A stretch of 64,000 bases of DNA from Candidatus Limimonas egerieequi (GTDB taxonomy: Bacteria; Bacillota; Clostridia; Oscillospirales; Acutalibacteraceae). The position numbers and the translations under genes were made by a program. Every line of letters starts with the position of its first letter. Positions within the stretch are counted from its first letter, which is position 1. Location: positions 1 through 64,000 of the forward strand of contig JAGHVH010000003.1 of NCBI GenBank assembly GCA_018064455.1, read 5' to 3'. Under the pieces are notes generated by a model. The model was not told the origin of the DNA. It did not search any database and was given only the letters and a program-made list of their open reading frames with translations. Shown one piece after another: positions 1-64,000 of the stretch.

Positions 1-385
1 CATGCTCATTGAAAATGCGGAGCGTTTTGGACTCTCACAACTTCACCAGTTGCGCGGACGCGTCGGTCGTGGACAGTGGAAGTCCACATGCATTTTGTGT
101 ACCGACAATACGTCGCCACTGACAACGTCGCGACTTGAGGTTATGACATCCACAACCGACGGTTTTGAAATCGCGCAACGTGATCTTGATTTGCGCGGCG
201 CCGGCGATTTTTATGGCACTCGTCAGCATGGATTTGGCCCATCATATGTCAATGACATGATAGGAAATCCGGCTATCCTCGAGCGGGCCACCGCCGCCGC
301 TGAAAGTGTCTTGTCTGGTGGGTTAACACCAGAACTTAAACTGGCAGTTGATAACCTTTTCGATAGGATAGAAACGGCTAGTTAA
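1..385 (+). CDS. recG: ATP-dependent DNA helicase RecG, C-terminal end (5' partial)
   Basis: The reading frame is open from the window edge, so only the last ~127 residues are present. They begin in the second helicase domain and carry the motif VI-like arginine segment QLRGRVGRG, followed by DGFEIAQRDLDLRGAGDF and GTRQHG, the segment that in RecG follows motif VI and couples ATP hydrolysis to fork regression. RecG remodels stalled replication forks and Holliday junctions in the cytoplasm. Mfd and PriA share parts of this motif, but the GTRQ-G ending is typical of RecG. The stop codon lies three bases before the -35 box of the next gene. Confidence 0.93.
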   Translation, partial: MLIENAERFGLSQLHQLRGRVGRGQWKSTCILCTDNTSPLTTSRLEVMTSTTDGFEIAQRDLDLRGAGDFYGTRQHGFGPSYVNDMIGNPAILERATAAAESVLSGGLTPELKLAVDNLFDRIETAS

Positions 386-387
386 TA

Positions 388-415
388 TTGACATATACCA
401 TTAAAAGAGTATAAT
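388..415 (+). promoter_or_regulatory. Sigma-A-type promoter of the M23 endopeptidase gene
   Basis: TTGACA at 388-393 and TATAAT at 410-415 are separated by 16 bp. The start point should fall near 422, inside the palindrome annotated next. The -35 box begins three bases after the recG stop. Confidence 0.75.
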
Positions 416-417
416 TA

Positions 418-430
418 TTACAAATTGTAA
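418..430. promoter_or_regulatory. Palindromic operator candidate TTACAAATTGTAA
   Basis: A perfect 13-bp palindrome (6-bp arms around one A) sits directly after the -10 box and over the expected start point, a position suited to repression. The same palindrome with a central T occurs at 49100-49112 upstream of the other G5-domain cell-wall gene. Confidence 0.5.
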
Positions 431-453
431 CAATTAATTTCGGGGGATATATT

Positions 454-2160
454 TTGGAAAAGGAAATTGTAGAGGAAGTTATAGAAGAAAATATTGTTGA
501 ATACAATAGCTTCGCTGAGACAGTTGGCGAGATGGTTGGAGCATTCTTCCATTCTCTCTGGCTTCTTATTTACATACTTGTAACTGACCTTTTCAACTTG
601 ATTTTGACATTCTTCAAGTTCCTTGGTCGTTCAATAAAGAACGCTATTGGCGGTAGCTTTGCAAACCTTCGCGCTGAATGGGCTGAGTTTAAGCTTGAAT
701 GCGTTGAGCAAAAGCAGGGCCTTCGCGGCTTGCGCCTTGTATTCAAGGACCATCCAACAATGATTTCTAACATTGTTAATACCATCCTTCCTGTCTGTGG
801 CTTTATTGTTCTTGTTGCAACAATTACTCACTGGAACTCAACCACATATGCAATTGAGGTTGATTCAAGTGGCAAGAGCGTAGGCGTTGTTGCTAATGAG
901 CAGGTATATGTAAATGCACAGGATCTTGTAAAGGAGCGCTTTAGCACAGATCTTGGCGCTGATGACAACGTATCATCACTTTCAACCTCATACAAGATTG
1001 TTGAGGCAAAGCCAACAGAGATCACTGACTCACAGACAGTAAGTGATAACATAGTTGAGAGCACAAACTCTGATTCAACATACGCCTGTGGCGTATATAT
1101 CGATGGCGAGTTTATCTGCGCACTCAAAACAGAGACAGATGCAATGCAGGTATTCAACAACATCATAGATGGCTATCAAAAGGAAAATGCAAATGATGTT
1201 GTAGGATTTACTCAGGACGTTAAGTTTGTTCAGGGTATCTATGCAAATAACGAGGAGACAATCTGGGACTCTCAGCAGCTTGCTGATACACTTACCAAGT
1301 CAAGATACAAGGAACGCCATTACACAGTTCAGGCAGGCGATACACTTTCAAACATCGCTTACTCAAACGGCATCAGCGTATCCGAACTTATCGCACTTAA
1401 CCCAGAGCATGAGAAGGAAATTCACGTAGGTGACGACCTCCTTGTTGCAGGTGATGTTAACTACGTTAACCTCAAGGTAGTTAAGACAGTTGTCAAGAAT
1501 GAGGAAATCCCATTCAAGACAGTTAAGACAGAAAACAGCAGTATCTATAAGGGCACAACCAAGACAACACAGAAGGGTGTTAATGGTATTGACCAGGTTA
1601 CATACATGGTAACTTATGTTGATGGTGTCCAGACTGGCATCCAAGAAGTAAATCGTACAACAATTAGACAGCCAGTCGATCAAAAGATTTCTGTTGGTAC
1701 AAAGGCAATTGTAAAACAGACTAACCGTTCAACAGGTTACTCATATACACCAAGCACATATGTTAAGTCATATGGCAGACTTGTATGGCCAGCACCTGGC
1801 GTATACACAGTATCATCACCATTTGGACCAAGATGGGGATCATTCCATGGTGGTATCGACTTATCAGTTGGACGCGCAGGCTCAACAATCGTAGCTGCTG
1901 CAAGTGGTACAGTAACAGTTGCTTCAAACGGCAATGCTGGTTATGGCACTTACGTTATGATTAACCACAACAACGGTATGGAAACACTCTATGCTCATAT
2001 GATTTACGGTTCAATCTGTGTAAGCACAGGCCAGTATGTATCAGCAGGCCAGCCAATTGGTATCATGGGTTCAACTGGCAACTCAACAGGACCTCACCTT
2101 CACTTTGAGGTTCGTATCAATGGTTCAAAAGTAAACCCAGCTCCATACATTGGCGCTTAA
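454..2160 (+). CDS. LysM-G5-M23 family cell-wall endopeptidase
   Basis: This 568-residue envelope protein probably cleaves peptidoglycan cross-bridges or stem peptides. An N-terminal part has hydrophobic stretches near residues 28-52 and 110-130 that would anchor it in the membrane. A LysM repeat follows around 290-335 (HYTVQAGDTLSNIA), then a G5 domain around 345-420, then a C-terminal LytM/M23 metallopeptidase domain. The zinc ligands appear intact: HGGID and HLHFEV. The start is TTG at 454, preceded at proper distance by GGGGG. It has its own promoter and a palindromic operator, and is followed 17 bases later by the ACT gene. Anchoring by a membrane segment rather than secretion is inference. 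Confidence 0.9.
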   Translation: MEKEIVEEVIEENIVEYNSFAETVGEMVGAFFHSLWLLIYILVTDLFNLILTFFKFLGRSIKNAIGGSFANLRAEWAEFKLECVEQKQGLRGLRLVFKDHPTMISNIVNTILPVCGFIVLVATITHWNSTTYAIEVDSSGKSVGVVANEQVYVNAQDLVKERFSTDLGADDNVSSLSTSYKIVEAKPTEITDSQTVSDNIVESTNSDSTYACGVYIDGEFICALKTETDAMQVFNNIIDGYQKENANDVVGFTQDVKFVQGIYANNEETIWDSQQLADTLTKSRYKERHYTVQAGDTLSNIAYSNGISVSELIALNPEHEKEIHVGDDLLVAGDVNYVNLKVVKTVVKNEEIPFKTVKTENSSIYKGTTKTTQKGVNGIDQVTYMVTYVDGVQTGIQEVNRTTIRQPVDQKISVGTKAIVKQTNRSTGYSYTPSTYVKSYGRLVWPAPGVYTVSSPFGPRWGSFHGGIDLSVGRAGSTIVAAASGTVTVASNGNAGYGTYVMINHNNGMETLYAHMIYGSICVSTGQYVSAGQPIGIMGSTGNSTGPHLHFEVRINGSKVNPAPYIGA

Positions 2161-2177
2161 ATATTTGGAGGAACGCT

Positions 2178-2447
2178 ATGCGTGCAGTAATTACAGTAGT
2201 AGGTAAAGATAAGGTTGGCATCTGTGCAAAGACATCAACTCTTTGCGCAGAGCACAATGTTAATATAAGTGCAGTATCACAGAATATTTTTGACGATTTG
2301 TTCTGCATGGTAATGCTTGTTGAGACCGATGGTCTTGATATCCCATTCGGCGACTTTGCTGATATCCTTGCAAAAGAAGGCCGTGACATGGGCCTTGATA
2401 TCCATGCAATGCACGAAGATATCTTTAATGCTATGCACAAGATTTAA
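2178..2447 (+). CDS. ACT domain-containing protein (UPF0237 family)
   Basis: An 89-residue protein that is a single ACT domain: the opening VITVVGKDKVGICAKTSTL is the ligand-binding ACT strand-loop-helix found in GcvR-like and UPF0237 regulators. ACT domains usually bind amino acids; the ligand here is unknown. A strong ribosome binding site (TTGGAGG) precedes the ATG. It lies 12 bases before the DUF711 gene, a pairing seen widely in Firmicutes, suggesting the two work together, perhaps with the ACT protein sensing the metabolite handled by its neighbour. Confidence 0.88.
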   Translation: MRAVITVVGKDKVGICAKTSTLCAEHNVNISAVSQNIFDDLFCMVMLVETDGLDIPFGDFADILAKEGRDMGLDIHAMHEDIFNAMHKI

Positions 2448-2459
2448 GGAGACAGGATA

Positions 2460-3815
2460 ATGCTTGAAATTAATGACGTCTTTGAAACCGTCAGAATGAT
2501 TGAGAATGAAAATCTCGACATTCGTACGATTACAATGGGCATCTCACTCCTTGACTGTTGTGATAGCGATATTGATAAGGCTTGTAACAAAGTTTATGAG
2601 AAGATTGTCCGCAAGGCAGAGAACCTTGTAAAAACAGGTGAGGACATTGAGCGCGAGTATGGTATTCCAATTATCAACAAGCGCGTATCTGTCACACCAA
2701 TTTCAATGATTCTTGCAGCCTCAGGCGGTGACCCACTCAAGTATGCAAAAACTTTAGAGCGTGCAGTTAACACAATCGGTGTTAACTTCCTTGGTGGTTA
2801 CTCCGCACTTGTTCAAAAGGGATTCGCTGCAGGCGATGAGGCGCTCATCCGCAGCATTCCAGAGGCACTTGATATAACAGACCACATCTGCTCTTCTGTT
2901 AACATCGGTTCAACCAAGACCGGTATTAATATGGATGCAGTAAAGCTTATGGGTGAAATAGTAAAGCAGTCAGCTGAAGTTACAGCATACAAGGACTGCA
3001 TTGGTCCTGCCAAGCTCGTTGTATTCTGCAACGCGCCAGAGGATAACCCATTTATGGCTGGCGCGTTCCACGGAGCAGGCGAGCCCGACTGCGTAATCAA
3101 TGTCGGCGTTTCTGGTCCTGGCGTTGTACGTTCTGCTATCAGCAGAATCCCAGACGCCAATATCACAGAAATCGCCGAGATGGTTAAACGCACAGCGTTT
3201 AAGATTACACGAGTTGGCCAACTCGTAGCAAACGAGGCATCTCGCCGTCTTGACGTGCCTTTTGGCATTGTCGATTTGTCCCTCGCTCCAACCCCTGCTG
3301 TCGGCGACTCCGTTGCCTACATCCTTGAGGAGATGGGACTCGAGCAATGCGGCGCGCACGGCACAACTGCCTGCCTCGCACTTCTCAATGACGCAGTTAA
3401 AAAGGGTGGCGTAATGGCATCCTCTTCTGTTGGCGGACTTTCAGGTGCATTTATTCCAGTATCAGAGGATGCTGGTATGATAAACGCAGCACGCAGTGGC
3501 TGCCTTAAAATCGAAAAGCTTGAAGCTATGACAGCTGTATGTTCAGTTGGTCTTGATATGATAGTTATCCCAGGCGATACAACACCAGCAGTTATCTCTG
3601 CTATCATCGCTGATGAGGCCGCTATCGGTATGGTTAACTCCAAGACAACTGCTGTTCGTGTAATTCCAGCAGTTGGCAAGAACGTTGGCGACGAACTTGA
3701 ATTCGGTGGCCTTTTGGGTTCTGGCCCTGTAATGCCAATCAATACCAAGAGCCCAGAGAAGTTTATCTCTCGTGGTGGCAGAATCCCTGCACCATTGCAG
3801 AGCCTTAAGAATTAG
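2460..3815 (+). CDS. PFL family protein (UPF0210/DUF711)
   Basis: A 451-residue cytoplasmic protein of the DUF711 family, whose fold is related to glycyl-radical (pyruvate-formate-lyase-like) enzymes, although no glycyl-radical motif is seen. Family-typical stretches are [17 protein letters not shown], the glycine-rich [10 protein letters not shown] and [18 protein letters not shown]. No reaction is established for the family. The length matches family members and the start is supported by AAGGAGA nine bases upstream. It forms a two-gene unit with the ACT protein before it. Confidence 0.88.
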
Positions 3816-3855
3816 TGTATAATTATTTAGAACTTTGAGAAAAGGAGTCTTAAAT

Positions 3856-4041
3856 ATGGAAATTACAAAAGACACACTTATCGGCGATCTTTTAGATGCT
3901 AAACCAGACGCAGCACCTTTCCTTCTTGAAATGGGAATGCATTGCCTCGGTTGTCCTTCAGCTCGTGGAGAGTCACTTGAGGATGCATGTGCAGTTCATG
4001 GCGTAGATGTCAATGAACTTCTTGCTAAGATAAACGCATAA
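3856..4041 (+). CDS. DUF1858 domain-containing small protein with redox CxxC
   Basis: A 61-residue protein matching the DUF1858 family (hybrid-cluster-protein-associated redox disulfide domain). It shows the conserved pattern of an acidic helix, [14 protein letters not shown] with a CxxC pair, then a second helix. The probable role is in redox or metal-related chemistry, but the partner is unknown. The ORF track begins at a TTG 21 bases upstream; I chose the ATG at 3856 because AAAGGAG lies six bases before it. A clear terminator follows the stop codon. Confidence 0.85.
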
Positions 4042-4049
4042 GGATAAGG

Positions 4050-4080
4050 GGTGAAGGTAAAAGGTGCCTTCACCTTTTTT
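4050..4080 (+). terminator. Intrinsic terminator after the DUF1858 gene
   Basis: GGTGAAGG pairs with CCTTCACC over a 9-nt loop and is followed by six T residues. It lies nine bases before trmK. Confidence 0.85.
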
Positions 4081-4088
4081 ATAGTATT

Positions 4089-4739
4089 ATGAAACTTGAT
4101 TTAAGACTTACTATGGTGGCGTCCCTCGTTCGACCAGGGAAGCCAATTGCTGATATAGGCACCGATCATGCCTATGTCCCTGTTTATTTAATAAAGAATG
4201 GTATTATTCCATCTGCCTATGCCTGTGATGTCAAGGTAGGACCACTTGATAACGCAAAGAAGACGATTGAGGAGTTTGAACTTGAGGACAAGATTACTCC
4301 AATTCTTTCCGATGGTCTCATCAGTGTTCCACATGATGTCAACGATTTCGTAATCGCTGGTATGGGCGGTGAGCTCATTGCTAAAATCCTTTCTGATTCA
4401 CCATGGGTCAAGGAGGAAGGCAACCATTTTGTCCTTCAGCCGCAGACACATGCTGAGGACCTTCGTCACTACCTCTTGAGTGAAGGATATGAAATCTTAA
4501 AAGAGGATGTAGTAAAGGACAAGCGTCACCTCTACATTGCAATGGAAGTGTCCTACACTGGCAAGGTCGTCGCTCACACTGAAAGTGATTACTATCTTGG
4601 TAAACTTCCAAAATCTAGTAGTATATATAAAAAAGATTACATTGAATATATGATTTCTCGCCTTGACGTTCAGTACAAGGCAACGAGAAAAGAGGATATT
4701 AAAGCCTTAATTGATAGCTTAAAGGAGGCCCTTTCATGA
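4089..4739 (+). CDS. trmK: tRNA (adenine(22)-N1)-methyltransferase
   Basis: A 216-residue SAM-dependent methyltransferase that would methylate N1 of A22 in tRNA. The N-terminal ADIGTDHAYVPVYL is the TrmK SAM-binding motif I, and DFVIAGMGGELI and FVLQPQTH are family-typical catalytic-domain segments. A shorter helical C-terminal domain follows. The ATG at 4089 agrees with family N-termini but has no recognisable ribosome binding site and sits nine bases after the T tract of a terminator, so initiation may be weak or on a very short leader. It overlaps the Nif3-like gene by ATGA, a combination common in Firmicutes. Confidence 0.9.
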   Translation: MKLDLRLTMVASLVRPGKPIADIGTDHAYVPVYLIKNGIIPSAYACDVKVGPLDNAKKTIEEFELEDKITPILSDGLISVPHDVNDFVIAGMGGELIAKILSDSPWVKEEGNHFVLQPQTHAEDLRHYLLSEGYEILKEDVVKDKRHLYIAMEVSYTGKVVAHTESDYYLGKLPKSSSIYKKDYIEYMISRLDVQYKATRKEDIKALIDSLKEALS

Positions 4740-5494
4740 GTACAGTACGTGATATCTTTAGCTTCATAGATGAGATAGCCCCATTCTCCACACAGGAGGA
4801 GTGGGATAACTCTGGCCTTTTAGTTGGTAATGAGAATGATGAGGTCAAGAAAATTGCGCTTTGCCTTGATGCGACTGACGAGACTTTGAAAAAGGCAGTA
4901 GAGTTTGGCGCAGACCTTCTTGTTACACATCATCCAATTATCTGGGACCCACTTAAGTTTGTACCATCAGATACACTTGTATCCAAGGCAATCAGACGGG
5001 GCATAAATGTAATCTCATGCCACACCAACTGGGACCTTGCAGAGGCAGGCGTTAGCTGTGTACTCGCATCCCTCATAGGCCTTAACAACATTGAGAAGCT
5101 TGAACCAGAGGGAGAACTCTCAATGGTACGTGTTGGCACACTCCCTATGCCAATGACTGCAAGGGAACTCGCAGAGGTTGTATCCGATGCGCTTGATGCA
5201 GTCGTTGCTGTTACATCTCCTGACAAGGAGATAAGCACTGTTGCTGTATGCGGTGGAGCGGGCGCGTGCTTCCTTCCAGACATTAAGCGCCATGGCATAG
5301 ACGCATTCGTAACAGGGGAGGCTAAGCACAACGAGTATTTGGATGCTCGTGAACTTGATGTATCGCTCCTCTGTGCTGGTCACTATGAGACAGAGACTGT
5401 TAGCATGCCAGTGCTTAAAAACCTTTTAAAAGAAGAATTCAAAGACATCGAGTACCTCTATATCGAGGATGCTCCAGTAGAATATATAGGCTAG
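4736..5494 (+). CDS. Nif3-like dinuclear metal center hexameric protein
   Basis: A 252-residue member of the Nif3/YqfO/GTP cyclohydrolase 1 type 2 family. Metal-ligand segments are present: TNW, THHPIIW near the N-terminus and GEAKHNE with GHYETE near the C-terminus. The length fits the short form without the inserted PII-like domain of YqfO. The biochemical role of the family is unsettled; proteins form toroidal hexamers with two metals per subunit. It overlaps trmK by four bases and is followed eight bases later by rqcH. Confidence 0.9.
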   Translation: MSTVRDIFSFIDEIAPFSTQEEWDNSGLLVGNENDEVKKIALCLDATDETLKKAVEFGADLLVTHHPIIWDPLKFVPSDTLVSKAIRRGINVISCHTNWDLAEAGVSCVLASLIGLNNIEKLEPEGELSMVRVGTLPMPMTARELAEVVSDALDAVVAVTSPDKEISTVAVCGGAGACFLPDIKRHGIDAFVTGEAKHNEYLDARELDVSLLCAGHYETETVSMPVLKNLLKEEFKDIEYLYIEDAPVEYIG

Positions 5495-5502
5495 GTGATT
5501 GA

Positions 5503-7200
5503 ATGTCACTCGATGGCATCTTTTTGCACACTATTAAGTGCGAACTTCAAAACAGAATACTGGGTGCCAAAGTGGACAAGGTATACGAGCCAACAAGAGA
5601 GGATTTAATCCTCTCTTTGCGCACTCGTGACCGAGATAACGTCAAGCTCTTGCTCTGCGCAAGGGCTAATTCTCCGCGCGTTTCAATAACCACCGAACAG
5701 TACGAGAATCCAGCATCCCCACCAATGCTCTGCATGCTCCTTCGCAAGCGCCTTGGTGGCGCTACTCTCACTGATATCCATCAGGAGAGCACAGACCGTA
5801 TTCTCTATCTTGATTTTCTCGCAACCAACGAGATGGGTGAGAAGGAAAAACTCACCTTAGTTGTTGAGATTATGGCACAGTACAGCAACGTAATCTTGAT
5901 TGATAGGGATAAAAAAATAATCGACGCATTAAAACGCGTCGACTACTCAAAGTCGTCAAGGAGACTTATCCTACCTGGTGTGACATATGAACTTCCACCA
6001 CAGCAGGATAAAATCAATATTTTTGAAAACCAAGATATCAAGTCACTCATTTTAGCAAAGGGTGGCACTGACAAAGCATATATGTCAACAATCATGGGCC
6101 TCTCTCCAGTTGTCGCAAGAGAACTTGAGACCAAGACAGTTGATGAGTCAATAGAAACACTTTTAAGTTATAAGAATGGCTCAAATAAGTATTACCTTTT
6201 AAAAGATGAGAATGGTAAACCATTTGAGTTCTCATATATGCCTATTTTGCAGTATGGCACGGCTGTTGAAACAGTAGAATATGACAGCGCCTTTTCTCTT
6301 TTGGAGGATTACTATGCCAAAAGAGATAGCATAGAGCGCATGTCACATCGCACATACGATTTGCGTCGTGTGATGATCAACGCTCGCGAGCGTATCGCAC
6401 GCAAGCTTGATATCCAGCGCGCAGAACTTGATAAATGTGCAGACCGTGAGACCTTGCGCATCTCTGCTGAGCTTATAAATGCAAACCTTTATAAGCTCGA
6501 ACGCGGCGCCACTTACTTTGATCTTGAGAACTACTATGATGAAAACAAAATCATGAGGGTCAAAGTAAATCCAGCACTCACACCTGCTCAAAACTCACAG
6601 AAGTATTTCAAGGAATACAAGAAGACATACACTGCTGAGAAGAAACTCAAAGAACAGATAGAGTCTGGTATCTTGGAACTTGAATACATTGAGACAGTCC
6701 TTGATGCCCTTACTCGTGTTGAAAACGAGAAAGATATCATGAGCATCAGAGGAGAACTCATTGATCAGGGATATATCAAAAACAAATATGATGCCAAAGG
6801 CAAACTGTCGAAAGCAAAGCCACAGCAGAAAGTATCCTCATTGCCACCGATTGAGTACACAACATCGGATGGTTTTAGAGTCCTTGTTGGCCGCAACAAT
6901 TTACAAAATGAAAAGCTCTCGCTTAAGAGCGCCAACAAGCTTGATATGTGGCTACACACCAAGGATATCCCTGGCTCGCACGTAATTATTGAAAACAAAA
7001 ACGGAGAAATCTCCGACAAGGCAATAGAGGAGGCGGCAGTTATTGCTGCTCGCCACAGCGCCGCAGGAGAAAGTGGCGCAAAAAAAATACCAGTTGATTA
7101 TACTTTAGTTAAGAACCTAAAGAAACCAACCGGTAGTCGACCAGGTAAAGTAATCTTCCATGAAAACTGGACGATTTATGTGGATTTGCCTAATCAATAA
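5503..7200 (+). CDS. rqcH: Ribosome quality-control protein RqcH (NFACT family)
   Basis: A 565-residue homolog of RqcH/Rqc2/FpbA. It binds 50S subunits obstructed by peptidyl-tRNA and adds C-terminal alanine tails that mark stalled chains for degradation. The N-terminal NFACT-N domain covers residues ~1-210 and contains DRDNVKLLLCARANSPR. Charged helical, coiled-coil-like segments cover ~270-410, and the C-terminal NFACT-R RNA-binding domain starts at FRVLVGRNNLQNE and includes MWLHTKDIPGSHVII. The older annotation is fibronectin-binding protein A. It probably belongs to the trmK-Nif3 operon. Its last 11 bases overlap the convergent ispE gene. Confidence 0.93.
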   Translation: MSLDGIFLHTIKCELQNRILGAKVDKVYEPTREDLILSLRTRDRDNVKLLLCARANSPRVSITTEQYENPASPPMLCMLLRKRLGGATLTDIHQESTDRILYLDFLATNEMGEKEKLTLVVEIMAQYSNVILIDRDKKIIDALKRVDYSKSSRRLILPGVTYELPPQQDKINIFENQDIKSLILAKGGTDKAYMSTIMGLSPVVARELETKTVDESIETLLSYKNGSNKYYLLKDENGKPFEFSYMPILQYGTAVETVEYDSAFSLLEDYYAKRDSIERMSHRTYDLRRVMINARERIARKLDIQRAELDKCADRETLRISAELINANLYKLERGATYFDLENYYDENKIMRVKVNPALTPAQNSQKYFKEYKKTYTAEKKLKEQIESGILELEYIETVLDALTRVENEKDIMSIRGELIDQGYIKNKYDAKGKLSKAKPQQKVSSLPPIEYTTSDGFRVLVGRNNLQNEKLSLKSANKLDMWLHTKDIPGSHVIIENKNGEISDKAIEEAAVIAARHSAAGESGAKKIPVDYTLVKNLKKPTGSRPGKVIFHENWTIYVDLPNQ

Positions 7201-8059
7201 ATTCAAGTCCACTCCTTGCTGGGTGGATAACGAATGTATCGGACCAAGTCTTGGAGAGCTTTTCAGCACAGGAGCGTGCTTTAATCTCGTTATCAAAGAG
7301 TGCATAGACTGATGGGCCAGAGCCACTCATGCAGCAGGCTTTACAGCCAAACTCACGCATGATTGATTTGATGTCCACTCTGTCCGGTACCTCAACGAAC
7401 TGCTCAAAAACATTCTTGATGCTCTGATAGAAGTACTCATCATCGCCTTTTTCAATGGCGTGGATGATGCCCTTTCTATCACAGTGACGAATGTTCTCGG
7501 CTGTGTCAAAAGCGTCATAAGCCGCCTTTGTTGACACATCCTGATTTGGCTTTACAAGCACGATGTACTGATCCTTAATTGGTGTCAGTGGTGCCAAAAC
7601 TTGACCGATGTCAAGTGCCACCATTGTGCCACCTTTAAGGCAGAACGGTACATCTGCGCCAACCTTTACGCCTATGGCGCAAAGTTCATCCACACTCAGA
7701 TGTAACTCGAGTATCTCGTTTAACGCGGCAATTACTGCAGCAGCGTCCGCGCTGCCACCAGCAAGGCCCGCTGCAAACGGGATATTTTTTTCTATGTGGA
7801 TTTTAATTCCAGGATTTTTAATCTTGGCATATTTAAAGAATGCCATTGCAGCCTTGTATGCGATGTTGTGCTCGTCACAAGGTAGTGCCTCATTGCTGCA
7901 GGAGAGTTCAATTTCATTCTTGTTGCCAGTTAAATCAACTGTTACATAGTCGTAAAGACCGATTGACTGCATAATCATAAAGAGGCTATGATAGCCGTCA
8001 TCAGTTTGGCCTAAAATATCAAGCATAAGGTTGATTTTGGCGTTAGCTCTTATAACCAT
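7190..8059 (-). CDS. ispE: 4-diphosphocytidyl-2-C-methyl-D-erythritol kinase
   Basis: A 289-residue GHMP kinase of the non-mevalonate isoprenoid pathway. It phosphorylates the 2-hydroxyl of CDP-methylerythritol. The N-terminus has KINLMLDILGQTDDGYH, the ATP-binding glycine motif is PFAAGLAGGSADAAA, and DVPFCLKGG and the late SGSGPSVYALF complete the family motifs. Length is standard. The ribosome binding site is AAAGGAG upstream of the ATG at 8059. The 3' end overlaps rqcH by 11 bases tail to tail, without any terminator between them. Confidence 0.95.
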   Translation of the reverse strand: MVIRANAKINLMLDILGQTDDGYHSLFMIMQSIGLYDYVTVDLTGNKNEIELSCSNEALPCDEHNIAYKAAMAFFKYAKIKNPGIKIHIEKNIPFAAGLAGGSADAAAVIAALNEILELHLSVDELCAIGVKVGADVPFCLKGGTMVALDIGQVLAPLTPIKDQYIVLVKPNQDVSTKAAYDAFDTAENIRHCDRKGIIHAIEKGDDEYFYQSIKNVFEQFVEVPDRVDIKSIMREFGCKACCMSGSGPSVYALFDNEIKARSCAEKLSKTWSDTFVIHPARSGLEFID

Positions 8060-8176
8060 ATGAACACTCCTTTCTTTGAGATGGACTATAATACTACATT
8101 ATTTTACCATAATCAAGTATTGTCATTTTGAACAAATTGTTAACGGCTCTGTCGTGCAATATTGTCAAAGAATCCG

Positions 8177-8205
8177 TTGATATAAATTTGGGATTTTGGT
8201 ATATT
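8177..8205 (+). promoter_or_regulatory. Promoter of the BspA-like surface protein
   Basis: TTGATA at 8177-8182 and TATATT at 8200-8205 with a 17-bp spacer lie about 40 bases before the gene. Confidence 0.6.
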
Positions 8206-8245
8206 ATTACTGGTTAAATTTGTTTATTGAGAGGAGTTGATTCTG

Positions 8246-8839
8246 ATGAAGGGAAATAGAGCAATTAGATTTCTTGCACTTGTTGCAACTCTTGTGATTC
8301 TTGCATGCTCATTGTCTTTGTTTGCCTTTGCAGAGGGATCAGCTTTTTCTATTCCTGAGGGCACCAAGGTAGTTACTCCTGGTATGGTTCCAAATGATAC
8401 AACAACAGTTAACATTCCAAGTTCTGTTGTATCAATTGAATCTGGTGCTTTCGCAAACTGTAAGGGACTGAACACAGTCAATATCGACAACACAAGCGGT
8501 TCGGTACTCTATGACGCTTCTGCATTCTATGGTGGAACGATATCGGTCCACTACCTCAAAGCAAACGTTCCAACAACTGTTGCAACGACAGAGGCTACAA
8601 CAGTTCCAGAGACAATAACTGAACCAGAGACAGAGGTTGTCACAGATATGACACCATTTGCTTCAGCAAAGCAAGAACTCTCCGACGTTGATGTTTGGAA
8701 CAAGCTCGTAAGCAACGCTGGCCCACTTGAGTCACCACAGGATACATCAAGTGTTCTTTCGAAAGTAATTGCATATTTTGTAACCAGTGTTGTATGCGCT
8801 GGTGCAGTTGCTCTCTGCGTAATTAAATTTAAGAAGTAA
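8246..8839 (+). CDS. Small BspA-like leucine-rich repeat surface protein
   Basis: A 197-residue exported protein. It has an N-terminal signal segment, a short LRR_5/BspA-type repeat region (NIPSSVVSIESGAFANCKGL), a Thr/Glu-rich linker and a C-terminal transmembrane helix ending in FKK, so it should sit in the membrane with the repeat outside. No LPXTG-like sorting motif is visible. I chose the ATG at 8246 over the TTG at 8237 because GAGGAG is nine bases upstream. The ligand is unknown. A strong terminator follows directly. Confidence 0.75.
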   Translation: MKGNRAIRFLALVATLVILACSLSLFAFAEGSAFSIPEGTKVVTPGMVPNDTTTVNIPSSVVSIESGAFANCKGLNTVNIDNTSGSVLYDASAFYGGTISVHYLKANVPTTVATTEATTVPETITEPETEVVTDMTPFASAKQELSDVDVWNKLVSNAGPLESPQDTSSVLSKVIAYFVTSVVCAGAVALCVIKFKK

Positions 8840-8842
8840 TTT

Positions 8843-8870
8843 AAAACTCCGCACAAAATGCGGAGTTTTT
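8843..8870 (+). terminator. Intrinsic terminator
   Basis: AAAACTCCGCA pairs with TGCGGAGTTTT over a 5-nt loop, with a T-rich tail. Confidence 0.9.
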
Positions 8871-8891
8871 ATTAAAAGAGGAGGGATAAGC

Positions 8892-10178
8892 ATGGACAAA
8901 GAAGTCAAAGATTCATACGAACAGACTGCTAAAGTAGAAGTACGCAAGTTTTATGTTCACATTGTTGTCTGTCTTAAATGGATAGGCCTTGCACTTCTTG
9001 AAGGCGTCATTCTTGGCCTTATTGCCACTGCTTTTGCTTATTCCCTTAAGTACGCTACGGGACTTCGCGTAGCGCATCCACAGCTTATTGCTGGTTTGCC
9101 ATTTGCGGGTCTCCTCATTGTATTCCTCTATAACAAGTTTGGTTCCGATGTAATGAAGGGCACTAATTCAGTGCTCGCATCAATCAACTCTGATGAGAAG
9201 ATGCACTTTGTAATGATGCCACTCATCTTCATTTCATCGATTATCTCGCACCTCTTTGGTGCATCAGTCGGCCGTGAAGGTGCCGCACTCCAGATGGGCG
9301 CTTCAATGGGCCACACTTTTGCAAAGGCGCTAAAACTCAATGAGAATGATCAAAAGATTATGATCATGACTGGTATGAGCGCCGCCTTTGCAGCACTGTT
9401 CGGCACGCCACTCGCGGCCGCCATCTTTGCAATGGAAGTAATAAGCGTCGGCGTAATGTATTATGCAGCGCTCGTGCCTTGCCTTGTATCCGCACTCACG
9501 GCGTATAGCCTTGCAAAGTATTTAGGCGTTGAGTACGCTCAATACAAGCTCACAGTAATCCCAGAATTTACACCATACACAATTGGTATGACGGCCCTTA
9601 TGGGACTTCTCTTTGCAGTGGTTGCAATTCTTATTTGCGTTGCATTTGCTCTATCAGAGCGAGGACTGGGTCGCAAGTTCCAAAACCCGTATATCAAGAT
9701 AGCAGTTGCTGGTGCAGCAGTTGCATTGTTGTCACTTATCTTTAGGGATGGTTCATACAATGGCCTTGGCACAGATGTAATTGCTAATGCACTTGCTGGT
9801 AAGGTTGTCTGGTACGCTTTTATTATGAAGCTTATCTTTACATCCCTTTCCCTTTCAGGTGGATACAGGGGCGGCGAGATTGTACCAGTTCTCTATATTG
9901 GCGCAACCTTCGGTTGCCTCATTGGTGGGCTTCTTGGAATGCCACCAGCTTTCTGCGCCGCACTTGGCATGGTCGCAGTTTTCTGTGGCGTTACAAACAG
10001 CCCAATCTCATCAATCCTCATCGGTGTTGAGATGTTCGGCGGACAGGGACTTTGGTTCTTCTGCCTCGCAATTGCACTCAGCTATATGCTCTCTGGATAC
10101 TTCGGTATTTATAAGAGCCAACTTATCATATATTCAAAATACAGATCAGTTTATGTCCACAAAATGGCTAAACGTTAA
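8892..10178 (+). CDS. ClC-family anion channel/antiporter, possibly fluoride type
   Basis: A 428-residue polytopic membrane protein of the chloride channel family with about ten hydrophobic segments. The glutamate-gate motif is present as GREGAALQMG. The usual GSGIP selectivity motif is replaced by KGTNSVLASI. Loss of GSGIP in favour of a G-x-N motif is a feature of the CLC-F fluoride/proton antiporters, so fluoride export is a reasonable reading, but no fluoride riboswitch was seen upstream. Later motifs such as SLSGGYRGGEIVPVLYIGA are intact. The gene starts an apparent three-gene unit with the kinase-like and MATE genes. Confidence 0.85.
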   Translation: MDKEVKDSYEQTAKVEVRKFYVHIVVCLKWIGLALLEGVILGLIATAFAYSLKYATGLRVAHPQLIAGLPFAGLLIVFLYNKFGSDVMKGTNSVLASINSDEKMHFVMMPLIFISSIISHLFGASVGREGAALQMGASMGHTFAKALKLNENDQKIMIMTGMSAAFAALFGTPLAAAIFAMEVISVGVMYYAALVPCLVSALTAYSLAKYLGVEYAQYKLTVIPEFTPYTIGMTALMGLLFAVVAILICVAFALSERGLGRKFQNPYIKIAVAGAAVALLSLIFRDGSYNGLGTDVIANALAGKVVWYAFIMKLIFTSLSLSGGYRGGEIVPVLYIGATFGCLIGGLLGMPPAFCAALGMVAVFCGVTNSPISSILIGVEMFGGQGLWFFCLAIALSYMLSGYFGIYKSQLIIYSKYRSVYVHKMAKR

Positions 10179-10188
10179 GGAGAATAAT

Positions 10189-10785
10189 ATGTCATATGTA
10201 ATCACAATTGGTCGTCAGCATGGATGTGGCGGACGCGTAATCGGCAAGGACCTCGCAGATCGCCTCGGTATCGAATACTACGACAAGAACATAATCCATC
10301 AGCTCATCGCAGATGACTGCGGTATAGATGAAGAGATGGTTTCAGAACTTATGGAAAAGAAGGGTTCAAGCCTCCTTTATGAGATGGCGAGCTTTGGCAA
10401 AACCAACCCACTTGAGGAACAAGTCTTCATCTCCAAGTCAAAAGTAATCAAGGAACTTGCAGACCATCACTCATGTGTAATCGTTGGTAAGTGTGCCGAT
10501 TACATTCTTCGTGACTATGATAACGTTCTTAATGTTTTCCTCTATGCGGATATAGGGGATAGAATAGACAGAATTGTCAGCGTATATAAGGACTTCCCAG
10601 CAATCACTGAGAAGGAACTTAACAAGATGGACAGACAGCGTTCTAACTACTACCATTTCTACACTACACGTAAGTGGGGAGAACGTAAAAACTACGATAT
10701 CATGATTAACACAAGTGTTGGCCTTGATAATGTAACCTCTATGCTTGAGACTATCGCTCGTGGCAGATTTGGAGGACAGGACTAA
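10189..10785 (+). CDS. Cytidylate kinase-like family protein
   Basis: A 198-residue P-loop protein of the cytidylate-kinase-like family. The N-terminus ITIGRQHGCGGRVIGKDLAD carries a modified Walker A loop, and the middle has CVIVGKCADYIL and the basic DRIDRI and RQRSNYY segments typical of the family. Nucleotide phosphorylation is assumed; the true substrate is not established. The ORF track extends 110 codons upstream into the ClC gene in another frame; the ATG at 10189 follows AAGGAG at good spacing and is the real start. It overlaps the MATE gene by one base (TAATG). Confidence 0.88.
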   Translation: MSYVITIGRQHGCGGRVIGKDLADRLGIEYYDKNIIHQLIADDCGIDEEMVSELMEKKGSSLLYEMASFGKTNPLEEQVFISKSKVIKELADHHSCVIVGKCADYILRDYDNVLNVFLYADIGDRIDRIVSVYKDFPAITEKELNKMDRQRSNYYHFYTTRKWGERKNYDIMINTSVGLDNVTSMLETIARGRFGGQD

Positions 10786-12182
10786 TGGCAGAAATTCGTG
10801 AAGAGAACAAGATGGGCACTATGCCCATTGGCAAGCTTCTTGTATCTATGGCGGTTCCAATGATACTCTCTATGATTGTACAGGCACTGTACAATATCGT
10901 TGATAGTATCTTTGTTTCCCGTCTTTCCCAAGACGCTTTGTCGGCTGTATCTCTTGCCTTCTCACTTCAAAACTTGATGATCGCAGTTGGCGCAGGCACA
11001 GGCGTTGGTATTAACGCCTTCCTCTCCAAGAGCCTTGGTGAGAAGGACTTCAAAACAGCCAACAAGGTTGCAAACCATGCAATTTATTTCTGGGCTATTT
11101 CATATGCAATCTTCCTTACAATTGGACTTACACTTACATCAGTGTATTTCAAGGCTCAGACAAATGACCCTGCAATTTTGCAGTATGGTGTTGATTACAT
11201 GAGACCAGTTCTCTGCTACTCATTTGGCCTCTTTGGCCAGATGTTCACAGAGCGACTTCTCACATCCACAGGCCGTACAATCTATTCGATGGTAATCCAG
11301 ATGACTGGTGCTATCATCAATATTATTCTTGACCCAATTATGATCTTTGGTCTTCTTGGCTGCCCGGCAATGGGCGTGCGTGGTGCCGCTATTGCAACTT
11401 GCATTGGCCAGTGCTGTGCATGCATTCTTGGTATTATCTTGAACTTTACAAAGAATGCTGATATCGAACTCAGTGCCAAGTACTTAAAGCCAGAGTCATA
11501 TATCTTTAAACGTGTATATCAAGTTGGTATTCCATCAATCATCATGGGCTCAATTGGTTCAGTAATGACCTTTGCACTCAACAAGATTTTGATTGGCTTT
11601 ACCAAGGTTGCTGTTGCCGTATTTGGCTCATACTTCAAGCTTCAGAGCTTTATCTTTATGCCAGTATTCGGCCTCAACAACGGCATCATCCCAATCCTTG
11701 CATACAACCTTGGTGCGCGTAACCGTGAACGTCTCTTAAAGACAATCAAACTCGGCCTCATCTTTGCCTTAACGACAATGACAATCGGCCTCATTCTTTT
11801 CGAGACAATCCCTGGCACACTCCTTGGACTTTTCAAGTCGAGCAATCCGGCCGAAAACGCAGCGCTTATCGAACTGGGTGTTCCAGCGCTTAGAATAATC
11901 GCTGTTCACTTCCCAGTTGCCGCTATCTGTATCGTTATCGGCTCCACATTCCAAGCCTTTGGCAAGGCAACTTTCTCCATGGTCGTTTCAATCATGCGTC
12001 AGCTCGCAGTGCTCGTTCCTGCCGCATACTTGCTCTCCCTCACAGGAGTCCTCACAAACGTCTGGTTTGCCTTCCCAATTGCCGAAGTTATGTCTCTTGC
12101 GGTTTCGCTCTTCTTTTTCAAGACCCGCATCCTCAAGATGATGGATTTTGATAAAGCGGTTCCGCCGTTGCCAGAAAACTAA
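10785..12182 (+). CDS. MATE family efflux transporter
   Basis: A 465-residue membrane protein with about twelve transmembrane helices in two related halves, as in the MATE multidrug/cation antiporters. Family-like segments include MAVPMILSMIVQALYNIVDSIFV at the first helix and the repeated TGVGINAFLSKSLGEKD loop. It would export organic cations or drugs in exchange for Na+ or H+. The start codon overlaps the stop of the kinase-like gene. The gene is closed by a strong terminator that also marks the left edge of the AbiE island. Confidence 0.93.
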   Translation: MAEIREENKMGTMPIGKLLVSMAVPMILSMIVQALYNIVDSIFVSRLSQDALSAVSLAFSLQNLMIAVGAGTGVGINAFLSKSLGEKDFKTANKVANHAIYFWAISYAIFLTIGLTLTSVYFKAQTNDPAILQYGVDYMRPVLCYSFGLFGQMFTERLLTSTGRTIYSMVIQMTGAIINIILDPIMIFGLLGCPAMGVRGAAIATCIGQCCACILGIILNFTKNADIELSAKYLKPESYIFKRVYQVGIPSIIMGSIGSVMTFALNKILIGFTKVAVAVFGSYFKLQSFIFMPVFGLNNGIIPILAYNLGARNRERLLKTIKLGLIFALTTMTIGLILFETIPGTLLGLFKSSNPAENAALIELGVPALRIIAVHFPVAAICIVIGSTFQAFGKATFSMVVSIMRQLAVLVPAAYLLSLTGVLTNVWFAFPIAEVMSLAVSLFFFKTRILKMMDFDKAVPPLPEN

Positions 12183-12200
12183 ATGAAGAATATTATTTTA

Positions 12201-12237
12201 AGGACGAATCACTCGAATGAGTTATTCGTCCTTTTTT
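12201..12237 (+). terminator. Intrinsic terminator after MATE gene
   Basis: AGGACGAAT pairs with ATTCGTCCT. The inner ACTC/GAGT pairs extend the stem after one mismatch, and a T6 tract follows. Confidence 0.92.
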
Positions 12238-12258
12238 GTAGAAACGTTTGCATCTATC

Positions 12259-12287
12259 TTGACAAAAATGCTTACTTAATATAAGAT
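12259..12287 (+). promoter_or_regulatory. abiE promoter
   Basis: TTGACA at 12259-12264 and TAAGAT at 12282-12287 are 17 bp apart. The spacer and -10 box lie inside the inverted repeat annotated next. Confidence 0.8.
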
Positions 12288-12294
12288 AGTAAGC
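12270..12294. promoter_or_regulatory. Inverted-repeat operator for AbiEi autoregulation
   Basis: GCTTACT (12270-12276) and AGTAAGC (12288-12294) form a perfect 7-bp inverted repeat with an 11-bp centre that straddles the -10 box. Known AbiEi antitoxins repress their own promoter by binding inverted repeats, so this is the likely operator. The assignment is inference from position and symmetry. Confidence 0.65.
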
Positions 12295-12322
12295 ATAAAA
12301 GCCAAGAAAGGAGATAGCCATT

Positions 12323-12916
12323 ATGTCATCACTTAACGATATTATTGAATATGCAAAATCTCATAATGGGGTAGTAACGGCGGATACTATAACCTCTATG
12401 GGATTATCTCGTGGCTTCTTGACATATCTTTGCGAAAAGGGATTACTCGAAAATGTATCTCGTGGAGTTTATATCATTCCTGATGTATGGGAAGACGAGA
12501 TGTTTAACTTTGCAGTTAGATTTAAAAAGGGTGTTTACTCTCATGAAACTGCTTTGTTTTTATTGGGGCTAACTGATAGGACACCTGTATTTTATACAAT
12601 GACATTCCCAAAAGGATACAATCTAACGAAAGTCAAAGAAGAAGGGTTTAAGTGTATACAAAATAAGAAAGAATTTTATTCTGATGGCATTATTCAAACT
12701 TGTACACCTTCTGGTAATCAAGTTAATTGTTACTGTATGGAAAAAACTTTATGTGATATTTTGAGGCCTCGAGCTGATATAGATGTCGCAATTGTTACAG
12801 AGGCCTTTAAACAGTATGTTAAATTGAAAGACAGAAATATTGTTCTATTATCCGAATATGCAAAAAGATATAAGGTTGAAGATAAAGTGAGATCTTACTT
12901 GGAGGTGTTGCTTTGA
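12323..12916 (+). CDS. abiEi: Type IV toxin-antitoxin system antitoxin, AbiEi family
   Basis: A 197-residue protein with an N-terminal winged-helix segment (GVVTADTITSMGLSRGFLTYL) followed by GLLENVSRGVYII, the pattern of AbiEi-type antitoxins. The C-terminal domain contains YSHETALFLLGLTDR and YCMEKTLCDILRP, also typical. It should bind the promoter and counter the AbiEii toxin without forming a stable complex, the definition of type IV systems. The ribosome binding site is AAAGGAG. Codon use is AT-rich, with many ATA, TTA and AGA codons, unlike flanking genes, which suggests acquisition. Its stop overlaps the abiEii TTG start by four bases. Confidence 0.88.
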   Translation: MSSLNDIIEYAKSHNGVVTADTITSMGLSRGFLTYLCEKGLLENVSRGVYIIPDVWEDEMFNFAVRFKKGVYSHETALFLLGLTDRTPVFYTMTFPKGYNLTKVKEEGFKCIQNKKEFYSDGIIQTCTPSGNQVNCYCMEKTLCDILRPRADIDVAIVTEAFKQYVKLKDRNIVLLSEYAKRYKVEDKVRSYLEVLL

Positions 12917-13752
12917 AAAATGCGATGCAATTAAAAGCTATTATGAAAAACATTGCAAAAGACAAAAACATTTCTGCACAATTGGTTTTGCAAAACTATA
13001 TGATGGAACGCCTTTTGGAGAGAGTATCGTTATCTGAATATAAAGATAAATTTATTATTAAAGGTGGATTTTTGATAGCATCTTTGGTTGGACTTGATAC
13101 AAGAGCAACTATGGATATAGATGCTACGGTAAAGGGATATCCAGTTGAGGAAAGTACAGTTCGAGAAATGTTTAAAAAGATTTGTGATATTCAAATAGAG
13201 GATGATATTACATTTTCTTTTGTGAATATAGAAGAGATTAGAGAAGGAGATAAGTATAAGGGTTATAGAGTATCCATTACTGCGGATTATCCGCCTATGT
13301 CAGTGCCTCTAAAACTTGATATTACTGCTGGAGATGTTATTACACCTAGAGAAATCAATTATAAATATAAGATGATGCTAGAAGATAAATATATTCCTCT
13401 TCTTGCCTATAATGTAGAAACCATATTGGCAGAAAAGATAGAGACTATCATTTCTAGATCGGATCAAAATACACGACCTAGAGATTATTACGATGTATAT
13501 ATCATATGGAAATTAAAACGTGATGAGATTGACTTTAGTAAGTTAAATAAAGCACTGGTTGCAACAGCGAATAAGAGAGGAAGTCAAGGCTTATTAGACC
13601 AGTATAGAAGCATCATGGACGTTGTTAAAAGCAGCGAAACAATGCAAAGCTTTTGGAATAAATATCAAAAGAGTTATACATACGCAAAGGATATTGCTTT
13701 TAAGGATACATGTGAAGCCGTAGTAGAGATTATGAGTAGTTTAAATATCTAA
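12913..13752 (+). CDS. abiEii: Type IV toxin, AbiEii nucleotidyltransferase
   Basis: A 279-residue nucleotidyltransferase-fold toxin. The catalytic region IIKGGFLIASLVGLD-TRATMDIDAT matches the GG(x)nDxD pattern of DNA polymerase beta-like transferases, and KLDITAGD could supply the third acidic residue. The AbiEii signature AEKIETIISR followed by RPRDYYDVYII is intact, so the toxin appears functional. Related toxins modify tRNA acceptor ends or otherwise stop growth during phage infection; the target here is unknown. The start is TTG at 12913 with GGAGG seven bases upstream, translationally coupled to abiEi. Confidence 0.88.
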   Translation: MKNAMQLKAIMKNIAKDKNISAQLVLQNYMMERLLERVSLSEYKDKFIIKGGFLIASLVGLDTRATMDIDATVKGYPVEESTVREMFKKICDIQIEDDITFSFVNIEEIREGDKYKGYRVSITADYPPMSVPLKLDITAGDVITPREINYKYKMMLEDKYIPLLAYNVETILAEKIETIISRSDQNTRPRDYYDVYIIWKLKRDEIDFSKLNKALVATANKRGSQGLLDQYRSIMDVVKSSETMQSFWNKYQKSYTYAKDIAFKDTCEAVVEIMSSLNI

Positions 13753-13753
13753 C

Positions 13754-14250
13754 CTGTAAGGGCCCAAAATAGTTAGTTGCGACCAGCAAAGTCCCGCTTT
13801 GCTGGTGATATCCAGCCCGTAGCGGTGGATAGATGACGGGTCAAGGTCTTTAGAGCAGAGCGTACCTTGACGCGACATCTAGACAGCGCTACTAAACTGC
13901 GGTAGCACAGTCAAAACGGATGTCAAGGCACACTGCGTTCTTCGGCTTTGACATTCCGTTTGTGCCCATGCTACTGGGCGATTATTGGGAGCAAAGGATG
14001 GCTTTGCTCCCGCTCTATTCCAAGGATGGGAATACAGATAAGTTGGGTGGGGCGCTCGGGCCGGCAGGGGGGAGCATCTTCCATTTAAAAAATGAAAGTC
14101 GTGCAAACTGTAAGGGTTTGCTTGACTTTCATAAACAAATGTTCTATAATAGTTACAAGCCCCGTAGGTATAGGCTTTAAGAGTACATATTAATTTGGTA
14201 ACGGGGCCCAAATTCAAAGTCTTACAACTTTCAAGACTTTCGAATTTAGA
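13754..14250 (+). ncRNA. Candidate large structured noncoding RNA
   Basis: About 500 bases with no credible ORF, visibly richer in G and C than abiE on the left. I can pair by eye at least ten hairpins in order: 13782-13806 (10 bp), 13810-13830, 13831-13880 (AGATG/CATCT outside GTCAAGGT/ACCTTGAC), 13888-13906, 13915-13960 (AACGGA/TCCGTT and TGTCAA/TTGACA), 13964-13979, 13987-14011 (10 bp), 14016-14034, 14092-14132 (9 + 6 bp) and 14210-14247 (14 bp with one bulge). GGGCCC at 13760-13765 and 14204-14209 could close the structure. I do not recognise a known class (not tmRNA, RNase P, 6S, group I or group II). The plus strand is assumed from the orientation of both neighbours. Confidence 0.6.
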
Positions 14251-14269
14251 ATGGAGATAGGTGAACAGA

Positions 14270-14698
14270 ATGGAAAGAAATTTTGAAGTTAACGAGAACT
14301 ATGTCATCAGGTCGGCGTACGATCCAACGAGCGAAGTGATGTATTATTCAGTGGTCGATACGATTGATTACATCTTTGACTATGAATATCCAACGGCAGC
14401 AAGGGATTATTGGTCGGTTATGAAGCATAGGTTGAGACAGGACCCAAAAACAGCATACCTTGTTAATTGTGAAAAAGCGAAGATGATAGCGCGCGATGGC
14501 AAGAAGCGCTATACAGATGTTGCGACGTTGGATCAACTCATTAATATTGTGAATTATATTTGTTTTCCAAAAAAGTCGGAGCATTTTAGATCTTATACTG
14601 GATCTCATGTGCGCAGTTTTAATGAATCGTCATTTTCAGGTGAAGTTAAGAGAATGCTTCGAGAATCAAAAGATTGTATACGATATGATGTAGTATAA
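14270..14698 (+). CDS. Solitary BRO-N/DinD-like domain protein
   Basis: A 142-residue protein whose residues ~10-90 resemble the BRO-N domain of phage antirepressors and the N-terminus of DinD: VIRSAYDPTSEVMYYSVVD, then RDYWSVMKHRLRQ and a closing DGKKRYTDVATLDQLINIV. These domains are usually joined to a second DNA-binding or unknown domain; here only ~50 residues follow (FRSYTGSHVRSFNESSF), which I do not recognise. I prefer ATG at 14270 with AGGTG upstream over the GTG at 14261. The gene follows a 14-bp hairpin and the candidate structured RNA. Function is unknown; DNA or RNA binding is a guess. Confidence 0.7.
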   Translation: MERNFEVNENYVIRSAYDPTSEVMYYSVVDTIDYIFDYEYPTAARDYWSVMKHRLRQDPKTAYLVNCEKAKMIARDGKKRYTDVATLDQLINIVNYICFPKKSEHFRSYTGSHVRSFNESSFSGEVKRMLRESKDCIRYDVV

Positions 14699-14720
14699 AA
14701 TATAAGATAAGGGTAAAAGA

Positions 14721-14756
14721 AAAACCTAGATTAGCACTTAGCTAATCTAGGTTTTT
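14721..14756. terminator. Bidirectional terminator
   Basis: A perfect 15-bp stem (AAAACCTAGATTAGC and its complement) with a 5-nt loop separates the BRO-N gene from the convergent DUF1846 gene. It has T tracts on both strands and marks the right edge of the island. Confidence 0.9.
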
Positions 14757-14800
14757 AGTTTTACTTAAATATCATTCAACCCATAAAAACGTCCCACTGT

Positions 14801-16288
14801 TTACTTGTGGAAGAGGGTGTTGGACTGGTACTCTGGCTCACAAGTGAGGTTGATGCCAAGCTTCTTGTAGATTTCGGCATCAACACTTGAAACGATGACT
14901 GTCGCATGGGCCTCGCAGCCGCGAAGGCCTGAGAGGCATTCCATCGCTTTGGCAGCATTCTTGTCAGTAGCCGCTGCGATGGAGAGCGCGATGAGCGTCT
15001 CGTCAGAGTGAAGGCGTGGATTCTTGCTGCCAAGTGTGTTGGTCTTGAGAGCCTGGATAGGCTCGAAAACCATAGGTGGAATGAGGTGTACCTCATCATT
15101 GATACCAGCAAGTTCCTTGAGTGCATTGAGAAGCACCGCTGAGCAGGAACCAAGCAAATCAGTTGTGCGACCAGTAACTATATGGCCGTTTGGAAGCTCG
15201 ATTGCTGCTGCTGGAAGTCCGCCAGTGTCGCGGGACTTGGCACAGGAAACAGCGATTACTTCACGATCATCCTTGGTAAGACCTGCCTGCTTTACTATCA
15301 TTTCAAGCTTCATTACAAGGTCGTTTTCTACAACGCCTTTCTTTTTATCGCAAAGGGCCTTGTAGTACCTGCGGATAATCTCTTGGTTGGCTGCTGCAAT
15401 ACATACATCGTCGTCGATGATGCAGTTACCTGCCATATTAACACCCATGTCTGTTGGTGATTTGTATGGTGACTCACCAGCAATTTCCTCAAAGATTGCA
15501 TTGAGGACTGGGAATACTTCAACATCACGGTTGTAGTTTACAGTTGTTTTACCATATGCCTCAAGGTGGAATGGGTCAATCATGTTGACGTCATCAAGGT
15601 CAGCTGTTGCTGCCTCATAGGCCAAGTTTACAGGATGCTTGAGTGGGAGATTCCAGATTGGGAATGTCTCGAACTTGGCATATCCTGATTTGATTCCACG
15701 CTTGTTGTCGTGGTAGAGCTGGGAGAGGCATGTTGCCATCTTGCCACTACCTGGGCCTGGTGCTGTGATGACTACAAGTTCACGAGTTGTATGAATGTAT
15801 TCGTTTTTGCCAAATCCCTCATCGGATACGATGAGAGGGATATTTGATGGATAACCATCAATTGGGTAATGGCGATATACGTCAACACCAAGGTTCTCAA
15901 GACGCTTCTTAAACGCATCGGCAGATGGTTGGCTCTGGTAACGTGTGAGTACTACGCTGCCAACATAGAGGCCGATGCTCTTGAATGCGTCGATAAGGCG
16001 AAGGATTTCAAGGTCGTAGGTGATACCTGTATCGCCGCGAACCTTGTTCTTTTCGATATCGCCAGCGTTGATTGCGATAACTATTTCTGCCTTGTCCTTG
16101 AGCTGAAGGAGCATCTGAAGCTTACTATCTGGTTTAAAACCAGGGAGAACACGTGAGGCATGGTAGTCATCGAAAAGCTTGCCACCAAACTCTAGGTAGA
16201 GTTTGCCACCAAAACTTTCAATACGCTTTGCAATATGCTCAGATTGTGTCTGAAGATATTTTTCGTTGTCGAATCCTATTTTGCCCAT
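14801..16288 (-). CDS. DUF1846 domain-containing protein (UPF0371)
   Basis: A 495-residue cytoplasmic protein of the DUF1846 family. Characteristic segments are IGFDNEKYLQTQSEHI at the N-terminus, AEIVIAINAGDIEKNKVRGD, and the P-loop-like VVITAPGPGSGKMATCLSQLYH. The C-terminal half contains LHSDETLIALSIAAATDKNA. The family is common in Firmicutes and has no firmly assigned reaction; a nucleotide-binding role is suggested by the glycine loop. The start at 16288 follows AGAGGT and lies inside the 3' end of the sortase gene, overlapping it by 13 bases, so the two are probably translated from one mRNA. Confidence 0.9.
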   Translation of the reverse strand: MGKIGFDNEKYLQTQSEHIAKRIESFGGKLYLEFGGKLFDDYHASRVLPGFKPDSKLQMLLQLKDKAEIVIAINAGDIEKNKVRGDTGITYDLEILRLIDAFKSIGLYVGSVVLTRYQSQPSADAFKKRLENLGVDVYRHYPIDGYPSNIPLIVSDEGFGKNEYIHTTRELVVITAPGPGSGKMATCLSQLYHDNKRGIKSGYAKFETFPIWNLPLKHPVNLAYEAATADLDDVNMIDPFHLEAYGKTTVNYNRDVEVFPVLNAIFEEIAGESPYKSPTDMGVNMAGNCIIDDDVCIAAANQEIIRRYYKALCDKKKGVVENDLVMKLEMIVKQAGLTKDDREVIAVSCAKSRDTGGLPAAAIELPNGHIVTGRTTDLLGSCSAVLLNALKELAGINDEVHLIPPMVFEPIQALKTNTLGSKNPRLHSDETLIALSIAAATDKNAAKAMECLSGLRGCEAHATVIVSSVDAEIYKKLGINLTCEPEYQSNTLFHK

Positions 16289-17007
16289 ACGGTTTTTACC
16301 TCTTTTGCTACGATTACAAACCTTTCGGTTTTTGTTCTACTTGTACATGTTGATAGGGTGATAAATTTCTCTTTGCCAGTAAATTTCATATCTGGCTTGT
16401 TACATTCAGCCCTGTCATAAATGTCCTCTATCCACTGCTTTTGCTCTTTGCTGTCGCTAAACTGGAACTTGTATATTGGATCAGTAATTTCAACAGTTAG
16501 AGCAGCGACGATTTGATATTGTTTTTCTGTGTCGCCGTAGAGGAGATATACGTTTGGATGTTGATTAAAGTAATTTGCATCCTTGTATTTTTTAAGTGAG
16601 CCAAACATCGCATCGTTTCGCGTGTTGTGGCCATAGATTACTGTGTTAGGGTCATCCATTGAACAGTAGTTGTCAATGAAAATACTACCAAAGTCTGAGT
16701 AGATGTTGTCGTATGTATGCTTTAGGTAGTACTGGTTGTTGTCAGGCTGAAGTACTGGATAGTCAACTGGTGTGTCCGGTATTTTTATCCAACCAACGAT
16801 GTCCTCGTTGGTCTTTTGAAGCTCAGTCAAATCAACTACAAAGTGGTAGTCCTTGTTCTCAGTGACTTCCTCAACCTTGTTTTGAACGCCCTCATAGAGC
16901 TGGTTGCCGCGGCGATAGTTTAGGCCGATTTTTATAAGCTGAGAGAGGGAGAATATAAAGAGAGCGATGAAGAGAACTTCAAGAATTGTATATAGGCGTT
17001 TCTTCAT
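16276..17007 (-). CDS. srtB: Class B sortase
   Basis: A 243-residue membrane-anchored transpeptidase that joins surface proteins to peptidoglycan or assembles pili. It has an N-terminal transmembrane helix (residues ~5-28) and the sortase barrel with catalytic His in VIYGHN, Cys in ITLSTC and Arg in TERFVIVA. The extra N-terminal helix and VGWIKIPDTPVDYPVLQ are class B features. The ORF-track start at 17022 is a TTG that translates the ribosome binding site itself; I chose ATG at 17007, preceded by GAGGAGGG. No obvious substrate with a sorting motif lies next to it. Confidence 0.92.
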   Translation of the reverse strand: MKKRLYTILEVLFIALFIFSLSQLIKIGLNYRRGNQLYEGVQNKVEEVTENKDYHFVVDLTELQKTNEDIVGWIKIPDTPVDYPVLQPDNNQYYLKHTYDNIYSDFGSIFIDNYCSMDDPNTVIYGHNTRNDAMFGSLKKYKDANYFNQHPNVYLLYGDTEKQYQIVAALTVEITDPIYKFQFSDSKEQKQWIEDIYDRAECNKPDMKFTGKEKFITLSTCTSRTKTERFVIVAKEVKTVWAK

Positions 17008-17140
17008 TTTATCCCTCCTCAAAATTACAGATTATTATATCATAAATTGGGGCGTCTTACCACTTTTTTTGGTACTTTATTTTTAACGTTATTAATATTA
17101 TAATTAATTATGTATATATTTATAAATCGAGGTTTACATT

Positions 17141-18343
17141 ATGCAAGCAAAAAGACTATCGCGTGTCTTGGCGCTCTTGCTTGTACTTTGTATGATGGTG
17201 CTTACCTTTACCGCCTGTGACGATAAGGAAGAGCCAACGCTTGAAACCACTGCAAAGTCAGACCTCACTACTGAATCTCAAAGCAAAGATTCGGACGAGA
17301 CGACAACGGGAGAAGATGCCAGTGAAAGCACAGGCTCTTATACGTCGGGCAAGTCCGATGGTGGCAAGTCCACAACCAAGAGTTCTGGTGGTAAGTCTAC
17401 TACCAAGAGTTCTGGTGGCGGAACAAAAACCACCAAAAAGAGTGGCGGAGGTTCAGGCAGTGGCGGTCAGCAACAGCCAAATACAACACAGCCAAAGCAG
17501 ACTGCAGCTCCAACAAAGCCAAAGTCAAATACTTACTATGCACCACAGGTTATTTATAACTCTGCACCGGGCACACTAGTTCAGACTTTCTCAGATGGTA
17601 GCGCAATCGACTATTCAAATACTGCTAGTGGATATGTAATGGTCAAGTACGCGGGACCACATTCCAACGTACGTGTCCAGATTACAGCACCAGGTGGCTC
17701 CAAGCCACTCTATCCTATTTTCTCAAGGGACTGGGAAGCATTGCCTCTTACAAACGGCAATGGTACATATTCAATAGCTCTTCTTGCAAATGATGGTGGT
17801 ACTTCATACACTGTTGCGGGCAAGCTTGACGTTCCTGTCACGCTCTCGTACTCAACAGTAGCTTTCTATAGACCAAACATTTTCTGTAATTACAGCGGTG
17901 GCACTGCGTGCGTTACATACGCCGCTGAGCTCACACGAGGCTGTGACACAGAGATGGCTAAAATTGAGGCAATCTACAACTACGTTGTAAACAATTTTAG
18001 GTATGACTATGGCAAGGCATCCTCAGTATCCTCATCGGCGTATGTTCCAAACCTCAATAGCATTTGGTCGTCAAAATCAGGAATCTGTTTTGACTACGCA
18101 TCGACGATGGCAGCAATGCTTAGAACACAGGGACTTCCAACAAAGGTCTGTGTTGGCTATGCAAATGGCAACACATATCACGCTTGGATTTCTGTATATG
18201 TTACAGGTAGTGGTTGGGTAAATGGTATTATCCAATTTAACGGTAACACATGGAAACTTATGGACCCAACATTTGCATCGACTGGTGGCAATAAGTATGA
18301 CTGGTCCACTAGGGGATCTTATTCAGTAATGTATTACTATTGA
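17141..18343 (+). CDS. Transglutaminase-like domain lipoprotein
   Basis: A 400-residue exported lipoprotein. The signal peptide ends in the lipobox LTFTAC, followed by a ~100-residue linker of Ser, Thr, Lys and Gly with short near-repeats (GGKSTTKSS), suited to crossing the cell wall. The C-terminal transglutaminase/protease-like domain shows the triad Cys in SGICFDYAS, His in YHAWISVYV and Asp in LMDPTFAS. Such domains hydrolyse or cross-link peptides; the substrate is unknown. It faces divergently away from sortase B and precedes the pilus-like operon by 17 bases, so it may be co-transcribed with it. Confidence 0.85.
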   Translation: MQAKRLSRVLALLLVLCMMVLTFTACDDKEEPTLETTAKSDLTTESQSKDSDETTTGEDASESTGSYTSGKSDGGKSTTKSSGGKSTTKSSGGGTKTTKKSGGGSGSGGQQQPNTTQPKQTAAPTKPKSNTYYAPQVIYNSAPGTLVQTFSDGSAIDYSNTASGYVMVKYAGPHSNVRVQITAPGGSKPLYPIFSRDWEALPLTNGNGTYSIALLANDGGTSYTVAGKLDVPVTLSYSTVAFYRPNIFCNYSGGTACVTYAAELTRGCDTEMAKIEAIYNYVVNNFRYDYGKASSVSSSAYVPNLNSIWSSKSGICFDYASTMAAMLRTQGLPTKVCVGYANGNTYHAWISVYVTGSGWVNGIIQFNGNTWKLMDPTFASTGGNKYDWSTRGSYSVMYYY

Positions 18344-18360
18344 TATAAAGGAGAAAGAAC

Positions 18361-19404
18361 ATGAGTATAAAACAGCTTGATGGACCTTATCTTTCATCAT
18401 TTTGCATGGAACTCTCACTCTGCCTTAAAGCAGGTATCTCACTCAATGAGGGCCTCTTTATGCTCGCACAGGATGAGACAGATAAGGATTTAAAAGAGAT
18501 GCTCTCTTCACTCTACGAGAAGATGGACGGCGGTATGAGTCTTGAAGAGGCATTAGGTGAGGCAGGATGCTTCCCTAAGTATTTGGTAGAAATGATCGAG
18601 ATTGGTTCTCGTACAGGTAGACTTGAAGCAGTGCTTCGTGCACTTTCAGCTTACTACACAAGACAGGTTGAAATTACAAGAAGCATCAAGAGTGCAGTTG
18701 TATATCCTCTTGTTTTGATGTTTATGTTGCTTCTTGTTATTGGCGTACTTATCACAAAGGTACTCCCAATCTTTAACGATGTATTCCATGAACTTGGCGC
18801 AGAGATGAGCCCAGTTGCAATAAGCATCATGAACTTTGGTACTGGTATTACAAAGTATGCAGCAATTATCCTTGCAGTAGTTGTTGTAATTGCAATCGTT
18901 GCAATCTTTATCAGCGCAGTACCTAGTCTTTCACTTAAGTTTGTAAACTTCTTTAGCAAAATTACATCTAACAGAAAAATCTCTAAAAAGATTGCATCTG
19001 CACGTTTTGCAAACGGTATGGCAATGACACTTGCATCTGGTCTTGATACAGATGAGTCACTTGACATGGTAGAGCGCATCACAGATAACCCTGTAATGCT
19101 TGGCCGTATTGCAAAGTGCCGTGAACTTATGAAGCAGGGCGAACTCTTCGTAGACGCCATTGCAAAGTCCGAGATATTTAACTCTATGTACTGCCGTATG
19201 CTTTCAATCGGTTTCAAGACTGGTACAGCAGACACAGTAATGGATGAGATTGCTCACCGCAGCGAGGCTGAGGTTGACGAGAATATCGAGTCAATTATCA
19301 ACAAGGTTGAGCCAACACTTGTTATCATTATGTCACTTGTAGTTGGTCTTATCCTTCTTTCAGTAATGCTCCCACTTATGAGCATCATGACCACAATAGG
19401 TTAA
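18361..19404 (+). CDS. Type II secretion/type IV pilus inner-membrane protein GspF/PilC
   Basis: A 347-residue polytopic membrane protein with two T2SSF domains, each followed by hydrophobic helices: FCMELSLCLKAGISLNEGL opens the first and ASARFANGMAMTLASGLDTDESL the second. It forms the membrane platform on which pilins or pseudopilins are assembled, driven by a cytoplasmic ATPase. It is the first gene of a tightly coupled cluster ending with a PilT-like ATPase. AAAGGAG precedes the ATG. It lacks the N-terminal cytoplasmic extension seen in some longer PilC proteins. Confidence 0.9.
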   Translation: MSIKQLDGPYLSSFCMELSLCLKAGISLNEGLFMLAQDETDKDLKEMLSSLYEKMDGGMSLEEALGEAGCFPKYLVEMIEIGSRTGRLEAVLRALSAYYTRQVEITRSIKSAVVYPLVLMFMLLLVIGVLITKVLPIFNDVFHELGAEMSPVAISIMNFGTGITKYAAIILAVVVVIAIVAIFISAVPSLSLKFVNFFSKITSNRKISKKIASARFANGMAMTLASGLDTDESLDMVERITDNPVMLGRIAKCRELMKQGELFVDAIAKSEIFNSMYCRMLSIGFKTGTADTVMDEIAHRSEAEVDENIESIINKVEPTLVIIMSLVVGLILLSVMLPLMSIMTTIG

Positions 19405-19425
19405 ATTTCTAAGGAGTAAGAATAT

Positions 19426-19773
19426 ATGGAAACTAAAGTAAGGAAGCGCTCGGCGTTTGAAATAATACGTGGGCATCTCCTATCTATAGTGTTCTTCGTA
19501 GTCATTTTTGCATTCTTTATCTACGGCGTAAATAGCGCCGAGAAGAACTCCGCATCGGAGAGCAAAAATGTACTGGAAGAAAGCCTCCATAAAGCAGTAG
19601 TTTCCTGCTATGCGCTTGAGGGTGCCTACCCATCAAGCGTGCAGTACCTTGAGGACCACTACGGCTTAACTTATGACAAAGATAAGTATGCAATAGGCTA
19701 TGTCGCATTTGCCGACAACATTATGCCTGACATGCAAATCATTGATTTAAGTGAGGAGGTACCCGCAGAATGA
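19426..19773 (+). CDS. Small membrane-anchored pilus-cluster protein
   Basis: A 115-residue protein with a basic N-terminus (KVRKRSAFEIIRGH) and one transmembrane helix at residues ~15-35, followed by an extracellular part of ~80 residues containing one cysteine and an AYPSSVQYLEDHYGL segment. That part resembles the C-terminal end of pilin-like proteins in which a short helix is followed by a processed-sequence loop. No canonical prepilin cleavage motif (G before FTLIE) is seen. By position it is a minor pseudopilin or assembly factor. It overlaps the next gene by ATGA. Confidence 0.6.
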   Translation: METKVRKRSAFEIIRGHLLSIVFFVVIFAFFIYGVNSAEKNSASESKNVLEESLHKAVVSCYALEGAYPSSVQYLEDHYGLTYDKDKYAIGYVAFADNIMPDMQIIDLSEEVPAE

Positions 19774-20267
19774 AAAAGAGAACTGCTTACACAGTAGATA
19801 CAATATTTGTGTTGGTTCTCTTTGCAGTATTCGCTATCACAGTACTCTTTGTACTTATGAGCGGAGCGGGTGTCTATAAGGACACGCAGAGCGTTATGAC
19901 AGAGAGATATCAAGAACGCACATGTCTCTCATATATAACAGCAAAGGTCAACCATTACGACGAGGCTGGCAAGGTCTATGTAGTCGATGTAAACGGCGTA
20001 CAGGCACTTGCAGTTGACGAGGAAATGGGTGGAACCACATACACAACATATATCTACTGCACCGATGGTTCGGTGAAGGAGATAATGGTTGAAAAGGCAG
20101 CATCATTTGAACTTGATGATGGCCTTGATATCATTGCAGCAAAGAAGCTCAAGTTTGAGACAAAAGATAACCTCCTTAAGGTTATCTGTACTGGCGAGAC
20201 GGGTAAAACCGCTTTCGTCACCCTCCATGTTGCATCAGGAATAGGAGGTGGCGAGATTGAAGACTAA
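19770..20267 (+). CDS. DUF4860-like pilus-cluster protein
   Basis: A 165-residue protein with a single N-terminal transmembrane helix (TVDTIFVLVLFAVFAITVLFV) and a beta-rich outer part with two conserved cysteines (TCLSYI, IYCTDG). It resembles the DUF4860 proteins found in clostridial type IV pilus-like clusters. A minor pseudopilin role is inferred from location and topology. A GAGGAGG site inside the preceding gene supports the ATG at 19770. It overlaps the next gene by 11 bases. Confidence 0.6.
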   Translation: MKKRTAYTVDTIFVLVLFAVFAITVLFVLMSGAGVYKDTQSVMTERYQERTCLSYITAKVNHYDEAGKVYVVDVNGVQALAVDEEMGGTTYTTYIYCTDGSVKEIMVEKAASFELDDGLDIIAAKKLKFETKDNLLKVICTGETGKTAFVTLHVASGIGGGEIED

Positions 20268-20691
20268 CAAAAGATCTAAGTCATCACTCTTCCTTATGGA
20301 GATAATCATAGTTTTGATGTTCTTCGCACTTTCAGCAGCTATTTGTATGAAGGTGTTCTCAAGCGCCAAAGTTAAAACTGAACTCTCTCGCGATATGACA
20401 AATGCAAGTTTTGCAGCAGAGAGTATCGCAGAGGCTTGGAAGGCAGATAAACTTGATGGAACAGACTTTGCCTCAATCTATCCAAACTCAACTGAACATG
20501 ATGGAATTATCACTGTGTTCTATGATAAGGATTGGACCCTTGAGGAAAAATATCAGGGCGCTTATCACGCAACCATAGAGGAGCACGCTGACAAGTACTT
20601 CGTACAGGCACATGTTGCCGTATACGACGACTCTGGCGCATTGCTCTTTGATATGGTTACTGCTGTGAGCCCAGACAAGGGGGTAGAGTAA
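20257..20691 (+). CDS. Pilin-like membrane protein of the pilus cluster
   Basis: A 144-residue protein with a type IV pilin-like N-terminus: basic residues, then FLMEIIIVLMFFALSAAICMKVF, where a glutamate near the start of the hydrophobic helix recalls Glu5 of pilins. The outer domain is ~110 residues. I chose the TTG at 20257 because AGGAGG ends eight bases upstream; the track's GTG at 20248 lies within that site. No classic prepilin peptidase site precedes the glutamate, so processing is uncertain. Its stop overlaps the next ATG (TAATG). Confidence 0.6.
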   Translation: MKTNKRSKSSLFLMEIIIVLMFFALSAAICMKVFSSAKVKTELSRDMTNASFAAESIAEAWKADKLDGTDFASIYPNSTEHDGIITVFYDKDWTLEEKYQGAYHATIEEHADKYFVQAHVAVYDDSGALLFDMVTAVSPDKGVE

Positions 20692-21146
20692 TGGAACAGA
20701 ATGAACGCAAGTCATCCGGTATCAATATCGGTAGTGCAAGTATCATAATGGTCTTCTCCGTACTTTGCCTCACAATCTTTGCAGTGCTTACCTTTATGAC
20801 ATCAAACAACGAGTACAAGCTCGCTGAGAAGTCTGCACTTACAATGCAGACGTACTACGCAGCAGATGCTGGTGCTGTTGTTACAGAAGGCAAGATAAGA
20901 GAGGCATTGGCAAACAATGGTGACGCCGCAAGCGCACTAAATGACGTCAAGGGACTTGGCGTTGCTGGTGCAGCAATGGACGACGGATACCACTTCAGCT
21001 ATGCTGAAAGCATGGATGATGATCAGGAAATTCAAGTTGAGCTCCTCTATACAGATGGCGAACTCAAGATTCTCAAGTGGGAACTTGTTAATGTCGCAGA
21101 GTGGAGCGCAGACGGTGAAGTACATCTTTGGGATGGTGAGTTTTAA
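20691..21146 (+). CDS. PilX-like minor pilus-cluster protein
   Basis: A 151-residue protein with an N-terminal transmembrane helix (SASIIMVFSVLCLTIFAVLTF) followed by the helix segment LTMQTYYAADAGAVVTEGKI. The YYAADAG signature resembles the N-terminal region of PilX/GspK-type minor pilins, which cap or seed pilus assembly. The start overlaps the preceding stop by one base, and the stop overlaps the ATPase start likewise, so stoichiometry is probably fixed by translational coupling. Confidence 0.65.
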   Translation: MEQNERKSSGINIGSASIIMVFSVLCLTIFAVLTFMTSNNEYKLAEKSALTMQTYYAADAGAVVTEGKIREALANNGDAASALNDVKGLGVAGAAMDDGYHFSYAESMDDDQEIQVELLYTDGELKILKWELVNVAEWSADGEVHLWDGEF

Positions 21147-22210
21147 TGGAATTATTAACACTTCTTCGCGGTGCAGTTGAACAGCAGGCATCGGATATCT
21201 TTGTCCTTGCCAGCCTTCCTCTTTCATACAAACTCAACGGCATTATTGTGCCACAGGATGAGGAACGTATGACTCCGCAGACAACTCGCGCACTTATAGA
21301 GGAAATATATGATACAGCAGGACGTCCTATGGATCACCTTTTAGCATCAGGTGACGACGATTTCTCGCTCGCTATCAGCGGTCTCTCTCGTTTCAGAGTA
21401 AGCACATACAAGCAGCGTGGTTCACTCGCTGCTGTTATCCGTCTGGTTTCATTTGATATCCCAAATTACAAGGATTTGGGCATTCCAGATTCTGTTATGT
21501 CTATCGCTGAAAAGACAAAGGGCCTTGTACTTGTAACTGGCCCTGCAGGCGGTGGTAAGTCAACCACACTTGCTTGTATCATCGATAGGATTAACAAGAC
21601 AAGAAACGGTCACATCATCACACTTGAGGAACCGCTTGAGTACCTCCATCGCAATGATAAATGCGTAATCTCACAGCGTGAGATTGGTTCTGACTCAGCT
21701 GACTACGTAGCTGCACTTCGTGCATGCCTCCGTCAGGCTCCAGATGTTATCCTTGTTGGTGAGATGCGTGACTATGAGACTATCAAGACAGCTATGACCG
21801 CTGCTGAGACAGGACACCTTGTCATCTCAACACTCCACACCGTTGGTGCTGCTAATACAATCGACCGTGTTATCGATGTATTCCCACCTAATCAGCAACA
21901 GCAGATTAGGGTACAGCTCGCACAGCTTTTGCAGTGCGTTGTATCTCAGCAGCTCATCCCAACTGTTGATGGATCACTTGTACCAGCGTTTGAGGTCATG
22001 AACCTCAATAGCGCAATTCGAAATATGATCCGTGAGTCAAAGGTACATCAAATAGACTCAATCATTGCGACATCAGCTGCCGAAGGCATGGTCGCAATGG
22101 ATTCAAGTATATTTGATCTCTATGACCAGGGAATCATATCCGAAATGAACGCTATTAAGTTTGCATCAAACGCTGATCTTCTCAAGAAAAAGATGCAGAT
22201 GAAAAAGTAA
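21146..22210 (+). CDS. pilT: PilT/PilU-like type IV pilus ATPase
   Basis: A 354-residue hexameric secretion ATPase. It has the Walker A loop VTGPAGGGKSTT, the Asp box region ITLEEPLEYLH, Walker B ILVGEMRDYET, the His box TGHLVISTLHT and the PilT-specific AIRNMIRESK motif. In known systems PilT powers pilus retraction, whereas assembly needs a PilB/GspE ATPase, which is absent from this cluster. Either an assembly ATPase is encoded elsewhere or this enzyme drives assembly as well. It is the last gene of the operon and is followed by a 15-bp terminator. Confidence 0.92.
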   Translation: MELLTLLRGAVEQQASDIFVLASLPLSYKLNGIIVPQDEERMTPQTTRALIEEIYDTAGRPMDHLLASGDDDFSLAISGLSRFRVSTYKQRGSLAAVIRLVSFDIPNYKDLGIPDSVMSIAEKTKGLVLVTGPAGGGKSTTLACIIDRINKTRNGHIITLEEPLEYLHRNDKCVISQREIGSDSADYVAALRACLRQAPDVILVGEMRDYETIKTAMTAAETGHLVISTLHTVGAANTIDRVIDVFPPNQQQQIRVQLAQLLQCVVSQQLIPTVDGSLVPAFEVMNLNSAIRNMIRESKVHQIDSIIATSAAEGMVAMDSSIFDLYDQGIISEMNAIKFASNADLLKKKMQMKK

Positions 22211-22220
22211 GATAAAATAG

Positions 22221-22258
22221 AAAACTCCTGACTAGAAAACTAGTCAGGAGTTTTGTTT
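22221..22258. terminator. Bidirectional terminator
   Basis: A perfect 15-bp stem, AAAACTCCTGACTAG and its complement, with an AAAA loop lies between the convergent pilT and PAS-like genes, with T-rich tails on both sides. Confidence 0.9.
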
Positions 22259-22264
22259 TAAGAT

Positions 22265-23056
22265 TTAATTAAGTTCCTTGAGAGAAAATACAACAAGTGG
22301 ATAGTCGTCCGCATACTCTGGGTATTTTGAAACTGTCATCTCAAAAGCAGTTCCTCTCTTGTCACGGAATATTGTGACCATCCTGTCCTTGCCCTCATCA
22401 AGTTGAGCTTTGATACCAGCGTAGTCCATATATTTTGCAAAGGCAGCCTGGAATTCCTCTGAGATAAATTTCTCACAGACGTCATTCATCATCTCGAGAT
22501 GGCTGTCAAATTGCTTGGCATAGATATCATACTCATCGCCAGTGTTGGAATAAACAAGTCTACTCATGCTGTTTGACAGGTCGATTACATATACAAGAAT
22601 GTAATTGTAGATGAGCTGTTCGAGTACAGCCTTGTTAAATATCTCTGCTTTGTTTTCCTCAGACTTTCTAATATCGTCATCAATGAGTAAAACATTGAAG
22701 AAGAATACAGTATGACCTGAGCCGTCGTCAATTGGAACTAGGCGAATTCTAAACCAGTGGAACTGGTGGTCGTCAAAGCCCATCATCAACGCTTCAACAC
22801 GGAGTGTCTGTTTGTTGTCAAAGGCGGTTTTGAGATACGGTCTTGTGAGCTCGTTCTTGAGTTTGCCCTTAAAGAGCGGATGCATCAATTCATCCGCAAT
22901 ATCAACAAACTCATCGAATGTACGCTCGATGTATCCAACGCCTTTGCCGTTGTACGTGATGCAATAGTTGTCATCAAGGTCAATTATTGTATTGTAGAGA
23001 AACTGTGTGCTGACAAAGGTTGCGACAATAGTTTCTATACGTTCTTTGTTCATCAT
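22265..23056 (-). CDS. PAS-like sensory protein without output domain
   Basis: A 263-residue soluble protein. Residues ~20-160 look like a PAS fold: ITYNGKGVGYIERTFDEF, then HPLFKGKLKNEL and FHWFRIRLVPIDDGSGHTVFFF with the closing DDDIRKSEENK, similar to sensor parts of diguanylate cyclases. The C-terminal half is helical, possibly a second degenerate PAS domain, and no GGDEF, EAL, HAMP or kinase domain follows. The ORF track extends the frame through a tRNA gene; the true start is the ATG pair at 23056/23053, preceded by GGGGGG. It lies 20 bases behind tRNA-Thr on the same strand. Confidence 0.65.
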   Translation of the reverse strand: MMNKERIETIVATFVSTQFLYNTIIDLDDNYCITYNGKGVGYIERTFDEFVDIADELMHPLFKGKLKNELTRPYLKTAFDNKQTLRVEALMMGFDDHQFHWFRIRLVPIDDGSGHTVFFFNVLLIDDDIRKSEENKAEIFNKAVLEQLIYNYILVYVIDLSNSMSRLVYSNTGDEYDIYAKQFDSHLEMMNDVCEKFISEEFQAAFAKYMDYAGIKAQLDEGKDRMVTIFRDKRGTAFEMTVSKYPEYADDYPLVVFSLKELN

Positions 23057-23076
23057 AGAAATGCGCCCCCCTAAAG

Positions 23077-23152
23077 TGGAGCTGGAAACGTGACTCGAAC
23101 ACGCGACCTGCTCATTACGAATGAGCTGCTCTACCAACTGAGCTATTCCAGC
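23077..23152 (-). tRNA. tRNA-Thr (CGU)
   Basis: The minus strand folds into a cloverleaf: acceptor GCTGGAA/TTCCAGC, D-arm GCTC/GAGC, anticodon stem GCTCA/TGAGC with loop TTCGTAA (anticodon CGT, reading ACG), a T-arm with TTCGAGT, and encoded CCA. Confidence 0.95.
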
Positions 23153-23266
23153 ATTTAGACTACCCATATATAATAGCACATTTTTGAATATAAGGAAATA
23201 TGGCTTTTTCAATACAATTGTGCTACCATATTAAGGTATTAATTAATTTATATAGGAGGAATTTTT

Positions 23267-24346
23267 GTGGCAGATATTCAAAAGCAAAACGAGATAAAGG
23301 TTAAAACTAAACTTCTTGATGAGAACGGCTATGTGTTAGAGCCAGGTTGGGCAAGACATAACAGCCTCATTGAGTACAACCGTGATGCGATTAGCGCACA
23401 CCCTCTTAGAATTAAGGAATGGGACTTCTATGAGGTTTCAAATGACAGATATATGATGCAGTTTACAATTGCTAATATATCAATGGCAGAGGCAGGATGC
23501 ATCACTGTAACTGATATGAAGACAGGTCTTCCTGTTTTCTGTGCAGCAATGGCTCACATCTATACAGTAAACCGTTTCCCAATGCCTCGTCAGAGTGACC
23601 AGCCATTCGTAGTTGACAGAAACTATGGCTATTTCAAGATGCACGAGTCATATGACGGAAAGTCTCGTCATCTCTCAGCAAAGGGTATTGCTATTTGGCC
23701 AACAGGCCTTCCATTCACACTTGAGATGGACCTCGCTGTACCAGAGGGACAGGAGTCAATCTCAATCTCTATTCCATGGAAAAAGAAGGATGCAGCTGGT
23801 TCTAAGAAGATGAAGGACCACTTCTTCTTTACAAACAAAGAGAACTGTATGCCAGCAACTGGCTTCTTAAAGATCGGACCAAAGAAGCTCAATTTCTCTA
23901 AGGAAAACAACAGTTTTGGCGTACTTGACTGGGGCCGTGGCGTATGGGCTCATGACATCCGTTGGATCTGGGGCAATGGCTCGACATATATCAATGACAA
24001 GCTCTTTGGCTTTGAAATCACATTCGGATTTGGTGATGACAGCGACGCAACAGAGACATGTCTTTTCTATGATGGTGTTGCTCACAAGCTTGGTAAGGTA
24101 ACAGTTGACTATGACCATAAGCATCCAAAATCAAGACCATGGGTATTCCATGAGGAGAATGGTCGTTTCGAGCTTACAATGGACCCATTCTTCAACTCAC
24201 ATATCGGTATCGACATCGGTATTGTTGGTGCTCACACTGACCAGTGCACAGGCCTTTGGAATGGTACTGTAACACTTGATGATGGCACTGTTTTAGAGAT
24301 TAAGGATATGCAGGCATTCTGTGAGCAAGTTCACAGCAAATGGTAA
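23267..24346 (+). CDS. DUF2804 domain-containing protein
   Basis: A 359-residue protein matching DUF2804 over its whole length. Typical parts are RIKEWDFYEVSNDRYMMQFTIANIS at the N-terminus, FSKENNSFGVLDWGRGVWAHDIRW in the middle and a beta-rich C-terminus with HIGIDIGIVGAHTDQC. The family has a predicted lipocalin-like or tocopherol-cyclase-like beta fold; its substrate is unknown. There is no signal peptide. The GTG start at 23267 is preceded by AGGAGG at good spacing. It is divergent from tRNA-Thr and apparently monocistronic. Confidence 0.85.
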   Translation: MADIQKQNEIKVKTKLLDENGYVLEPGWARHNSLIEYNRDAISAHPLRIKEWDFYEVSNDRYMMQFTIANISMAEAGCITVTDMKTGLPVFCAAMAHIYTVNRFPMPRQSDQPFVVDRNYGYFKMHESYDGKSRHLSAKGIAIWPTGLPFTLEMDLAVPEGQESISISIPWKKKDAAGSKKMKDHFFFTNKENCMPATGFLKIGPKKLNFSKENNSFGVLDWGRGVWAHDIRWIWGNGSTYINDKLFGFEITFGFGDDSDATETCLFYDGVAHKLGKVTVDYDHKHPKSRPWVFHEENGRFELTMDPFFNSHIGIDIGIVGAHTDQCTGLWNGTVTLDDGTVLEIKDMQAFCEQVHSKW

Positions 24347-24368
24347 GCTTTAATAATAGGAGAATTCA

Positions 24369-24397
24369 TTGACTTTAAAATGGGGTTATGGTAACAT
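24369..24397 (+). promoter_or_regulatory. Promoter of lipoprotein gene
   Basis: TTGACT at 24369-24374 and TAACAT at 24392-24397 with a 17-bp spacer lie about 30 bases before the start codon. Confidence 0.6.
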
Positions 24398-24425
24398 ACA
24401 TAGGTAATTTTGAGGAGGTCTCACT

Positions 24426-25241
24426 ATGAAGAGAATTATCGCACTTTTACTCGTTCTCGTTATGGCCTTAACACTCTGTGCATGCCACAAGAATGAGGAC
24501 CCAACCCTTGAGCCTGAATACAAGGATGGCAAGACTTCTGGAAGCAGCGACCTTGACCTTTCAGCTTTTGAGGGCAAACTTTTAAAGCCTTATATTGAAC
24601 TTATCGCATCTGGCAACTACTACTTCAAGATTTCTTCCGCTGAAGGCGGAGAGGAAGAGATGTTTACACAGATTGGCAAAGATAAGATGATTTCTATCAA
24701 GAGCCAGGGCTACGACTTCATCAAGAAGGGCGACGGCACACTCTACTGTGTAACAGGAAGCCAGTATGTTGAACTTAATACAAAGAACCTTTCAGTAGTA
24801 TCTGCTGAGACAGCACAGCTTGTTGATAGCCTTAAGTTGGTATTTGATCAGTCAGAGAAACTTGTTTCTGATATGGTTACAATGACTCCAACAGACAAGG
24901 CAAGCTCACTTGCTGTTAAGGATTACAGACATGAGGAATATGTTGACAAGTGGGGCATACTCTACAGCTTCTTCTTTGACAACTCTGATGCACTTGTTGC
25001 TTATGCAAGAATTGAGAGCCAGACAAACTATTCACTTACTGTAGTTGAATTTGGCACACCATCACCTAATGCAATCAGCAATATCTTCCTCAACTATACA
25101 CAGGTTGATGCTGGTGATGTTTCTTCACAGCAGCAGACAACAACTACTACAACACAGGCTCCTACAACAACTAAGAAGCCTGTAGATACTACAGCTGCTC
25201 CAGCTGCTGCAGCACAGCCAACAGCACCAGTTGTAGGCTAA
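24426..25241 (+). CDS. Putative lipoprotein of unknown function
   Basis: A 271-residue exported protein. The signal peptide ends in a lipobox (LTLCAC), so it should be lipid-anchored on the outer face of the membrane. The middle region is mixed alpha/beta with YFKISSAEGGEEEMF and SLAVKDYRHEEY. The C-terminal ~40 residues are Thr-, Pro- and Ala-rich (QTTTTTTQAPTTTKKP), resembling a wall-spanning or glycosylated tail. I recognise no enzymatic motif. It starts with the same MKR-IALLLVLVMAL signal pattern as other lipoproteins in this window. Confidence 0.7.
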   Translation: MKRIIALLLVLVMALTLCACHKNEDPTLEPEYKDGKTSGSSDLDLSAFEGKLLKPYIELIASGNYYFKISSAEGGEEEMFTQIGKDKMISIKSQGYDFIKKGDGTLYCVTGSQYVELNTKNLSVVSAETAQLVDSLKLVFDQSEKLVSDMVTMTPTDKASSLAVKDYRHEEYVDKWGILYSFFFDNSDALVAYARIESQTNYSLTVVEFGTPSPNAISNIFLNYTQVDAGDVSSQQQTTTTTTQAPTTTKKPVDTTAAPAAAAQPTAPVVG

Positions 25242-25252
25242 TGGACTTAATT

Positions 25253-25274
25253 GAGCACCTCGTTTGAGGTGCTC
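25253..25274 (+). terminator. Weak terminator-like hairpin
   Basis: GAGCACCTC pairs with GAGGTGCTC over a GTTT loop, but the tail is TAACTTT rather than a T run. It lies between the lipoprotein and dUTPase genes. Confidence 0.5.
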
Positions 25275-25300
25275 TAACTTTATCTGGAGGGCAAAAATGT

Positions 25301-25732
25301 ATGGATGTCAAGGTAAAATACTTTACAGATAAAATTGAGAAGCTCTGCTACATCGACGGCAAGTCAGATTGGATTGACTTGCGTGCAGCAGAGGACGTGG
25401 TAATGAAGGCAGGAGAGTGGAAACTCATTCCACTTGGAATTGCCATCGAATTGCCAGAAGGCTTCGAGGCTCACGTAGTGCCACGCTCATCAACTTACAA
25501 GAATTTTGGCATTATTCAGACAAATTCAACTGGCATTATTGATGCTTCATACTGTGGCGATAATGATCAGTGGTTCTTTTCTGCTCTTGCTATGCGTGAC
25601 ACTGAAATCCATGTAAACGACAGAATCTGTCAGTTTAGAATAATGGAGAACCAGCCAGCATTTAATTTGGTTGAGGTGGACCACCTTGATGGTCCGGATA
25701 GAGGCGGCTGCGGCTCAACTGGTCGTGCTTAA
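25301..25732 (+). CDS. dut: dUTP diphosphatase
   Basis: A 143-residue trimeric dUTPase, which hydrolyses dUTP to dUMP and PPi. The five family motifs are visible in order: the first around [16 protein letters not shown], motif 2 [11 protein letters not shown], motif 3 [11 protein letters not shown] with the catalytic Asp, motif 4 RICQFRIM, and motif 5 RGGCGSTGR, where the usual aromatic residue of GGFGSTG is replaced by Cys. The ATG at 25301 follows GGAGG by ten bases; a nearby ATG at 25297 is out of frame. Confidence 0.9.
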
Positions 25733-25739
25733 AAAAGAG

Positions 25740-25768
25740 TTGTGTTTCACACTTTAATGTGTTAATAT
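25740..25768 (+). promoter_or_regulatory. Promoter of the lysine riboswitch transcript
   Basis: TTGTGT at 25740-25745 and TAATAT at 25763-25768 are 17 bp apart, placing the start about ten bases before the aptamer. Confidence 0.55.
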
Positions 25769-25785
25769 ACATATACAATTAAAAA

Positions 25786-25953
25786 GTCTTGATAGAGGCG
25801 CGGATTTTGATAAGTACCCTCACGCAACCGAAAACACGGGTGTGGGATGAAAGGCAAATTCGCCGAAGCGCAAGTGATGTTTTTAAGCTTGTAGCTGGGT
25901 CGCTGTGAAATACACAGCGGACTGTCACTATTTTAGTGGAGAGCTGTCATAAC
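25786..25953 (+). ncRNA. Lysine riboswitch aptamer
   Basis: The conserved lysine (L-box) elements appear in order: GATAGAGGCGCG, an AAGTA turn, GGGATGAAAGGC, CGCCGAAGC, GCTGGGT, and ACTGTCACT...GGAGAGCTGTC closing P1 with the 5' GATAG. The layout parallels the B. subtilis lysC leader. CTGTCA (25944-25949) can pair either in P1 or with TGATAG (25975-25980) of the terminator, giving a lysine-off switch. Confidence 0.93.
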
Positions 25954-25970
25954 TATATTCGTAATGAGTA

Positions 25971-25997
25971 GTCGTGATAGTATCACGACTTTTTTTA
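25971..25997 (+). terminator. Riboswitch expression-platform terminator
   Basis: GTCGTGA pairs with TCACGAC over a five-base loop, followed by a T8 tract. Its left arm overlaps the antiterminator partner of P1. Confidence 0.88.
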
Positions 25998-26025
25998 TTG
26001 GAATAATAAAATGGAGGTTTTCGAA

Positions 26026-27633
26026 ATGGAAAACAAAAAGAAAATTCCTGTAACTCCTATTTTGGCAATTGCATTTGTAATTTTATTTATCGTGCTTTGC
26101 TCATTTACAGGTAGTATCATGGCTGCAGGCGGAACACTATGGGCTCTTTTGCCACCAGTAGTTGCTATTTGTCTTGCACTCATTACAAAGGAAGCTTATT
26201 CATCACTCTTTATCGGTGTAGTACTTGGTGCACTTGAGGTTGCTCATTTTAGACCAGGTAATGCAATCGATGCATTGACAGTTGACGGTTTCTCAACAGC
26301 TGTTGCTGATAACGCTGGTATCTTTGTATTCCTTGTTATTCTTGGTACAATCGTTGCCCTTGTTAACAAGGCTGGTGGTTCAGCTGCTTTTGGCCGTTGG
26401 GCTCAGACTCATATCAAGACTCGTGCAGGCGCTGCTCTTGCAACTTTCGCACTTGGCGTACTCATCTTTATTGATGACTACTTCAACTGCCTTACAGTTG
26501 GTGCAGTAATGCGTCCTGTAACAGACAAACAGAAGATTTCTCGTGCAAAGCTTGCATACCTCATTGATGCAACAGCTGCACCTGTTTGTATGATAGCTCC
26601 TGTATCTTCTTGGGCTGCAGCAGTTTCTTCTTATGCTCCAGAGGGACAGGGATTCAAACTCTTCGTTTCAGCTATCCCATTTAACTACTATTCACTTTTA
26701 ACACTTGTATTTATCATTGCAATCTCAATTATGGGATTTGACTATGGTTCAATGGCTCTTCATGAGAAGAATGCTTTTGAGAATAATGACCTCTTTACAA
26801 CTGGTTCTTTTGAAGGCGAATCTGAGGAAGAAGAGAATCCAAAGGGTAAGGTTATCGATCTTATTCTCCCTGTACTCGCATTGATCGTAGCTGCTGTTTA
26901 TGCACTTCTCCGTGCAGGTGGTTGGGGCCCAGATGTTGGCATCATTAGCGCATTTGGTGACACTGATGCTTTCGTAGGTCTTCCATGGGCTGGATTTGTA
27001 GTACTGGTTCTTACTGTTATTTACATGTGTGCTCGTAAGGTTGTTACATTTAAAGAGGCTATGGATTGTCTTACAAAGGGATTCTGCGCAATGGTTCCAG
27101 CTATCCTTATTTTGACACTTGCAACTTCTCTTAAGAATATGACAAACCTCCTTGAGGCTCGTGAGTTCGTTGGCGGTCTTGTTGAGGGTTCAGCTGGTCT
27201 CTTCCAGTCATTCCTTCCAGCAATCATCTTTATCATTGCTTGCCTTCTTGCTTTCTCAACAGGTACATCATGGGGTACATTCGGTATCCTCATCCCAATC
27301 GTTACAGCTATCTTCCCAGTAGGTTCAACACTTGGTACAATCTGTATCTCAGCTTGTCTTGCTGGTGCTGTTTGCGGTGACCACTGCTCACCAATCTCTG
27401 ATACAACAATCATGTCATCAGCTGGTGCTCAGTCTAACCACCTCAATCACGTATCTACTCAGCTTCCATATGCAATTACAGTAGCAGCTATTTCATTTGT
27501 AATGTTCATAATCGCTGGTTTCGTTCAGAACGCTATTATCTGCCTTGCAATTGGTATCGTAGCTACAATCGCTGTACTCTTCGCAATCAAGAAGTTTGGT
27601 AAGAACGTATATGCTGCAAAAGCTTCAAAATAA
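26026..27633 (+). CDS. NhaC-family Na+/H+ antiporter-type transporter, probable lysine transporter
   Basis: A 535-residue membrane protein with roughly 11-13 hydrophobic helices of the NhaC/ion-transporter superfamily. Family-like segments are FIDDYFNCLTVGAVMRPVTD, LAFSTGTSWGTFGILIPIV and CGDHCSPISDTTIMSSAGAQ. The lysine riboswitch immediately upstream shows the gene responds to lysine, so uptake of lysine (ion-coupled) is more likely than pure Na+/H+ exchange; NhaC-like proteins under lysine riboswitches have been proposed as lysine transporters. I chose ATG at 26026 because the track's ATG at 26011 overlaps the TGGAGG ribosome binding site. Confidence 0.88.
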   Translation: MENKKKIPVTPILAIAFVILFIVLCSFTGSIMAAGGTLWALLPPVVAICLALITKEAYSSLFIGVVLGALEVAHFRPGNAIDALTVDGFSTAVADNAGIFVFLVILGTIVALVNKAGGSAAFGRWAQTHIKTRAGAALATFALGVLIFIDDYFNCLTVGAVMRPVTDKQKISRAKLAYLIDATAAPVCMIAPVSSWAAAVSSYAPEGQGFKLFVSAIPFNYYSLLTLVFIIAISIMGFDYGSMALHEKNAFENNDLFTTGSFEGESEEEENPKGKVIDLILPVLALIVAAVYALLRAGGWGPDVGIISAFGDTDAFVGLPWAGFVVLVLTVIYMCARKVVTFKEAMDCLTKGFCAMVPAILILTLATSLKNMTNLLEAREFVGGLVEGSAGLFQSFLPAIIFIIACLLAFSTGTSWGTFGILIPIVTAIFPVGSTLGTICISACLAGAVCGDHCSPISDTTIMSSAGAQSNHLNHVSTQLPYAITVAAISFVMFIIAGFVQNAIICLAIGIVATIAVLFAIKKFGKNVYAAKASK

Positions 27634-27649
27634 TTTAGTATAGAAAAAG

Positions 27650-27680
27650 GCCCGAGTCTTGCGACTCGGGTCTTATTTTT
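27650..27680. terminator. Bidirectional terminator
   Basis: CCCGAGTC pairs with GACTCGGG over TTGC, with an A-rich left side and a T-rich right side, between the convergent transporter and U32 peptidase genes. Confidence 0.9.
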
Positions 27681-29897
27681 TTATTCAACACCTCTGAAGT
27701 AGAGGCCTCTTGTAAATTCACCTTTTGGTTCGGATGAGTTCTTGTATGCTTTGATTATTGCTTCCACCTTATCTTTGCTCTCAACTGAGAAGTAGAGGAT
27801 TTGGAAGTCGACATTCTTGAGCTCATCCTGCCTATCGGCAAGGTAGATTGGGCGGGAGTTTAGGAGTTCACTTGCGTTGCTGCCGTTTGGCTTGCAAGTG
27901 ACTGGGAAACGGATGCCCTTGCGGTCGGTGAGGTAAAGACTGCTATTGCAGGATTTACAGTTACGACCGTTTTTAATTGGGCAGTTTCGTGTGAGCATGA
28001 GCGGTATCTGGCCGAAGGATACAATACCGCGTGGCAAGGTGCCACGGAGCTTGTTGATGGCCGCAAGCTCAAGCTCGGTTGAAACTACCAAAGAGTGAAG
28101 ACCAAGTTCTTGGTATTCAGAAAGTGCGAAGCTGTTGAATGCGTTGAGCGTTGGGGCACCCATTACGATGAGGCCTGCGCTCTTTGCAAGGAGCACGGCA
28201 TCGAGTGTGCCACAATAGGCAAAGCGAACGCCAATCTTTTTGGCGTCTTTCAGCTTTGCCTTCAGCTCGCGCTGATTGCCATATATTGCGCGAGGCAGCT
28301 CAACGCCAATAGGAACACCAAGTTTTTTGAGCCTTGAATATTTATCTTCAGTTGTAAATATAGGAACAATTATAGAAGTGATTCTTGGAGAACTTAGGTC
28401 TTTGATTAGTTCATCAAAGTTATCTGGAATCTGATCAGCTGATGAGAAGCGGATAACAAGGTTTGGAAGGGTGGCTGTATCATCTTTTCTCCATGTCACG
28501 CCATGTGTGCCAAGTTCTAATAGCTCGGTGCTGACATAGTCCTCGGTTGGCATCTTGTAATCATCAAAGAAGGTTTCTTTTTTGTACCCTCCAGCAAGCT
28601 TTTGCTCAAGTGAGTCAAGTGCCAAGCGGCGGATGCTGTTGATTTCAGATATTGGTATATTTACATTTTCATCAAGCTTGATATCGGTGGTCATTACCTT
28701 GAATGGAGTGCCACCAGTCTTGTGAAGTTGATCACGGATTTTTGATGCCTCTGTCGCATGGTTTTGAGCCTTTTGCACCTTGTATTCCGATGTTACAAAG
28801 GCGTTGATGCGTCCAGTTGATACACTGGCAAGGAGAGGCTTTTTGAGCTCTGCTGTGAGGGACATAGAAACCGGGATGATTTGTGGTTCCTTGTCATAGA
28901 GGCGCTCAAGTTCCTTGAGGACAGCGCCTGTTGCGACTACGTCCTCTTTCTGTCTTGTGCCAAACATTGAACGTCCACGGTTGTCGGTGTAGTAACCATC
29001 GGTAAAGCCTGAACGTGAGAATACGGCACGGAGCTGTTCCTTGAGTCGTGCCTCATTACCTGTTGGAATACCGCTGTAATCCACCTCACCTGGAACGCCA
29101 CTGAACTCTTGGCCCTTTTGATGGCGCCTGATTACAGCGTTGCAGGCTGATACAGCAGCCGCAACATACTCAGGGCGTTTCATACGACCCTCAATCTTGA
29201 ATGAGTCTATGCCAAGGTCAATGAGCTCTGGCAGATGGTCGATGAGGGAGAGGTCTTTGAGTGACAAATCAAATCCCGTACCACCAGCAGCCTCAAATGC
29301 GAGCCTACATGGCTGTGCACAGAGACCTCTGTTGCCTGAACGACCGCCAAGCATACCGGACAGGTAGCACTGGCCAGATACGCACATGCAAAGAGCACCA
29401 TGTATAAAGAGCTCGAGCTCCATACTGGTGTTTTCTCTGATAGTCTTTATTTCTTCAAATGTGAGTTCTCTTGGGAGAACGGCACGTTTGAAGCCAAGCG
29501 CCTCAAGCTGTTTAAAGCCTTCGACGTTCATTACACTCATCTGGGTTGAGGCGTGGAGTGGCATATCTGGCGCCACTTCACGGATTAGGCGTGCAAGGCC
29601 CAAGTCCTGAATAATAAGTGCGTCTACACCAATGGCGCAGACGCACGATACTAGCTCAAGTGCAGATGAGATTTCGGCGTCACCAATTAGGGTGTTGAGG
29701 GTGAGGTATACTTTTACACCACGGACGTGGCAGTAGTCAACTGCCTTTTTCAGTTCATCCTCGGTGAAGTTCTCTGCGTTGCGTCTGGCATTAAAATCGC
29801 CAGCGCCGAGATATACCGCATTCGCACCCGTTCGAACAGCTGCGACAAGGGCGTCGCTGCTGCCACATGGGGCCAAAATTTCAACTGGTTTTGTCAT
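27681..29897 (-). CDS. U32 family peptidase (RlhA-like, with DUF3656)
   Basis: A 738-residue protein with an N-terminal U32 domain (PVEILAPCGSSDALVAAVRTGANAVYLG) and the family signature ELELFIHGALCMCVSGQCYLS followed by NRGLCAQPCR; these cysteines can hold an iron-sulfur cluster. The middle part is DUF3656-like and a second U32-like part is near the C-terminus (PIKNGRNCKSC). E. coli RlhA of this group hydroxylates a 23S rRNA cytidine; a peptidase role is doubtful. It is seven bases downstream of zapA in the same operon, a common clostridial arrangement. Confidence 0.9.
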   Translation of the reverse strand: MTKPVEILAPCGSSDALVAAVRTGANAVYLGAGDFNARRNAENFTEDELKKAVDYCHVRGVKVYLTLNTLIGDAEISSALELVSCVCAIGVDALIIQDLGLARLIREVAPDMPLHASTQMSVMNVEGFKQLEALGFKRAVLPRELTFEEIKTIRENTSMELELFIHGALCMCVSGQCYLSGMLGGRSGNRGLCAQPCRLAFEAAGGTGFDLSLKDLSLIDHLPELIDLGIDSFKIEGRMKRPEYVAAAVSACNAVIRRHQKGQEFSGVPGEVDYSGIPTGNEARLKEQLRAVFSRSGFTDGYYTDNRGRSMFGTRQKEDVVATGAVLKELERLYDKEPQIIPVSMSLTAELKKPLLASVSTGRINAFVTSEYKVQKAQNHATEASKIRDQLHKTGGTPFKVMTTDIKLDENVNIPISEINSIRRLALDSLEQKLAGGYKKETFFDDYKMPTEDYVSTELLELGTHGVTWRKDDTATLPNLVIRFSSADQIPDNFDELIKDLSSPRITSIIVPIFTTEDKYSRLKKLGVPIGVELPRAIYGNQRELKAKLKDAKKIGVRFAYCGTLDAVLLAKSAGLIVMGAPTLNAFNSFALSEYQELGLHSLVVSTELELAAINKLRGTLPRGIVSFGQIPLMLTRNCPIKNGRNCKSCNSSLYLTDRKGIRFPVTCKPNGSNASELLNSRPIYLADRQDELKNVDFQILYFSVESKDKVEAIIKAYKNSSEPKGEFTRGLYFRGVE

Positions 29898-29903
29898 ATG
29901 AAA

Positions 29904-30257
29904 TTAGAATGATTTCATTGAGCCACTGCGAAGTGACTGGATTTCCTTGTTGAGGCGCTCAACGTCGCGCTTTGCAACTTCTGCTTCCATCTTGTAACGA
30001 GCAGAATCCTCAAGGTATTCCTTGATCTGAGCACGAAGGTTGTCAGCTGTGTCAGTTGCCTTCTTAGCTGTGTCTGCATAATCAAGAGATGCAAGGATAG
30101 CAGCCTGTGTGATTGAAAGGCGGCTGTTGTCATGAACAATCTTAGAAAGAGTTTCATCAAGATTGTTTGCAAGCTCTAATACGTACTTTGGATCGTCCTC
30201 TGTTGTGATGTAGTAATCGCTGCCACAGATAGAAACCTTTACTTTGTTCTTTTCCAT
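29904..30257 (-). CDS. zapA: Cell division protein ZapA
   Basis: A 117-residue FtsZ-associated protein that promotes Z-ring bundling. The N-terminal globular part KVSICGSDYYITTEDDPKYVLELANNLDE is characteristic, and residues ~60-115 form a coiled coil (EDSARYKMEAEVAKRDVERLNKEI in heptad-like spacing). The ATG follows GAGG at good spacing. It is the first gene of a two-gene unit with the U32 peptidase. Confidence 0.9.
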   Translation of the reverse strand: MEKNKVKVSICGSDYYITTEDDPKYVLELANNLDETLSKIVHDNSRLSITQAAILASLDYADTAKKATDTADNLRAQIKEYLEDSARYKMEAEVAKRDVERLNKEIQSLRSGSMKSF

Positions 30258-30331
30258 ATCTTAAACCTCACTAAAATTAATCAATATAACTATTAAGAAA
30301 AGTATATCATAAGGGGCAATCTAAATAAAGA

Positions 30332-32263
30332 TTAAATTTTGGAACCCCTTCTGTAATTTTTAAGAATAACTGGTACGTTCTCTAAAAGGACATAACCACA
30401 TGATGGGAGCCTTACGAGGTCACCATCTACGAGCACTCCATCACTTTGAAGGATTGCTGTTGCATCCGTTATTGTCGATGGAAGGGTGTAGTTGATGGCG
30501 TCATCGCCACGGTTTACGAGTACGATGATTGAGTAACTCTTGCCGTACTCGTCAGTGTTGCGACGCTCGAAACATACGACACCGTCTGCGGCGGAGATTG
30601 GTACGAAGTCAGCATCGCGGAATACATATGATTTGTGCTGTCTTACCTCTCCGAGTTCCTTGTAGAAGGCAAGGAGGTCCTCATTAATGTCGTACCAAGG
30701 AAGGCCTTGACGGTTGAATGGGTCACGGCCACCCTCCATGCCCACCTCATCTCCATAGTAGATGGATGGGAAGCCAGGTAAGGTGTACTGCAAAACTGTT
30801 GCAACCTTGAGGAGTGCTAAAGCGTGTTCACGCTCACTCTCATCAAGCTTTAGTTTTGCCTGTGCCTCGCGTGGCATATTCTCGCAGTTGTATCCTGCGA
30901 GCAGAGTGAGTATTCGTTCTGTATCATGAGTGCCAAGAGGGTTCATCAGAGAATCAACTATCTGTTTTGGATAGTTCTCTGTGATAGTTAAAATCTGCTC
31001 AAAGAAGTTCTCGGCATTGTCGCGTGCGACAAAGTCAATGATAGCGTTCCTAAACGGATAGTTCATTACGCTATCAAGCTCAGAGCCGAGAAGGTACTTG
31101 CGTCGTACGCCGTATGACGTCTTGTTTGACGCATCCTCCCAAACCTCGCCAAGGAGCAAAGCCTCAGGTTTTACGGCTTTGATTCTCTCTTTGATAGCGG
31201 CGATGAATTCATCTGGAAGTTCGTCAGCTACGTCAAGCCTCCATCCGTCGGCACCGAGTAGCAACCACTTCTCGATGACACCGCCATTACCTGTGATGAA
31301 TTCAAGGTAGGAAGGTTCTTCCTCAATAATCTCAGGAAGGATTGGAACTCCCCACCAAGATTTATAGGAGTCTGGCCAGTTTTCAAACTTGTACCAGGAG
31401 TAATATGGTGATTCCTTGGACTGGTATGCGCCAACTGATGAGTAGTGGTTATACTTGTTAAAGTAGATACTGTCATCACCTGTGTGGCTGAATACACCAT
31501 CAAGGATAATTTTGATTCCTAGTTTATGAGCCGCTGCGCAGAGGGAGATGAAATCGTCCTCTTTGCCAAGGAGCGGGTCAATTGCCATATAGTTGGCTGT
31601 GTTGTACCTGTGGTTTGAGTGTGCCTCAAAAATTGGGTTTAAGTAGATGATGTCTACTCCCAAATCCTTAAGGTATGGGAGTTTCTCCTCAATGCCCTTA
31701 AGGTCACCACCTAGGTAGTCGTTGTTCCAAAGCCCTGTCTCTGGATCCGCTGTATACTGTGGCATTGAACGCCAGCGGACAAGTTTGGCCTCCATTGGAA
31801 TAATCTTTTGTGTACCAGAACTAAAGAACCTATCTGGGAAAATCTGGTACATGATTCCGCCTTTCCACTGGCTTGCAACCTCTTGCTCGCCAGAGTAGAC
31901 GGTGAGCTGCCACGAATCATCTTCACCGTCAACATAGCCGTTGCTATATTGACCTTTGAAGATGTTGTGTGTATAGCCACCGGCTATAAATGTAAAGTGG
32001 TACCAGAAAAGTCCAACGTCAGTTGGAGTGTAGTTAAGTTCCCAGTAAACAGAGCCAGCATAGTGCTCGTCTGTGCGACTTAAATGGTATTCCTCTGTCT
32101 TGACTGTTGCATCATTAAGGACAACAAGCTTTGCCTCGGTGATATCAAGACCACCGAAGTTCTCAGGGAGCAAGAGACGCAATTTGACAGTCTGATTTAC
32201 TGCTATTGCGCCATAGATGCTCTTATAATGTCTGTCTCTTGAATTGTAGATGTGCTCAGGCAT
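30332..32263 (-). CDS. Glycoside hydrolase family 13, neopullulanase/maltogenic-amylase type
   Basis: A 643-residue cytoplasmic alpha-glucan hydrolase (no signal peptide). Residues ~1-130 form a CBM34-like N-terminal domain. The catalytic barrel follows from GGIMYQIFPDRF with conserved region I DGVFSHTG, region II GWRLDVADELP carrying the nucleophile Asp, region III LLGEVWEDA with the acid Glu, and region IV LGTHDTERIL. A C-terminal beta domain closes it. Together with the adjacent glycogen phosphorylase (19 bases upstream in the same orientation) it should debranch or cleave stored or imported maltodextrins. Confidence 0.9.
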   Translation of the reverse strand: MPEHIYNSRDRHYKSIYGAIAVNQTVKLRLLLPENFGGLDITEAKLVVLNDATVKTEEYHLSRTDEHYAGSVYWELNYTPTDVGLFWYHFTFIAGGYTHNIFKGQYSNGYVDGEDDSWQLTVYSGEQEVASQWKGGIMYQIFPDRFFSSGTQKIIPMEAKLVRWRSMPQYTADPETGLWNNDYLGGDLKGIEEKLPYLKDLGVDIIYLNPIFEAHSNHRYNTANYMAIDPLLGKEDDFISLCAAAHKLGIKIILDGVFSHTGDDSIYFNKYNHYSSVGAYQSKESPYYSWYKFENWPDSYKSWWGVPILPEIIEEEPSYLEFITGNGGVIEKWLLLGADGWRLDVADELPDEFIAAIKERIKAVKPEALLLGEVWEDASNKTSYGVRRKYLLGSELDSVMNYPFRNAIIDFVARDNAENFFEQILTITENYPKQIVDSLMNPLGTHDTERILTLLAGYNCENMPREAQAKLKLDESEREHALALLKVATVLQYTLPGFPSIYYGDEVGMEGGRDPFNRQGLPWYDINEDLLAFYKELGEVRQHKSYVFRDADFVPISAADGVVCFERRNTDEYGKSYSIIVLVNRGDDAINYTLPSTITDATAILQSDGVLVDGDLVRLPSCGYVLLENVPVILKNYRRGSKI

Positions 32264-32282
32264 AAGAATACCTCCTATTTAA

Positions 32283-34685
32283 CTAATTAACAGGGGATGC
32301 GTGCCAGATGTTCTTTGCATATTCGTCAATTGCTCTGTCAGCTGCGAATACGCCAGCGCTTGCTGTGTTCATGAGTGACATACGTGTCCATGACTTCTTG
32401 TCCTTGTATGCTTCCATAAGTTCGTGGTGAACTCTGTGGTAGTCATCAAAGTCAGCCATAATCATGTATGGGTCAACATGGACTGCGTTTGCGATTTCAG
32501 GGAATTGCAAGCCGTTAACACCATCATTTACAAAGTCGATTACTCGACGGATAAGTGGGTTCTGGTTGAAGTAACTGTATGAGTCATAGTGGTTTTGTAA
32601 ATCCTGAACCTCTGGTGTCCTCATACCAAAGATAAAGATGTTGTCATTGCCAACAGCATCATGAATCTCTACGTTTGCGCCGTCAAGTGTACCGATGGTT
32701 ACGGCGCCGTTAATCATGAGCTTCATGTTGCCGGTACCTGATGCCTCTGTACCGGCAAGGGATATCTGCTCCGAGATATCCGCTGCTGGCATAAGGTGCT
32801 CAGCAAGGGAAACATTGTAGTCCTCAAGATAAACAATCTTGATCTTGCCCTTGATAACTGGGTCATTGTTAACAACCTCTGCAAGGTTGCAGATAAAGCT
32901 GATAATTTTCTTTGCCATAAAGTAGCCAGCGGCTGCTTTGGCACCAAAGATGTATGTCCTTGGGACAAAGTCCATATCAGGATTGTCGCGAAGTTCTAGG
33001 TAGTTCGCAACAATATCAAATGCATTGAGGAGCTGACGTTTGTACTCGTGGAGTCTCTTAACCTGTACATCAAATACAGAGTTTGGATCGATGTCGATAC
33101 CTTGAGTCTCTTTGATGTACTTGGCAAACTCAACCTTGTTCTGGTACTTGATATCAGCGAACTTCTCGAGTACCTTGTCATCATCCTTGTACTTCTTGAG
33201 CTTTTCGAGCTCGGCGCCATCATAGATGAAGCCGTCGCCGATGAGTTTTGTTATGTAAGCGGTAAGCTCTGGGTTTGCTTGGCAGAGCCAACGTCTGTGA
33301 GCGATACCGTTTGTGACATTCTTAAACTTCTTAGGTGTGAGCTTATAGAAATCGTGGAAGATTGTATCCTTCAAAATCTCGCTGTGGAGAGCGGATACGC
33401 CGTTTACGCTGTGGCAAGTTGCAACACAGAGGTTTGCCATACGTACGATGCCGTTTGAGCAGATAGCCATCTCCTCAACCTTGCCCGCATCGTGGTAGAG
33501 GTCCCAGATGAATGCGCGATAGCGGTTATCTATTTCCTTAACTATCTGATAGATTCGTGGGATGAGGGTAATCATGATATCCTCAGGCCAGCACTCAAGT
33601 GCCTCTTTCATTACTGTGTGGTTTGTGTATGCAAATGTCTGTGAAACAAGCTTCCAAGCGTCATCCCAACCAAGTCCGCAGTCATCCATAAAGATACGCA
33701 TGAGCTCTGGGATTGCAAGTGTTGGGTGTGTGTCGTTGATGTGGATAGCCATCTTTTCTGGGATGGTATCAATTGACTTGTTTTGACGAAGGTGACGCCT
33801 TACAACATCCTGCATTGAAGCAGATACAAGGAAGTACTGCTGACGGAGGCGAAGGCTCTTGCCCTCTGGGTGGTTGTCAGCAGGGTAGAGGACTTTGCAG
33901 ATTACCTCTGCCATAGCCTGCTGCTCAACTGCACGGATGTAGTCACCTTGGTTAAAGAGACTCATATCAAAGCCTGGCGCGTCGGCCTTCCAAAGACGAA
34001 GTCTTGAGTAAGCTTTGCCGTCCTTGCCAGGTACATACATGTCATAAGGGGTTGCAACGACAGATATGGCGTTGCTTGTCTTGGTTACAAAGTAACCATC
34101 TTGCCAACTGCTCTCGATGTCGCCGCCGAATTGAACTGTTACCTTGAGGTCATCCTTTGGCGTGAGCCAAATCTCACCGCCAGGAAGCCAGTAATCAGGG
34201 AGCTCTGTCTGCCAACCGTCGATAAGCTTTTGCTTAAAGATACCGCATTCATAGAGAATGCTGTATCCCATTGAAGCGTATCCGCCGGTTGCAAGAGCAT
34301 CAAGGTAACATGCGGCAAGGCGACCGAGACCGCCGTTGCCAAGACCTGCGTCTGGTTCGCATTCGTATATTTTATCTATGCTTATATCAAGGCTTGCTAG
34401 CGCCTTCTTGGCAACGTCGCTAAGGCCCAAGTTATAGAGATTATTCTTGAGCGAGCGACCCATCAAAAACTCCATGCACATGTAGTACACTGTCTTGGAG
34501 CTCTTATCATTTTTGATGCGCTCTATATACTCGTGTCCGCCCTCTTGAAGCTTTTCCTTAACTACTGTTGAGACAGCCTTGTATACCTGGTTGTCATCGG
34601 CAAGTTCTGGAGTAACACCATAGAGGTGTGAAAGCTTCTTTACAACAGCTTCACGGAATTGTTTTTGTGTCATTGAATAGTTCAT
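32283..34685 (-). CDS. glgP: Glycogen/starch/maltodextrin phosphorylase
   Basis: An 800-residue PLP enzyme that releases glucose 1-phosphate from alpha-1,4-glucans. Conserved segments include YYMCMEFLMGRSL near the N-terminus, DAGLGNGGLGRLAACYLDA, the arginine-containing RVKRLHEYKRQ-like VQVKRLHEYKRQLLNAFD, and the PLP-lysine motif EASGTGNMKLMINGA. Length is typical of the GT35 family. It is transcribed leftward ahead of the GH13 gene as a glycogen-use operon. Confidence 0.95.
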   Translation of the reverse strand: MNYSMTQKQFREAVVKKLSHLYGVTPELADDNQVYKAVSTVVKEKLQEGGHEYIERIKNDKSSKTVYYMCMEFLMGRSLKNNLYNLGLSDVAKKALASLDISIDKIYECEPDAGLGNGGLGRLAACYLDALATGGYASMGYSILYECGIFKQKLIDGWQTELPDYWLPGGEIWLTPKDDLKVTVQFGGDIESSWQDGYFVTKTSNAISVVATPYDMYVPGKDGKAYSRLRLWKADAPGFDMSLFNQGDYIRAVEQQAMAEVICKVLYPADNHPEGKSLRLRQQYFLVSASMQDVVRRHLRQNKSIDTIPEKMAIHINDTHPTLAIPELMRIFMDDCGLGWDDAWKLVSQTFAYTNHTVMKEALECWPEDIMITLIPRIYQIVKEIDNRYRAFIWDLYHDAGKVEEMAICSNGIVRMANLCVATCHSVNGVSALHSEILKDTIFHDFYKLTPKKFKNVTNGIAHRRWLCQANPELTAYITKLIGDGFIYDGAELEKLKKYKDDDKVLEKFADIKYQNKVEFAKYIKETQGIDIDPNSVFDVQVKRLHEYKRQLLNAFDIVANYLELRDNPDMDFVPRTYIFGAKAAAGYFMAKKIISFICNLAEVVNNDPVIKGKIKIVYLEDYNVSLAEHLMPAADISEQISLAGTEASGTGNMKLMINGAVTIGTLDGANVEIHDAVGNDNIFIFGMRTPEVQDLQNHYDSYSYFNQNPLIRRVIDFVNDGVNGLQFPEIANAVHVDPYMIMADFDDYHRVHHELMEAYKDKKSWTRMSLMNTASAGVFAADRAIDEYAKNIWHASPVN

Positions 34686-34740
34686 TAAACTTGGTCCACC
34701 TAACGTCTAAAATGTATATAAAAATATACATTACATTATA

Positions 34741-34775
34741 ATATAAAAGCGCCGTTGGTACAATACCAACGGCGC
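34741..34775 (-). terminator. Terminator of the alcohol dehydrogenase gene
   Basis: A 12-bp perfect stem (GCGCCGTTGGTA and its complement) with a 3-nt loop. The minus-strand product continues into TTTTATAT. Confidence 0.82.
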
Positions 34776-34789
34776 AAAATAGTGCCTAA

Positions 34790-36040
34790 TTATTTAATCA
34801 TAATTTCGTCACGAACGAACTTCTCGATTTCAGCCTGTGTGAAGATCTGCTTAACTGGGTATGTTGGAAGTACCTCAGCGATGCAGTGCTCAGCGATCCA
34901 AGGAATATCTTCTTCCTTGATGCAATCGAAGCCTGTTGGGATCTCCATACGAGCGTTCATAGCTTCAACTTCAGCGATGAACTTCTTAGCCTTTTCTTCG
35001 TCTGTTGCACCTATGATGCCAACATAGTCAGCGATCTCAGCGAGCTTGTCATAAACGTATGGGCCAAGGAGAGCGTCTGAGAATACGTGTGGAAGGATTA
35101 CAGACATTGCAAGACCGTGAGGAACACCGTACTTACCGCCGAGTCTGTGACCGATACCATGAACGTAACCAACGCCGCCACGTGTGAAGCAGAGACCTGC
35201 ATAGTAAGAAGCAAGGAGCATGTTGCCGCGAGCTTCGAGGTCAGAACCGTTGTTGTAAGCCTTTTCGAGGTTCTCGAAAATAAGCTTGATAGCCTTAAGG
35301 CCATAGTCGTTGAACTTCTTGTCGTTGTACCAAATATTTGTGTAACCTTCAACAGCATGAGTCATAGCATCCATACCTGTTGTAGATGTAACTTTCTTTG
35401 GAAGACCAGCTGTGAGCTCTGGATCAAGAACTGCATAACGAGCACGGATAAATGGATCCATGATTGGGAACTTATCGTGTGTTGATGCGTCAGTAATAAC
35501 AGCAGCGATAGTTGTTTCCGAACCTGTACCAGCTGTTGTTGGAACTGCATAGAGTGGAGGTGGGATAAGGCCATTCATCTTCTTTGCTGGAAGGAATACC
35601 TTGAAAGTACCACTCATCTTAGCTACTGGACGCTCAGGTCTTGCTACGCGAGCAATTGTACCCTTAGCGCAGTCCATTGGTGAGCCACCGCCTACAGCGA
35701 TAACTGCCTGGCAGTTATTGTCGTTGTAAAGTTTAAGAGCTGCTTCAACGTTTTCGATTGTTGGGTTAGGCTGTACCTCATCATATACAACGTACTTAAC
35801 GCCTGCTTCGTCAAGAGCCTTGAAAAGACCGTCGAGAAGGTTAAGACCCATAAGGCCCTTATCAGTTACTACGAGAACCTGATTCTTGCCTTTTTTCTTA
35901 ACTACTGCTGGAAGCTTTTTGATAGCACCAGGGCCGTCGATGATTGTTGGATCTGGGAAGAACCAGCCCCAGCAATACATGAGAGCTGTGAATACTACTT
36001 CAATAGCTCTCCAGTAGATTTTCTTTAAAGTCCACATCAT
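34790..36040 (-). CDS. Iron-containing alcohol dehydrogenase
   Basis: A 416-residue group III dehydrogenase. The NAD(P)-binding region shows AVGGGSPMDCAKG, and the metal ligands sit in MDAMTHAVEGY, GIGHRLGGKYGVPHG and the later LPHV. It probably reduces aldehydes to alcohols during fermentation. The N-terminus carries an unusual ~40-residue extension with a hydrophobic stretch (VVFTALMYCWGWFF) before the normal IIDGPGAIKKLP, which could be membrane-associating. I chose ATG at 36040 because GGGAGG lies eight bases upstream; the track's longer start runs through that site. Confidence 0.9.
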   Translation of the reverse strand: MMWTLKKIYWRAIEVVFTALMYCWGWFFPDPTIIDGPGAIKKLPAVVKKKGKNQVLVVTDKGLMGLNLLDGLFKALDEAGVKYVVYDEVQPNPTIENVEAALKLYNDNNCQAVIAVGGGSPMDCAKGTIARVARPERPVAKMSGTFKVFLPAKKMNGLIPPPLYAVPTTAGTGSETTIAAVITDASTHDKFPIMDPFIRARYAVLDPELTAGLPKKVTSTTGMDAMTHAVEGYTNIWYNDKKFNDYGLKAIKLIFENLEKAYNNGSDLEARGNMLLASYYAGLCFTRGGVGYVHGIGHRLGGKYGVPHGLAMSVILPHVFSDALLGPYVYDKLAEIADYVGIIGATDEEKAKKFIAEVEAMNARMEIPTGFDCIKEEDIPWIAEHCIAEVLPTYPVKQIFTQAEIEKFVRDEIMIK

Positions 36041-36190
36041 TATGTTTACCTCCCTTATAAAAATGTTAGGACGCCTTTTATTATACAATAAGGAAATGAA
36101 TAATGATATAGTAAATTTTCCAAATTAAATGAACATTTTTAGTGAAATGCACAAAAACCACTGTATTTTATCGGACATCACTCATTGAAA

Positions 36191-36218
36191 TTGCAAGATT
36201 CAAATCAAAAACTTGCAA
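36191..36218. promoter_or_regulatory. Inverted repeat upstream of gdhA promoter
   Basis: TTGCAAG (36191-36197) and CTTGCAA (36212-36218) form an inverted repeat ending five bases before the -35 box; a third TTGCAAG lies at 36265-36271 after the -10 box. A dimeric regulator could bind here. Confidence 0.4.
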
Positions 36219-36223
36219 AACTG

Positions 36224-36252
36224 TTGACTAATAGATGTCAAAGTAGTATATT
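36224..36252 (+). promoter_or_regulatory. gdhA promoter
   Basis: TTGACT at 36224-36229 and TATATT at 36247-36252 with a 17-bp spacer. Confidence 0.7.
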
Positions 36253-36287
36253 TTTAGCGTAAATTTGCAAGAAAGGTCTTGAAAACA

Positions 36288-37634
36288 ATGAACGAATATA
36301 TCGAAAGTGTAATTGCAAAAGTTAAAGAACGCGATGCTGACAAGCCTGAATTCATTCAGACAGTTGAGGAAGTATTCAGTTCTCTTGAAAAAGTAATCGA
36401 CCAGCGCCCTGACTACGTAGCTGCTGACATCCTTGGTCGTATGGTAGAGCCAGAGCGTTTCATCAGCTTCCGTGTTGCATGGGTTGACGATGCAGGTAAG
36501 GTACAGGTTAACCGTGGTTACCGTGTACAGTTCAACTCTGCTATCGGTCCATACAAGGGTGGTCTTCGTTTCCATCCATCAGTAAACCCATCAATCATTT
36601 GGTTCCTTGGTTTCGAGCAGACATTTAAGAACTCTCTTACATCACTTCCTATGGGCGGTGGTAAAGGTGGTTCTGACTTTGACCCACGTGGTAAGTCAGA
36701 TGCAGAGGTTATGCGTTTCTGCCAGGCATTCATGACAGAACTCCAGCGTCACATCGGTCCTAACGTTGACGTACCAGCTGGTGATATCGGAGTAGGCGGA
36801 CGTGAAATTGGTTACCTCTTTGGCCAGTACAAGAGAATTAAGGACGCTTATGAAAACGGCGTATTGACAGGTAAGGGCTTTAGCTACGGTGGTTCCCTCA
36901 TCCGTCCAGAAGCAACAGGCTTCGGCGCTATTTACTATACACAGGAAGTTCTCGCTCATGAAGGCGAGAAGGTAGAAGGCAAGACATTTGCAGTATCAGG
37001 TTTCGGTAACGTTGCTTGGGGTGCTTGCTCAAAGATTGCTGAACTCGGCGGTAAGGCTGTTACAATCTCTGGTCCTGATGGTTACATCTATGATCCAGAC
37101 GGTATCGTAACAAAGGAGAAGCTCGACTTTATGCTTGAGATGCGTGCTTCAGGCCGTGACAAGGTTCAGGATTATGCTGACAAGTTTGGCGTACAGTTCT
37201 TCCCTGGCCAGAAGCCATGGGGCCAGAAGGTAGACATCTGCCTTCCATGCGCTACTCAGAACGAGATCAACATGGACGAAGCAAAGAAGATCGTTGACAA
37301 CGGTACAAAGTACTACATCGAAGTTGCTAACATGCCAACAACAAACGAAGCTCTTGCATTCATCGTAGAATCAGGCGCAATCGTTGCTCCATCAAAGGCA
37401 GTTAACGCTGGTGGCGTTGCTACATCTGGTCTTGAGATGTCTCAGAACTCTGAGCGTCTTTCATGGTCAGCTGAAGAAGTAGATGCAAAGCTTCACACAA
37501 TCATGAAGAACATCTACAGCGCATCAGTTGCAGCATCTGAGAAGTACGGTCTTGGCTATGACCTCATCGCTGGCGCAAACATCGCTGGTTTCGAGAAGGT
37601 TGCAGAGGCAATGCTTGCTCAGGGTATCTATTAA
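36288..37634 (+). CDS. gdhA: NADP-specific glutamate dehydrogenase
   Basis: A 448-residue hexameric dehydrogenase that makes glutamate from 2-oxoglutarate and ammonia. It closely parallels E. coli GdhA: RVQFNSAIGPYKGGLRFHPS, the catalytic-lysine region LPMGGGKGGSDFDP, DVPAGDIGVGGREIG and NAGGVATSGLEMSQN. The length equals the small hexameric NADP form. I take the ATG at 36288 rather than the TTG at 36279, which is too close to AAAGG. It has its own promoter with flanking TTGCAAG repeats and a strong terminator, so it is monocistronic. Confidence 0.96.
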   Translation: MNEYIESVIAKVKERDADKPEFIQTVEEVFSSLEKVIDQRPDYVAADILGRMVEPERFISFRVAWVDDAGKVQVNRGYRVQFNSAIGPYKGGLRFHPSVNPSIIWFLGFEQTFKNSLTSLPMGGGKGGSDFDPRGKSDAEVMRFCQAFMTELQRHIGPNVDVPAGDIGVGGREIGYLFGQYKRIKDAYENGVLTGKGFSYGGSLIRPEATGFGAIYYTQEVLAHEGEKVEGKTFAVSGFGNVAWGACSKIAELGGKAVTISGPDGYIYDPDGIVTKEKLDFMLEMRASGRDKVQDYADKFGVQFFPGQKPWGQKVDICLPCATQNEINMDEAKKIVDNGTKYYIEVANMPTTNEALAFIVESGAIVAPSKAVNAGGVATSGLEMSQNSERLSWSAEEVDAKLHTIMKNIYSASVAASEKYGLGYDLIAGANIAGFEKVAEAMLAQGIY

Positions 37635-37652
37635 TAGAAGACGACAAATGCA

Positions 37653-37680
37653 AAGGGGTTCCCAACCGGGAACCCCTTAT
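37653..37680 (+). terminator. Intrinsic terminator after gdhA
   Basis: AAGGGGTTCCC pairs with GGGAACCCCTT over AACC. The tail is T-rich (ATTATTAT) but not a pure T run. Confidence 0.82.
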
Positions 37681-37699
37681 TATTATCCTTTATAAATAA

Positions 37700-37728
37700 T
37701 TGACATAGGAAACGCTTAGGATTACAAT
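37700..37728 (+). promoter_or_regulatory. Strong promoter of the small-protein/aldo-keto reductase unit
   Basis: TTGACA at 37700-37705 and TACAAT at 37723-37728, 17 bp apart, near consensus. Confidence 0.78.
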
Positions 37729-37776
37729 GAAAGTACCGGCCAAGAACTTTTGTTTGTTATTCCGGAGGTGTAGAAT

Positions 37777-37986
37777 ATGAAACTTATCGAATGCGCAGAA
37801 CAACTTAGAAACAGTGGCTTTACAGTATATACTTGGAGGCCATCAGAGGGTACAGTGGAACCGGACATCATAGCACGGAAGAATGGCCAACTTTACAATG
37901 TGTACCTAGGGCGCAATGCATTTTTGGAGGGCGCGATTAACGCCTTTGCATTTGCTCATAATGCGAGAGTAGTTTACGTCATTTAA
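37777..37986 (+). CDS. Small protein of unknown function
   Basis: A 69-residue protein with a good ribosome binding site (CCGGAGG) and a near-consensus promoter. I do not recognise a family. The sequence reads as helix, strand (GFTVYTWRP), then EPDIIARKNGQLYNVYLG, helix and a final strand (RVVYVI). The strand-PD-strand layout faintly resembles the core of PD-(D/E)XK nuclease-like folds, but the E-x-K pair is absent (YNVYLG), so catalysis is unlikely. It precedes the ferredoxin-type aldo/keto reductase by 14 bases and is probably co-transcribed with it. Confidence 0.65.
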   Translation: MKLIECAEQLRNSGFTVYTWRPSEGTVEPDIIARKNGQLYNVYLGRNAFLEGAINAFAFAHNARVVYVI

Positions 37987-38000
37987 TCTGGAGGGGAACT

Positions 38001-39161
38001 ATGTTATATAACGAATATGGGATTTCAATGCTCGGCTTTGGCCTTATGCGACTTCCAACTTTGGAAAATGGCCAAATCGACATGGATGAGACAGCACGCA
38101 TAATCGATTATGCTATCGAGAATGGTGTCAATTACTTTGATACAGCGCACCCTTATCACAACGGCACGTCAGAGTTCGTGATACGCGAACTCTTGAAGCG
38201 TCATCCAAGGGACAAGGTGTTTATCGCTGACAAGTATCCAGGACACCAACTTTTCAAGGAGCATCACCCAGAGCAAATTTTTGAGGAGCAACTTGAAAAG
38301 TGTGGCGTTGATTACTTTGACTACTATCTTCTCCACAACGTAAACGATGAGAGCGTACACGTATACGAGGATCCAAGGTGGAACCTAATAGACTATTTTG
38401 TTGAGCAAAAGCGTCTTGGCCGTATCAAGCATCTTGGTTTCTCAAATCACTCAAGTCCAGAGACTCTATACAAGTTTTTAAAGGACCACCAGGGTACATT
38501 TGACTTCTGTCAAATCCAGTATAACTACATGGATGAGGAACTCCAGGATGGTGCCCTTAAATACCAGTACCTTGAGGAATTTAATATGCCTATTTGGGTA
38601 ATGGAACCAGTGCGTGGCGGTAAGCTCGCCGAGCCAAATGACAAGCTCCGCGCACTCCGACCAGACGAGTCGGAGGCAGCATGGGCTTTCCGTTGGCTCA
38701 TGCGCAAGCCGCAGGTAAAGGTTATACTCTCAGGCATGAGCAACTACGATCAAGTAGTTGATAATATCAAGACATTTAGCACCGACAAGCCATTGACGGA
38801 TGATGAGATGGAGCTTCTTTCTGCGATAGCAAAGGAGAAGCGTAATTTCATTCCGTGCACAGGCTGTCGCTACTGTGTGAGCCACTGTCCACAGGGGCTC
38901 AATATTCCAAAACTTTTACAGTTTTACAATGAGGGCAAATTTGACGCCAGCCTCACACTTGGCATGGCACTTGAGTTTAAACCAGAGGAGACATTGCCAA
39001 GTGCATGTCTCGGCTGTGGCTCCTGTGAGCAAATTTGTCCACAGCAGATTAAAATTTCTGAGTGCATGAGCGAACTTTGTGATATACTAAATGGTATTCC
39101 AAAGTGGGCTGACCTCTGTGAACAGCGCGCAAGGGAAGCTGAACTATTGAGGAACAAATAA
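38001..39161 (+). CDS. Aldo/keto reductase with C-terminal 4Fe-4S ferredoxin domain
   Basis: A 386-residue oxidoreductase. The N-terminal aldo/keto reductase barrel shows GFGLMRLPTL, the catalytic Asp-Tyr region NYFDTAHPYHNG and the Lys in IADKYPG. Residues ~285-350 carry two cysteine motifs, CTGCRYCVSHCP and CLGCGSCEQICP, each able to bind a 4Fe-4S cluster. Such fusions in anaerobes presumably exchange electrons with ferredoxin instead of, or besides, NADPH; the substrate is unknown. GGAGGGG precedes the ATG. The next gene starts two bases after its stop. Confidence 0.92.
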   Translation: MLYNEYGISMLGFGLMRLPTLENGQIDMDETARIIDYAIENGVNYFDTAHPYHNGTSEFVIRELLKRHPRDKVFIADKYPGHQLFKEHHPEQIFEEQLEKCGVDYFDYYLLHNVNDESVHVYEDPRWNLIDYFVEQKRLGRIKHLGFSNHSSPETLYKFLKDHQGTFDFCQIQYNYMDEELQDGALKYQYLEEFNMPIWVMEPVRGGKLAEPNDKLRALRPDESEAAWAFRWLMRKPQVKVILSGMSNYDQVVDNIKTFSTDKPLTDDEMELLSAIAKEKRNFIPCTGCRYCVSHCPQGLNIPKLLQFYNEGKFDASLTLGMALEFKPEETLPSACLGCGSCEQICPQQIKISECMSELCDILNGIPKWADLCEQRAREAELLRNK

Positions 39162-39162
39162 T

Positions 39163-40314
39163 ATGTACGAGAAACTATCTAGTGAACTTGAAAATAGGAT
39201 ACTCATGGACCAAAACCGTACTTTAAACGAACCTCCTCGTCGCGTGGATAATCCACACGATAGGGGGTCCGCTTGGCGTCCGGCATATGTAAGGGATGCG
39301 GACAAGATTCTCCACTGTCCGTTTTATAACCGATATGCCGACAAGACGCAGGTGTTCAGTTTTTATAAAAACGATGATATCTCGCGTCGCGGAGCACACG
39401 TACAGTTCGTGTCTCGCAACGCGCGTACAATCGGCCGGGCATTGGGGCTTGATTTAGACCTCATCGAGGCAATTGCTCTTGGCCACGACATTGGCCACAC
39501 TCCATTTGGCCATGCGGGCGAGAAGTATCTCGATGAACTCTTCTATTCGCATGCCGGCCGACATTTCGCGCACAACATCCATTCCGTGCGCGTGCTTGAT
39601 AGCATCTTTCCGCTCAACCTCACGCTTGATACCTTGTCAGGTATCGCAAGCCATGACGGTGAGCTGGAACTGAGAGAGTATCGTCCAGACGAGACTCAGA
39701 CATTTGAAACGTTTGATTTAGCAATTGAAAATTGCTACCTTGATAAGAGCAATATTTTAAAACTTGTTCCAAATACACTAGAGGGCTGTGTTGTCAGGAT
39801 ATCTGACATTATCTCATACCTTGGTAAGGACAGGCAGGATGCTGAAAAACTTGCCCGTCACAACGAGTATGAGGATACTGCAATTGGTACATTCAATGCG
39901 GCGATAATTAACAACCTAATTGTCAACATAATTGAGAACAGTTACGGCAAAGATTTCATCGCAATGGATGATGAGCATTTCCTAGCACTCTCTCTTGCAA
40001 AGAAGGAAAACTACGACAAAATCTACCTTACAAACAACCTCGATCCGATAGTAAGGCCAATGATGGAAAAGATTTATGAAAGGCTACTGAATGACGTAGT
40101 TACGAACAATTTGGAGAGCCCAATCTTTACTCATCATATCGAACTTGTCGAAAATAGTTACTATCGTAAAGGCAAATCCCTTTACAGGGATGAAACGGAA
40201 CCAAACCAGCTTGTGGTTGACTATATCGCGTCGATGACAGACGATTATTTCATTGATTTATATACTCGCCTCTTTGGCGAGACACCGATAGAATTTAAAG
40301 GATATTTTGATTGA
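39163..40314 (+). CDS. dGTPase-like HD-domain triphosphohydrolase
   Basis: A 383-residue HD-superfamily protein. The deoxyguanosinetriphosphate triphosphohydrolase pattern is present: RPAYVRDADKILHCPFYNRYADKTQVF, the first metal His in HVQFVSRNARTIG, and the HD pair in ALGHDIGHTPFGHAGE, with a later Asp in RISDIISYLGKD. It probably hydrolyses dNTPs to nucleosides and triphosphate, affecting nucleotide pools and phage resistance in some systems. It begins two bases after the aldo/keto reductase and ends 15 bases before rimO, suggesting one operon. Confidence 0.88.
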   Translation: MYEKLSSELENRILMDQNRTLNEPPRRVDNPHDRGSAWRPAYVRDADKILHCPFYNRYADKTQVFSFYKNDDISRRGAHVQFVSRNARTIGRALGLDLDLIEAIALGHDIGHTPFGHAGEKYLDELFYSHAGRHFAHNIHSVRVLDSIFPLNLTLDTLSGIASHDGELELREYRPDETQTFETFDLAIENCYLDKSNILKLVPNTLEGCVVRISDIISYLGKDRQDAEKLARHNEYEDTAIGTFNAAIINNLIVNIIENSYGKDFIAMDDEHFLALSLAKKENYDKIYLTNNLDPIVRPMMEKIYERLLNDVVTNNLESPIFTHHIELVENSYYRKGKSLYRDETEPNQLVVDYIASMTDDYFIDLYTRLFGETPIEFKGYFD

Positions 40315-40329
40315 TTGTAGGAGGCTTAT

Positions 40330-41655
40330 ATGGCAAAGATAGGAATGATTTCTCTTGGCTGCCCTAAAAACCAGGTTGATGCTGAGCTAATGCTTGCGAA
40401 ACTTACAGCAGAAGGTCACGAAATTTCTGGTGAAATTTCTGGCTGTGACATTGTCATCATCAACACATGCGGTTTTATTGAGGATGCCAAGCGCGAGGCA
40501 ATTGATAATATCCTTGAAATGGCAGACTACAAGGATGCCGGTGAGATTAAAAAGATTGTTATTACAGGTTGCCTTGCTGAGCGCTATAAAGCAGAAATCC
40601 TGGAGGAACTTCCAGAGGTTGATGCAGTAGTAGGCCTTGGCAACAATGGCAATATTGCTGATATCGTGTCAGAGGTTTTGGACGCTGAGACACCAATCGT
40701 TGCAATAGGCGAGCGTGAGAACCTCCCACTCTGTGGCGAACGCCTCCTCACAACACCGGATTACTGGGGATACCTCAAGATTGCAGATGGTTGTTCCAAC
40801 CACTGCACATATTGCGCTATCCCATCAATCCGTGGTGAGATGAGAAGCCGCCCGATGGAGGAGTGTGTTGAGGAAGCCAAGGCACTTGCTGCCGATGGCA
40901 TCAAGGAACTCATCGTCATCGCTCAGGATACCACTCGCTATGGCGAGGACCTCTATGGCGAGCCAAAACTCCACGAGCTTTTGCCAAAGCTCTGCGAGAT
41001 TGACGGGCTCGAGTGGATTAGGATCCTCTATTGCTATCCTGACCGCCTCTTTGATGAACTCATCGATGTCATCGCAAGAGAGGACAAGATTTGTAAATAC
41101 ATCGATTTGCCACTTCAGCACTGCAATAAGGAAGTGCTGAAGCGTATGAACCGTCATGGTGACAGGGAGTCACTCACAGAACTCATTAACAAGCTTCGTG
41201 ACAAAATCCCAGGCGTATGTATCAGGACTACACTTATCACAGGTTTCCCAGGTGAGACAGAGGAACAGTTCACAGAGCTCTCTGAGTTCGTTCACGAAAT
41301 AGGCTTTGACAACCTCGGCTGCTTTGCATATTCACCAGAGGAAGGCACACCTGCAGCGTCATTTGAGGATCAACTCGAAGAGGATGAAAAAGTTCATCGT
41401 GGTGAGTTGATAATGGATGCTCAATATGGTATAGTCTTAAAGAATAATGAGGCATTAGTAGGTAAAACATTAAAAGTAATCGTTGATGGCTTCGACCCAT
41501 ACAACGATATTTACGAAGGTAGAACCTATCGTGATGCCCCAGAAATCGATGGAAAAATTAGTTTTGTATACGATGGCTCATTACAGCCTGGTGCATTTGT
41601 TGATGTAACAGTAACCGGTTTTAATGAGTATGACCTCTTGGGAGAGTGCAGATGA
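40330..41655 (+). CDS. rimO: Ribosomal protein S12 methylthiotransferase
   Basis: A 441-residue radical-SAM enzyme that adds a methylthio group to the conserved aspartate of ribosomal protein S12. The N-terminal UPF0004 domain starts IGMISLGCPKNQVDAE, with cluster cysteines also in NTCGF and TGCLAERY. The radical SAM motif is CSNHCTYCAIP, and a C-terminal TRAM domain ends in GFNEYDLLGE. RimO rather than MiaB is indicated by the SLGCPKN-VD opening. It overlaps pgsA by ATGA. Confidence 0.94.
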   Translation: MAKIGMISLGCPKNQVDAELMLAKLTAEGHEISGEISGCDIVIINTCGFIEDAKREAIDNILEMADYKDAGEIKKIVITGCLAERYKAEILEELPEVDAVVGLGNNGNIADIVSEVLDAETPIVAIGERENLPLCGERLLTTPDYWGYLKIADGCSNHCTYCAIPSIRGEMRSRPMEECVEEAKALAADGIKELIVIAQDTTRYGEDLYGEPKLHELLPKLCEIDGLEWIRILYCYPDRLFDELIDVIAREDKICKYIDLPLQHCNKEVLKRMNRHGDRESLTELINKLRDKIPGVCIRTTLITGFPGETEEQFTELSEFVHEIGFDNLGCFAYSPEEGTPAASFEDQLEEDEKVHRGELIMDAQYGIVLKNNEALVGKTLKVIVDGFDPYNDIYEGRTYRDAPEIDGKISFVYDGSLQPGAFVDVTVTGFNEYDLLGECR

Positions 41656-42218
41656 ACACACCTAACAAATTGACAATTTCAAGAATGATACTTACACCAA
41701 TCTTCTTGACTGTATTTCTTGTAAGTTTTAAATTCCACTATGCAATAGCATTGGTGCTCTTTGTAGTGGCATCACTGACAGACCTTTTTGATGGCAAGAT
41801 TGCAAGAAAGAACAACATAGTTACGAACTTTGGTAAGTTTGCAGACCCACTTGCAGACAAGATGCTGACAACATCAGCAATACTTGGTTTTGTTGCAGCA
41901 GGCTATTGCAACATCTGGGTTCTCTTTATCATTCTCTTTAGAGAGTTTGCTATCAGCGCAATGCGACTTGTCGCAGCAAGTGATGGCGTTGTTATCCCTG
42001 CCAACATGTGGGGCAAGGTCAAGACAACAATTCAGATGGTAGCATCCATCGTTATCATGCTTATGCTCTCAATCATATTTGACTTTGGCGTTTCAGTACT
42101 TGAAGCACCACTTATAATTGTTGCAAATGTTTTGCTTTGGCTTATGGCCGCTGCCACACTTGTATCTGGCATCGTCTACATCATCCAAGGCACAAAAGTA
42201 ATAGATTTCTCAAAATAA
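41652..42218 (+). CDS. pgsA: CDP-diacylglycerol-glycerol-3-phosphate 3-phosphatidyltransferase
   Basis: A 188-residue integral membrane enzyme making phosphatidylglycerophosphate. The CDP-alcohol phosphatidyltransferase motif D-x2-DG-x2-AR-x8-G-x3-D-x3-D is intact as TDLFDGKIARKNNIVTNFG followed by KFADPLADK. About five hydrophobic helices are visible. The start is the ATG at 41652 overlapping the rimO stop, with GGAG upstream; the track's GTG two codons earlier is less likely. The rimO-pgsA pairing is common in Firmicutes. Confidence 0.93.
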   Translation: MNTPNKLTISRMILTPIFLTVFLVSFKFHYAIALVLFVVASLTDLFDGKIARKNNIVTNFGKFADPLADKMLTTSAILGFVAAGYCNIWVLFIILFREFAISAMRLVAASDGVVIPANMWGKVKTTIQMVASIVIMLMLSIIFDFGVSVLEAPLIIVANVLLWLMAAATLVSGIVYIIQGTKVIDFSK

Positions 42219-42231
42219 GAGGAGACTTGAA

Positions 42232-43629
42232 ATGAAAGTATTTAATACTTTGACACGCAAGAAAGAGGAAGTTGAAACCCTGGTCCCAGGCGAGTACAAA
42301 ATCTACGCTTGTGGTCCTACAGTTTACAACTACATTCATATTGGTAATGCCCGTCCTCTCTGCGTGTTTGATGTACTTCGCAGATATCTTGAGTATCGTG
42401 GATACAAGGTAACTTTCGTTCAGAACTTTACTGACATCGACGATAAAATCATCAAGAAGGCTAACGAAGAAGGTACAGACTATCTCACTGTTGCAAAGAA
42501 GTATATCGAGGAGTATTGGACAGATGCCAAGGGTATGAATATCCGCCCTGCTGACATCCATCCAAAGGCAACAGAAAACATCGATGAGATCATCGATATT
42601 ATCACAACCCTTATCGACAAGGGCCATGCATATGCAGTAGAAAACGGTGACGTTTATTTCTCAACCAAGACATTTGGTGGCTATGGCAAGCTTTCACACC
42701 AGCCACTTGAGGACTTGGAGGCAGGTGCTCGTATCAATATTGGCGAACTCAAGCATGATCCAATGGACTTTGCTCTTTGGAAATCAGCAAAGCCAGGCGA
42801 GCCATATTGGGAGTCACCTTGGGGACAGGGACGTCCAGGCTGGCACATTGAGTGTTCAGCAATGAACCGTCGTTTCCTTGGCAACACAATCGATATTCAC
42901 TGTGGTGGTCAGGATCTCATCTTCCCACACCACGAGAATGAGATTGCTCAGTCAGAGTGCTGCAACGATGCTCCATTTGCAAACTATTGGATGCACAACG
43001 GATACATCAACGTTGACAACGTTAAGATGTCCAAGTCACTTGGCAACTTCTTCACAGTACGTGATGTAGCTGAAAAGTATGGTTATGAGCCAATCCGTTA
43101 CCTTATGATATCTTCTCATTACAGAAGCCCTATCAATTACAGCACTGACATCATCGAGCAGTGCAAGGCTGCGCTTCAGCGTCTCTACACTTGCCGTGAT
43201 GCACTTGATTTTGCAGCAGAGAATGCACATTCACTCACAACACCTGAGGACTTCGACCTCAAGAAGAAGCTTGATGCACACCGCGCAGCTTTCATTGAGG
43301 CCATGGACGATGACCTCAATACAGCTGATGCTCTCGCATCAATCTATGACCTTGTTCGTGACATAAACATAATATTAAAGGGCAAGGCATCATCAGAGAT
43401 TATCGAATACGCAACAGAGGAGTTTGATGAACTCACTGGCGTACTTGGACTTGTATACAACCGCAAGAAAGAAACGCTCGACATCGATGTAGAGAAGCTC
43501 ATCGAAGAGCGCAACCAGGCTCGCAAGAACAAGGACTTCGCTCTTGCTGACAAGATCCGTGATGATTTGAAGGCTCAGGGAATCATCCTTGAGGACACAC
43601 CACAGGGTGTTAAGTGGCACAAAGCTTAA
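42232..43629 (+). CDS. cysS: Cysteinyl-tRNA synthetase
   Basis: A 465-residue class I synthetase. The HIGH motif is YIHIGNARP, the zinc-binding cysteines are in YACGPTVYN, ECSAMNRRFLG and HHENEIAQSE, and the KMSKS loop is KMSKSLGNF. A helical anticodon-binding domain fills the C-terminus. The ribosome binding site is AGAGGAG. No T-box leader is visible; the 13-base gap from pgsA suggests expression from the upstream operon. A terminator follows. Confidence 0.96.
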   Translation: MKVFNTLTRKKEEVETLVPGEYKIYACGPTVYNYIHIGNARPLCVFDVLRRYLEYRGYKVTFVQNFTDIDDKIIKKANEEGTDYLTVAKKYIEEYWTDAKGMNIRPADIHPKATENIDEIIDIITTLIDKGHAYAVENGDVYFSTKTFGGYGKLSHQPLEDLEAGARINIGELKHDPMDFALWKSAKPGEPYWESPWGQGRPGWHIECSAMNRRFLGNTIDIHCGGQDLIFPHHENEIAQSECCNDAPFANYWMHNGYINVDNVKMSKSLGNFFTVRDVAEKYGYEPIRYLMISSHYRSPINYSTDIIEQCKAALQRLYTCRDALDFAAENAHSLTTPEDFDLKKKLDAHRAAFIEAMDDDLNTADALASIYDLVRDINIILKGKASSEIIEYATEEFDELTGVLGLVYNRKKETLDIDVEKLIEERNQARKNKDFALADKIRDDLKAQGIILEDTPQGVKWHKA

Positions 43630-43650
43630 ATAATATACATATGTATAAAT

Positions 43651-43685
43651 AGAGACATGCAGGCCGCATGTCTCTATTATTTTTA
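43651..43685 (+). terminator. Intrinsic terminator after cysS
   Basis: AGAGACATGC pairs with GCATGTCTCT over AGGCC, followed by ATTATTTTTA. Confidence 0.87.
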
Positions 43686-43746
43686 AACATTTTGTGCAAA
43701 TTTAATATAATTTTTCAGAAAAACTAAAAATTTTTATAAAAAAGTG

Positions 43747-43775
43747 TTGACATTCATATCCCAATTCGTTATAGT
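43747..43775 (+). promoter_or_regulatory. Promoter of candidate small RNA
   Basis: TTGACA at 43747-43752 and TATAGT at 43770-43775, 17 bp apart. The predicted start near 43782 leads to a terminator at 43870-43914 with no coding ORF between. Confidence 0.7.
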
Positions 43776-43781
43776 ATTGAA

Positions 43782-43914
43782 TGTAAGGGGAAGGTCCTTA
43801 CGAAATCCCAATTAATTTGGTAGTTTTTTCATTTTAATATCTCCTTTATTTTGAATAATTATCTCCTCAAAAACCAAAGGCTCCGTAAGTCCAAACGGAG
43901 CCTTTCGGTTTTTC
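43782..43914 (+). ncRNA. Candidate terminated small RNA (~130 nt)
   Basis: The span from a near-consensus promoter to a strong terminator contains a GTAAGG/CCTTAC hairpin (43783-43801), a CCAA/TTGG hairpin and a U-rich single-stranded middle, but no ribosome binding site or ORF. It may be an independent sRNA or an upstream attenuated leader of rplM. The class is not recognised. It fills part of the 465-base gap between cysS and rplM. Confidence 0.5.
43870..43914 (+). terminator. Strong terminator of candidate small RNA
   Basis: AAGGCTCCGT pairs with ACGGAGCCTT. Flanking AAACC/GGTTT extends the stem, and a TTTTTC tail follows. Confidence 0.88.
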
Positions 43915-43976
43915 TTATGGCAATTTTTTCAAAAATAAAGAATTAGAAAAAATGAGAAAAAGAGAGAAAACACGCG

Positions 43977-43996
43977 AAAACGTGAGAACACGTTTT
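43977..43996. promoter_or_regulatory. Inverted repeat upstream of rplM promoter
   Basis: AAAACGTG and CACGTTTT are perfect 8-bp arms around AGAA, 28 bases before the -35 box. It could be an operator or a small hairpin. The surrounding bases are otherwise A-rich without recognisable content. Confidence 0.4.
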
Positions 43997-44023
43997 GTAA
44001 ATTAAAAAATTGAAAAAATAGTG

Positions 44024-44052
44024 TTGACGACAGCTAAAACGAGTGTTATTAT
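44024..44052 (+). promoter_or_regulatory. rplM-rpsI promoter
   Basis: TTGACG at 44024-44029 and TATTAT at 44047-44052, 17 bp apart. The predicted leader is only ~35 bases, too short for an L13-type autoregulatory leader. Confidence 0.72.
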
Positions 44053-44094
44053 AGTCGAGCACTTTAGTTATAAATAATTAATGGAGGAAAAGTT

Positions 44095-44523
44095 ATGTCA
44101 ACATATATGCCAAAAGCAGGCGACATTACTCGCACATGGTATGTTCTTGACGCAGAAGGCAAGACTCTTGGTGCAGTTGCAACAGAGGCTGCTACACTTC
44201 TTCGCGGCAAGCACAAGCCAACATTCGCTCCTCACGCTGACTGCGGTGACAACGTTATCGTAATCAATGCTGAGAAGGTTGTTTTAACAGGTAAGAAACT
44301 TGATCAGAAGATGTACTACCACCACACAGGCTACATCGGTAACCTCAAGGAAGTTAAGTATTCTGATCTTATGAAGACAAAGCCAGAGTTCGTTATTACT
44401 AAGGCTGTTAAGGGTATGCTCCCTTCAACAACTCTTGGTAGAAAGGCTCTCACAAGACTTCGTGTATACAAGGGCGCTGAGCATCCACATGCAGCACAGA
44501 ACCCTGTTGCACGTGAATTTTAA
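44095..44523 (+). CDS. rplM: 50S ribosomal protein L13
   Basis: A 142-residue ribosomal protein of the large subunit, one of the early assembly proteins. Conserved stretches are [19 protein letters not shown], the [20 protein letters not shown] core and [20 protein letters not shown] near the end. Length is standard. AATGGAGG supports the ATG. It is followed by rpsI after 17 bases, the universal L13-S9 pairing. Confidence 0.98.
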
Positions 44524-44540
44524 TAGGAGGGCTACACATT

Positions 44541-44939
44541 ATGTATAACGATAATCCTTATTTCTATGGTACAGGTCGTAGAAAGAGCTCTGTAGCTCGT
44601 GTACGCGTTTACCCAGGTAACGGTAAAATCACAATCAATGACAGAGACATCGATGATTACTTTGGTCTTGATACATTAAAGCTCATCGTTCGTCAGCCAC
44701 TTGAGCTTCTTGGTCTTACAGAGAAGTTTGACATCGTTTGCCGTGTTAACGGTGGTGGTGTTTCAGGTCAGGCTGGTGCTATCCGTCATGGTCTTTCACG
44801 TGCTCTTCTTCAGTATGATGAAAAGCTTCGTCCAGAACTTAAGAAGGCTGGATTCCTTACACGTGATCCACGTATGAAGGAAAGAAAGAAGCCAGGTCTC
44901 AAGGGCGCTCGTCGTGCACCTCAGTTCTCAAAGAGATAA
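44541..44939 (+). CDS. rpsI: 30S ribosomal protein S9
   Basis: A 132-residue small-subunit protein whose C-terminal tail reaches the P-site tRNA. The N-terminal [20 protein letters not shown] and the invariant C-terminal RRAPQFSKR are present, as is [27 protein letters not shown] precedes the ATG. A 12-bp terminator closes the operon. Confidence 0.98.
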
Positions 44940-44951
44940 CATTACAAAATC

Positions 44952-44988
44952 AAGAACTCTCGCAATGCGAGAGTTCTTATTTTTTTTC
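44952..44988 (+). terminator. Intrinsic terminator after rpsI
   Basis: AAGAACTCTCGC pairs with GCGAGAGTTCTT over AAT, followed by ATTTTTTTTC. Confidence 0.93.
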
Positions 44989-45047
44989 TTTATTTATCTA
45001 TATTAATGGTATATAATAATCCCATCTTATTTTGAGGAGGAGATAAT

Positions 45048-46124
45048 GTGAGCAAATTTAAAGCTTTTCTCAAAAAGAAGGACATAGAAATTTCAGGTAA
45101 AAGGTACGGCATTGACGCCTTAGGCGCAATGGCACAAGGTCTTTTCTGTTCCCTTCTTATTGGAACAATCTTTAAGACACTTGGCATGATTCCCGCACTT
45201 TCAGTATTTACAGACATAGGTGGCTATGCTATGGCAATGTCAGGCCCTGCTATGGCCATTGCTATAGGCTATGCCTTAAAGGCTCCACCACTTGTACTTT
45301 TCTCACTTGCTGTTGTTGGTAACTCGGCCAACACCATCGGTGGTGCAGGTGGCCCACTTGCCGTTTTGTTCATTGCAATTATTGCTGCTGAATTCGGCAA
45401 GTTAGTTTCAAAGGAGACCAAGATAGATATTCTCGTAACACCAACAGTAACAATCCTTGTAGGTGTTGGCCTTTCAATGCTTATTGCAGCGCCAATAGGC
45501 AAGGCCGCTATGTGGGTTGGTGACCTCATTATGTGGGCAACTGACCTCCAGCCATTCCTTATGGGTATTGTTGTATCAGTTTTGGTTGGTATTGCACTTA
45601 CACTTCCAATTTCATCTGCTGCTATCTGCGCATCTTTCGGTCTTGTTGGCCTTGCTGGCGGCGCTGCTGTTGCAGGCTGCTGCGCACAGATGGTTGGTTT
45701 TGCAGTTATGTCATACAAGGAAAACAAGGTTGGTGGCCTTATCTCACAGGGTATAGGTACATCAATGCTTCAGATGCCAAACATTGTTAAGAATCCAAAG
45801 ATTTGGATTGCTCCAACACTTGCATCAGCAATCACAGGCCCAATCGCTACTTGCGTATTTGGCCTTCAGATGAATGGTGCCGCTATCAACTCTGGTATGG
45901 GTACATGCGGCCTTTGCGGACCTATCGGTGTAATCACAGGTTGGTTCTCACCATCTGATGCAGCAGTTGCCAAGGATTTGGCAGCACTTGCACCAAGTGC
46001 AAAGGACTGGATTGGTCTTGCACTTGTATGCGTTGTACTTCCAGCAATTCTCTCATTTATCTTCTGCGAAGTAGAGAGAAAGATTGGCTGGATCAAAGAA
46101 AATGATTTAAAACTTCCAGAATAA
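45048..46124 (+). CDS. Orphan PTS EIIC-like membrane protein (PTS_EIIC_2 family)
   Basis: A 358-residue polytopic membrane protein with about ten hydrophobic helices, resembling the EIIC_2 family of phosphotransferase permeases: ALGAMAQGLFCSLLIGTIFKTLG, NSANTIGGAGGPLAVLF and MNGAAINSGMGTCGLCGPIGV. No EIIA or EIIB domain or gene is nearby, so sugar phosphorylation is not assured. The GTG start follows GAGGAGGAG. It lies 15 bases before proB, apparently in one operon with the proline genes, which raises the question whether it moves a proline-related or osmotic compound. Confidence 0.8.
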   Translation: MSKFKAFLKKKDIEISGKRYGIDALGAMAQGLFCSLLIGTIFKTLGMIPALSVFTDIGGYAMAMSGPAMAIAIGYALKAPPLVLFSLAVVGNSANTIGGAGGPLAVLFIAIIAAEFGKLVSKETKIDILVTPTVTILVGVGLSMLIAAPIGKAAMWVGDLIMWATDLQPFLMGIVVSVLVGIALTLPISSAAICASFGLVGLAGGAAVAGCCAQMVGFAVMSYKENKVGGLISQGIGTSMLQMPNIVKNPKIWIAPTLASAITGPIATCVFGLQMNGAAINSGMGTCGLCGPIGVITGWFSPSDAAVAKDLAALAPSAKDWIGLALVCVVLPAILSFIFCEVERKIGWIKENDLKLPE

Positions 46125-46139
46125 TAGAAGGTAGATTTT

Positions 46140-46910
46140 ATGCGTATAGTTGTTAAAGTGGGCACATCAACACTTGCCCATGCAACAGGACATCTCAATA
46201 TCAAGCGTGTGGAGGAACTCTGCAAAGTCCTATCGGACATTAAGAATGCAGGCCATGAGGTAGTACTTGTTTCATCTGGTGCTATCGGCATGGGTCTTGG
46301 TAAGCTCCTTATCAAGAGCAAGCCAGATGACATTCCAACCAAGCAGGCGGCAGCTGCTGTTGGTCAGTGTGAACTCATGTACACATATGACAAACTCTTC
46401 TCAGAGTACAACCACACAGTAGCACAGATACTCCTTACGGGTGCGGATGTTAAGGACCCTGTTCGTCACGGCAATTTCCAGAATACTGTATACAGACTCT
46501 TGGAACTTGGCACTATTCCTGTAATTAACGAGAATGACTCAATAGCTACAGAGGAAATCGTAATAGGTGACAACGATACGCTTGGCGCAATAGTTGCAAC
46601 ATCAATCAATGCCGATTTACTTATTATTCTTTCTGACATTAACGGCCTCTACACAGGCGATCCACACAAGGATGAGAATGCAACACTTATCAAGGTTGTA
46701 GAGGAAATAAATGATGACATCTTAAGACTTGGCGGTGGCAGTGGCTCAAGCCTTGGCACCGGCGGTATGAAGACCAAGCTCACTGCTGCAGAGATTACAA
46801 CCGGTGGCGGAGTAGATATGATAATCGCCAACGGCAACAATCCAGCAGCAATCTATGACATGGTAGACGGAAATGACTTTGTTGGAACTAAATTTTGCAA
46901 GAGGAAGTAA
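46140..46910 (+). CDS. proB: Glutamate 5-kinase
   Basis: A 256-residue amino-acid kinase that phosphorylates the gamma-carboxyl of glutamate, the first step of proline synthesis. VVKVGTSTLAH opens the fold, VLVSSGAIGMG and INENDSIATEEI contact substrates, and LGTGGMKTKLTAAEI is the ATP-site loop. It lacks the C-terminal PUA domain present in E. coli ProB, a short form common in Firmicutes. proA starts two bases after its stop. Confidence 0.95.
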   Translation: MRIVVKVGTSTLAHATGHLNIKRVEELCKVLSDIKNAGHEVVLVSSGAIGMGLGKLLIKSKPDDIPTKQAAAAVGQCELMYTYDKLFSEYNHTVAQILLTGADVKDPVRHGNFQNTVYRLLELGTIPVINENDSIATEEIVIGDNDTLGAIVATSINADLLIILSDINGLYTGDPHKDENATLIKVVEEINDDILRLGGGSGSSLGTGGMKTKLTAAEITTGGGVDMIIANGNNPAAIYDMVDGNDFVGTKFCKRK

Positions 46911-46912
46911 AA

Positions 46913-48157
46913 ATGACAACACTTGAACTTTGCAAAGCAGCAAAGGCTGCATCAAAAGGTGTAGCGACCCTCAGCACAGAGGACAAGAATAAGGCTATTC
47001 TTGTCTGTGCCGATGAGCTCATCGCTCACACTGATGCGATTCTTGCTGCTAATGATATAGATATAGAGGCTGCCAAAGGCACTATATCGGATGTAATGAT
47101 TGACCGACTTAAGCTCACGAAGGAGCGCATCAAAGGCATGGCCGATGGCATGCGTGAGGTTGCGGCACTTCCTGACCCGGTCGGCAGAATATATGATACA
47201 GTCAACCGCCCAAGTGGCATCAAGGTTGAAAAGATTTCTGTGCCACTTGGCGTGGTATCAATCATTTATGAGAGCCGACCAAATGTCACAAGTGACGCCG
47301 CAACCCTTTGCTTCAAGAGCGGTAACGCTTGCGTGCTTCGCGGTGGCAAGGAAAGCTACAATTCATCAAAAGCAATCGTTGATGCTCTCAAAGAGGGCTT
47401 TAAAAAATGTGGCATCAATCCTGACGTTGTAAACTTGGTATCAGATCTTACACGTCAGAGCGCAACAGATATTATGATGGCAGTAGGCTACGTTGACCTT
47501 CTCATTCCACGTGGTGGAGCGGGCCTCATCAAAAACGTTGTAGAGAACTCAAAGGTACCTTCTCTCCAGACAGGTACAGGTATCTGTCACATCTATGTTG
47601 ATGAGTCAGCAGACCTCAACATGGCTGCAAAGATCATCAAGAATGCCAAGACATCTCGTCCATCAGTATGTAATGCTGAGGAAGTATGCCTTGTAAACAG
47701 TAAGGTAGCAGAGGAATTCCTTCCACTCCTTAAGAAGACAATTGTTGATGAGATAGACACACCAGTTGAGCTCAGACTCGATGAGCGTGCAATCAAAATC
47801 ATCGATGGACAGAAGGCTAGCGACACAGATTTCGATACAGAGTTCCTTGACTACATCCTTGCTGTCAAGATTGTTGACAGTGTAGAAGAGGCAATTGAGC
47901 ACATTTCAAAGCACTCAACAGGTCACAGTGAAGCTATCATCACGAAAAACCCAGAAAGCGAGAAAGCATTCCTCACATCAATTGATAGCGCAGCCGTTTA
48001 TGTAAACGCATCTACAAGATTCACAGACGGCGGTGAATTTGGCCTTGGATGTGAGATGGGTATCTCAACACAGAAGCTCCACGCAAGAGGTCCTGTAGGC
48101 CTTCGCGAGCTCAACACATACAAGTACATCATCCATGGTGATGGACAGATAAGATAA
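46913..48157 (+). CDS. proA: Gamma-glutamyl phosphate reductase
   Basis: A 414-residue aldehyde-dehydrogenase-fold enzyme reducing gamma-glutamyl phosphate to glutamate semialdehyde. The N-terminal GVVSIIYESRPNVTSDAA, DLLIPRGGAGLI and the catalytic cysteine region SRPSVCNAEEVCL are conserved, as is the closing GRGPVGL-like HARGPVGLRELNTYKY. The track start at 46895 is inside proB; GAGGAAG supports the ATG at 46913. It is the middle gene of proBAC. Confidence 0.95.
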   Translation: MTTLELCKAAKAASKGVATLSTEDKNKAILVCADELIAHTDAILAANDIDIEAAKGTISDVMIDRLKLTKERIKGMADGMREVAALPDPVGRIYDTVNRPSGIKVEKISVPLGVVSIIYESRPNVTSDAATLCFKSGNACVLRGGKESYNSSKAIVDALKEGFKKCGINPDVVNLVSDLTRQSATDIMMAVGYVDLLIPRGGAGLIKNVVENSKVPSLQTGTGICHIYVDESADLNMAAKIIKNAKTSRPSVCNAEEVCLVNSKVAEEFLPLLKKTIVDEIDTPVELRLDERAIKIIDGQKASDTDFDTEFLDYILAVKIVDSVEEAIEHISKHSTGHSEAIITKNPESEKAFLTSIDSAAVYVNASTRFTDGGEFGLGCEMGISTQKLHARGPVGLRELNTYKYIIHGDGQIR

Positions 48158-48168
48158 GAGGACTTAGA

Positions 48169-48960
48169 ATGAAATACGACTATGGTTTTATAGGAACTGG
48201 CAATATGGGTGGTGCCCTCTCCAAGGCACTCAAGAACAAAACTGTTGCCCTGTCCAATAGAACACCTGAAAAAGCTCAAGAACTTGCAAAAGCTATAAAT
48301 GCAACAGCTACCACAAATGAGGATGTCGCTCGCAATTCGCAGTATCTTATGCTTGGCGTAAAACCACAGGTTTTGCCAAGCCTCATTGATGAAATCCGCG
48401 AATTCGTAAACCCAGACACTATCCTCGTTACAATGGCTGCTGGCGTCAAGATAACAACCATAAAAGAGTTATTCAATAACCCAAATGCGAAAGTAATTCG
48501 CATCATGCCTAACACTCCTGTAGCCATTGGCGAGGGAGTAGTGCTTGCCTCAAAGAACGCTAACGTATCAGACGATGAATTCAACAAATTCATCGATGAT
48601 TTTTCGGATGCTGGCATGATCGTACCAGTCGATGAGAACCTCATCGATGCAGGCTCGGTCGTAATGGGCTGTGGCCCAGCGTACATCTATATGTACATAG
48701 ATGCACTTGCCAAGGCAGGCGAGAGCCTTGGCCTTGACTACGACCTCGCAGCAAAGCTTGCCAAGGCTACGACTATTGGCTCAGCGAAACTTTCATCAGT
48801 ATCTGATGAAAGCCTTGAATCGCTTCGCATCAAAGTCTGCAGCCCGGGCGGCAGCACAATCGAGGGCGTCCACGTTTTAGAGGATCAAAACTTCGACAAA
48901 TTGGTGCTCGATGCATTGACTGCTGCTTATAAACGTACCAAAGAGCTTGCAGGAGAGTAA
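48169..48960 (+). CDS. proC: Pyrroline-5-carboxylate reductase
   Basis: A 263-residue reductase completing proline synthesis. The Rossmann motif is FIGTGNMGGAL, followed by LGVKPQVL and the family signature near the C-terminus MGCGPAYIYMYIDAL with the late RIKVCSPGGSTIEGV. Length is typical. It starts 11 bases after proA with AGAGGA upstream, completing an EIIC-proB-proA-proC operon; a hairpin with a T-rich tail lies ~80 bases after its stop. Confidence 0.95.
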   Translation: MKYDYGFIGTGNMGGALSKALKNKTVALSNRTPEKAQELAKAINATATTNEDVARNSQYLMLGVKPQVLPSLIDEIREFVNPDTILVTMAAGVKITTIKELFNNPNAKVIRIMPNTPVAIGEGVVLASKNANVSDDEFNKFIDDFSDAGMIVPVDENLIDAGSVVMGCGPAYIYMYIDALAKAGESLGLDYDLAAKLAKATTIGSAKLSSVSDESLESLRIKVCSPGGSTIEGVHVLEDQNFDKLVLDALTAAYKRTKELAGE

Positions 48961-49043
48961 AGGCACAAATCTTGCCACCAGTGGTGTACAGGTGGTGCAA
49001 AAGTGTTAAAAAACGCTAAAAAATGATTACAAAACTGTAACAA

Positions 49044-49074
49044 GGGCATTTTTTATAAAATGCCCAAAGTTTTT
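49044..49074 (+). terminator. Terminator after proC
   Basis: GGGCATTTT pairs with AAAATGCCC over TTAT, followed by AAAGTTTTT. Confidence 0.65.
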
Positions 49075-49099
49075 GCCCTAATTTTTCTAAAATAGAAAA

Positions 49100-49112
49100 T
49101 TACAATTTGTAA
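49100..49112. promoter_or_regulatory. Palindromic element TTACAATTTGTAA
   Basis: A 13-bp palindrome that extends to 11-bp perfect arms (49095-49117). The core is the one found at 418-430. It lies 59 bases before the -35 box, in an activator-like position. A looser version, TTACA-AAAC-TGTAA, is at 49026-49039. Confidence 0.5.
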
Positions 49113-49135
49113 TTTTCTTAATTTTGCACATTTTG

Positions 49136-49152
49136 TTGTGCAAGTTGCACAA
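49136..49152. promoter_or_regulatory. Palindrome TTGTGCAAGTTGCACAA
   Basis: A perfect 17-bp palindrome 19 bases before the -35 box, with an additional half-site TTTTGCACA at 49122-49130. It is likely bound by a dimeric regulator. Confidence 0.5.
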
Positions 49153-49171
49153 AATCGAGGCCTTGAAAAAT

Positions 49172-49200
49172 TTGACATTTCATTATTATATACATATAAT
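49172..49200 (+). promoter_or_regulatory. Consensus promoter of the 3D-domain gene
   Basis: TTGACA at 49172-49177 and TATAAT at 49195-49200 with a 17-bp spacer, a full consensus match. Confidence 0.85.
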
Positions 49201-49244
49201 GCTAATCGCAAAGTGAAAATATGACTTTGCGAAGGAGATCTTGG

Positions 49245-50492
49245 ATGGTAAAAAACGATGTCAAGCAGAGTGGCTTTACATCTGTTCCAGGCCGAATCGT
49301 TGCGGTAATTTTTCTCTCACTAATCGTAGTCGGAACTATTATCGCTTCGGCAATGTCAAATTACACAGTAAACGTAATTGTAGATGGACAGACGATTAAG
49401 GTCACCACATCCGAGCAAAGTGCCCGAGTAATCCTTGAACAAGCCGGTGTAACTTTAGGGGAAAAGGACTGGCTTGATACCTCAAGCTTTACTGTTGGCA
49501 AGAACGCAAAACGTGGCAATCAACTTGTCATTAAACGCGCTATGCCAGTCACTATTGATGACAACGGTGATATAACCGAAGTCCTCATTGCAGGTACTGT
49601 TGCGGATGCACTTGAAGAAGCGGGACTCACATGTAGACCTGCCGACAAGATGAACTACAAGGAGACTGATTTCCTCGTAGAAAAAATGACAATTAAAATA
49701 ACGAGAGCTTTTACTGTTGACGTAATCGCTGACGGTAAGCAACAGGAAGCCGAATTCCTTTCTGGAACGGTTGCAGATGTTTTGTCGAGCCTTAATATTA
49801 CGTTGGGTGAAGAGGATGAGGTAAGCCCATCCCTCACAACAGAGCTTAAGGCCGGTAATACTGTTAGAGTATATCGTGTAACTTACGAGGAACGTACTGC
49901 AACAGAACCTATCAGGTTTGAGACAATTCACAAGACCTCAGCGCAGGTCTATAAGGGTGAAACCAAGGTAGAGCAGGAAGGTAAAACTGGCACGAAAGAT
50001 GTAGTCTATCGTGATAAGTTAGTTGATGGCAAGGTTTCTAAGTCTATCAAGCTTTCTGAGAAGGTTATCGAGCCTGCACAGAACAAGATTGTGGTATCTG
50101 GTACCAAGATTCGTGTTCTTGCAACTGGTAGCCAACTTTCGGCTATACCTATGCCTTATGCTCTTCAGGACAATATACCAGTAAACGTTATCACTACCAT
50201 TACTGGTAATTCGACTGCGTACTACGCCGCTCCTGGCAAGGGTACGGCCTCCGGCCGTCTTGCCCAGTCGGGCCACGTCGCCGTTGACCCACGTCAGATT
50301 CCATATGGCTCAGAGCTCTACATTGTAACCACAGATGGTAAGTACGTCTATGGCTATTGCGTAGCTGCTGATACAGGTGGTTTTGTTGGCAATGGCACTA
50401 TAGTTGACCTCTACTTCAACACATACGATGAATGCGTTCAGTGGGGCAACAAACAGGTATGCATCTATGTCCTCAAGTGGGGCAATGGCTAA
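49245..50492 (+). CDS. DUF348-G5-3D domain cell-wall protein
   Basis: A 415-residue exported protein related to YabE/Rpf-like factors. An N-terminal transmembrane or signal segment (VAVIFLSLIVVGTIIASAM) is followed by DUF348 repeats (YTVNVIVDGQTIKVTTSEQ and AFTVDVIADGKQ), a G5 domain around residues 215-295 and a C-terminal 3D domain with the three conserved Asp regions AVDPRQIPYGS, AADTGG and TIVDLYF. The 3D fold is like MltA lytic transglycosylases, so peptidoglycan cleavage is expected. I chose the ATG at 49245 after AAGGAG. It shares a palindromic element with the M23 gene at 454. Confidence 0.9.
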   Translation: MVKNDVKQSGFTSVPGRIVAVIFLSLIVVGTIIASAMSNYTVNVIVDGQTIKVTTSEQSARVILEQAGVTLGEKDWLDTSSFTVGKNAKRGNQLVIKRAMPVTIDDNGDITEVLIAGTVADALEEAGLTCRPADKMNYKETDFLVEKMTIKITRAFTVDVIADGKQQEAEFLSGTVADVLSSLNITLGEEDEVSPSLTTELKAGNTVRVYRVTYEERTATEPIRFETIHKTSAQVYKGETKVEQEGKTGTKDVVYRDKLVDGKVSKSIKLSEKVIEPAQNKIVVSGTKIRVLATGSQLSAIPMPYALQDNIPVNVITTITGNSTAYYAAPGKGTASGRLAQSGHVAVDPRQIPYGSELYIVTTDGKYVYGYCVAADTGGFVGNGTIVDLYFNTYDECVQWGNKQVCIYVLKWGNG

Positions 50493-50502
50493 TTGAAAAG
50501 TA

Positions 50503-50545
50503 AATCTCCCAAGAGCATTTCTGCTCTTGGGAGATTCTTTTTTTG
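50503..50545. terminator. Terminator between convergent 3D-domain and hsp20 genes
   Basis: A 15-bp perfect stem AATCTCCCAAGAGCA and its complement over TTTC, with a T7 tract on the plus side. Confidence 0.92.
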
Positions 50546-50549
50546 TGCG

Positions 50550-50981
50550 TTATTTAATTTCGAGCCTTCTGGAAGCCGGTTTTACTTCCTCAAGCTTAGG
50601 GAGGTTGAGTGTAAGGACACCGTTTTCGTATTTTGCCTCAATCTCATCGGACTTAATTCCTGTTAAATCAAATGAGCGTGAGTAGGAACCATATGAGCGT
50701 TCCATTCTGACATACTTGCCTTTCTTATCCTCTTTTTCAAATTCGGAATGTCTCTCTGCTGAAAGGGTGAGGGTGTTGTCTTCTATGTCAATTTTAATAT
50801 CGTCTTTTTCAAAACCTGGAAGGTCGGCTGTTAATTTATATGAGTCGCCTTCGTCGGTAATATCGGTACCAAAACTTGGCATACAATTTGAAGTACTACC
50901 GAAGAGTGGGTCACTAAAGAAGTGACGCTCAAGACGTTCCATTTCTCTAAAAGGATCATAAGTAGTTAAAAAGCCTCTCAT
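50550..50981 (-). CDS. hsp20: Hsp20/alpha-crystallin family small heat-shock protein
   Basis: A 143-residue ATP-independent holdase. The alpha-crystallin domain begins near residue 35 (PSFGTDITDEGDSYKLTADLPGF) and ends with the conserved YENGVLTLNLPK. The short N-terminal arm contains FREMERLERHFF. The ATG at 50981 is preceded by AAGGAGG. A CIRCE operator overlaps its -35 box, so HrcA should repress it until heat stress. The leader of ~100 bases holds a 6-bp hairpin at 51028-51044. Confidence 0.93.
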   Translation of the reverse strand: MRGFLTTYDPFREMERLERHFFSDPLFGSTSNCMPSFGTDITDEGDSYKLTADLPGFEKDDIKIDIEDNTLTLSAERHSEFEKEDKKGKYVRMERSYGSYSRSFDLTGIKSDEIEAKYENGVLTLNLPKLEEVKPASRRLEIK

Positions 50982-51086
50982 AATAATTGCCTCCTTAAAA
51001 TGAGATGTCTATGTGAATATATATGAGCAGATGCTCTCCATCTGACAACCATATTATAACACCATAAAAACAAAATGTGTGAACAA

Positions 51087-51114
51087 ATTGTAAATAATTA
51101 GCACTCTGTATCAA
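51087..51114 (-). promoter_or_regulatory. hsp20 promoter
   Basis: On the minus strand, TTGATA (51114-51109) and TACAAT (51092-51087) are 16 bp apart. The -35 box lies in the 9-base centre of CIRCE. Confidence 0.65.
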
Positions 51115-51124
51115 AGAGTGCTAA
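51098..51124. promoter_or_regulatory. CIRCE operator (HrcA binding site)
   Basis: TTAGCACTC-N9-GAGTGCTAA is an exact CIRCE element. It covers the hsp20 -35 region and lies 25 bases upstream of the -35 box of the divergent hydrolase gene. Confidence 0.96.
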
Positions 51125-51148
51125 AACAAATCAAAACCACAAAACTCC

Positions 51149-51177
51149 TTGTTTTAATTATACAATACAAGTATAAT
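51149..51177 (+). promoter_or_regulatory. Promoter of the alpha/beta hydrolase pair
   Basis: TTGTTT at 51149-51154 and TATAAT at 51172-51177, 17 bp apart. Confidence 0.65.
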
Positions 51178-51217
51178 ATTAAATGAACACGTTCGTAAAA
51201 AATAGGAGGTTTTAAAT

Positions 51218-52240
51218 ATGAAAAAATCAACTTTGGCAAAAGTAGGCGCTGTGGCAGTACTTGGCGGAACAGCCGCTGTATCTGCTGCAGGTGTTGGTGG
51301 CGTTAAGCTCTGGAATTGGCTCCAGGAAACGGCTCGCGAGACTCCACTCAATCCTGTAAATGGCTATCCATATCCTAACAGCTACTACTATCATGAGGGC
51401 GACTATGATATCCACTATCAGGTTGACTTCCCAGCAGCTGGTACTCCAGTTAAGGGTAAGCTCTTCATGATTCACGGCTTTGCTTGCAACTCAACATTCT
51501 ATGATGAGATGGTTGAAATCCTTTTAAAGCAGGGCTTCATCTGTGTACGTCCTGACGTACCAAACTGTGGTTTCTCAACACGTGAGACCAAGAACGTTGC
51601 TCCAATCGCTCGTGAGCAGCTTCTCATCCACGTTCTTGAACTCCTCGACAACTCTGGCTCAGTACCAGCAGGCAAGTGGATTTTGATGGGTCACTCAATG
51701 GGTGGCGGCATCTCAATGAACCTTGCAAACGAGTACAAGGACAAGTTCTCATCAGTTCTTCTTTACGCTCCAATGGCAGCTGTTAATGCTCCTAATTTCG
51801 TAAAGAACATTGTTACTCTTGATCCAATGTGCAACCTCATGGACAAGATCTTTGGACCTGCATGCTCACATGATGCAGTTGTTAAGGCAGTTATCATGCT
51901 CATGACTGTTGATGTACGCTACAGTGCTCTCTATGATGTTAAGAAGTTTGCTGATGGCCTCACAGTACCAAACACAGGTACAGCAATGTGCTACATGATG
52001 GCAAGAGCTAATCCAACACTCCACGAAGATATGGCTAAGGTTGACCTTCCAATCAAGCTCTTCTGGGGCCAGATGGACCTCTTCAACATGCCATCAGTAG
52101 TTAAAAAATTCCAGGCTGCACTTCAAAATCCTGATGTAACAATTACAAAGATTGCTGGTCACTGCCTCGTTCAGAACTGTGCACCAGAAGTTTGTGACGA
52201 ATCAATTGCATTCTTAAAGAGAAACGGTATCATCGCATAA
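51218..52240 (+). CDS. Alpha/beta hydrolase (first of tandem pair)
   Basis: A 340-residue alpha/beta-hydrolase-fold protein with an N-terminal hydrophobic helix (KVGAVAVLGGTAAVSAAGVGGVKLW) that probably anchors it to or carries it across the membrane. The oxyanion strand is GKLFMIHGFACN, the nucleophile elbow GHSMGGG, and the late acid and His lie in LFWGQMDLFN and AGHCLVQN. The substrate (ester, lipid or acyl compound) is unknown. It shares strong similarity with the next gene over ~280 residues, indicating duplication. TAGGAGG precedes the ATG. Confidence 0.87.
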   Translation: MKKSTLAKVGAVAVLGGTAAVSAAGVGGVKLWNWLQETARETPLNPVNGYPYPNSYYYHEGDYDIHYQVDFPAAGTPVKGKLFMIHGFACNSTFYDEMVEILLKQGFICVRPDVPNCGFSTRETKNVAPIAREQLLIHVLELLDNSGSVPAGKWILMGHSMGGGISMNLANEYKDKFSSVLLYAPMAAVNAPNFVKNIVTLDPMCNLMDKIFGPACSHDAVVKAVIMLMTVDVRYSALYDVKKFADGLTVPNTGTAMCYMMARANPTLHEDMAKVDLPIKLFWGQMDLFNMPSVVKKFQAALQNPDVTITKIAGHCLVQNCAPEVCDESIAFLKRNGIIA

Positions 52241-52265
52241 AAATTAAATAGGAGAATTTAATATA

Positions 52266-53180
52266 ATGGGACTTAAGACTATAGAGTTTGTTGAAAACAA
52301 ACAAACTAAAGGCTGGCCATATGCCAATAGCGAATACTTTACCCATGGCGATTATAAACTTCACTACAGAATCGATGCCCCAAAGGGCAAAGAAAAAGGC
52401 AAAATGTTTATGATTCACGGCTTTGGCTGTGACACCACATTCTATGATGAAATGGTTGTTGAATACACCAAAAAAGGCATGCGTTGTGTACGCGTAGACC
52501 TTCCGGACTTTGGCTATTCAACAAGAGAAATGAAAGGTATCAACTACGTTAACCGCGTAGATATGCTCATCGAGCTCATGGAATACCTTGATAAGCAAGA
52601 ACAGAGTCCAGATAAATGGATTGTTGTTGGTCACTCAATGGGCGGTTCAGTTACACTTGACATCGCCGACCGTGCACCAGCAAATGTCAAAGCATACATG
52701 CTCTATGCTCCAATGTTCATGTACAATGTTCCGCCAATCATGTCAAAACTCTTCATGATGAAGTGGATGGGTGCAATGATGGACACAGCACTTAAGTATG
52801 TAATGCCATATGACGCACTAGTAAAGGTTGTTCTTCTCATTGCAACTATGTCACCAAGATATATTGCAAACTATGATGCTTCAAAGGCAGCAAATCCACT
52901 CAAGCTCAAAGACACCGGTAAGGGCCTCTGCTACATGAGTGCAAAAGCATCTCATCCAGCATATGAGGATATGAACAAAATTGACAAGCCTGTACTCCTC
53001 GTTTGGGGTGGGCTTGACCTCTTTGTTCCAAAGTCAAAGGTTAATAAGCTTTCAGAGAGCCTTCCATCAAACACAGAGATCCACACAATCCCACTTGCAG
53101 GCCACTGTGTAGTCCAAAACTTCGCAAAGAAGTGCTCAAAGTACGGAATTGACTTCCTTAAAGGCAACAATCTTTATTAA
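52266..53180 (+). CDS. Alpha/beta hydrolase (second of tandem pair)
   Basis: A 304-residue paralog of the preceding protein, lacking the N-terminal hydrophobic helix and so probably cytoplasmic. Shared segments are GKMFMIHGFGCDTTFYDEM, FGYSTREMK, the nucleophile GHSMGGS, YAPMFMYNVPP, VWGGLDLFVP and the catalytic His AGHCVVQN. The split of a membrane-bound and a soluble copy suggests division of labour. It lies 25 bases after the first copy and ends in a strong terminator. Confidence 0.87.
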   Translation: MGLKTIEFVENKQTKGWPYANSEYFTHGDYKLHYRIDAPKGKEKGKMFMIHGFGCDTTFYDEMVVEYTKKGMRCVRVDLPDFGYSTREMKGINYVNRVDMLIELMEYLDKQEQSPDKWIVVGHSMGGSVTLDIADRAPANVKAYMLYAPMFMYNVPPIMSKLFMMKWMGAMMDTALKYVMPYDALVKVVLLIATMSPRYIANYDASKAANPLKLKDTGKGLCYMSAKASHPAYEDMNKIDKPVLLVWGGLDLFVPKSKVNKLSESLPSNTEIHTIPLAGHCVVQNFAKKCSKYGIDFLKGNNLY

Positions 53181-53186
53181 TAAGAA

Positions 53187-53222
53187 AAGGGAGAGCTTTT
53201 TCAAGCTCTCCCTTAGTTTTTT
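53187..53222. terminator. Bidirectional terminator
   Basis: A 12-bp stem AAGGGAGAGCTT and its complement over TTTC, with T-rich tails on both strands, between the hydrolase and aldolase genes. Confidence 0.9.
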
Positions 53223-53234
53223 ATTCTTTAGCTA

Positions 53235-54203
53235 TTAAGCTTTGCCGTTTGAACCAAGTACATCAACAATCTTGTGAGATACCATGTCCTTAACAGCTTC
53301 ACGAGCAGGCTTTAAGTACTGACGTGGGTCGAAGTGACTTGGGTTCTCTACAAGGTACTTGCGGATTTCAGCTGACATTGCAAGACGGATGTCAGAGTCA
53401 ATGTTAATTTTGCAAACAGCGAGTTTTGCAGCTTCACGAAGCTGTTCCTCTGGGATACCAATAGCGTCTGGCATTGAACCACCGAACTCGTTGATCATCT
53501 TGACATATTCCTGTGGAACTGATGATGAACCGTGGAGAACGATTGGGAAACCAGGAAGTCTCTTGATGCACTCCTCGAGTACGTCGAAACGAAGTGGAGG
53601 AGGGACGAGGATGCCGTCAGCGTTTCTTGTGCACTGAGCAGCAGTGAACTTGAATGCGCCGTGGCTTGTGCCGATGGCGATTGCAAGTGAGTCACAGCCT
53701 GTGCGAGAAACGAACTCTTCTACTTCTTCTGGACGAGTGTAACTCTCAGCACCAGCTTCAACTTTTACTTCGTCCTCGATACCAGCAAGTGTGCCAAGTT
53801 CTGCTTCTACTACTACGCCGTGGTCGTGAGCATACTCAACAACTTTCTTGGTGATTTCGATGTTTTCCTCAAATGGATGAGATGAAGCATCAATCATAAC
53901 TGATGTGAATCCGCCATCGATGCATGATTTGCAGATTTCAAAATCTGCGCCGTGGTCAAGGTGAAGTGCGATTGGGATTTCTGGATGTTCCTCAACAGCA
54001 GCTTCTACGAGCTTTTTGAGGTATGTGTGATTTGCATAAGCGCGAGCGCCTTTGGAAACCTGGAGAATTACAGGGCTTTTAAGCTCAGCTGCTGCGTCTG
54101 TGATTCCCTGGATGATTTCCATGTTGTTTACGTTGAAAGCACCTACTGCGTAACCGCCGTCATATGCTTTCTGGAACATTTCTTTTGTTGTTACAAGTGG
54201 CAT
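53235..54203 (-). CDS. fba: Class II fructose-bisphosphate aldolase
   Basis: A 322-residue zinc-dependent aldolase of glycolysis and gluconeogenesis. The metal ligands are in IALHLDHGADFEICKSCI, AIGTSHGAFKF and IVLHGSSSVPQEYV, and the N-terminal VGAFNVNNMEIIQGI is conserved. The catalytic Asp follows the first His (LDHG). Length fits the class IIB group. The minus-strand promoter is near consensus and overlaps that of the divergent aminotransferase. Confidence 0.95.
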   Translation of the reverse strand: MPLVTTKEMFQKAYDGGYAVGAFNVNNMEIIQGITDAAAELKSPVILQVSKGARAYANHTYLKKLVEAAVEEHPEIPIALHLDHGADFEICKSCIDGGFTSVMIDASSHPFEENIEITKKVVEYAHDHGVVVEAELGTLAGIEDEVKVEAGAESYTRPEEVEEFVSRTGCDSLAIAIGTSHGAFKFTAAQCTRNADGILVPPPLRFDVLEECIKRLPGFPIVLHGSSSVPQEYVKMINEFGGSMPDAIGIPEEQLREAAKLAVCKINIDSDIRLAMSAEIRKYLVENPSHFDPRQYLKPAREAVKDMVSHKIVDVLGSNGKA

Positions 54204-54238
54204 ATTAAGTACCTCTCTTTTATATTTTTTACCATTAC

Positions 54239-54267
54239 ATTATAGTATGTGAAATATCCATTGTCAA
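54239..54267 (-). promoter_or_regulatory. fba promoter
   Basis: On the minus strand TTGACA (54267-54262) and TATAAT (54244-54239) are 17 bp apart, a full consensus. Confidence 0.8.
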
Positions 54268-54289
54268 AGGAATTGGACTGTGCTAAAAT
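54261..54289 (+). promoter_or_regulatory. Aminotransferase-trpS promoter
   Basis: TTGTCA at 54261-54266 and TAAAAT at 54284-54289, 17 bp apart. The -35 box coincides with that of the divergent fba promoter. Confidence 0.62.
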
Positions 54290-54319
54290 TAACTGTATTT
54301 TAGAGTCGAGGCGATTTAT

Positions 54320-55492
54320 ATGGACTATGTATTTTCAAACAAGATAGCGAACTTAAAGCCTTCTTTGATAAGGGAGATTTTGAAGTCAACTTCTGACCCT
54401 GAGACGATTTCTCTTGCAGCGGGCAACCCTGCGCCAGATGCGTTCCCAGTTGAGTCGATTTCAAAGATTGCTGCTGATATTTTTCGTGAGGATCCTATCG
54501 GCGCACTTCAGTATGGTATTACTGAAGGTTATCAACCACTTATTGATGAACTTAAGGGTTATCTTAGTTCAAAATATTCCATGGGCGCCGATTACGACTC
54601 ACTGATTATCACATCTGGCGCCACCCAGATTATGGAGCTTCTTACAAAGGTACTTTGTAATGAAGGGGATATAATCGCATGTGAGGACCCATCATTCATT
54701 GGCTCACTAAATTGCTTTAGATCCTATGGCACTAAGCTTTGTGGCGTTCCAATGCAAGAGGATGGAATTGATGTAGAGGCTCTTGAAAAGTTGTTCTCGG
54801 GTTCAAGTAAAGTAAAATTCCTTTACACCATACCAAATTTCCAGAATCCTACTGGTTATACAATGTCTTTAGAAAAACGTAAACGCGTGTATGAACTTGC
54901 TTCAAAGTACGATGTTATAGTACTTGAGGACAATCCATATGGTGATTTGAGGACATCAGGAGAGGACCTTCCAACTATTAAATCATTTGATACAGAGGGC
55001 CGAGTAGTATATGCTGGCACATTCTCAAAGCTTATTGCTCCTGGCATCCGTGTTGGATATGTTTTAGGTCCAAGCGCAATTGTTGCAAAGATGACAGTTG
55101 GTAAGCAGACAGAGGATGTTCATACAGCAATGTTTAACCAGATGCTCGTTTATCGCTGGATGAAAGAGAACGATATAAACGAGCATATAATTCGGATGCA
55201 GGGCATCTATCGTGCAAAGCTTGATGTAATGTGCAATGCTCTTGATGAGTATTGTCCGAAGCTTTCATATGTACGCCCAGAGGGCGGTATGTTCGTCTGG
55301 TGCAAGCTCCCTGACGGCATCGACATGATGGACTTCTGCCGCAAGGCAGCAGACAATAAGGTCGCTGTAGTACCAGGAATTGCATTCTTACCAGACGAGA
55401 GTGCAAGCACTCAGTATATTAGACTTAACTTCTCTACACCAACCGATGAGGATATGGTAAAGGGAATCAAGATATTAGGAGAATTGTTATAA
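54320..55492 (+). CDS. PLP-dependent aminotransferase (class I/II, LysN/AadAT-like)
   Basis: A 390-residue fold-type I aminotransferase. The N-terminal SLAAGNPAPDAFPVE, the substrate-side GALQYGITEGYQPL, the Asn-Pro motif FYTIPNFQNPTGYTMS, the PLP contact ILEDNPYGDLR and the Schiff-base lysine in GTFSKLIAPGIRVGY are all present. It resembles 2-aminoadipate/aromatic aminotransferases and the catalytic half of MocR regulators, but lacks the GntR DNA-binding domain. The exact substrate is uncertain. The stop overlaps the trpS start (TAATG), so it may link to tryptophan or aromatic metabolism. Confidence 0.9.
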   Translation: MDYVFSNKIANLKPSLIREILKSTSDPETISLAAGNPAPDAFPVESISKIAADIFREDPIGALQYGITEGYQPLIDELKGYLSSKYSMGADYDSLIITSGATQIMELLTKVLCNEGDIIACEDPSFIGSLNCFRSYGTKLCGVPMQEDGIDVEALEKLFSGSSKVKFLYTIPNFQNPTGYTMSLEKRKRVYELASKYDVIVLEDNPYGDLRTSGEDLPTIKSFDTEGRVVYAGTFSKLIAPGIRVGYVLGPSAIVAKMTVGKQTEDVHTAMFNQMLVYRWMKENDINEHIIRMQGIYRAKLDVMCNALDEYCPKLSYVRPEGGMFVWCKLPDGIDMMDFCRKAADNKVAVVPGIAFLPDESASTQYIRLNFSTPTDEDMVKGIKILGELL

Positions 55493-56502
55493 TGGAAGAA
55501 CAAGTAAAGAAGAAAAAAGTTTTAAGCCTCATCCAGCCAAGTGGCACACCAACTCTTGGAAATTATTTGGGTGCTTTAAAGAACTGGAATGAAATTGCAG
55601 AGGAATATGACTGCGCATTTGGTGTAGCTGACCTTCACGCAATCACAGTTCGTCAGGATCCTGTTAAGTTCCGTGAGCAGATTAGAAACATGTATGCTCT
55701 TCTTTTCGCTATCGGTCTTGATCCTGAAAAGAGCATTATTTTCGTACAGAGCCAAGTACCAACACATGCACAGCTTGGTTGGATACTTGATTGCTATACA
55801 CAGTTTGGCGAAATGTCACGTATGACTCAGTTCAAGGACAAGTCCAAGACACACGCTGATAACGTAAATGTTGGTCTTTTCACATATCCAGCACTTATGG
55901 CTGCTGATATTTTGCTCTATCAGGCTGACCTTGTTCCAGTAGGCGCTGACCAAAAGCAGCACCTTGAGATAGCACGTGATATCGCTGACAGATTCAACGG
56001 AATCTATGGTCAGACATTCACATGCCCAGAGCCACTCTTTGTTAAAGAGGGTGCTCGTGTTATGTCACTTCAGGACCCAACAAAGAAGATGTCAAAGTCT
56101 GATGCTAATCCAAAGGGATATATCTCAATGCTTGATACACCAGATGTCATCATGAAGAAGTTTAAGTCAGCCGTAACTGACTCTGAGGCATGCATTCGCT
56201 ATGCCGAGGGTAAGGACGGCGTAAACAACCTCATGAGCATCTATAGTGCTTGCACAGGCAAGTCATATGATGCGATTGAGGCTGAGTTTGAAGGCCGTGG
56301 CTATGGCGACTTTAAAGTTGCCGTTGCAGAGGCAGCAATTGAGGAACTTCGTCCTGTACAGGAGAAGTTCAACGAGCTTATCAATGAGCGTGCATACCTT
56401 GAGGATTGCATGAAGAAGAACGCTGAAATCGCAACAAAGATTTCTCAGCGCACACTTGATAAAGCAATGAAGAAGATTGGCTTCTATCAATTTAAGGGTT
56501 GA
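55492..56502 (+). CDS. trpS: Tryptophanyl-tRNA synthetase
   Basis: A 336-residue class I synthetase. The HIGH-like motif is PSGTPTLGNYLGALKNW, YQADLVPVGADQKQHLE contacts tryptophan and ATP, and the KMSKS loop is KKMSKSDANPKG. Length is standard. It is translationally coupled to the aminotransferase gene with an internal GGAG site. No T-box or trp leader is visible upstream. Confidence 0.96.
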   Translation: MEEQVKKKKVLSLIQPSGTPTLGNYLGALKNWNEIAEEYDCAFGVADLHAITVRQDPVKFREQIRNMYALLFAIGLDPEKSIIFVQSQVPTHAQLGWILDCYTQFGEMSRMTQFKDKSKTHADNVNVGLFTYPALMAADILLYQADLVPVGADQKQHLEIARDIADRFNGIYGQTFTCPEPLFVKEGARVMSLQDPTKKMSKSDANPKGYISMLDTPDVIMKKFKSAVTDSEACIRYAEGKDGVNNLMSIYSACTGKSYDAIEAEFEGRGYGDFKVAVAEAAIEELRPVQEKFNELINERAYLEDCMKKNAEIATKISQRTLDKAMKKIGFYQFKG

Positions 56503-56527
56503 CATATATAATTAATAGGGGTTAAAC
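56499..56527 (+). promoter_or_regulatory. Promoter of the mgtE leader transcript
   Basis: TTGACA at 56499-56504, overlapping the trpS stop, and TTAAAC at 56522-56527 with a 17-bp spacer. The -10 box is a weak match. Confidence 0.5.
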
Positions 56528-56575
56528 TGAAAAAGCCCTAAGGGGTAATGAATTTTTACAAGGAGGTTCACTTCA

Positions 56576-56665
56576 ATGGAAGGCGACGCGACACCACGAA
56601 GTTGCATCAACACAGTATTGAATAACGTACATGAGTGGGCCACTTGGGAAAAGTGCGCCCTATAA
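56576..56665 (+). CDS. mgtE leader peptide (29 aa, uncharted ORF)
   Basis: A 29-codon ORF missing from the track, with a strong ribosome binding site (AAGGAGG, eight bases before the ATG). It begins MEGDATP, which resembles the start of the E. coli MgtL leader peptide (MEPDPTP) that destabilises ribosomes in low Mg2+. The rest (NTVLNNVHEWATWEKCAL) is of mixed composition. Codons 18-21 cover the strand GTACATGAGT that can pair with the terminator arm downstream, so ribosome progress would decide between termination and readthrough into mgtE. The regulatory role is inference. Confidence 0.65.
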   Translation: MEGDATPRSCINTVLNNVHEWATWEKCAL

Positions 56666-56702
56666 GGCATTGTTTTGAAATAAAACCTCCTTACTCATGT
56701 GC
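56627..56702 (+). promoter_or_regulatory. mgtE antiterminator pairing
   Basis: GTACATGAGT (56627-56636) can form ten pairs, one of them G-U, with ACTCATGTGC (56693-56702). This is mutually exclusive with the terminator. Between them lies a GGGC-CACTT/AAGTG-GCCC hairpin (56637-56660). Confidence 0.55.
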
Positions 56703-56718
56703 GAGTAAGGAGGTTTTT
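56682..56718 (+). terminator. mgtE attenuator terminator that sequesters the mgtE ribosome binding site
   Basis: AAAACCTCCTTACTC pairs perfectly (15 bp) with GAGTAAGGAGGTTTT over ATGTGC and ends in T5. The 3' arm contains AAGGAGG, the Shine-Dalgarno of mgtE eight bases before its ATG. Confidence 0.88.
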
Positions 56719-56721
56719 GTT

Positions 56722-58074
56722 ATGGAAGAGACAAATTTTGAGTATCTCCATGAGCTTGTTTCACAGGGTAATTTCAACAACCTTAAAAACGAACTCGTTG
56801 AGATGAATGAAGTTGATATCGCTGAATTCTTGGGCGAACTTGATAGAGATGTGATGATACGTATTTTCCGCATCTTGCCTAAGGATTTGTCAGCAGATGT
56901 CTTTGCATATCTTGAGTCAGAGGATCAGGGCGATATCATTGCGGGCATTACTGATAAAGAGATTCAAAAGCTCGTTGATGACTTGTTCCTCGATGACGTT
57001 GTAGATATGGTTGAGGAAGTACCAGCAAGTTTGGTTACCAAAATTCTCAAGAATGCTAGTCCTGATACTCGCAAACTTATCAACACATATCTTAACTACC
57101 CAGAGGATTCTGCCGGCAGCATTATGACCAATGAAATGGTTGAGTTGCACGACAGGTGTACTGTACGTCAGGCAATTGATAAAATTCGTAAAACAGGTAT
57201 TGATAAAGAGACAATTTATACCTGCTATTGCATAGATAACAGCCGTCATTTGAAAGGCACTATTGACCTTTCCGATCTCGTATTTAATGACGAAACTGCG
57301 TTGCTTTCTGACATAATGGATGACGACAAGCAACTTATCTATGTTAAGACAACTGATGACCAGGAGCATGTTGCAGAGCTGGTTAAGCACTATGACTTGC
57401 TTGCTGTTCCAGTAGTGGATAATGAGAACAGACTCGTCGGCATCATCACAATCGATGATATCCTCGATATCATCGAAGAGGAGACCGAGGAGGACTTCGA
57501 AAAGATGGCTGCCCTTTTGCCATCGGAGGATGAGTACCTTAAAACTCCAGTTCTTGTTCTTGTTAAGAACAGAATTGGTTGGCTCTTGGTCCTTATGATT
57601 TCAGCAACACTCACAGGTTCAATTATCCAGAGCTTTGAGGATATGCTCGCTGTTATCACAGGCCTTACAGCAGCAATCCCAATCATCACCGGTACAGGTG
57701 GTAACGCAGGAAACCAGAGTTCGACCCTTGCAATTCGTGCCTTGGCACTTGGTGAGATTGAACTCAAGGATTGGTTCAAAGTTCTTTTTAAAGAGATAAG
57801 AGTTGCAGTAATCTGTGGTCTCATTTTGGGCCTTGCAAACTTTGGCAGAATGCTCGTTTTAGGCAATCCTGGCGGAATGGAAGTTTACCTCACAGTGTCC
57901 GCAGCCATGTTCTTTGCAGTAATTATGGCAAAGATGATAGGCTGCATGCTTCCACTTCTTGCAAAGCTCGTTAAAATTGACCCTGCTGTAATCGCGGGTC
58001 CAGTGATTTCAACACTTGTTGACTCACTTAGTCTTCTTGTATATTTTGCACTTGCAAAAGCATTTTTAATCTAA
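56722..58074 (+). CDS. mgtE: Magnesium transporter MgtE
   Basis: A 450-residue Mg2+ channel. Residues ~1-125 form the acidic MgtE N domain (FLGELDRDVMIRIFRILPKDLSADVFAYL), ~130-255 hold a CBS pair (AGSIMTNEMVEL and LLAVPVVDNENRLVGIITIDD) that senses cytosolic Mg2+, and the C-terminal ~175 residues carry five transmembrane helices with the pore motif PIITGTGGNAGNQSSTLAIRAL. The ATG at 56722 follows the AAGGAGG that is part of the attenuator hairpin; the track start at 56635 is in the leader. Expression is probably governed by the leader ORF and attenuator. Confidence 0.95.
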   Translation: MEETNFEYLHELVSQGNFNNLKNELVEMNEVDIAEFLGELDRDVMIRIFRILPKDLSADVFAYLESEDQGDIIAGITDKEIQKLVDDLFLDDVVDMVEEVPASLVTKILKNASPDTRKLINTYLNYPEDSAGSIMTNEMVELHDRCTVRQAIDKIRKTGIDKETIYTCYCIDNSRHLKGTIDLSDLVFNDETALLSDIMDDDKQLIYVKTTDDQEHVAELVKHYDLLAVPVVDNENRLVGIITIDDILDIIEEETEEDFEKMAALLPSEDEYLKTPVLVLVKNRIGWLLVLMISATLTGSIIQSFEDMLAVITGLTAAIPIITGTGGNAGNQSSTLAIRALALGEIELKDWFKVLFKEIRVAVICGLILGLANFGRMLVLGNPGGMEVYLTVSAAMFFAVIMAKMIGCMLPLLAKLVKIDPAVIAGPVISTLVDSLSLLVYFALAKAFLI

Positions 58075-58078
58075 AACT

Positions 58079-58105
58079 AGTCCCCTCAATCGAGGGGACT
58101 TTTTA
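58079..58105 (+). terminator. Intrinsic terminator after mgtE
   Basis: AGTCCCCTC pairs with GAGGGGACT over AATC, followed by T5. Confidence 0.92.
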
Positions 58106-58110
58106 TATGT

Positions 58111-58151
58111 TTTATACATTTATTTATACTTCTTTTATACATCTAGATGTA
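58111..58151. promoter_or_regulatory. TTTATAC direct repeats and adjoining palindrome
   Basis: Three TTTATAC copies start at 58111, 58123 and 58134, spaced about one helical turn. The last merges into the palindrome TACATCTAGATGTA (58138-58151), which abuts the -35 box. Confidence 0.5.
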
Positions 58152-58180
58152 TTGATTTTAGCGTAGTAACGTGCTAATAT
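58152..58180 (+). promoter_or_regulatory. Promoter of the amino-acid ABC transporter operon
   Basis: TTGATT at 58152-58157 and TAATAT at 58175-58180, 17 bp apart. The -10 box lies inside the operator annotated next. Confidence 0.68.
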
Positions 58181-58192
58181 GGTAGCACGTTA
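58167..58192. promoter_or_regulatory. Operator palindrome over the -10 box
   Basis: TAACGTGCTA and TAGCACGTTA are perfect 10-bp arms with a 6-bp centre covering the -10 box, a position suited to repression. Confidence 0.6.
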
Positions 58193-58223
58193 AAAACGTA
58201 TTAAATTTAAGGGAGACTTATTT

Positions 58224-59075
58224 ATGAAAAGATTTATTGCTTTAGCACTTGCACTCGTAATGATCTTTGCACTTGCAGCTTGCGCAAAGGCACCAGCTAT
58301 AAAGGCAGATGAAAAGTACGTAATCATCAATGAAGAACTCGGCGCAGAAGAGTACGGTATTGCTTTCAGATCTGATGATCAGGAAACTGCTGATTACATC
58401 CAGACAGCTGTTTACGAACTCGTAAAGAGCGGTAAGTATGCTGAAATCGCTGCAAACTATGACGACGTTAAGGACAACCTTAAGTTCCTCGCTGACGACT
58501 TTGCTATTCCAGAGGCAAAGGTTGACATCACAAAGGCAGAGAAGAGAACATTCACAATGGGTATTGACCCTGAATATCCTCCATTCAGCTATCTTGATGA
58601 CAACGGCGATTACACAGGATTTGACGTAGAAATCTGTAGAGCAGCTTGCGAACTCCTTGGTTGGGACTTCGAAGTATTCGGAGTTAACTGGGATGAGAAG
58701 CTTGTTCAGCTTGATGCAAAAGAATGTGACTGCGTATGGGCAGGTATGACAATTCTTGATTCTATGTATGAAGCTGGTTACGTTATTGCTGATCCTTATT
58801 ACTACAACACACAGGTAGTAGTTGTTAAGGAATCAAGCGGTATCACAAAGGCTGCTGACCTTGAAGGCAAGACAGTAGCAGTTATGCTTGGCACATCAGG
58901 TGAAACACTTCTTGCAGAAGACGGTGATCTTGCTGATTTGTCAGCAACATTTGGTACACTCACAACTTGCGAAAGCTTCCTTAAGTGCTTCACAGAACTT
59001 GAAGGTAACGCAGTTGACGCAGTATTCGTTGACCTTCCAGTTGCATCAAGCTGGGTAAATGATAAGAACAGCTAA
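58224..59075 (+). CDS. Amino-acid ABC transporter substrate-binding lipoprotein, apparently circularly permuted
   Basis: A 283-residue lipoprotein (lipobox LAAC at residue 20). Family 3 solute-binding proteins normally start at the strand here seen at residue ~109 (RTFTMGIDPEYPPFSYLDD) and end with a segment like KYVIINEELGAEEYGIAFR plus a helix. Here that C-terminal segment comes first, at residues 31-79, followed by a ~30-residue linker. The protein then ends at VDAVFVDLPVASSWVND, just where the missing tail would begin. All pieces of the two-lobed fold are present but in swapped order. It should bind a polar amino acid for the permease and ATPase downstream. Confidence 0.85.
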   Translation: MKRFIALALALVMIFALAACAKAPAIKADEKYVIINEELGAEEYGIAFRSDDQETADYIQTAVYELVKSGKYAEIAANYDDVKDNLKFLADDFAIPEAKVDITKAEKRTFTMGIDPEYPPFSYLDDNGDYTGFDVEICRAACELLGWDFEVFGVNWDEKLVQLDAKECDCVWAGMTILDSMYEAGYVIADPYYYNTQVVVVKESSGITKAADLEGKTVAVMLGTSGETLLAEDGDLADLSATFGTLTTCESFLKCFTELEGNAVDAVFVDLPVASSWVNDKNS

Positions 59076-59100
59076 TTGACAGCTAAACAATTGTAGAATT

Positions 59101-59134
59101 CACATTCCCGGGAGCTAGTCCTTCCGGGATTGTG
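59101..59134 (+). terminator. Intergenic hairpin between substrate-binding and permease genes
   Basis: CACATTCCCGG pairs with CCGGGATTGTG with one mismatch. There is no T tract, so it may act as a stability element or partial terminator that lowers permease expression relative to the binding protein. Confidence 0.5.
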
Positions 59135-59157
59135 TGCGTTTTGAAACGGAGAATTTT

Positions 59158-59808
59158 ATGGCTTTATCGACAATGGTTTTGAAAATGTTAGAGGGCTTTG
59201 AAGGTACATGTGCTATCTTCTTTTTAACTCTTTTATTTTCTTTGCCACTAGGTCTTTTGGTGGCTTTGCTTAGAAGAAGCAAGCTCGTAATTATATCGAG
59301 TATTACAAAGTTCTGTATATCAGTTCTTCGTGGTACACCTTTGATGCTTCAGCTTATTGCTGTGGCTTATGGCCCTTATTATCTTTTCGGAGTAAGTATC
59401 TCAAGAAATAAGTTGATTCCAGTTGTAATTGCGTTTGCAATTAACTATGCAGCTTATTTTGCAGAGATTTACAGAAGTGGTATTGATTCAATGCCAATAG
59501 GCCAATACGAAGCTGCAGAGGTTTTAGGCTATTCAAAGGCTCAAACATTTATGAAGATAATTTTACCACAGGTTGTTAGGAGAATTTTACCTTCTATGAC
59601 AAACGAAATTGTAACACTCGTTAAGGATACATCTTTGGCATTTACAATTTCTTATGTTGAGATGTTTACAATCGGAAAACAAATTGCTAACTCTCAAACC
59701 AGCTTTATGCCGTTTGTTGTAGCTGGCGTATTCTATTATGTCTTCAACGCAGTTGTTGCCTTTGTAATGGGCAAAGTTGAGAAGAAGATGGATTACTATG
59801 ATATTTAA
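59158..59808 (+). CDS. Amino-acid ABC transporter permease
   Basis: A 216-residue polar-amino-acid (HisMQ-type) permease with about five transmembrane helices. It shows the EAA-type loop that contacts the ATPase, EAAEVLGYSKAQTFMKIILPQ, and the N-terminal LLGLVVALLRRSK-like LPLGLLVALLRRSKLV. FCISVLRGTPLMLQLIAVAYG is the typical second-helix segment. I chose the ATG at 59158 after ACGGAG; the track start lies in the intergenic hairpin. It probably works as a homodimer, since no second permease gene is present. Confidence 0.93.
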   Translation: MALSTMVLKMLEGFEGTCAIFFLTLLFSLPLGLLVALLRRSKLVIISSITKFCISVLRGTPLMLQLIAVAYGPYYLFGVSISRNKLIPVVIAFAINYAAYFAEIYRSGIDSMPIGQYEAAEVLGYSKAQTFMKIILPQVVRRILPSMTNEIVTLVKDTSLAFTISYVEMFTIGKQIANSQTSFMPFVVAGVFYYVFNAVVAFVMGKVEKKMDYYDI

Positions 59809-59820
59809 GGAGGGGCTAAT

Positions 59821-60573
59821 ATGAGTATTCTTTCAATGCAAAATATTGAGAAAAGCTTTGGTAAACACCAAGTTTTAAAAGACATTAGCTTCTCGGTTGA
59901 TGAGGGCGAAGTTGTATCAATCATCGGTCCTTCTGGTTCTGGTAAATCAACTCTTCTTCGTTGCGCAACTTTCCTTGAAACTATTGATTCTGGTGTAATT
60001 GCATATAACGACAAGCCAGTTACAAGTATGCAAAATGGCAAGTGTGTGTATGTAAAGGACTTAAATGAGTTTAGAAAATGCTTTGGACTTGTTTTCCAAA
60101 ACTTTAACCTTTTCCCACACTACACAGTTTTAAAGAATATGATGGACGCTCCTGTCTCTGTTCTCGGCAGAGATAAGGAAGAGGTTCGTGCAGAATGTAT
60201 GGAACTCCTTAAGAAGATGGGACTTGAGGATAGGGCAGAGTTCTATCCTTGCCAACTTTCAGGTGGCCAGCAACAGCGTGTATCAATCGTTCGCGCACTT
60301 GCTATGAAACCACAGATTCTCTTCTTTGATGAGCCAACATCAGCTCTTGACCCAGAACTTACAGGTGAAGTTTTAAAGGTTATCAAAGAACTTGCTGAAG
60401 AGAACATGACAATGGTAATTGTTACTCATGAGATGCAGTTTGCCCGTGCAGTATCAGACCGCGTAATCTTTATGGATGGCGGCGTAATTGTTGAGCAGGG
60501 TGCACCTGAGGAAGTATTTGGCAATACAGAAAACGAGAGAACTAAGCAGTTCCTTGCAAACTATAACAGATGA
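59821..60573 (+). CDS. Amino-acid ABC transporter ATP-binding protein
   Basis: A 250-residue ATPase of the GlnQ/HisP group. Walker A is [14 protein letters not shown], the Q-loop [13 protein letters not shown], the signature [15 protein letters not shown], Walker [15 protein letters not shown] and the H-loop [10 protein letters not shown] short insertion around residues 60-85 ([17 protein letters not shown]) is usual for this group. AGGAGG precedes the ATG. Its stop overlaps the ATG of the DapF-like gene, tying that enzyme to the transporter. Confidence 0.96.
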
Positions 60574-61328
60574 TGAATTATAAGATCTGTGACCCAAGTG
60601 GTAATATCACAATTCTTGTTACCGATGAGGTCTCAAAAGAAAAAAGAATAGAGGTCGCAGATGAACTTTTGAAACTTGAGCCAACCGGTCAACAGGTTGG
60701 ATTCGTTTCAAAAGGCGATGGTACATGCGACCTCGTAATAGATATGGCGGGCGAGGAGTTCTGTGGCAATGCGATGCTCAGCGGAGCAACGCTTTACAAG
60801 CAAAGCCACAGCGATACGGATATCGTCCGCATCAAGATGTCTGGCGCAAAGGACGTTATCGATGTTACTGTCCTTTTAGACGGCGAACAGTACATCGCAA
60901 CCGCCCAAATGCCAATGCCAGACATGTATGAGCCAAGGGTAATGACTTTTTTGGGAAAGGAATATAAAACCTTTCTTGTTAGATTTGACTCAATGGTACA
61001 CCTTGTAATGCTTGATAGGTTAAATAAGGATGATATCAAGCCTGCAATAAGGCAGTGGAATGATGAACTTAAGTGTGGTGCTCTTGGAATTATGGACTAT
61101 GATGAGGACACATCAGTTCTTATCCCAGCAGTACTCTCAAACAATGGTAGCTTCTTCTGCTTTGAATCATCCTGCGCAAGCGGTACTACCGCTGTTGCAA
61201 TTTATCTTGCAGAAAAGTACAAGAGTGAAATTGAGAAAGAAATAAAAGAACCTGGTGGCACTTTAAAAATAAATGCCAAACCAGGTGGATATGTAGTCTT
61301 AACTAATACAGTAAGGATTAGTGAGTAA
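60570..61328 (+). CDS. DapF-like amino-acid racemase/epimerase (CntK-type)
   Basis: A 252-residue protein of the diaminopimelate-epimerase fold. The two cysteine motifs of the family are present: [14 protein letters not shown] for the first and [18 protein letters not shown] for the second, so a cofactor-independent racemase is plausible. The overall sequence is closer to DapF-like side groups such as the histidine racemase CntK than to DapF, which reads MCGNG and CGTG. It overlaps the ABC ATPase by four bases and lacks its own ribosome binding site, so it likely acts on the transported amino acid. The substrate is unknown. Confidence 0.75.
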
Positions 61329-61856
61329 ATGGATTTTTTAGAAGCTGCAAATGAAATAGGATTCTCACATATAGTTGAGTTTGATCCTAAAATATTGGAA
61401 GCAAGAGATGCAGTTCGTGCTATGTGTGCAGAGGATAGATGCCGTGTATATGGCAAGAATTGGTCGTGTCCACCAAACTGTGGAACAGTAGAGGAATGCC
61501 AGGCAAAGATGTCTTCTTACAATAAAGGCATTCTCCTTCAAACCACTGGTAACTTAAAATCGGTTATCGATGTTTTGGGTTACAAAAATGTTGGTGATAA
61601 GCACAATGAGCTTGTTTATAAACTCTTCGATAACCTAAAGTCGCAGGGCGCTGAGTTCTTACTCCTTGGTGCAGGCGGCTGTCGCCGCTGCAAAAAATGC
61701 GCCTATCCTGAACCTTGCCGTATGCCAGGAAAGTCCGTCTCCTCTATGGAGGGCTACGGACTCCTTGTCTCGCAAGTCTGCAAGGACGCTGGCGCCGAGT
61801 ACACTTATGGTGATAAGACCATCACCTACAGCGCCTGCCTTCTCTATAATGAATAA
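61329..61856 (+). CDS. DUF2284 domain-containing metal-binding protein
   Basis: A 175-residue cysteine-rich protein of the DUF2284 family. Cysteine motifs include MCAEDRCRVYGKNWSCPPNCGTVEEC and GGCRRCKKCAYPEPCRMP, enough ligands for an iron-sulfur cluster or zinc. The function is unknown. The ATG follows the preceding stop codon directly, so it is the last gene of the transporter operon. A strong terminator follows. Confidence 0.87.
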   Translation: MDFLEAANEIGFSHIVEFDPKILEARDAVRAMCAEDRCRVYGKNWSCPPNCGTVEECQAKMSSYNKGILLQTTGNLKSVIDVLGYKNVGDKHNELVYKLFDNLKSQGAEFLLLGAGGCRRCKKCAYPEPCRMPGKSVSSMEGYGLLVSQVCKDAGAEYTYGDKTITYSACLLYNE

Positions 61857-61860
61857 ACAA

Positions 61861-61891
61861 AGGACTCCAGCGATTGCTGGAGTCCTTTTTT
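61861..61891 (+). terminator. Intrinsic terminator of ABC transporter operon
   Basis: AGGACTCCAGC pairs with GCTGGAGTCCT over GATT, followed by T6, ending at the 3' end of the convergent tRNA-Ser. Confidence 0.92.
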
Positions 61892-61977
61892 GGCGCAGAG
61901 GGTGGGATTCGAACCCACGCGGGTTGCCCCAAACGGTTTTCAAGACCGCCTCGTTATGACCACTTCGATACCTCTGC
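61891..61977 (-). tRNA. tRNA-Ser (UGA)
   Basis: The minus strand gives acceptor GCAGAGG/CCTCTGC, a long variable arm, the anticodon loop CTTGAAA (anticodon TGA), a T-arm with GGTTCGAATCC and encoded CCA. Confidence 0.95.
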
Positions 61978-62000
61978 ATATTAATTTTTCGCGCTCGATT

Positions 62001-62029
62001 AATATAACATAATTGGGGTTTGATGTCAA
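62001..62029 (-). promoter_or_regulatory. tRNA-Ser(UGA) promoter
   Basis: On the minus strand TTGACA (62029-62024) and TATATT (62006-62001) are 17 bp apart. Confidence 0.72.
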
Positions 62030-62047
62030 CGATTTTTATTGTATAAT
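62020..62047 (+). promoter_or_regulatory. PanE-like gene promoter
   Basis: TTGATG at 62020-62025 and TATAAT at 62042-62047 are 16 bp apart. The -35 region overlaps that of the divergent tRNA promoter. Confidence 0.65.
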
Positions 62048-62077
62048 ATTTGAGGATAAATTTAGGAGGCGGTATAA

Positions 62078-63103
62078 ATGAAATATGCAATTTATGGCGC
62101 GGGTTCACTTGGCACAATTCTTGGCGCCTACATCACAAAGGCTGGTATTGATATTGAACTTGTAAACAGGAACAAGGCTCATACAACAGCCCTCAAAGAA
62201 AACGGTGCTCATATCACTGGCACAGTTGATTTCACAGTTCCTGTAAATGCAAAATTCCCTGACGAGATGGAAGGTCCATATGATGTAATCTTCCTTATGA
62301 CGAAACAGCTTCTTAACAAGGAAGTTGTTACTTTCTTAAAACCAATGCTTTCAGAAAAAGGTGTTATCGTAACACTCCAAAACGGCATCCCAGAGCCAGG
62401 CGTTGCAGAGATAGTTGGCTCAGACCACACAATTGGCTGTGTAGTTGAATGGGGCGCAACACTCAAAGAGCCAGGCGTATCAGAACTTACATCTGATCCA
62501 GAGGGACTTTCGTTCCATATGGGCAAGATGGAAGGTATCACTGACGAGCAGTTCAACCTTGCAAAAGAGCTTCTTGAAAAGATGTGCACAGTTGAGGTTG
62601 AGGACAACCTTATTGGCGCACGTTGGTCAAAGCTCCTCATCAACGCAACTTTCTCTGGCCTTGGCACAGTAGTCGGCGGAACATTCGGCGACGTTACTGA
62701 GACCAAGGATGGCCAAAAAGTTGCTATCCGTTGCATGAATGAATGTATCAACGTTGGCCGTGCTGCTGGTGCAACATTTGCCCCAGTTCAGGGCAAAGAT
62801 ATCACCAAGCTCTTCTATTACAAGACACCTATCAAGAGAACTTTTGGTATTTTCCTTCTTCCAATTGCTATGAAAAAGCACAGACTTCTTGTTCCATCAA
62901 TGCTCCAGGATTTGAGAAATGGCAAACCATGTGAGATTGATGCTATCAACGGTGTTGTTTGTGAGTGGGGTAAGAAAGTTGGAATCCCAACACCTGTTAA
63001 CGACAGAATTGTTGAAGTTATCAAAAAGCAACAAGCTGGCGAGCTCCCACTTTCACCAGAAAACATTCGTCTTTTCGATGACATTGTTAAAACTGTGAAG
63101 TAA
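62078..63103 (+). CDS. 2-dehydropantoate 2-reductase family protein (PanE/ApbA-like)
   Basis: A 341-residue NADP-dependent reductase. The Rossmann motif is YAIYGAGSLGTILGAYI, ktLQNGIPEP-type contact is seen in VIVTLQNGIPEPGV, and the catalytic lysine lies in ARWSKLLINATFSGLG. The C-terminal helical domain contains PSMLQDLRNGKPCEIDAINGVV, the substrate-site segment. Ketopantoate reduction for pantothenate synthesis is the default reading, but no other pan genes are near and paralogs reduce other 2-oxo acids. The ribosome binding site is TAGGAGG. A terminator follows. Confidence 0.85.
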   Translation: MKYAIYGAGSLGTILGAYITKAGIDIELVNRNKAHTTALKENGAHITGTVDFTVPVNAKFPDEMEGPYDVIFLMTKQLLNKEVVTFLKPMLSEKGVIVTLQNGIPEPGVAEIVGSDHTIGCVVEWGATLKEPGVSELTSDPEGLSFHMGKMEGITDEQFNLAKELLEKMCTVEVEDNLIGARWSKLLINATFSGLGTVVGGTFGDVTETKDGQKVAIRCMNECINVGRAAGATFAPVQGKDITKLFYYKTPIKRTFGIFLLPIAMKKHRLLVPSMLQDLRNGKPCEIDAINGVVCEWGKKVGIPTPVNDRIVEVIKKQQAGELPLSPENIRLFDDIVKTVK

Positions 63104-63108
63104 TTTTT

Positions 63109-63136
63109 ATGGGACCCCAAATGGGGTCCCATTTTA
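63109..63136 (+). terminator. Intrinsic terminator after PanE-like gene
   Basis: ATGGGACCCC pairs with GGGGTCCCAT over AAAT, followed by TTTA. The T tract is short. Confidence 0.83.
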
Positions 63137-63138
63137 CC

Positions 63139-63167
63139 TTGACATTATCACGTATTATAAGTATAAT
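63139..63167 (+). promoter_or_regulatory. tRNA-Ser(GCU) promoter
   Basis: TTGACA at 63139-63144 and TATAAT at 63162-63167 with a 17-bp spacer, a perfect consensus. Confidence 0.85.
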
Positions 63168-63210
63168 ATTGCTTGCGTCAAATTGAATAAAACAACACTT
63201 TGGCTTACAC

Positions 63211-63302
63211 GGAGAAGTACCCAAGAGGCCGAAGGGGCTCCCCTGCTAAGGGAGTAGGTGCAGTAATGTACGCGGGTGTTCAAATCACCTCTTCTCCGCC
63301 AA
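63211..63302 (+). tRNA. tRNA-Ser (GCU)
   Basis: Acceptor GGAGAAG/CTTCTCC, anticodon stem CTCCC/GGGAG with loop CTGCTAA (anticodon GCT), a long variable arm, a T-arm with GTTCAAATC and encoded CCA. Confidence 0.95.
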
Positions 63303-63303
63303 A

Positions 63304-63336
63304 AACCTGTAGCTTAATTGCTACAGGTTTTTTTAT
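63304..63336 (+). terminator. Terminator after tRNA-Ser(GCU)
   Basis: AAACCTGTAGC pairs with GCTACAGGTTT over TTAATT, followed by a T run. Confidence 0.92.
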
Positions 63337-63374
63337 GTGGTATAATAAATGCACTATTATTTTGAGGTAGAGAT

Positions 63375-64000
63375 ATGGGAAATAAGTATTACGACAAGAC
63401 AGCGGAGAGGTTTAGCAAAGCGAGCGGGTTTGTCGCTGACAAGCAGACAAGCAGGGACTTAAAACTTGCGAGCAAAGAGATAGAGGACGATAGCAAGATT
63501 AACGTCCTCGTTATGGGTATATCCGGAGCGGGCAAGAGCACGCTTATCAATGCCGTGCTCGGCGAGGATAAGGCCAAAGTTGGTGATGGTGTTGCCATCA
63601 CCAGAAAGATGAAGGCTTATGAGAATGACGACGTACAGTTCCGTATGGTTGACACGGTAGGTCTTGAGTTTAACTACATGCGTCAGCAGAAGATACTAAG
63701 GGAGCTCTCAAAGTGGTCAGAGGCTGGTCTTAGTAGAAAGAACTTAAACAAGCTTGTTCACTGCATCTGGTTCTGTATTGATGCTCAATCAAAGCGTGTA
63801 TCAGATGAATCACTTAACTATCTCTATAAGATTTCAAAGATGTGGAAAGGCATTCCAATCATCGTTGTATTTACCAAGTCTTATTCTTCTGTCGCCATCA
63901 AGGATAACGAAGAGATGTTTTGGAATGTGTTGAAGAAATATCAAAAGAAGAAATCGTTCAATGTCTGTAATGTTGTCTCTGTGCTTGCTCGTGAGCTTGT
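63375..64000 (+). CDS. GTPase of the Era/TrmE-like P-loop superfamily (3' partial, absent from ORF track)
   Basis: An open frame from ATG 63375 to the window end (208 codons), omitted by the track because it has no stop here. It begins MGNKYYDKTAERFSKAS, then NVLVMGISGAGKSTLINAVLG (Walker A/G1), a threonine in VAITRKM (possible G2), MVDTVGLEF (G3, DxxG) and VVFTKSYSS in the G4 position, where the usual N/TKxD is degenerate. IWFCIDAQSKR lies between G3 and G4. It resembles dynamin/Era-like GTPases linked to bacterial effector or stress functions. GAGGTAGAG precedes the start. Full domain content lies beyond the window. Confidence 0.82.
   Translation, partial: MGNKYYDKTAERFSKASGFVADKQTSRDLKLASKEIEDDSKINVLVMGISGAGKSTLINAVLGEDKAKVGDGVAITRKMKAYENDDVQFRMVDTVGLEFNYMRQQKILRELSKWSEAGLSRKNLNKLVHCIWFCIDAQSKRVSDESLNYLYKISKMWKGIPIIVVFTKSYSSVAIKDNEEMFWNVLKKYQKKKSFNVCNVVSVLAREL

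Follow-up and report, generated by a model that had tools for sequence, protein, structure and literature searches.

Known type IV filaments have been described as sharing four core parts, including an extension ATPase and a prepilin peptidase (PMC10790768). Among the described systems closest to the locus reported here are the Com pilus of Bacilli, a minimal type IV filament comprising ComGA-ComGG and ComC, and the pseudopilus of type II secretion (GspG-K, GspE, and GspF). In known systems PilT is the motor for retraction. PilT has also been reported to promote extension, in the MSHA pilus (PMC9815625), and Tad systems rely on one bifunctional motor (discussed in PMC6668835). Within the open-access literature we found no description of a prepilin-peptidase-free system or of a transglutaminase occurring with PilC or PilT, and our literature searches returned no paper mentioning DUF4860, the family to which one of the small proteins described below belongs.

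We examined a compact operon of seven genes that probably represents a type IV filament variant not described before. It lies in a window of 64,000 nucleotides from Candidatus Limimonas egerieequi (contig JAGHVH010000003.1, positions 1 to 64,000), the whole stretch of DNA that was analyzed. With respect to the core parts of a type IV filament, the platform is present (T2SSF, 3.5e-45), the small proteins mostly lack the class III leader of type 4 pilins, and the extension ATPase and the A24 peptidase are missing from many of the genomes that carry the operon.

Results

Organization of the operon

All genes of the operon are on the forward strand. The first encodes a transglutaminase-like lipoprotein (17141..18343; Pfam Transglut_core, 2e-21) with a lipobox-like LTFTAC, and is followed after 17 nt by the gene for a short platform protein of the PilC/GspF type (18361..19404; 347 aa; Pfam T2SSF). 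After a gap of 21 nt come four genes for small membrane-anchored proteins, sA (19426..19773), sB (19770..20267), sC (20248..20691), and sD (20691..21146), and then the gene for a dedicated ATPase of the PilT family, PilT2 (21146..22210). The junctions from sA onward are overlaps of 4, 20, 1, and 1 nt; the start of sC, a GTG, is the least certain among the operon genes. A 15-bp stem-loop located by consensus scan (22221..22254, no strand assigned) is the probable terminator at the operon end. An ORF and Pfam profile scan of the cluster revealed no PilB, PilD, PilM/N/O, or secretin. The preliminary description of this DNA had recognized a GspF platform, four small membrane-anchored proteins, and a PilT-type ATPase, joined by overlapping junctions from the second gene on and unaccompanied by PilB/GspE, prepilin peptidase, PilM/N/O, or secretin, and our analysis bears out each of these points.

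The gene order transglutaminase-PilC-sA-sB-sC-sD-PilT is kept in 81 of 114 loci, from Clostridia and Chloroflexota, so that a survey of gene order proposed earlier finds conservation across families and phyla. Comparison with the closest relative indicates purifying selection on PilC, sA, sB, and sC (dN/dS 0.04-0.21). Taken together, the conserved order and the dN/dS values argue that the cluster is not a chance arrangement.

The transglutaminase-like gene is present in 105 of the 114 loci, its product always has the Cys-His-Asp triad, and the lipoprotein is part of the operon; its suggested role as a partner of the cluster is supported by gene order. We also considered the enzyme as a substitute prepilin peptidase, and rejected this on topological grounds, as an exported lipoprotein would be on the opposite side of the membrane from a cytoplasmic leader.

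Features of the small proteins

The small proteins had been said to lack a classic prepilin cleavage motif, and this was confirmed. A strict motif (G/A at -1 and Glu5) was found in none of 114 sA, 3 of 114 sB, 24 of 113 sC, and none of 110 sD sequences. Glu5 is nevertheless invariant in sC (113/113 homologues), and it is the -1 residue that varies: Gly occupies this position in 18 of 113, the window protein has Ser (S/LFLME, with Glu5 kept), and T, P, V, D, N, E, R, or L is found in 15 of 20 loci from genomes lacking the peptidase. Most members of sB have an Asp near the Glu5 position. sA has an invariant CY..EG.YP core and no prepilin site, and sD lacks Glu5 and has an invariant Gly in its hydrophobic helix. 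The capping K subunit of type IV filaments likewise lacks Glu5 (PMC10790768), and 6 of 53 sD homologues match the NCBIfam model for ComGG (best 1.4e-4), making sD the ComGG/GspK-like member of the set.

sB belongs to DUF4860 (PF16152, 5.2e-29). AlphaFold2 models of sB and sC (pLDDT 91 and 92) each consist of a single N-terminal helix of about 60 residues and a beta domain, which in sB is 8-stranded, an arrangement like that of the pilin (lollipop) fold. The best Foldseek match of the sB model by probability was the GspJ protein XcpW, with a match probability of 0.97 and an E-value of only 0.16, and on this predicted structure sB is possibly GspJ/ComGF-like. When sC was aligned by hhalign with a PilV-like prepilin of the same genome, the Glu residues fell in register, at a match probability of 57%, consistent with a GspI/PilV-like protein. 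Other comparisons were negative. Foldseek gave no significant match for the sB and sC models (best E about 0.05-0.08), with no pilin among the best 50 matches for sC; no PDB entry was significantly matched by profiles of sA-sD, the lowest E-value for sC being that of the pilin PilE1 (E=0.047); and Pfam and NCBIfam searches with all sC members matched no pilin family. sA matched no Pfam family and showed no similarity to the canonical pilin of the same genome, nor did sB and sD show credible similarity to that genome's own minor pilins. A profile search of the cluster for the major pilin ComGC had no match, leaving sA as the only candidate. We infer that sA-sD correspond to an H-I-J-K-like set of minor pilins without a major pilin.

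The platform and the ATPase

The operon PilC matches the GspF model from position 65 and, like ComGB, has no N-terminal extension. It is 25-28% identical to the canonical PilCs of the genus, which are about 401 aa long. One operon PilC (from locus L141) was not cleanly separated from three canonical PilCs in our tree, and for this reason we do not claim monophyly of the operon PilCs.

PilT2 scored 412 bits against TIGR01420 (1.9e-123; cut-off 319), and its best PDB match was Aquifex PilT (8.8e-96). Its catalytic motifs are all intact (Walker A, Walker B, Asp box, and His box), and it contains AIRNMIRE itself, in keeping with the PilT-like motif noted previously. Phylogenetic analysis, which had been suggested as a check, placed the operon ATPases in one clade within the PilT family, apart from the canonical PilTs (SH-aLRT 100). 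PilT2 is 51% identical to the second PilT of this genome, which falls outside the operon clade.

Distribution and relation to canonical pili

Within the order, sA is present in 82 of 395 genomes. The hosts of the operon include common gut genera (Blautia, Butyrivibrio, Roseburia, Enterocloster, and Anaerotignum). Culturable strains with the operon and without PilB are Anaerotignum sp. MB30-C6 and Flexilinea flocculi. PilB is missing from 47 of 80 operon genomes, and 35 of the 80 have neither PilB nor any match to the A24 prepilin peptidase (PF01478); among the 33 with PilB, an A24 match was found in all 33. Of the 35 genomes lacking both, 28, from 24 genera and two of them closed (G164 and G416), have exactly one T2SSE-type ATPase, of the PilT type, and this was the operon's own in 25 of the 25 cases that could be checked. 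The T2SSE survey detected no GspE-type ATPase in the stand-alone operon genomes. Five Lachnospiraceae genomes have the operon without PilT2 and without PilB, and retain an unlinked PilT-type ATPase. Four genomes of one genus have PilC and sA-sD and no PilT2 or other T2SSE ATPase, indicating that the motor can be lost.

A search of the present genome for PilB and PilD, as proposed in the preliminary description, recovered both on contigs other than that of the operon, as well as a second PilT and canonical prepilins. A separate Tad locus is also present (C31). In two relatives of the same genus the canonical locus is complete (pilD-pilC-M-N-O-minor pilins-pilB); it lies apart from the operon and encodes a PilC of its own. 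The standard set that might have exposed the cluster as a split part of a canonical pilus therefore exists, and because both relatives carry the two loci, each with its own PilC, we rejected that interpretation: the cluster is an addition to the canonical set, with a PilC and an ATPase of its own. Also rejected was the possibility that the operon PilC is the genome's only PilC, serving a scattered canonical pilus, since near-complete relatives have a second, longer PilC beside pilB. The longer PilC and PilM/N/O are probably missing from this genome because of contig ends. In this organism, the module would operate alongside a distinct canonical type IV pilus and a Tad system.

Discussion

We judge the chances to be slightly in favor of the operon encoding a minimal and self-contained machine like that of type IV filaments, with a short unprocessed pseudopilus and a dedicated PilT-type motor. 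The small proteins sA-sD would be the counterparts of the tip complex known from other type IV filaments, H-J-I-K (ComGD/GF/GE/GG), would keep their cytoplasmic leaders, and would assemble without a separate major pilin into a short pseudopilus confined to the membrane and cell wall. PilT2 would turn PilC and so drive assembly, whether by insertion, withdrawal, or both, and the work would reach, or pass through, the transglutaminase-like enzyme at the cell surface. Judging from gene order, the most likely purpose would be to position, release, or activate this enzyme in the cell wall. The direction of the motor cannot be read from sequence, and both it and the cellular role of the operon are what we infer. 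As known PilTs retract, assembly driven by a sole PilT-type motor calls for either a bifunctional enzyme or passive assembly.

In a different and less probable reading, assembly of the pseudopilus would be passive, or would coincide with membrane insertion, and the part of PilT2 would be confined to disassembling or pulling it, for instance for ligand uptake or cell-wall tension. The operon ATPase is of the PilT and not the PilB type, retraction is what PilT does in known systems, and the four genomes that keep PilC and sA-sD without such an ATPase look as if assembly were independent of the motor; yet the MSHA and Tad precedents cited above weaken the argument from motor type. The 28 genomes with a single T2SSE ATPase support the earlier proposal of a streamlined machine powered by a PilT-like enzyme; that this enzyme powers assembly is one possibility, with disassembly or pulling as the others. 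It is unlikely that we are dealing with an ordinary type IV filament and that highly divergent proteins, which went unrecognized, act as its peptidase and extension motor. Profiles can miss small families of signal peptidases, and a minority of species have an sC with Gly or Ala at -1, but the A24 profile found its target in every PilB-bearing genome, Walker ATPases of this superfamily are easy to detect, and the -1 residue of sC is not conserved.

The alternative offered previously, an accessory module for a pilus encoded elsewhere, is disfavored, and we consider it a shade less probable still. According to this model a minor-pilin and platform unit would serve a canonical type IV (or Tad) pilus, perhaps by providing it with another tip or with a means of retraction, and PilB, PilD, and canonical pilins are indeed found in this genome and in many relatives. 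It does not account for the 35 of 80 genomes in which the operon occurs and both PilB and the A24 peptidase are absent, or for the fact that in the two relatives PilC, M, N, O, and minor pilins are all supplied by the canonical locus itself. Decay of a comG- or pil-type operon into something without function might explain the missing cleavage motifs and extension ATPase, but is very improbable given the order kept across families and phyla, the low dN/dS, and the intact motifs of the ATPase and the enzyme.

If the self-contained machine that we favor is real, then the extension ATPase and the prepilin peptidase are dispensable in the type IV filament family, and the operon offers a naturally occurring case in which to see what a lone PilT-type motor is capable of. 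The operon is widespread in gut Clostridia and keeps the platform and pilin-like subunits in many species from whose genomes both usual core parts are gone. We give about even chances to the further proposition that these genes represent a type IV filament lineage without extension ATPase and prepilin peptidase, in which the pilin-like subunits, left unprocessed, make up a complex that is anchored in the membrane and does not extend, moved by a PilT-clade motor and coupled to a surface transglutaminase-like enzyme, in effect a rotary envelope machine that builds no pilus.

The operon resembles the Com pilus in its short ComGB-like platform and in grouping four genes for small pilin-like proteins, of which the last has no Glu5 and in some members matches ComGG. 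It differs in that many operon genomes lack a ComGA-type extension ATPase and ComC, and in having no canonical major pilin, non-canonical leaders, and instead a PilT-type ATPase and a transglutaminase-like lipoprotein. With the type IVa pilus it shares homologues of PilC and PilT, but the stand-alone operon genomes do without PilB, PilD, PilM/N/O, and processed pilins, and the ATPase is of a separate PilT clade, with PilT2 only in place of an antagonistic PilB/PilT pair. The GspF-like platform and the GspJ-, GspI-, and K-like subunits are reminiscent of the type II secretion pseudopilus, and the product may likewise stay a short pseudopilus; unlike type II secretion, however, the operon has no GspE, GspO, GspL/M, or secretin, and its hosts are monoderm. 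The Tad pilus has a different ATPase (TadA) and platform (TadB/C), but has in common with the operon the principle of a single motor.

Composition and Distribution of the Operon

The preliminary description of a cluster with a platform, four small membrane-anchored proteins and a PilT-type ATPase was correct in both content and location. The GspF/PilC-like platform gene (PilC, 18361–19404) starts 17 nt downstream of the end of the transglutaminase-like lipoprotein gene and is the first of a run that continues with sA, sB, sC and sD, encoding the small proteins with a single helix each, and ends with the ATPase gene (PilT2, 21146–22210). Overlaps of 4, 20, 1 and 1 nt follow the PilC-sA junction, and a 15-bp stem-loop lies downstream of the PilT2 stop. 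In most of the inspected loci from the same genus, the operon has two divergently oriented neighbors, the genes for a class B sortase (16276–17022, minus strand, in the window) and a conserved protein of ~495 amino acids (14801–16288, minus strand). A transcriptional regulator with a BTAD/SARP-resembling N-terminus is often found upstream (L041, 4088–5284, and 15 other loci), and response-regulator-like genes recur near operon loci.

The genes of the operon are co-inherited. A profile search detected sA in 82 of the 395 genomes surveyed from the order (47 genera), and scanning GTDB species genomes for the pattern yielded at least 468 confirmed loci; hosts among the loci listed are Lachnospiraceae, Oscillospiraceae, other Clostridia and Chloroflexota (Flexilinea), with Candidatus Limimonas among the close relatives of the window locus. 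The exact order transglutaminase-PilC-sA-sB-sC-sD-PilT2 was found in 81 of the 114 loci examined, and 14 more lacked only the ATPase. Several ATPase-less loci adjoin rpoC, and in a Lachnospiraceae group (L184, L186, L222, L223, L231) the rpoC-adjacent operon has lost its own ATPase. Five genomes with ATPase-less operons lack PilB and encode, away from the operon, a PilT-type ATPase that belongs to the canonical clade. The ATPase of the Flexilinea flocculi operon (Chloroflexota, L169) is nested among Clostridia sequences, a placement that suggests horizontal transfer.

Independence from PilB and Prepilin Peptidase

We searched 80 operon genomes (79 from the survey plus G035) for T2SSE-family ATPases and A24 prepilin peptidases. 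PilB was present in 33, all 33 of which also had an A24 match (that of G275 below the curated cut-off). The T2SSE search did not find PilB in 47 of the 80, and neither PilB nor any A24 match was found in 35, so the operon occurs independently of both. A single T2SSE ATPase was detected in 28 of these 35 genomes, covering 24 genera and 13 families, and it was the operon's own in all 25 genomes where its location could be verified (from coordinates in 24 and from gene order in G155), G098, G143 and G252 providing a T2SSE count only. Completeness is at least 90% for 27 of the 28, which include two single-contig genomes of 99% completeness (G164 and G416), and missing data cannot account for the pattern. 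PilB was also not found in the complete genomes of Anaerotignum sp. MB30-C6 and Lachnospiraceae bacterium CE91-St61, nor in Drancourtella massiliensis and Flexilinea flocculi; in these four, the ATPase search found only the operon's ATPase and Tad/VirB11-like proteins. Five operon genomes gave no T2SSE match: the operon of G085 is interrupted by a contig end, and G036 (L042), G140, G186 and G192, all of one genus, have PilC-sA-sB-sC-sD without PilT2 and, in the stretch examined, without the transglutaminase gene.

PilT2 exceeds the cut-off of the PilT/PilU model (412 versus 319 bits), has Aquifex PilT as its best solved relative, and retains intact Walker A, Walker B, Asp-box, His-box and AIRNMIRE motifs. 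A quick tree placed the operon ATPases in one clade inside the PilT family, apart from canonical PilTs (SH-aLRT 100); two non-operon labels within this clade are duplicate entries of the same operon genes. The PilT on contig C3 of the same genome, 51% identical to PilT2, falls outside the clade.

Relationship to a Canonical Pilus

The window's assembly (1.7 Mb, 46 contigs, 86% complete) encodes PilB on contig C28 and PilD on C24, both outside the operon, in addition to the second PilT on C3 and a Tad locus on C31. C24 also holds two canonical prepilins, and two more lie close to the end of C9. T2SSF-family platform matches were confined to the window operon and Tad, suggesting a single scattered canonical pilus, but this reading was overturned by two relatives of the same genus, G007 and G004. 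Each has a complete locus with pilD, a pilC encoding ~401 aa, pilM/N/O-like genes (named by position and size, without a profile match), three prepilin-type genes and pilB. The standard set, of which the cluster might have been a split part, is thus present in these relatives in addition to the operon, which makes the cluster in the window a second module, equipped with a separate platform and ATPase. That the window's assembly lacks the long PilC is probably due to the breaks of C28, C24 and C9 at the canonical locus.

On C24 (L014), a Wzy_C-family O-antigen-ligase-like gene (1671–3014), weakly similar to the pilin oligosaccharyltransferase TfpM, sits between two canonical prepilin genes and adjoins PilD, which suggests pilin glycosylation in this monoderm. 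Three proteins encoded on C9 (L049, 6435–11109) form a minor-pilin set: one of 545 aa that is PilX-like, a prepilin of 132 aa, and one of 866 aa that carries a prepilin leader and resembles a pilin fused to a large tip adhesin. On C28, a PBECR3 nuclease-like protein (L011, 10935–11330; phage-Barnase/EndoU/ColicinE5/D/RelE type) adjoins pilB.

Small Proteins and Comparison with Type IV Filaments

The strict prepilin motif, in which four residues separate G/A from E/D and an uncharged stretch follows, is present in 0 of 114 sA, 3 of 114 sB, 24 of 113 sC and 0 of 110 sD proteins. All 113 sC homologues have Glu at the pilin Glu5 position, and only 18 have Gly at −1; in 20 loci from peptidase-less genomes the −1 residue is Gly (2), Ala (1), Ser (2), or else T, P, V, L, R, D, N or E. 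The sC model (pLDDT 92) has a 60-residue helix and a five-stranded domain, and hhalign matches sC to the PilV-like prepilin of the same genome (57%), keeping the Glu in register. The model of sB (DUF4860; pLDDT 91) has one 59-residue helix and eight strands; among solved neighbors the GspJ pseudopilin XcpW ranks highest by probability (0.97), but at E=0.16 this possible likeness is taken as a lead only. sD lacks Glu5, and the ComGG model matched 6 of 53 sD proteins (best 1.4e-4). Of the four assignments, that of sA is the weakest. The operon fits an H-I-J-K-like minor-pilin set without a major pilin. PilC, sA, sB and sC are under purifying selection, and the Cys-His-Asp of the transglutaminase-like enzyme is kept in 100–104 of 105.

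We propose that sA-sD may retain their leaders and assemble within the membrane and wall as a short bundle, which PilC and PilT2 would move by extension, retraction or both, with the transglutaminase-like enzyme as the putative surface effector. Extension of the MSHA pilus can be promoted by PilT (PMC9815625).

A published description of the operon was not found in the open-access literature, which is no proof of absence. Four parts are listed as universal in type IV filaments: the pilins, the prepilin peptidase, the extension ATPase and the platform (PMC10790768). In genomes with the operon and neither PilB nor A24, the platform is present, two of these parts are absent outright, and pilin-like subunits are kept without the processing motif. 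The operon lies near Com/T4aP/T2SS by homology and is a member of none of them by defining parts; we place it as a variant within the type IV filament kind.
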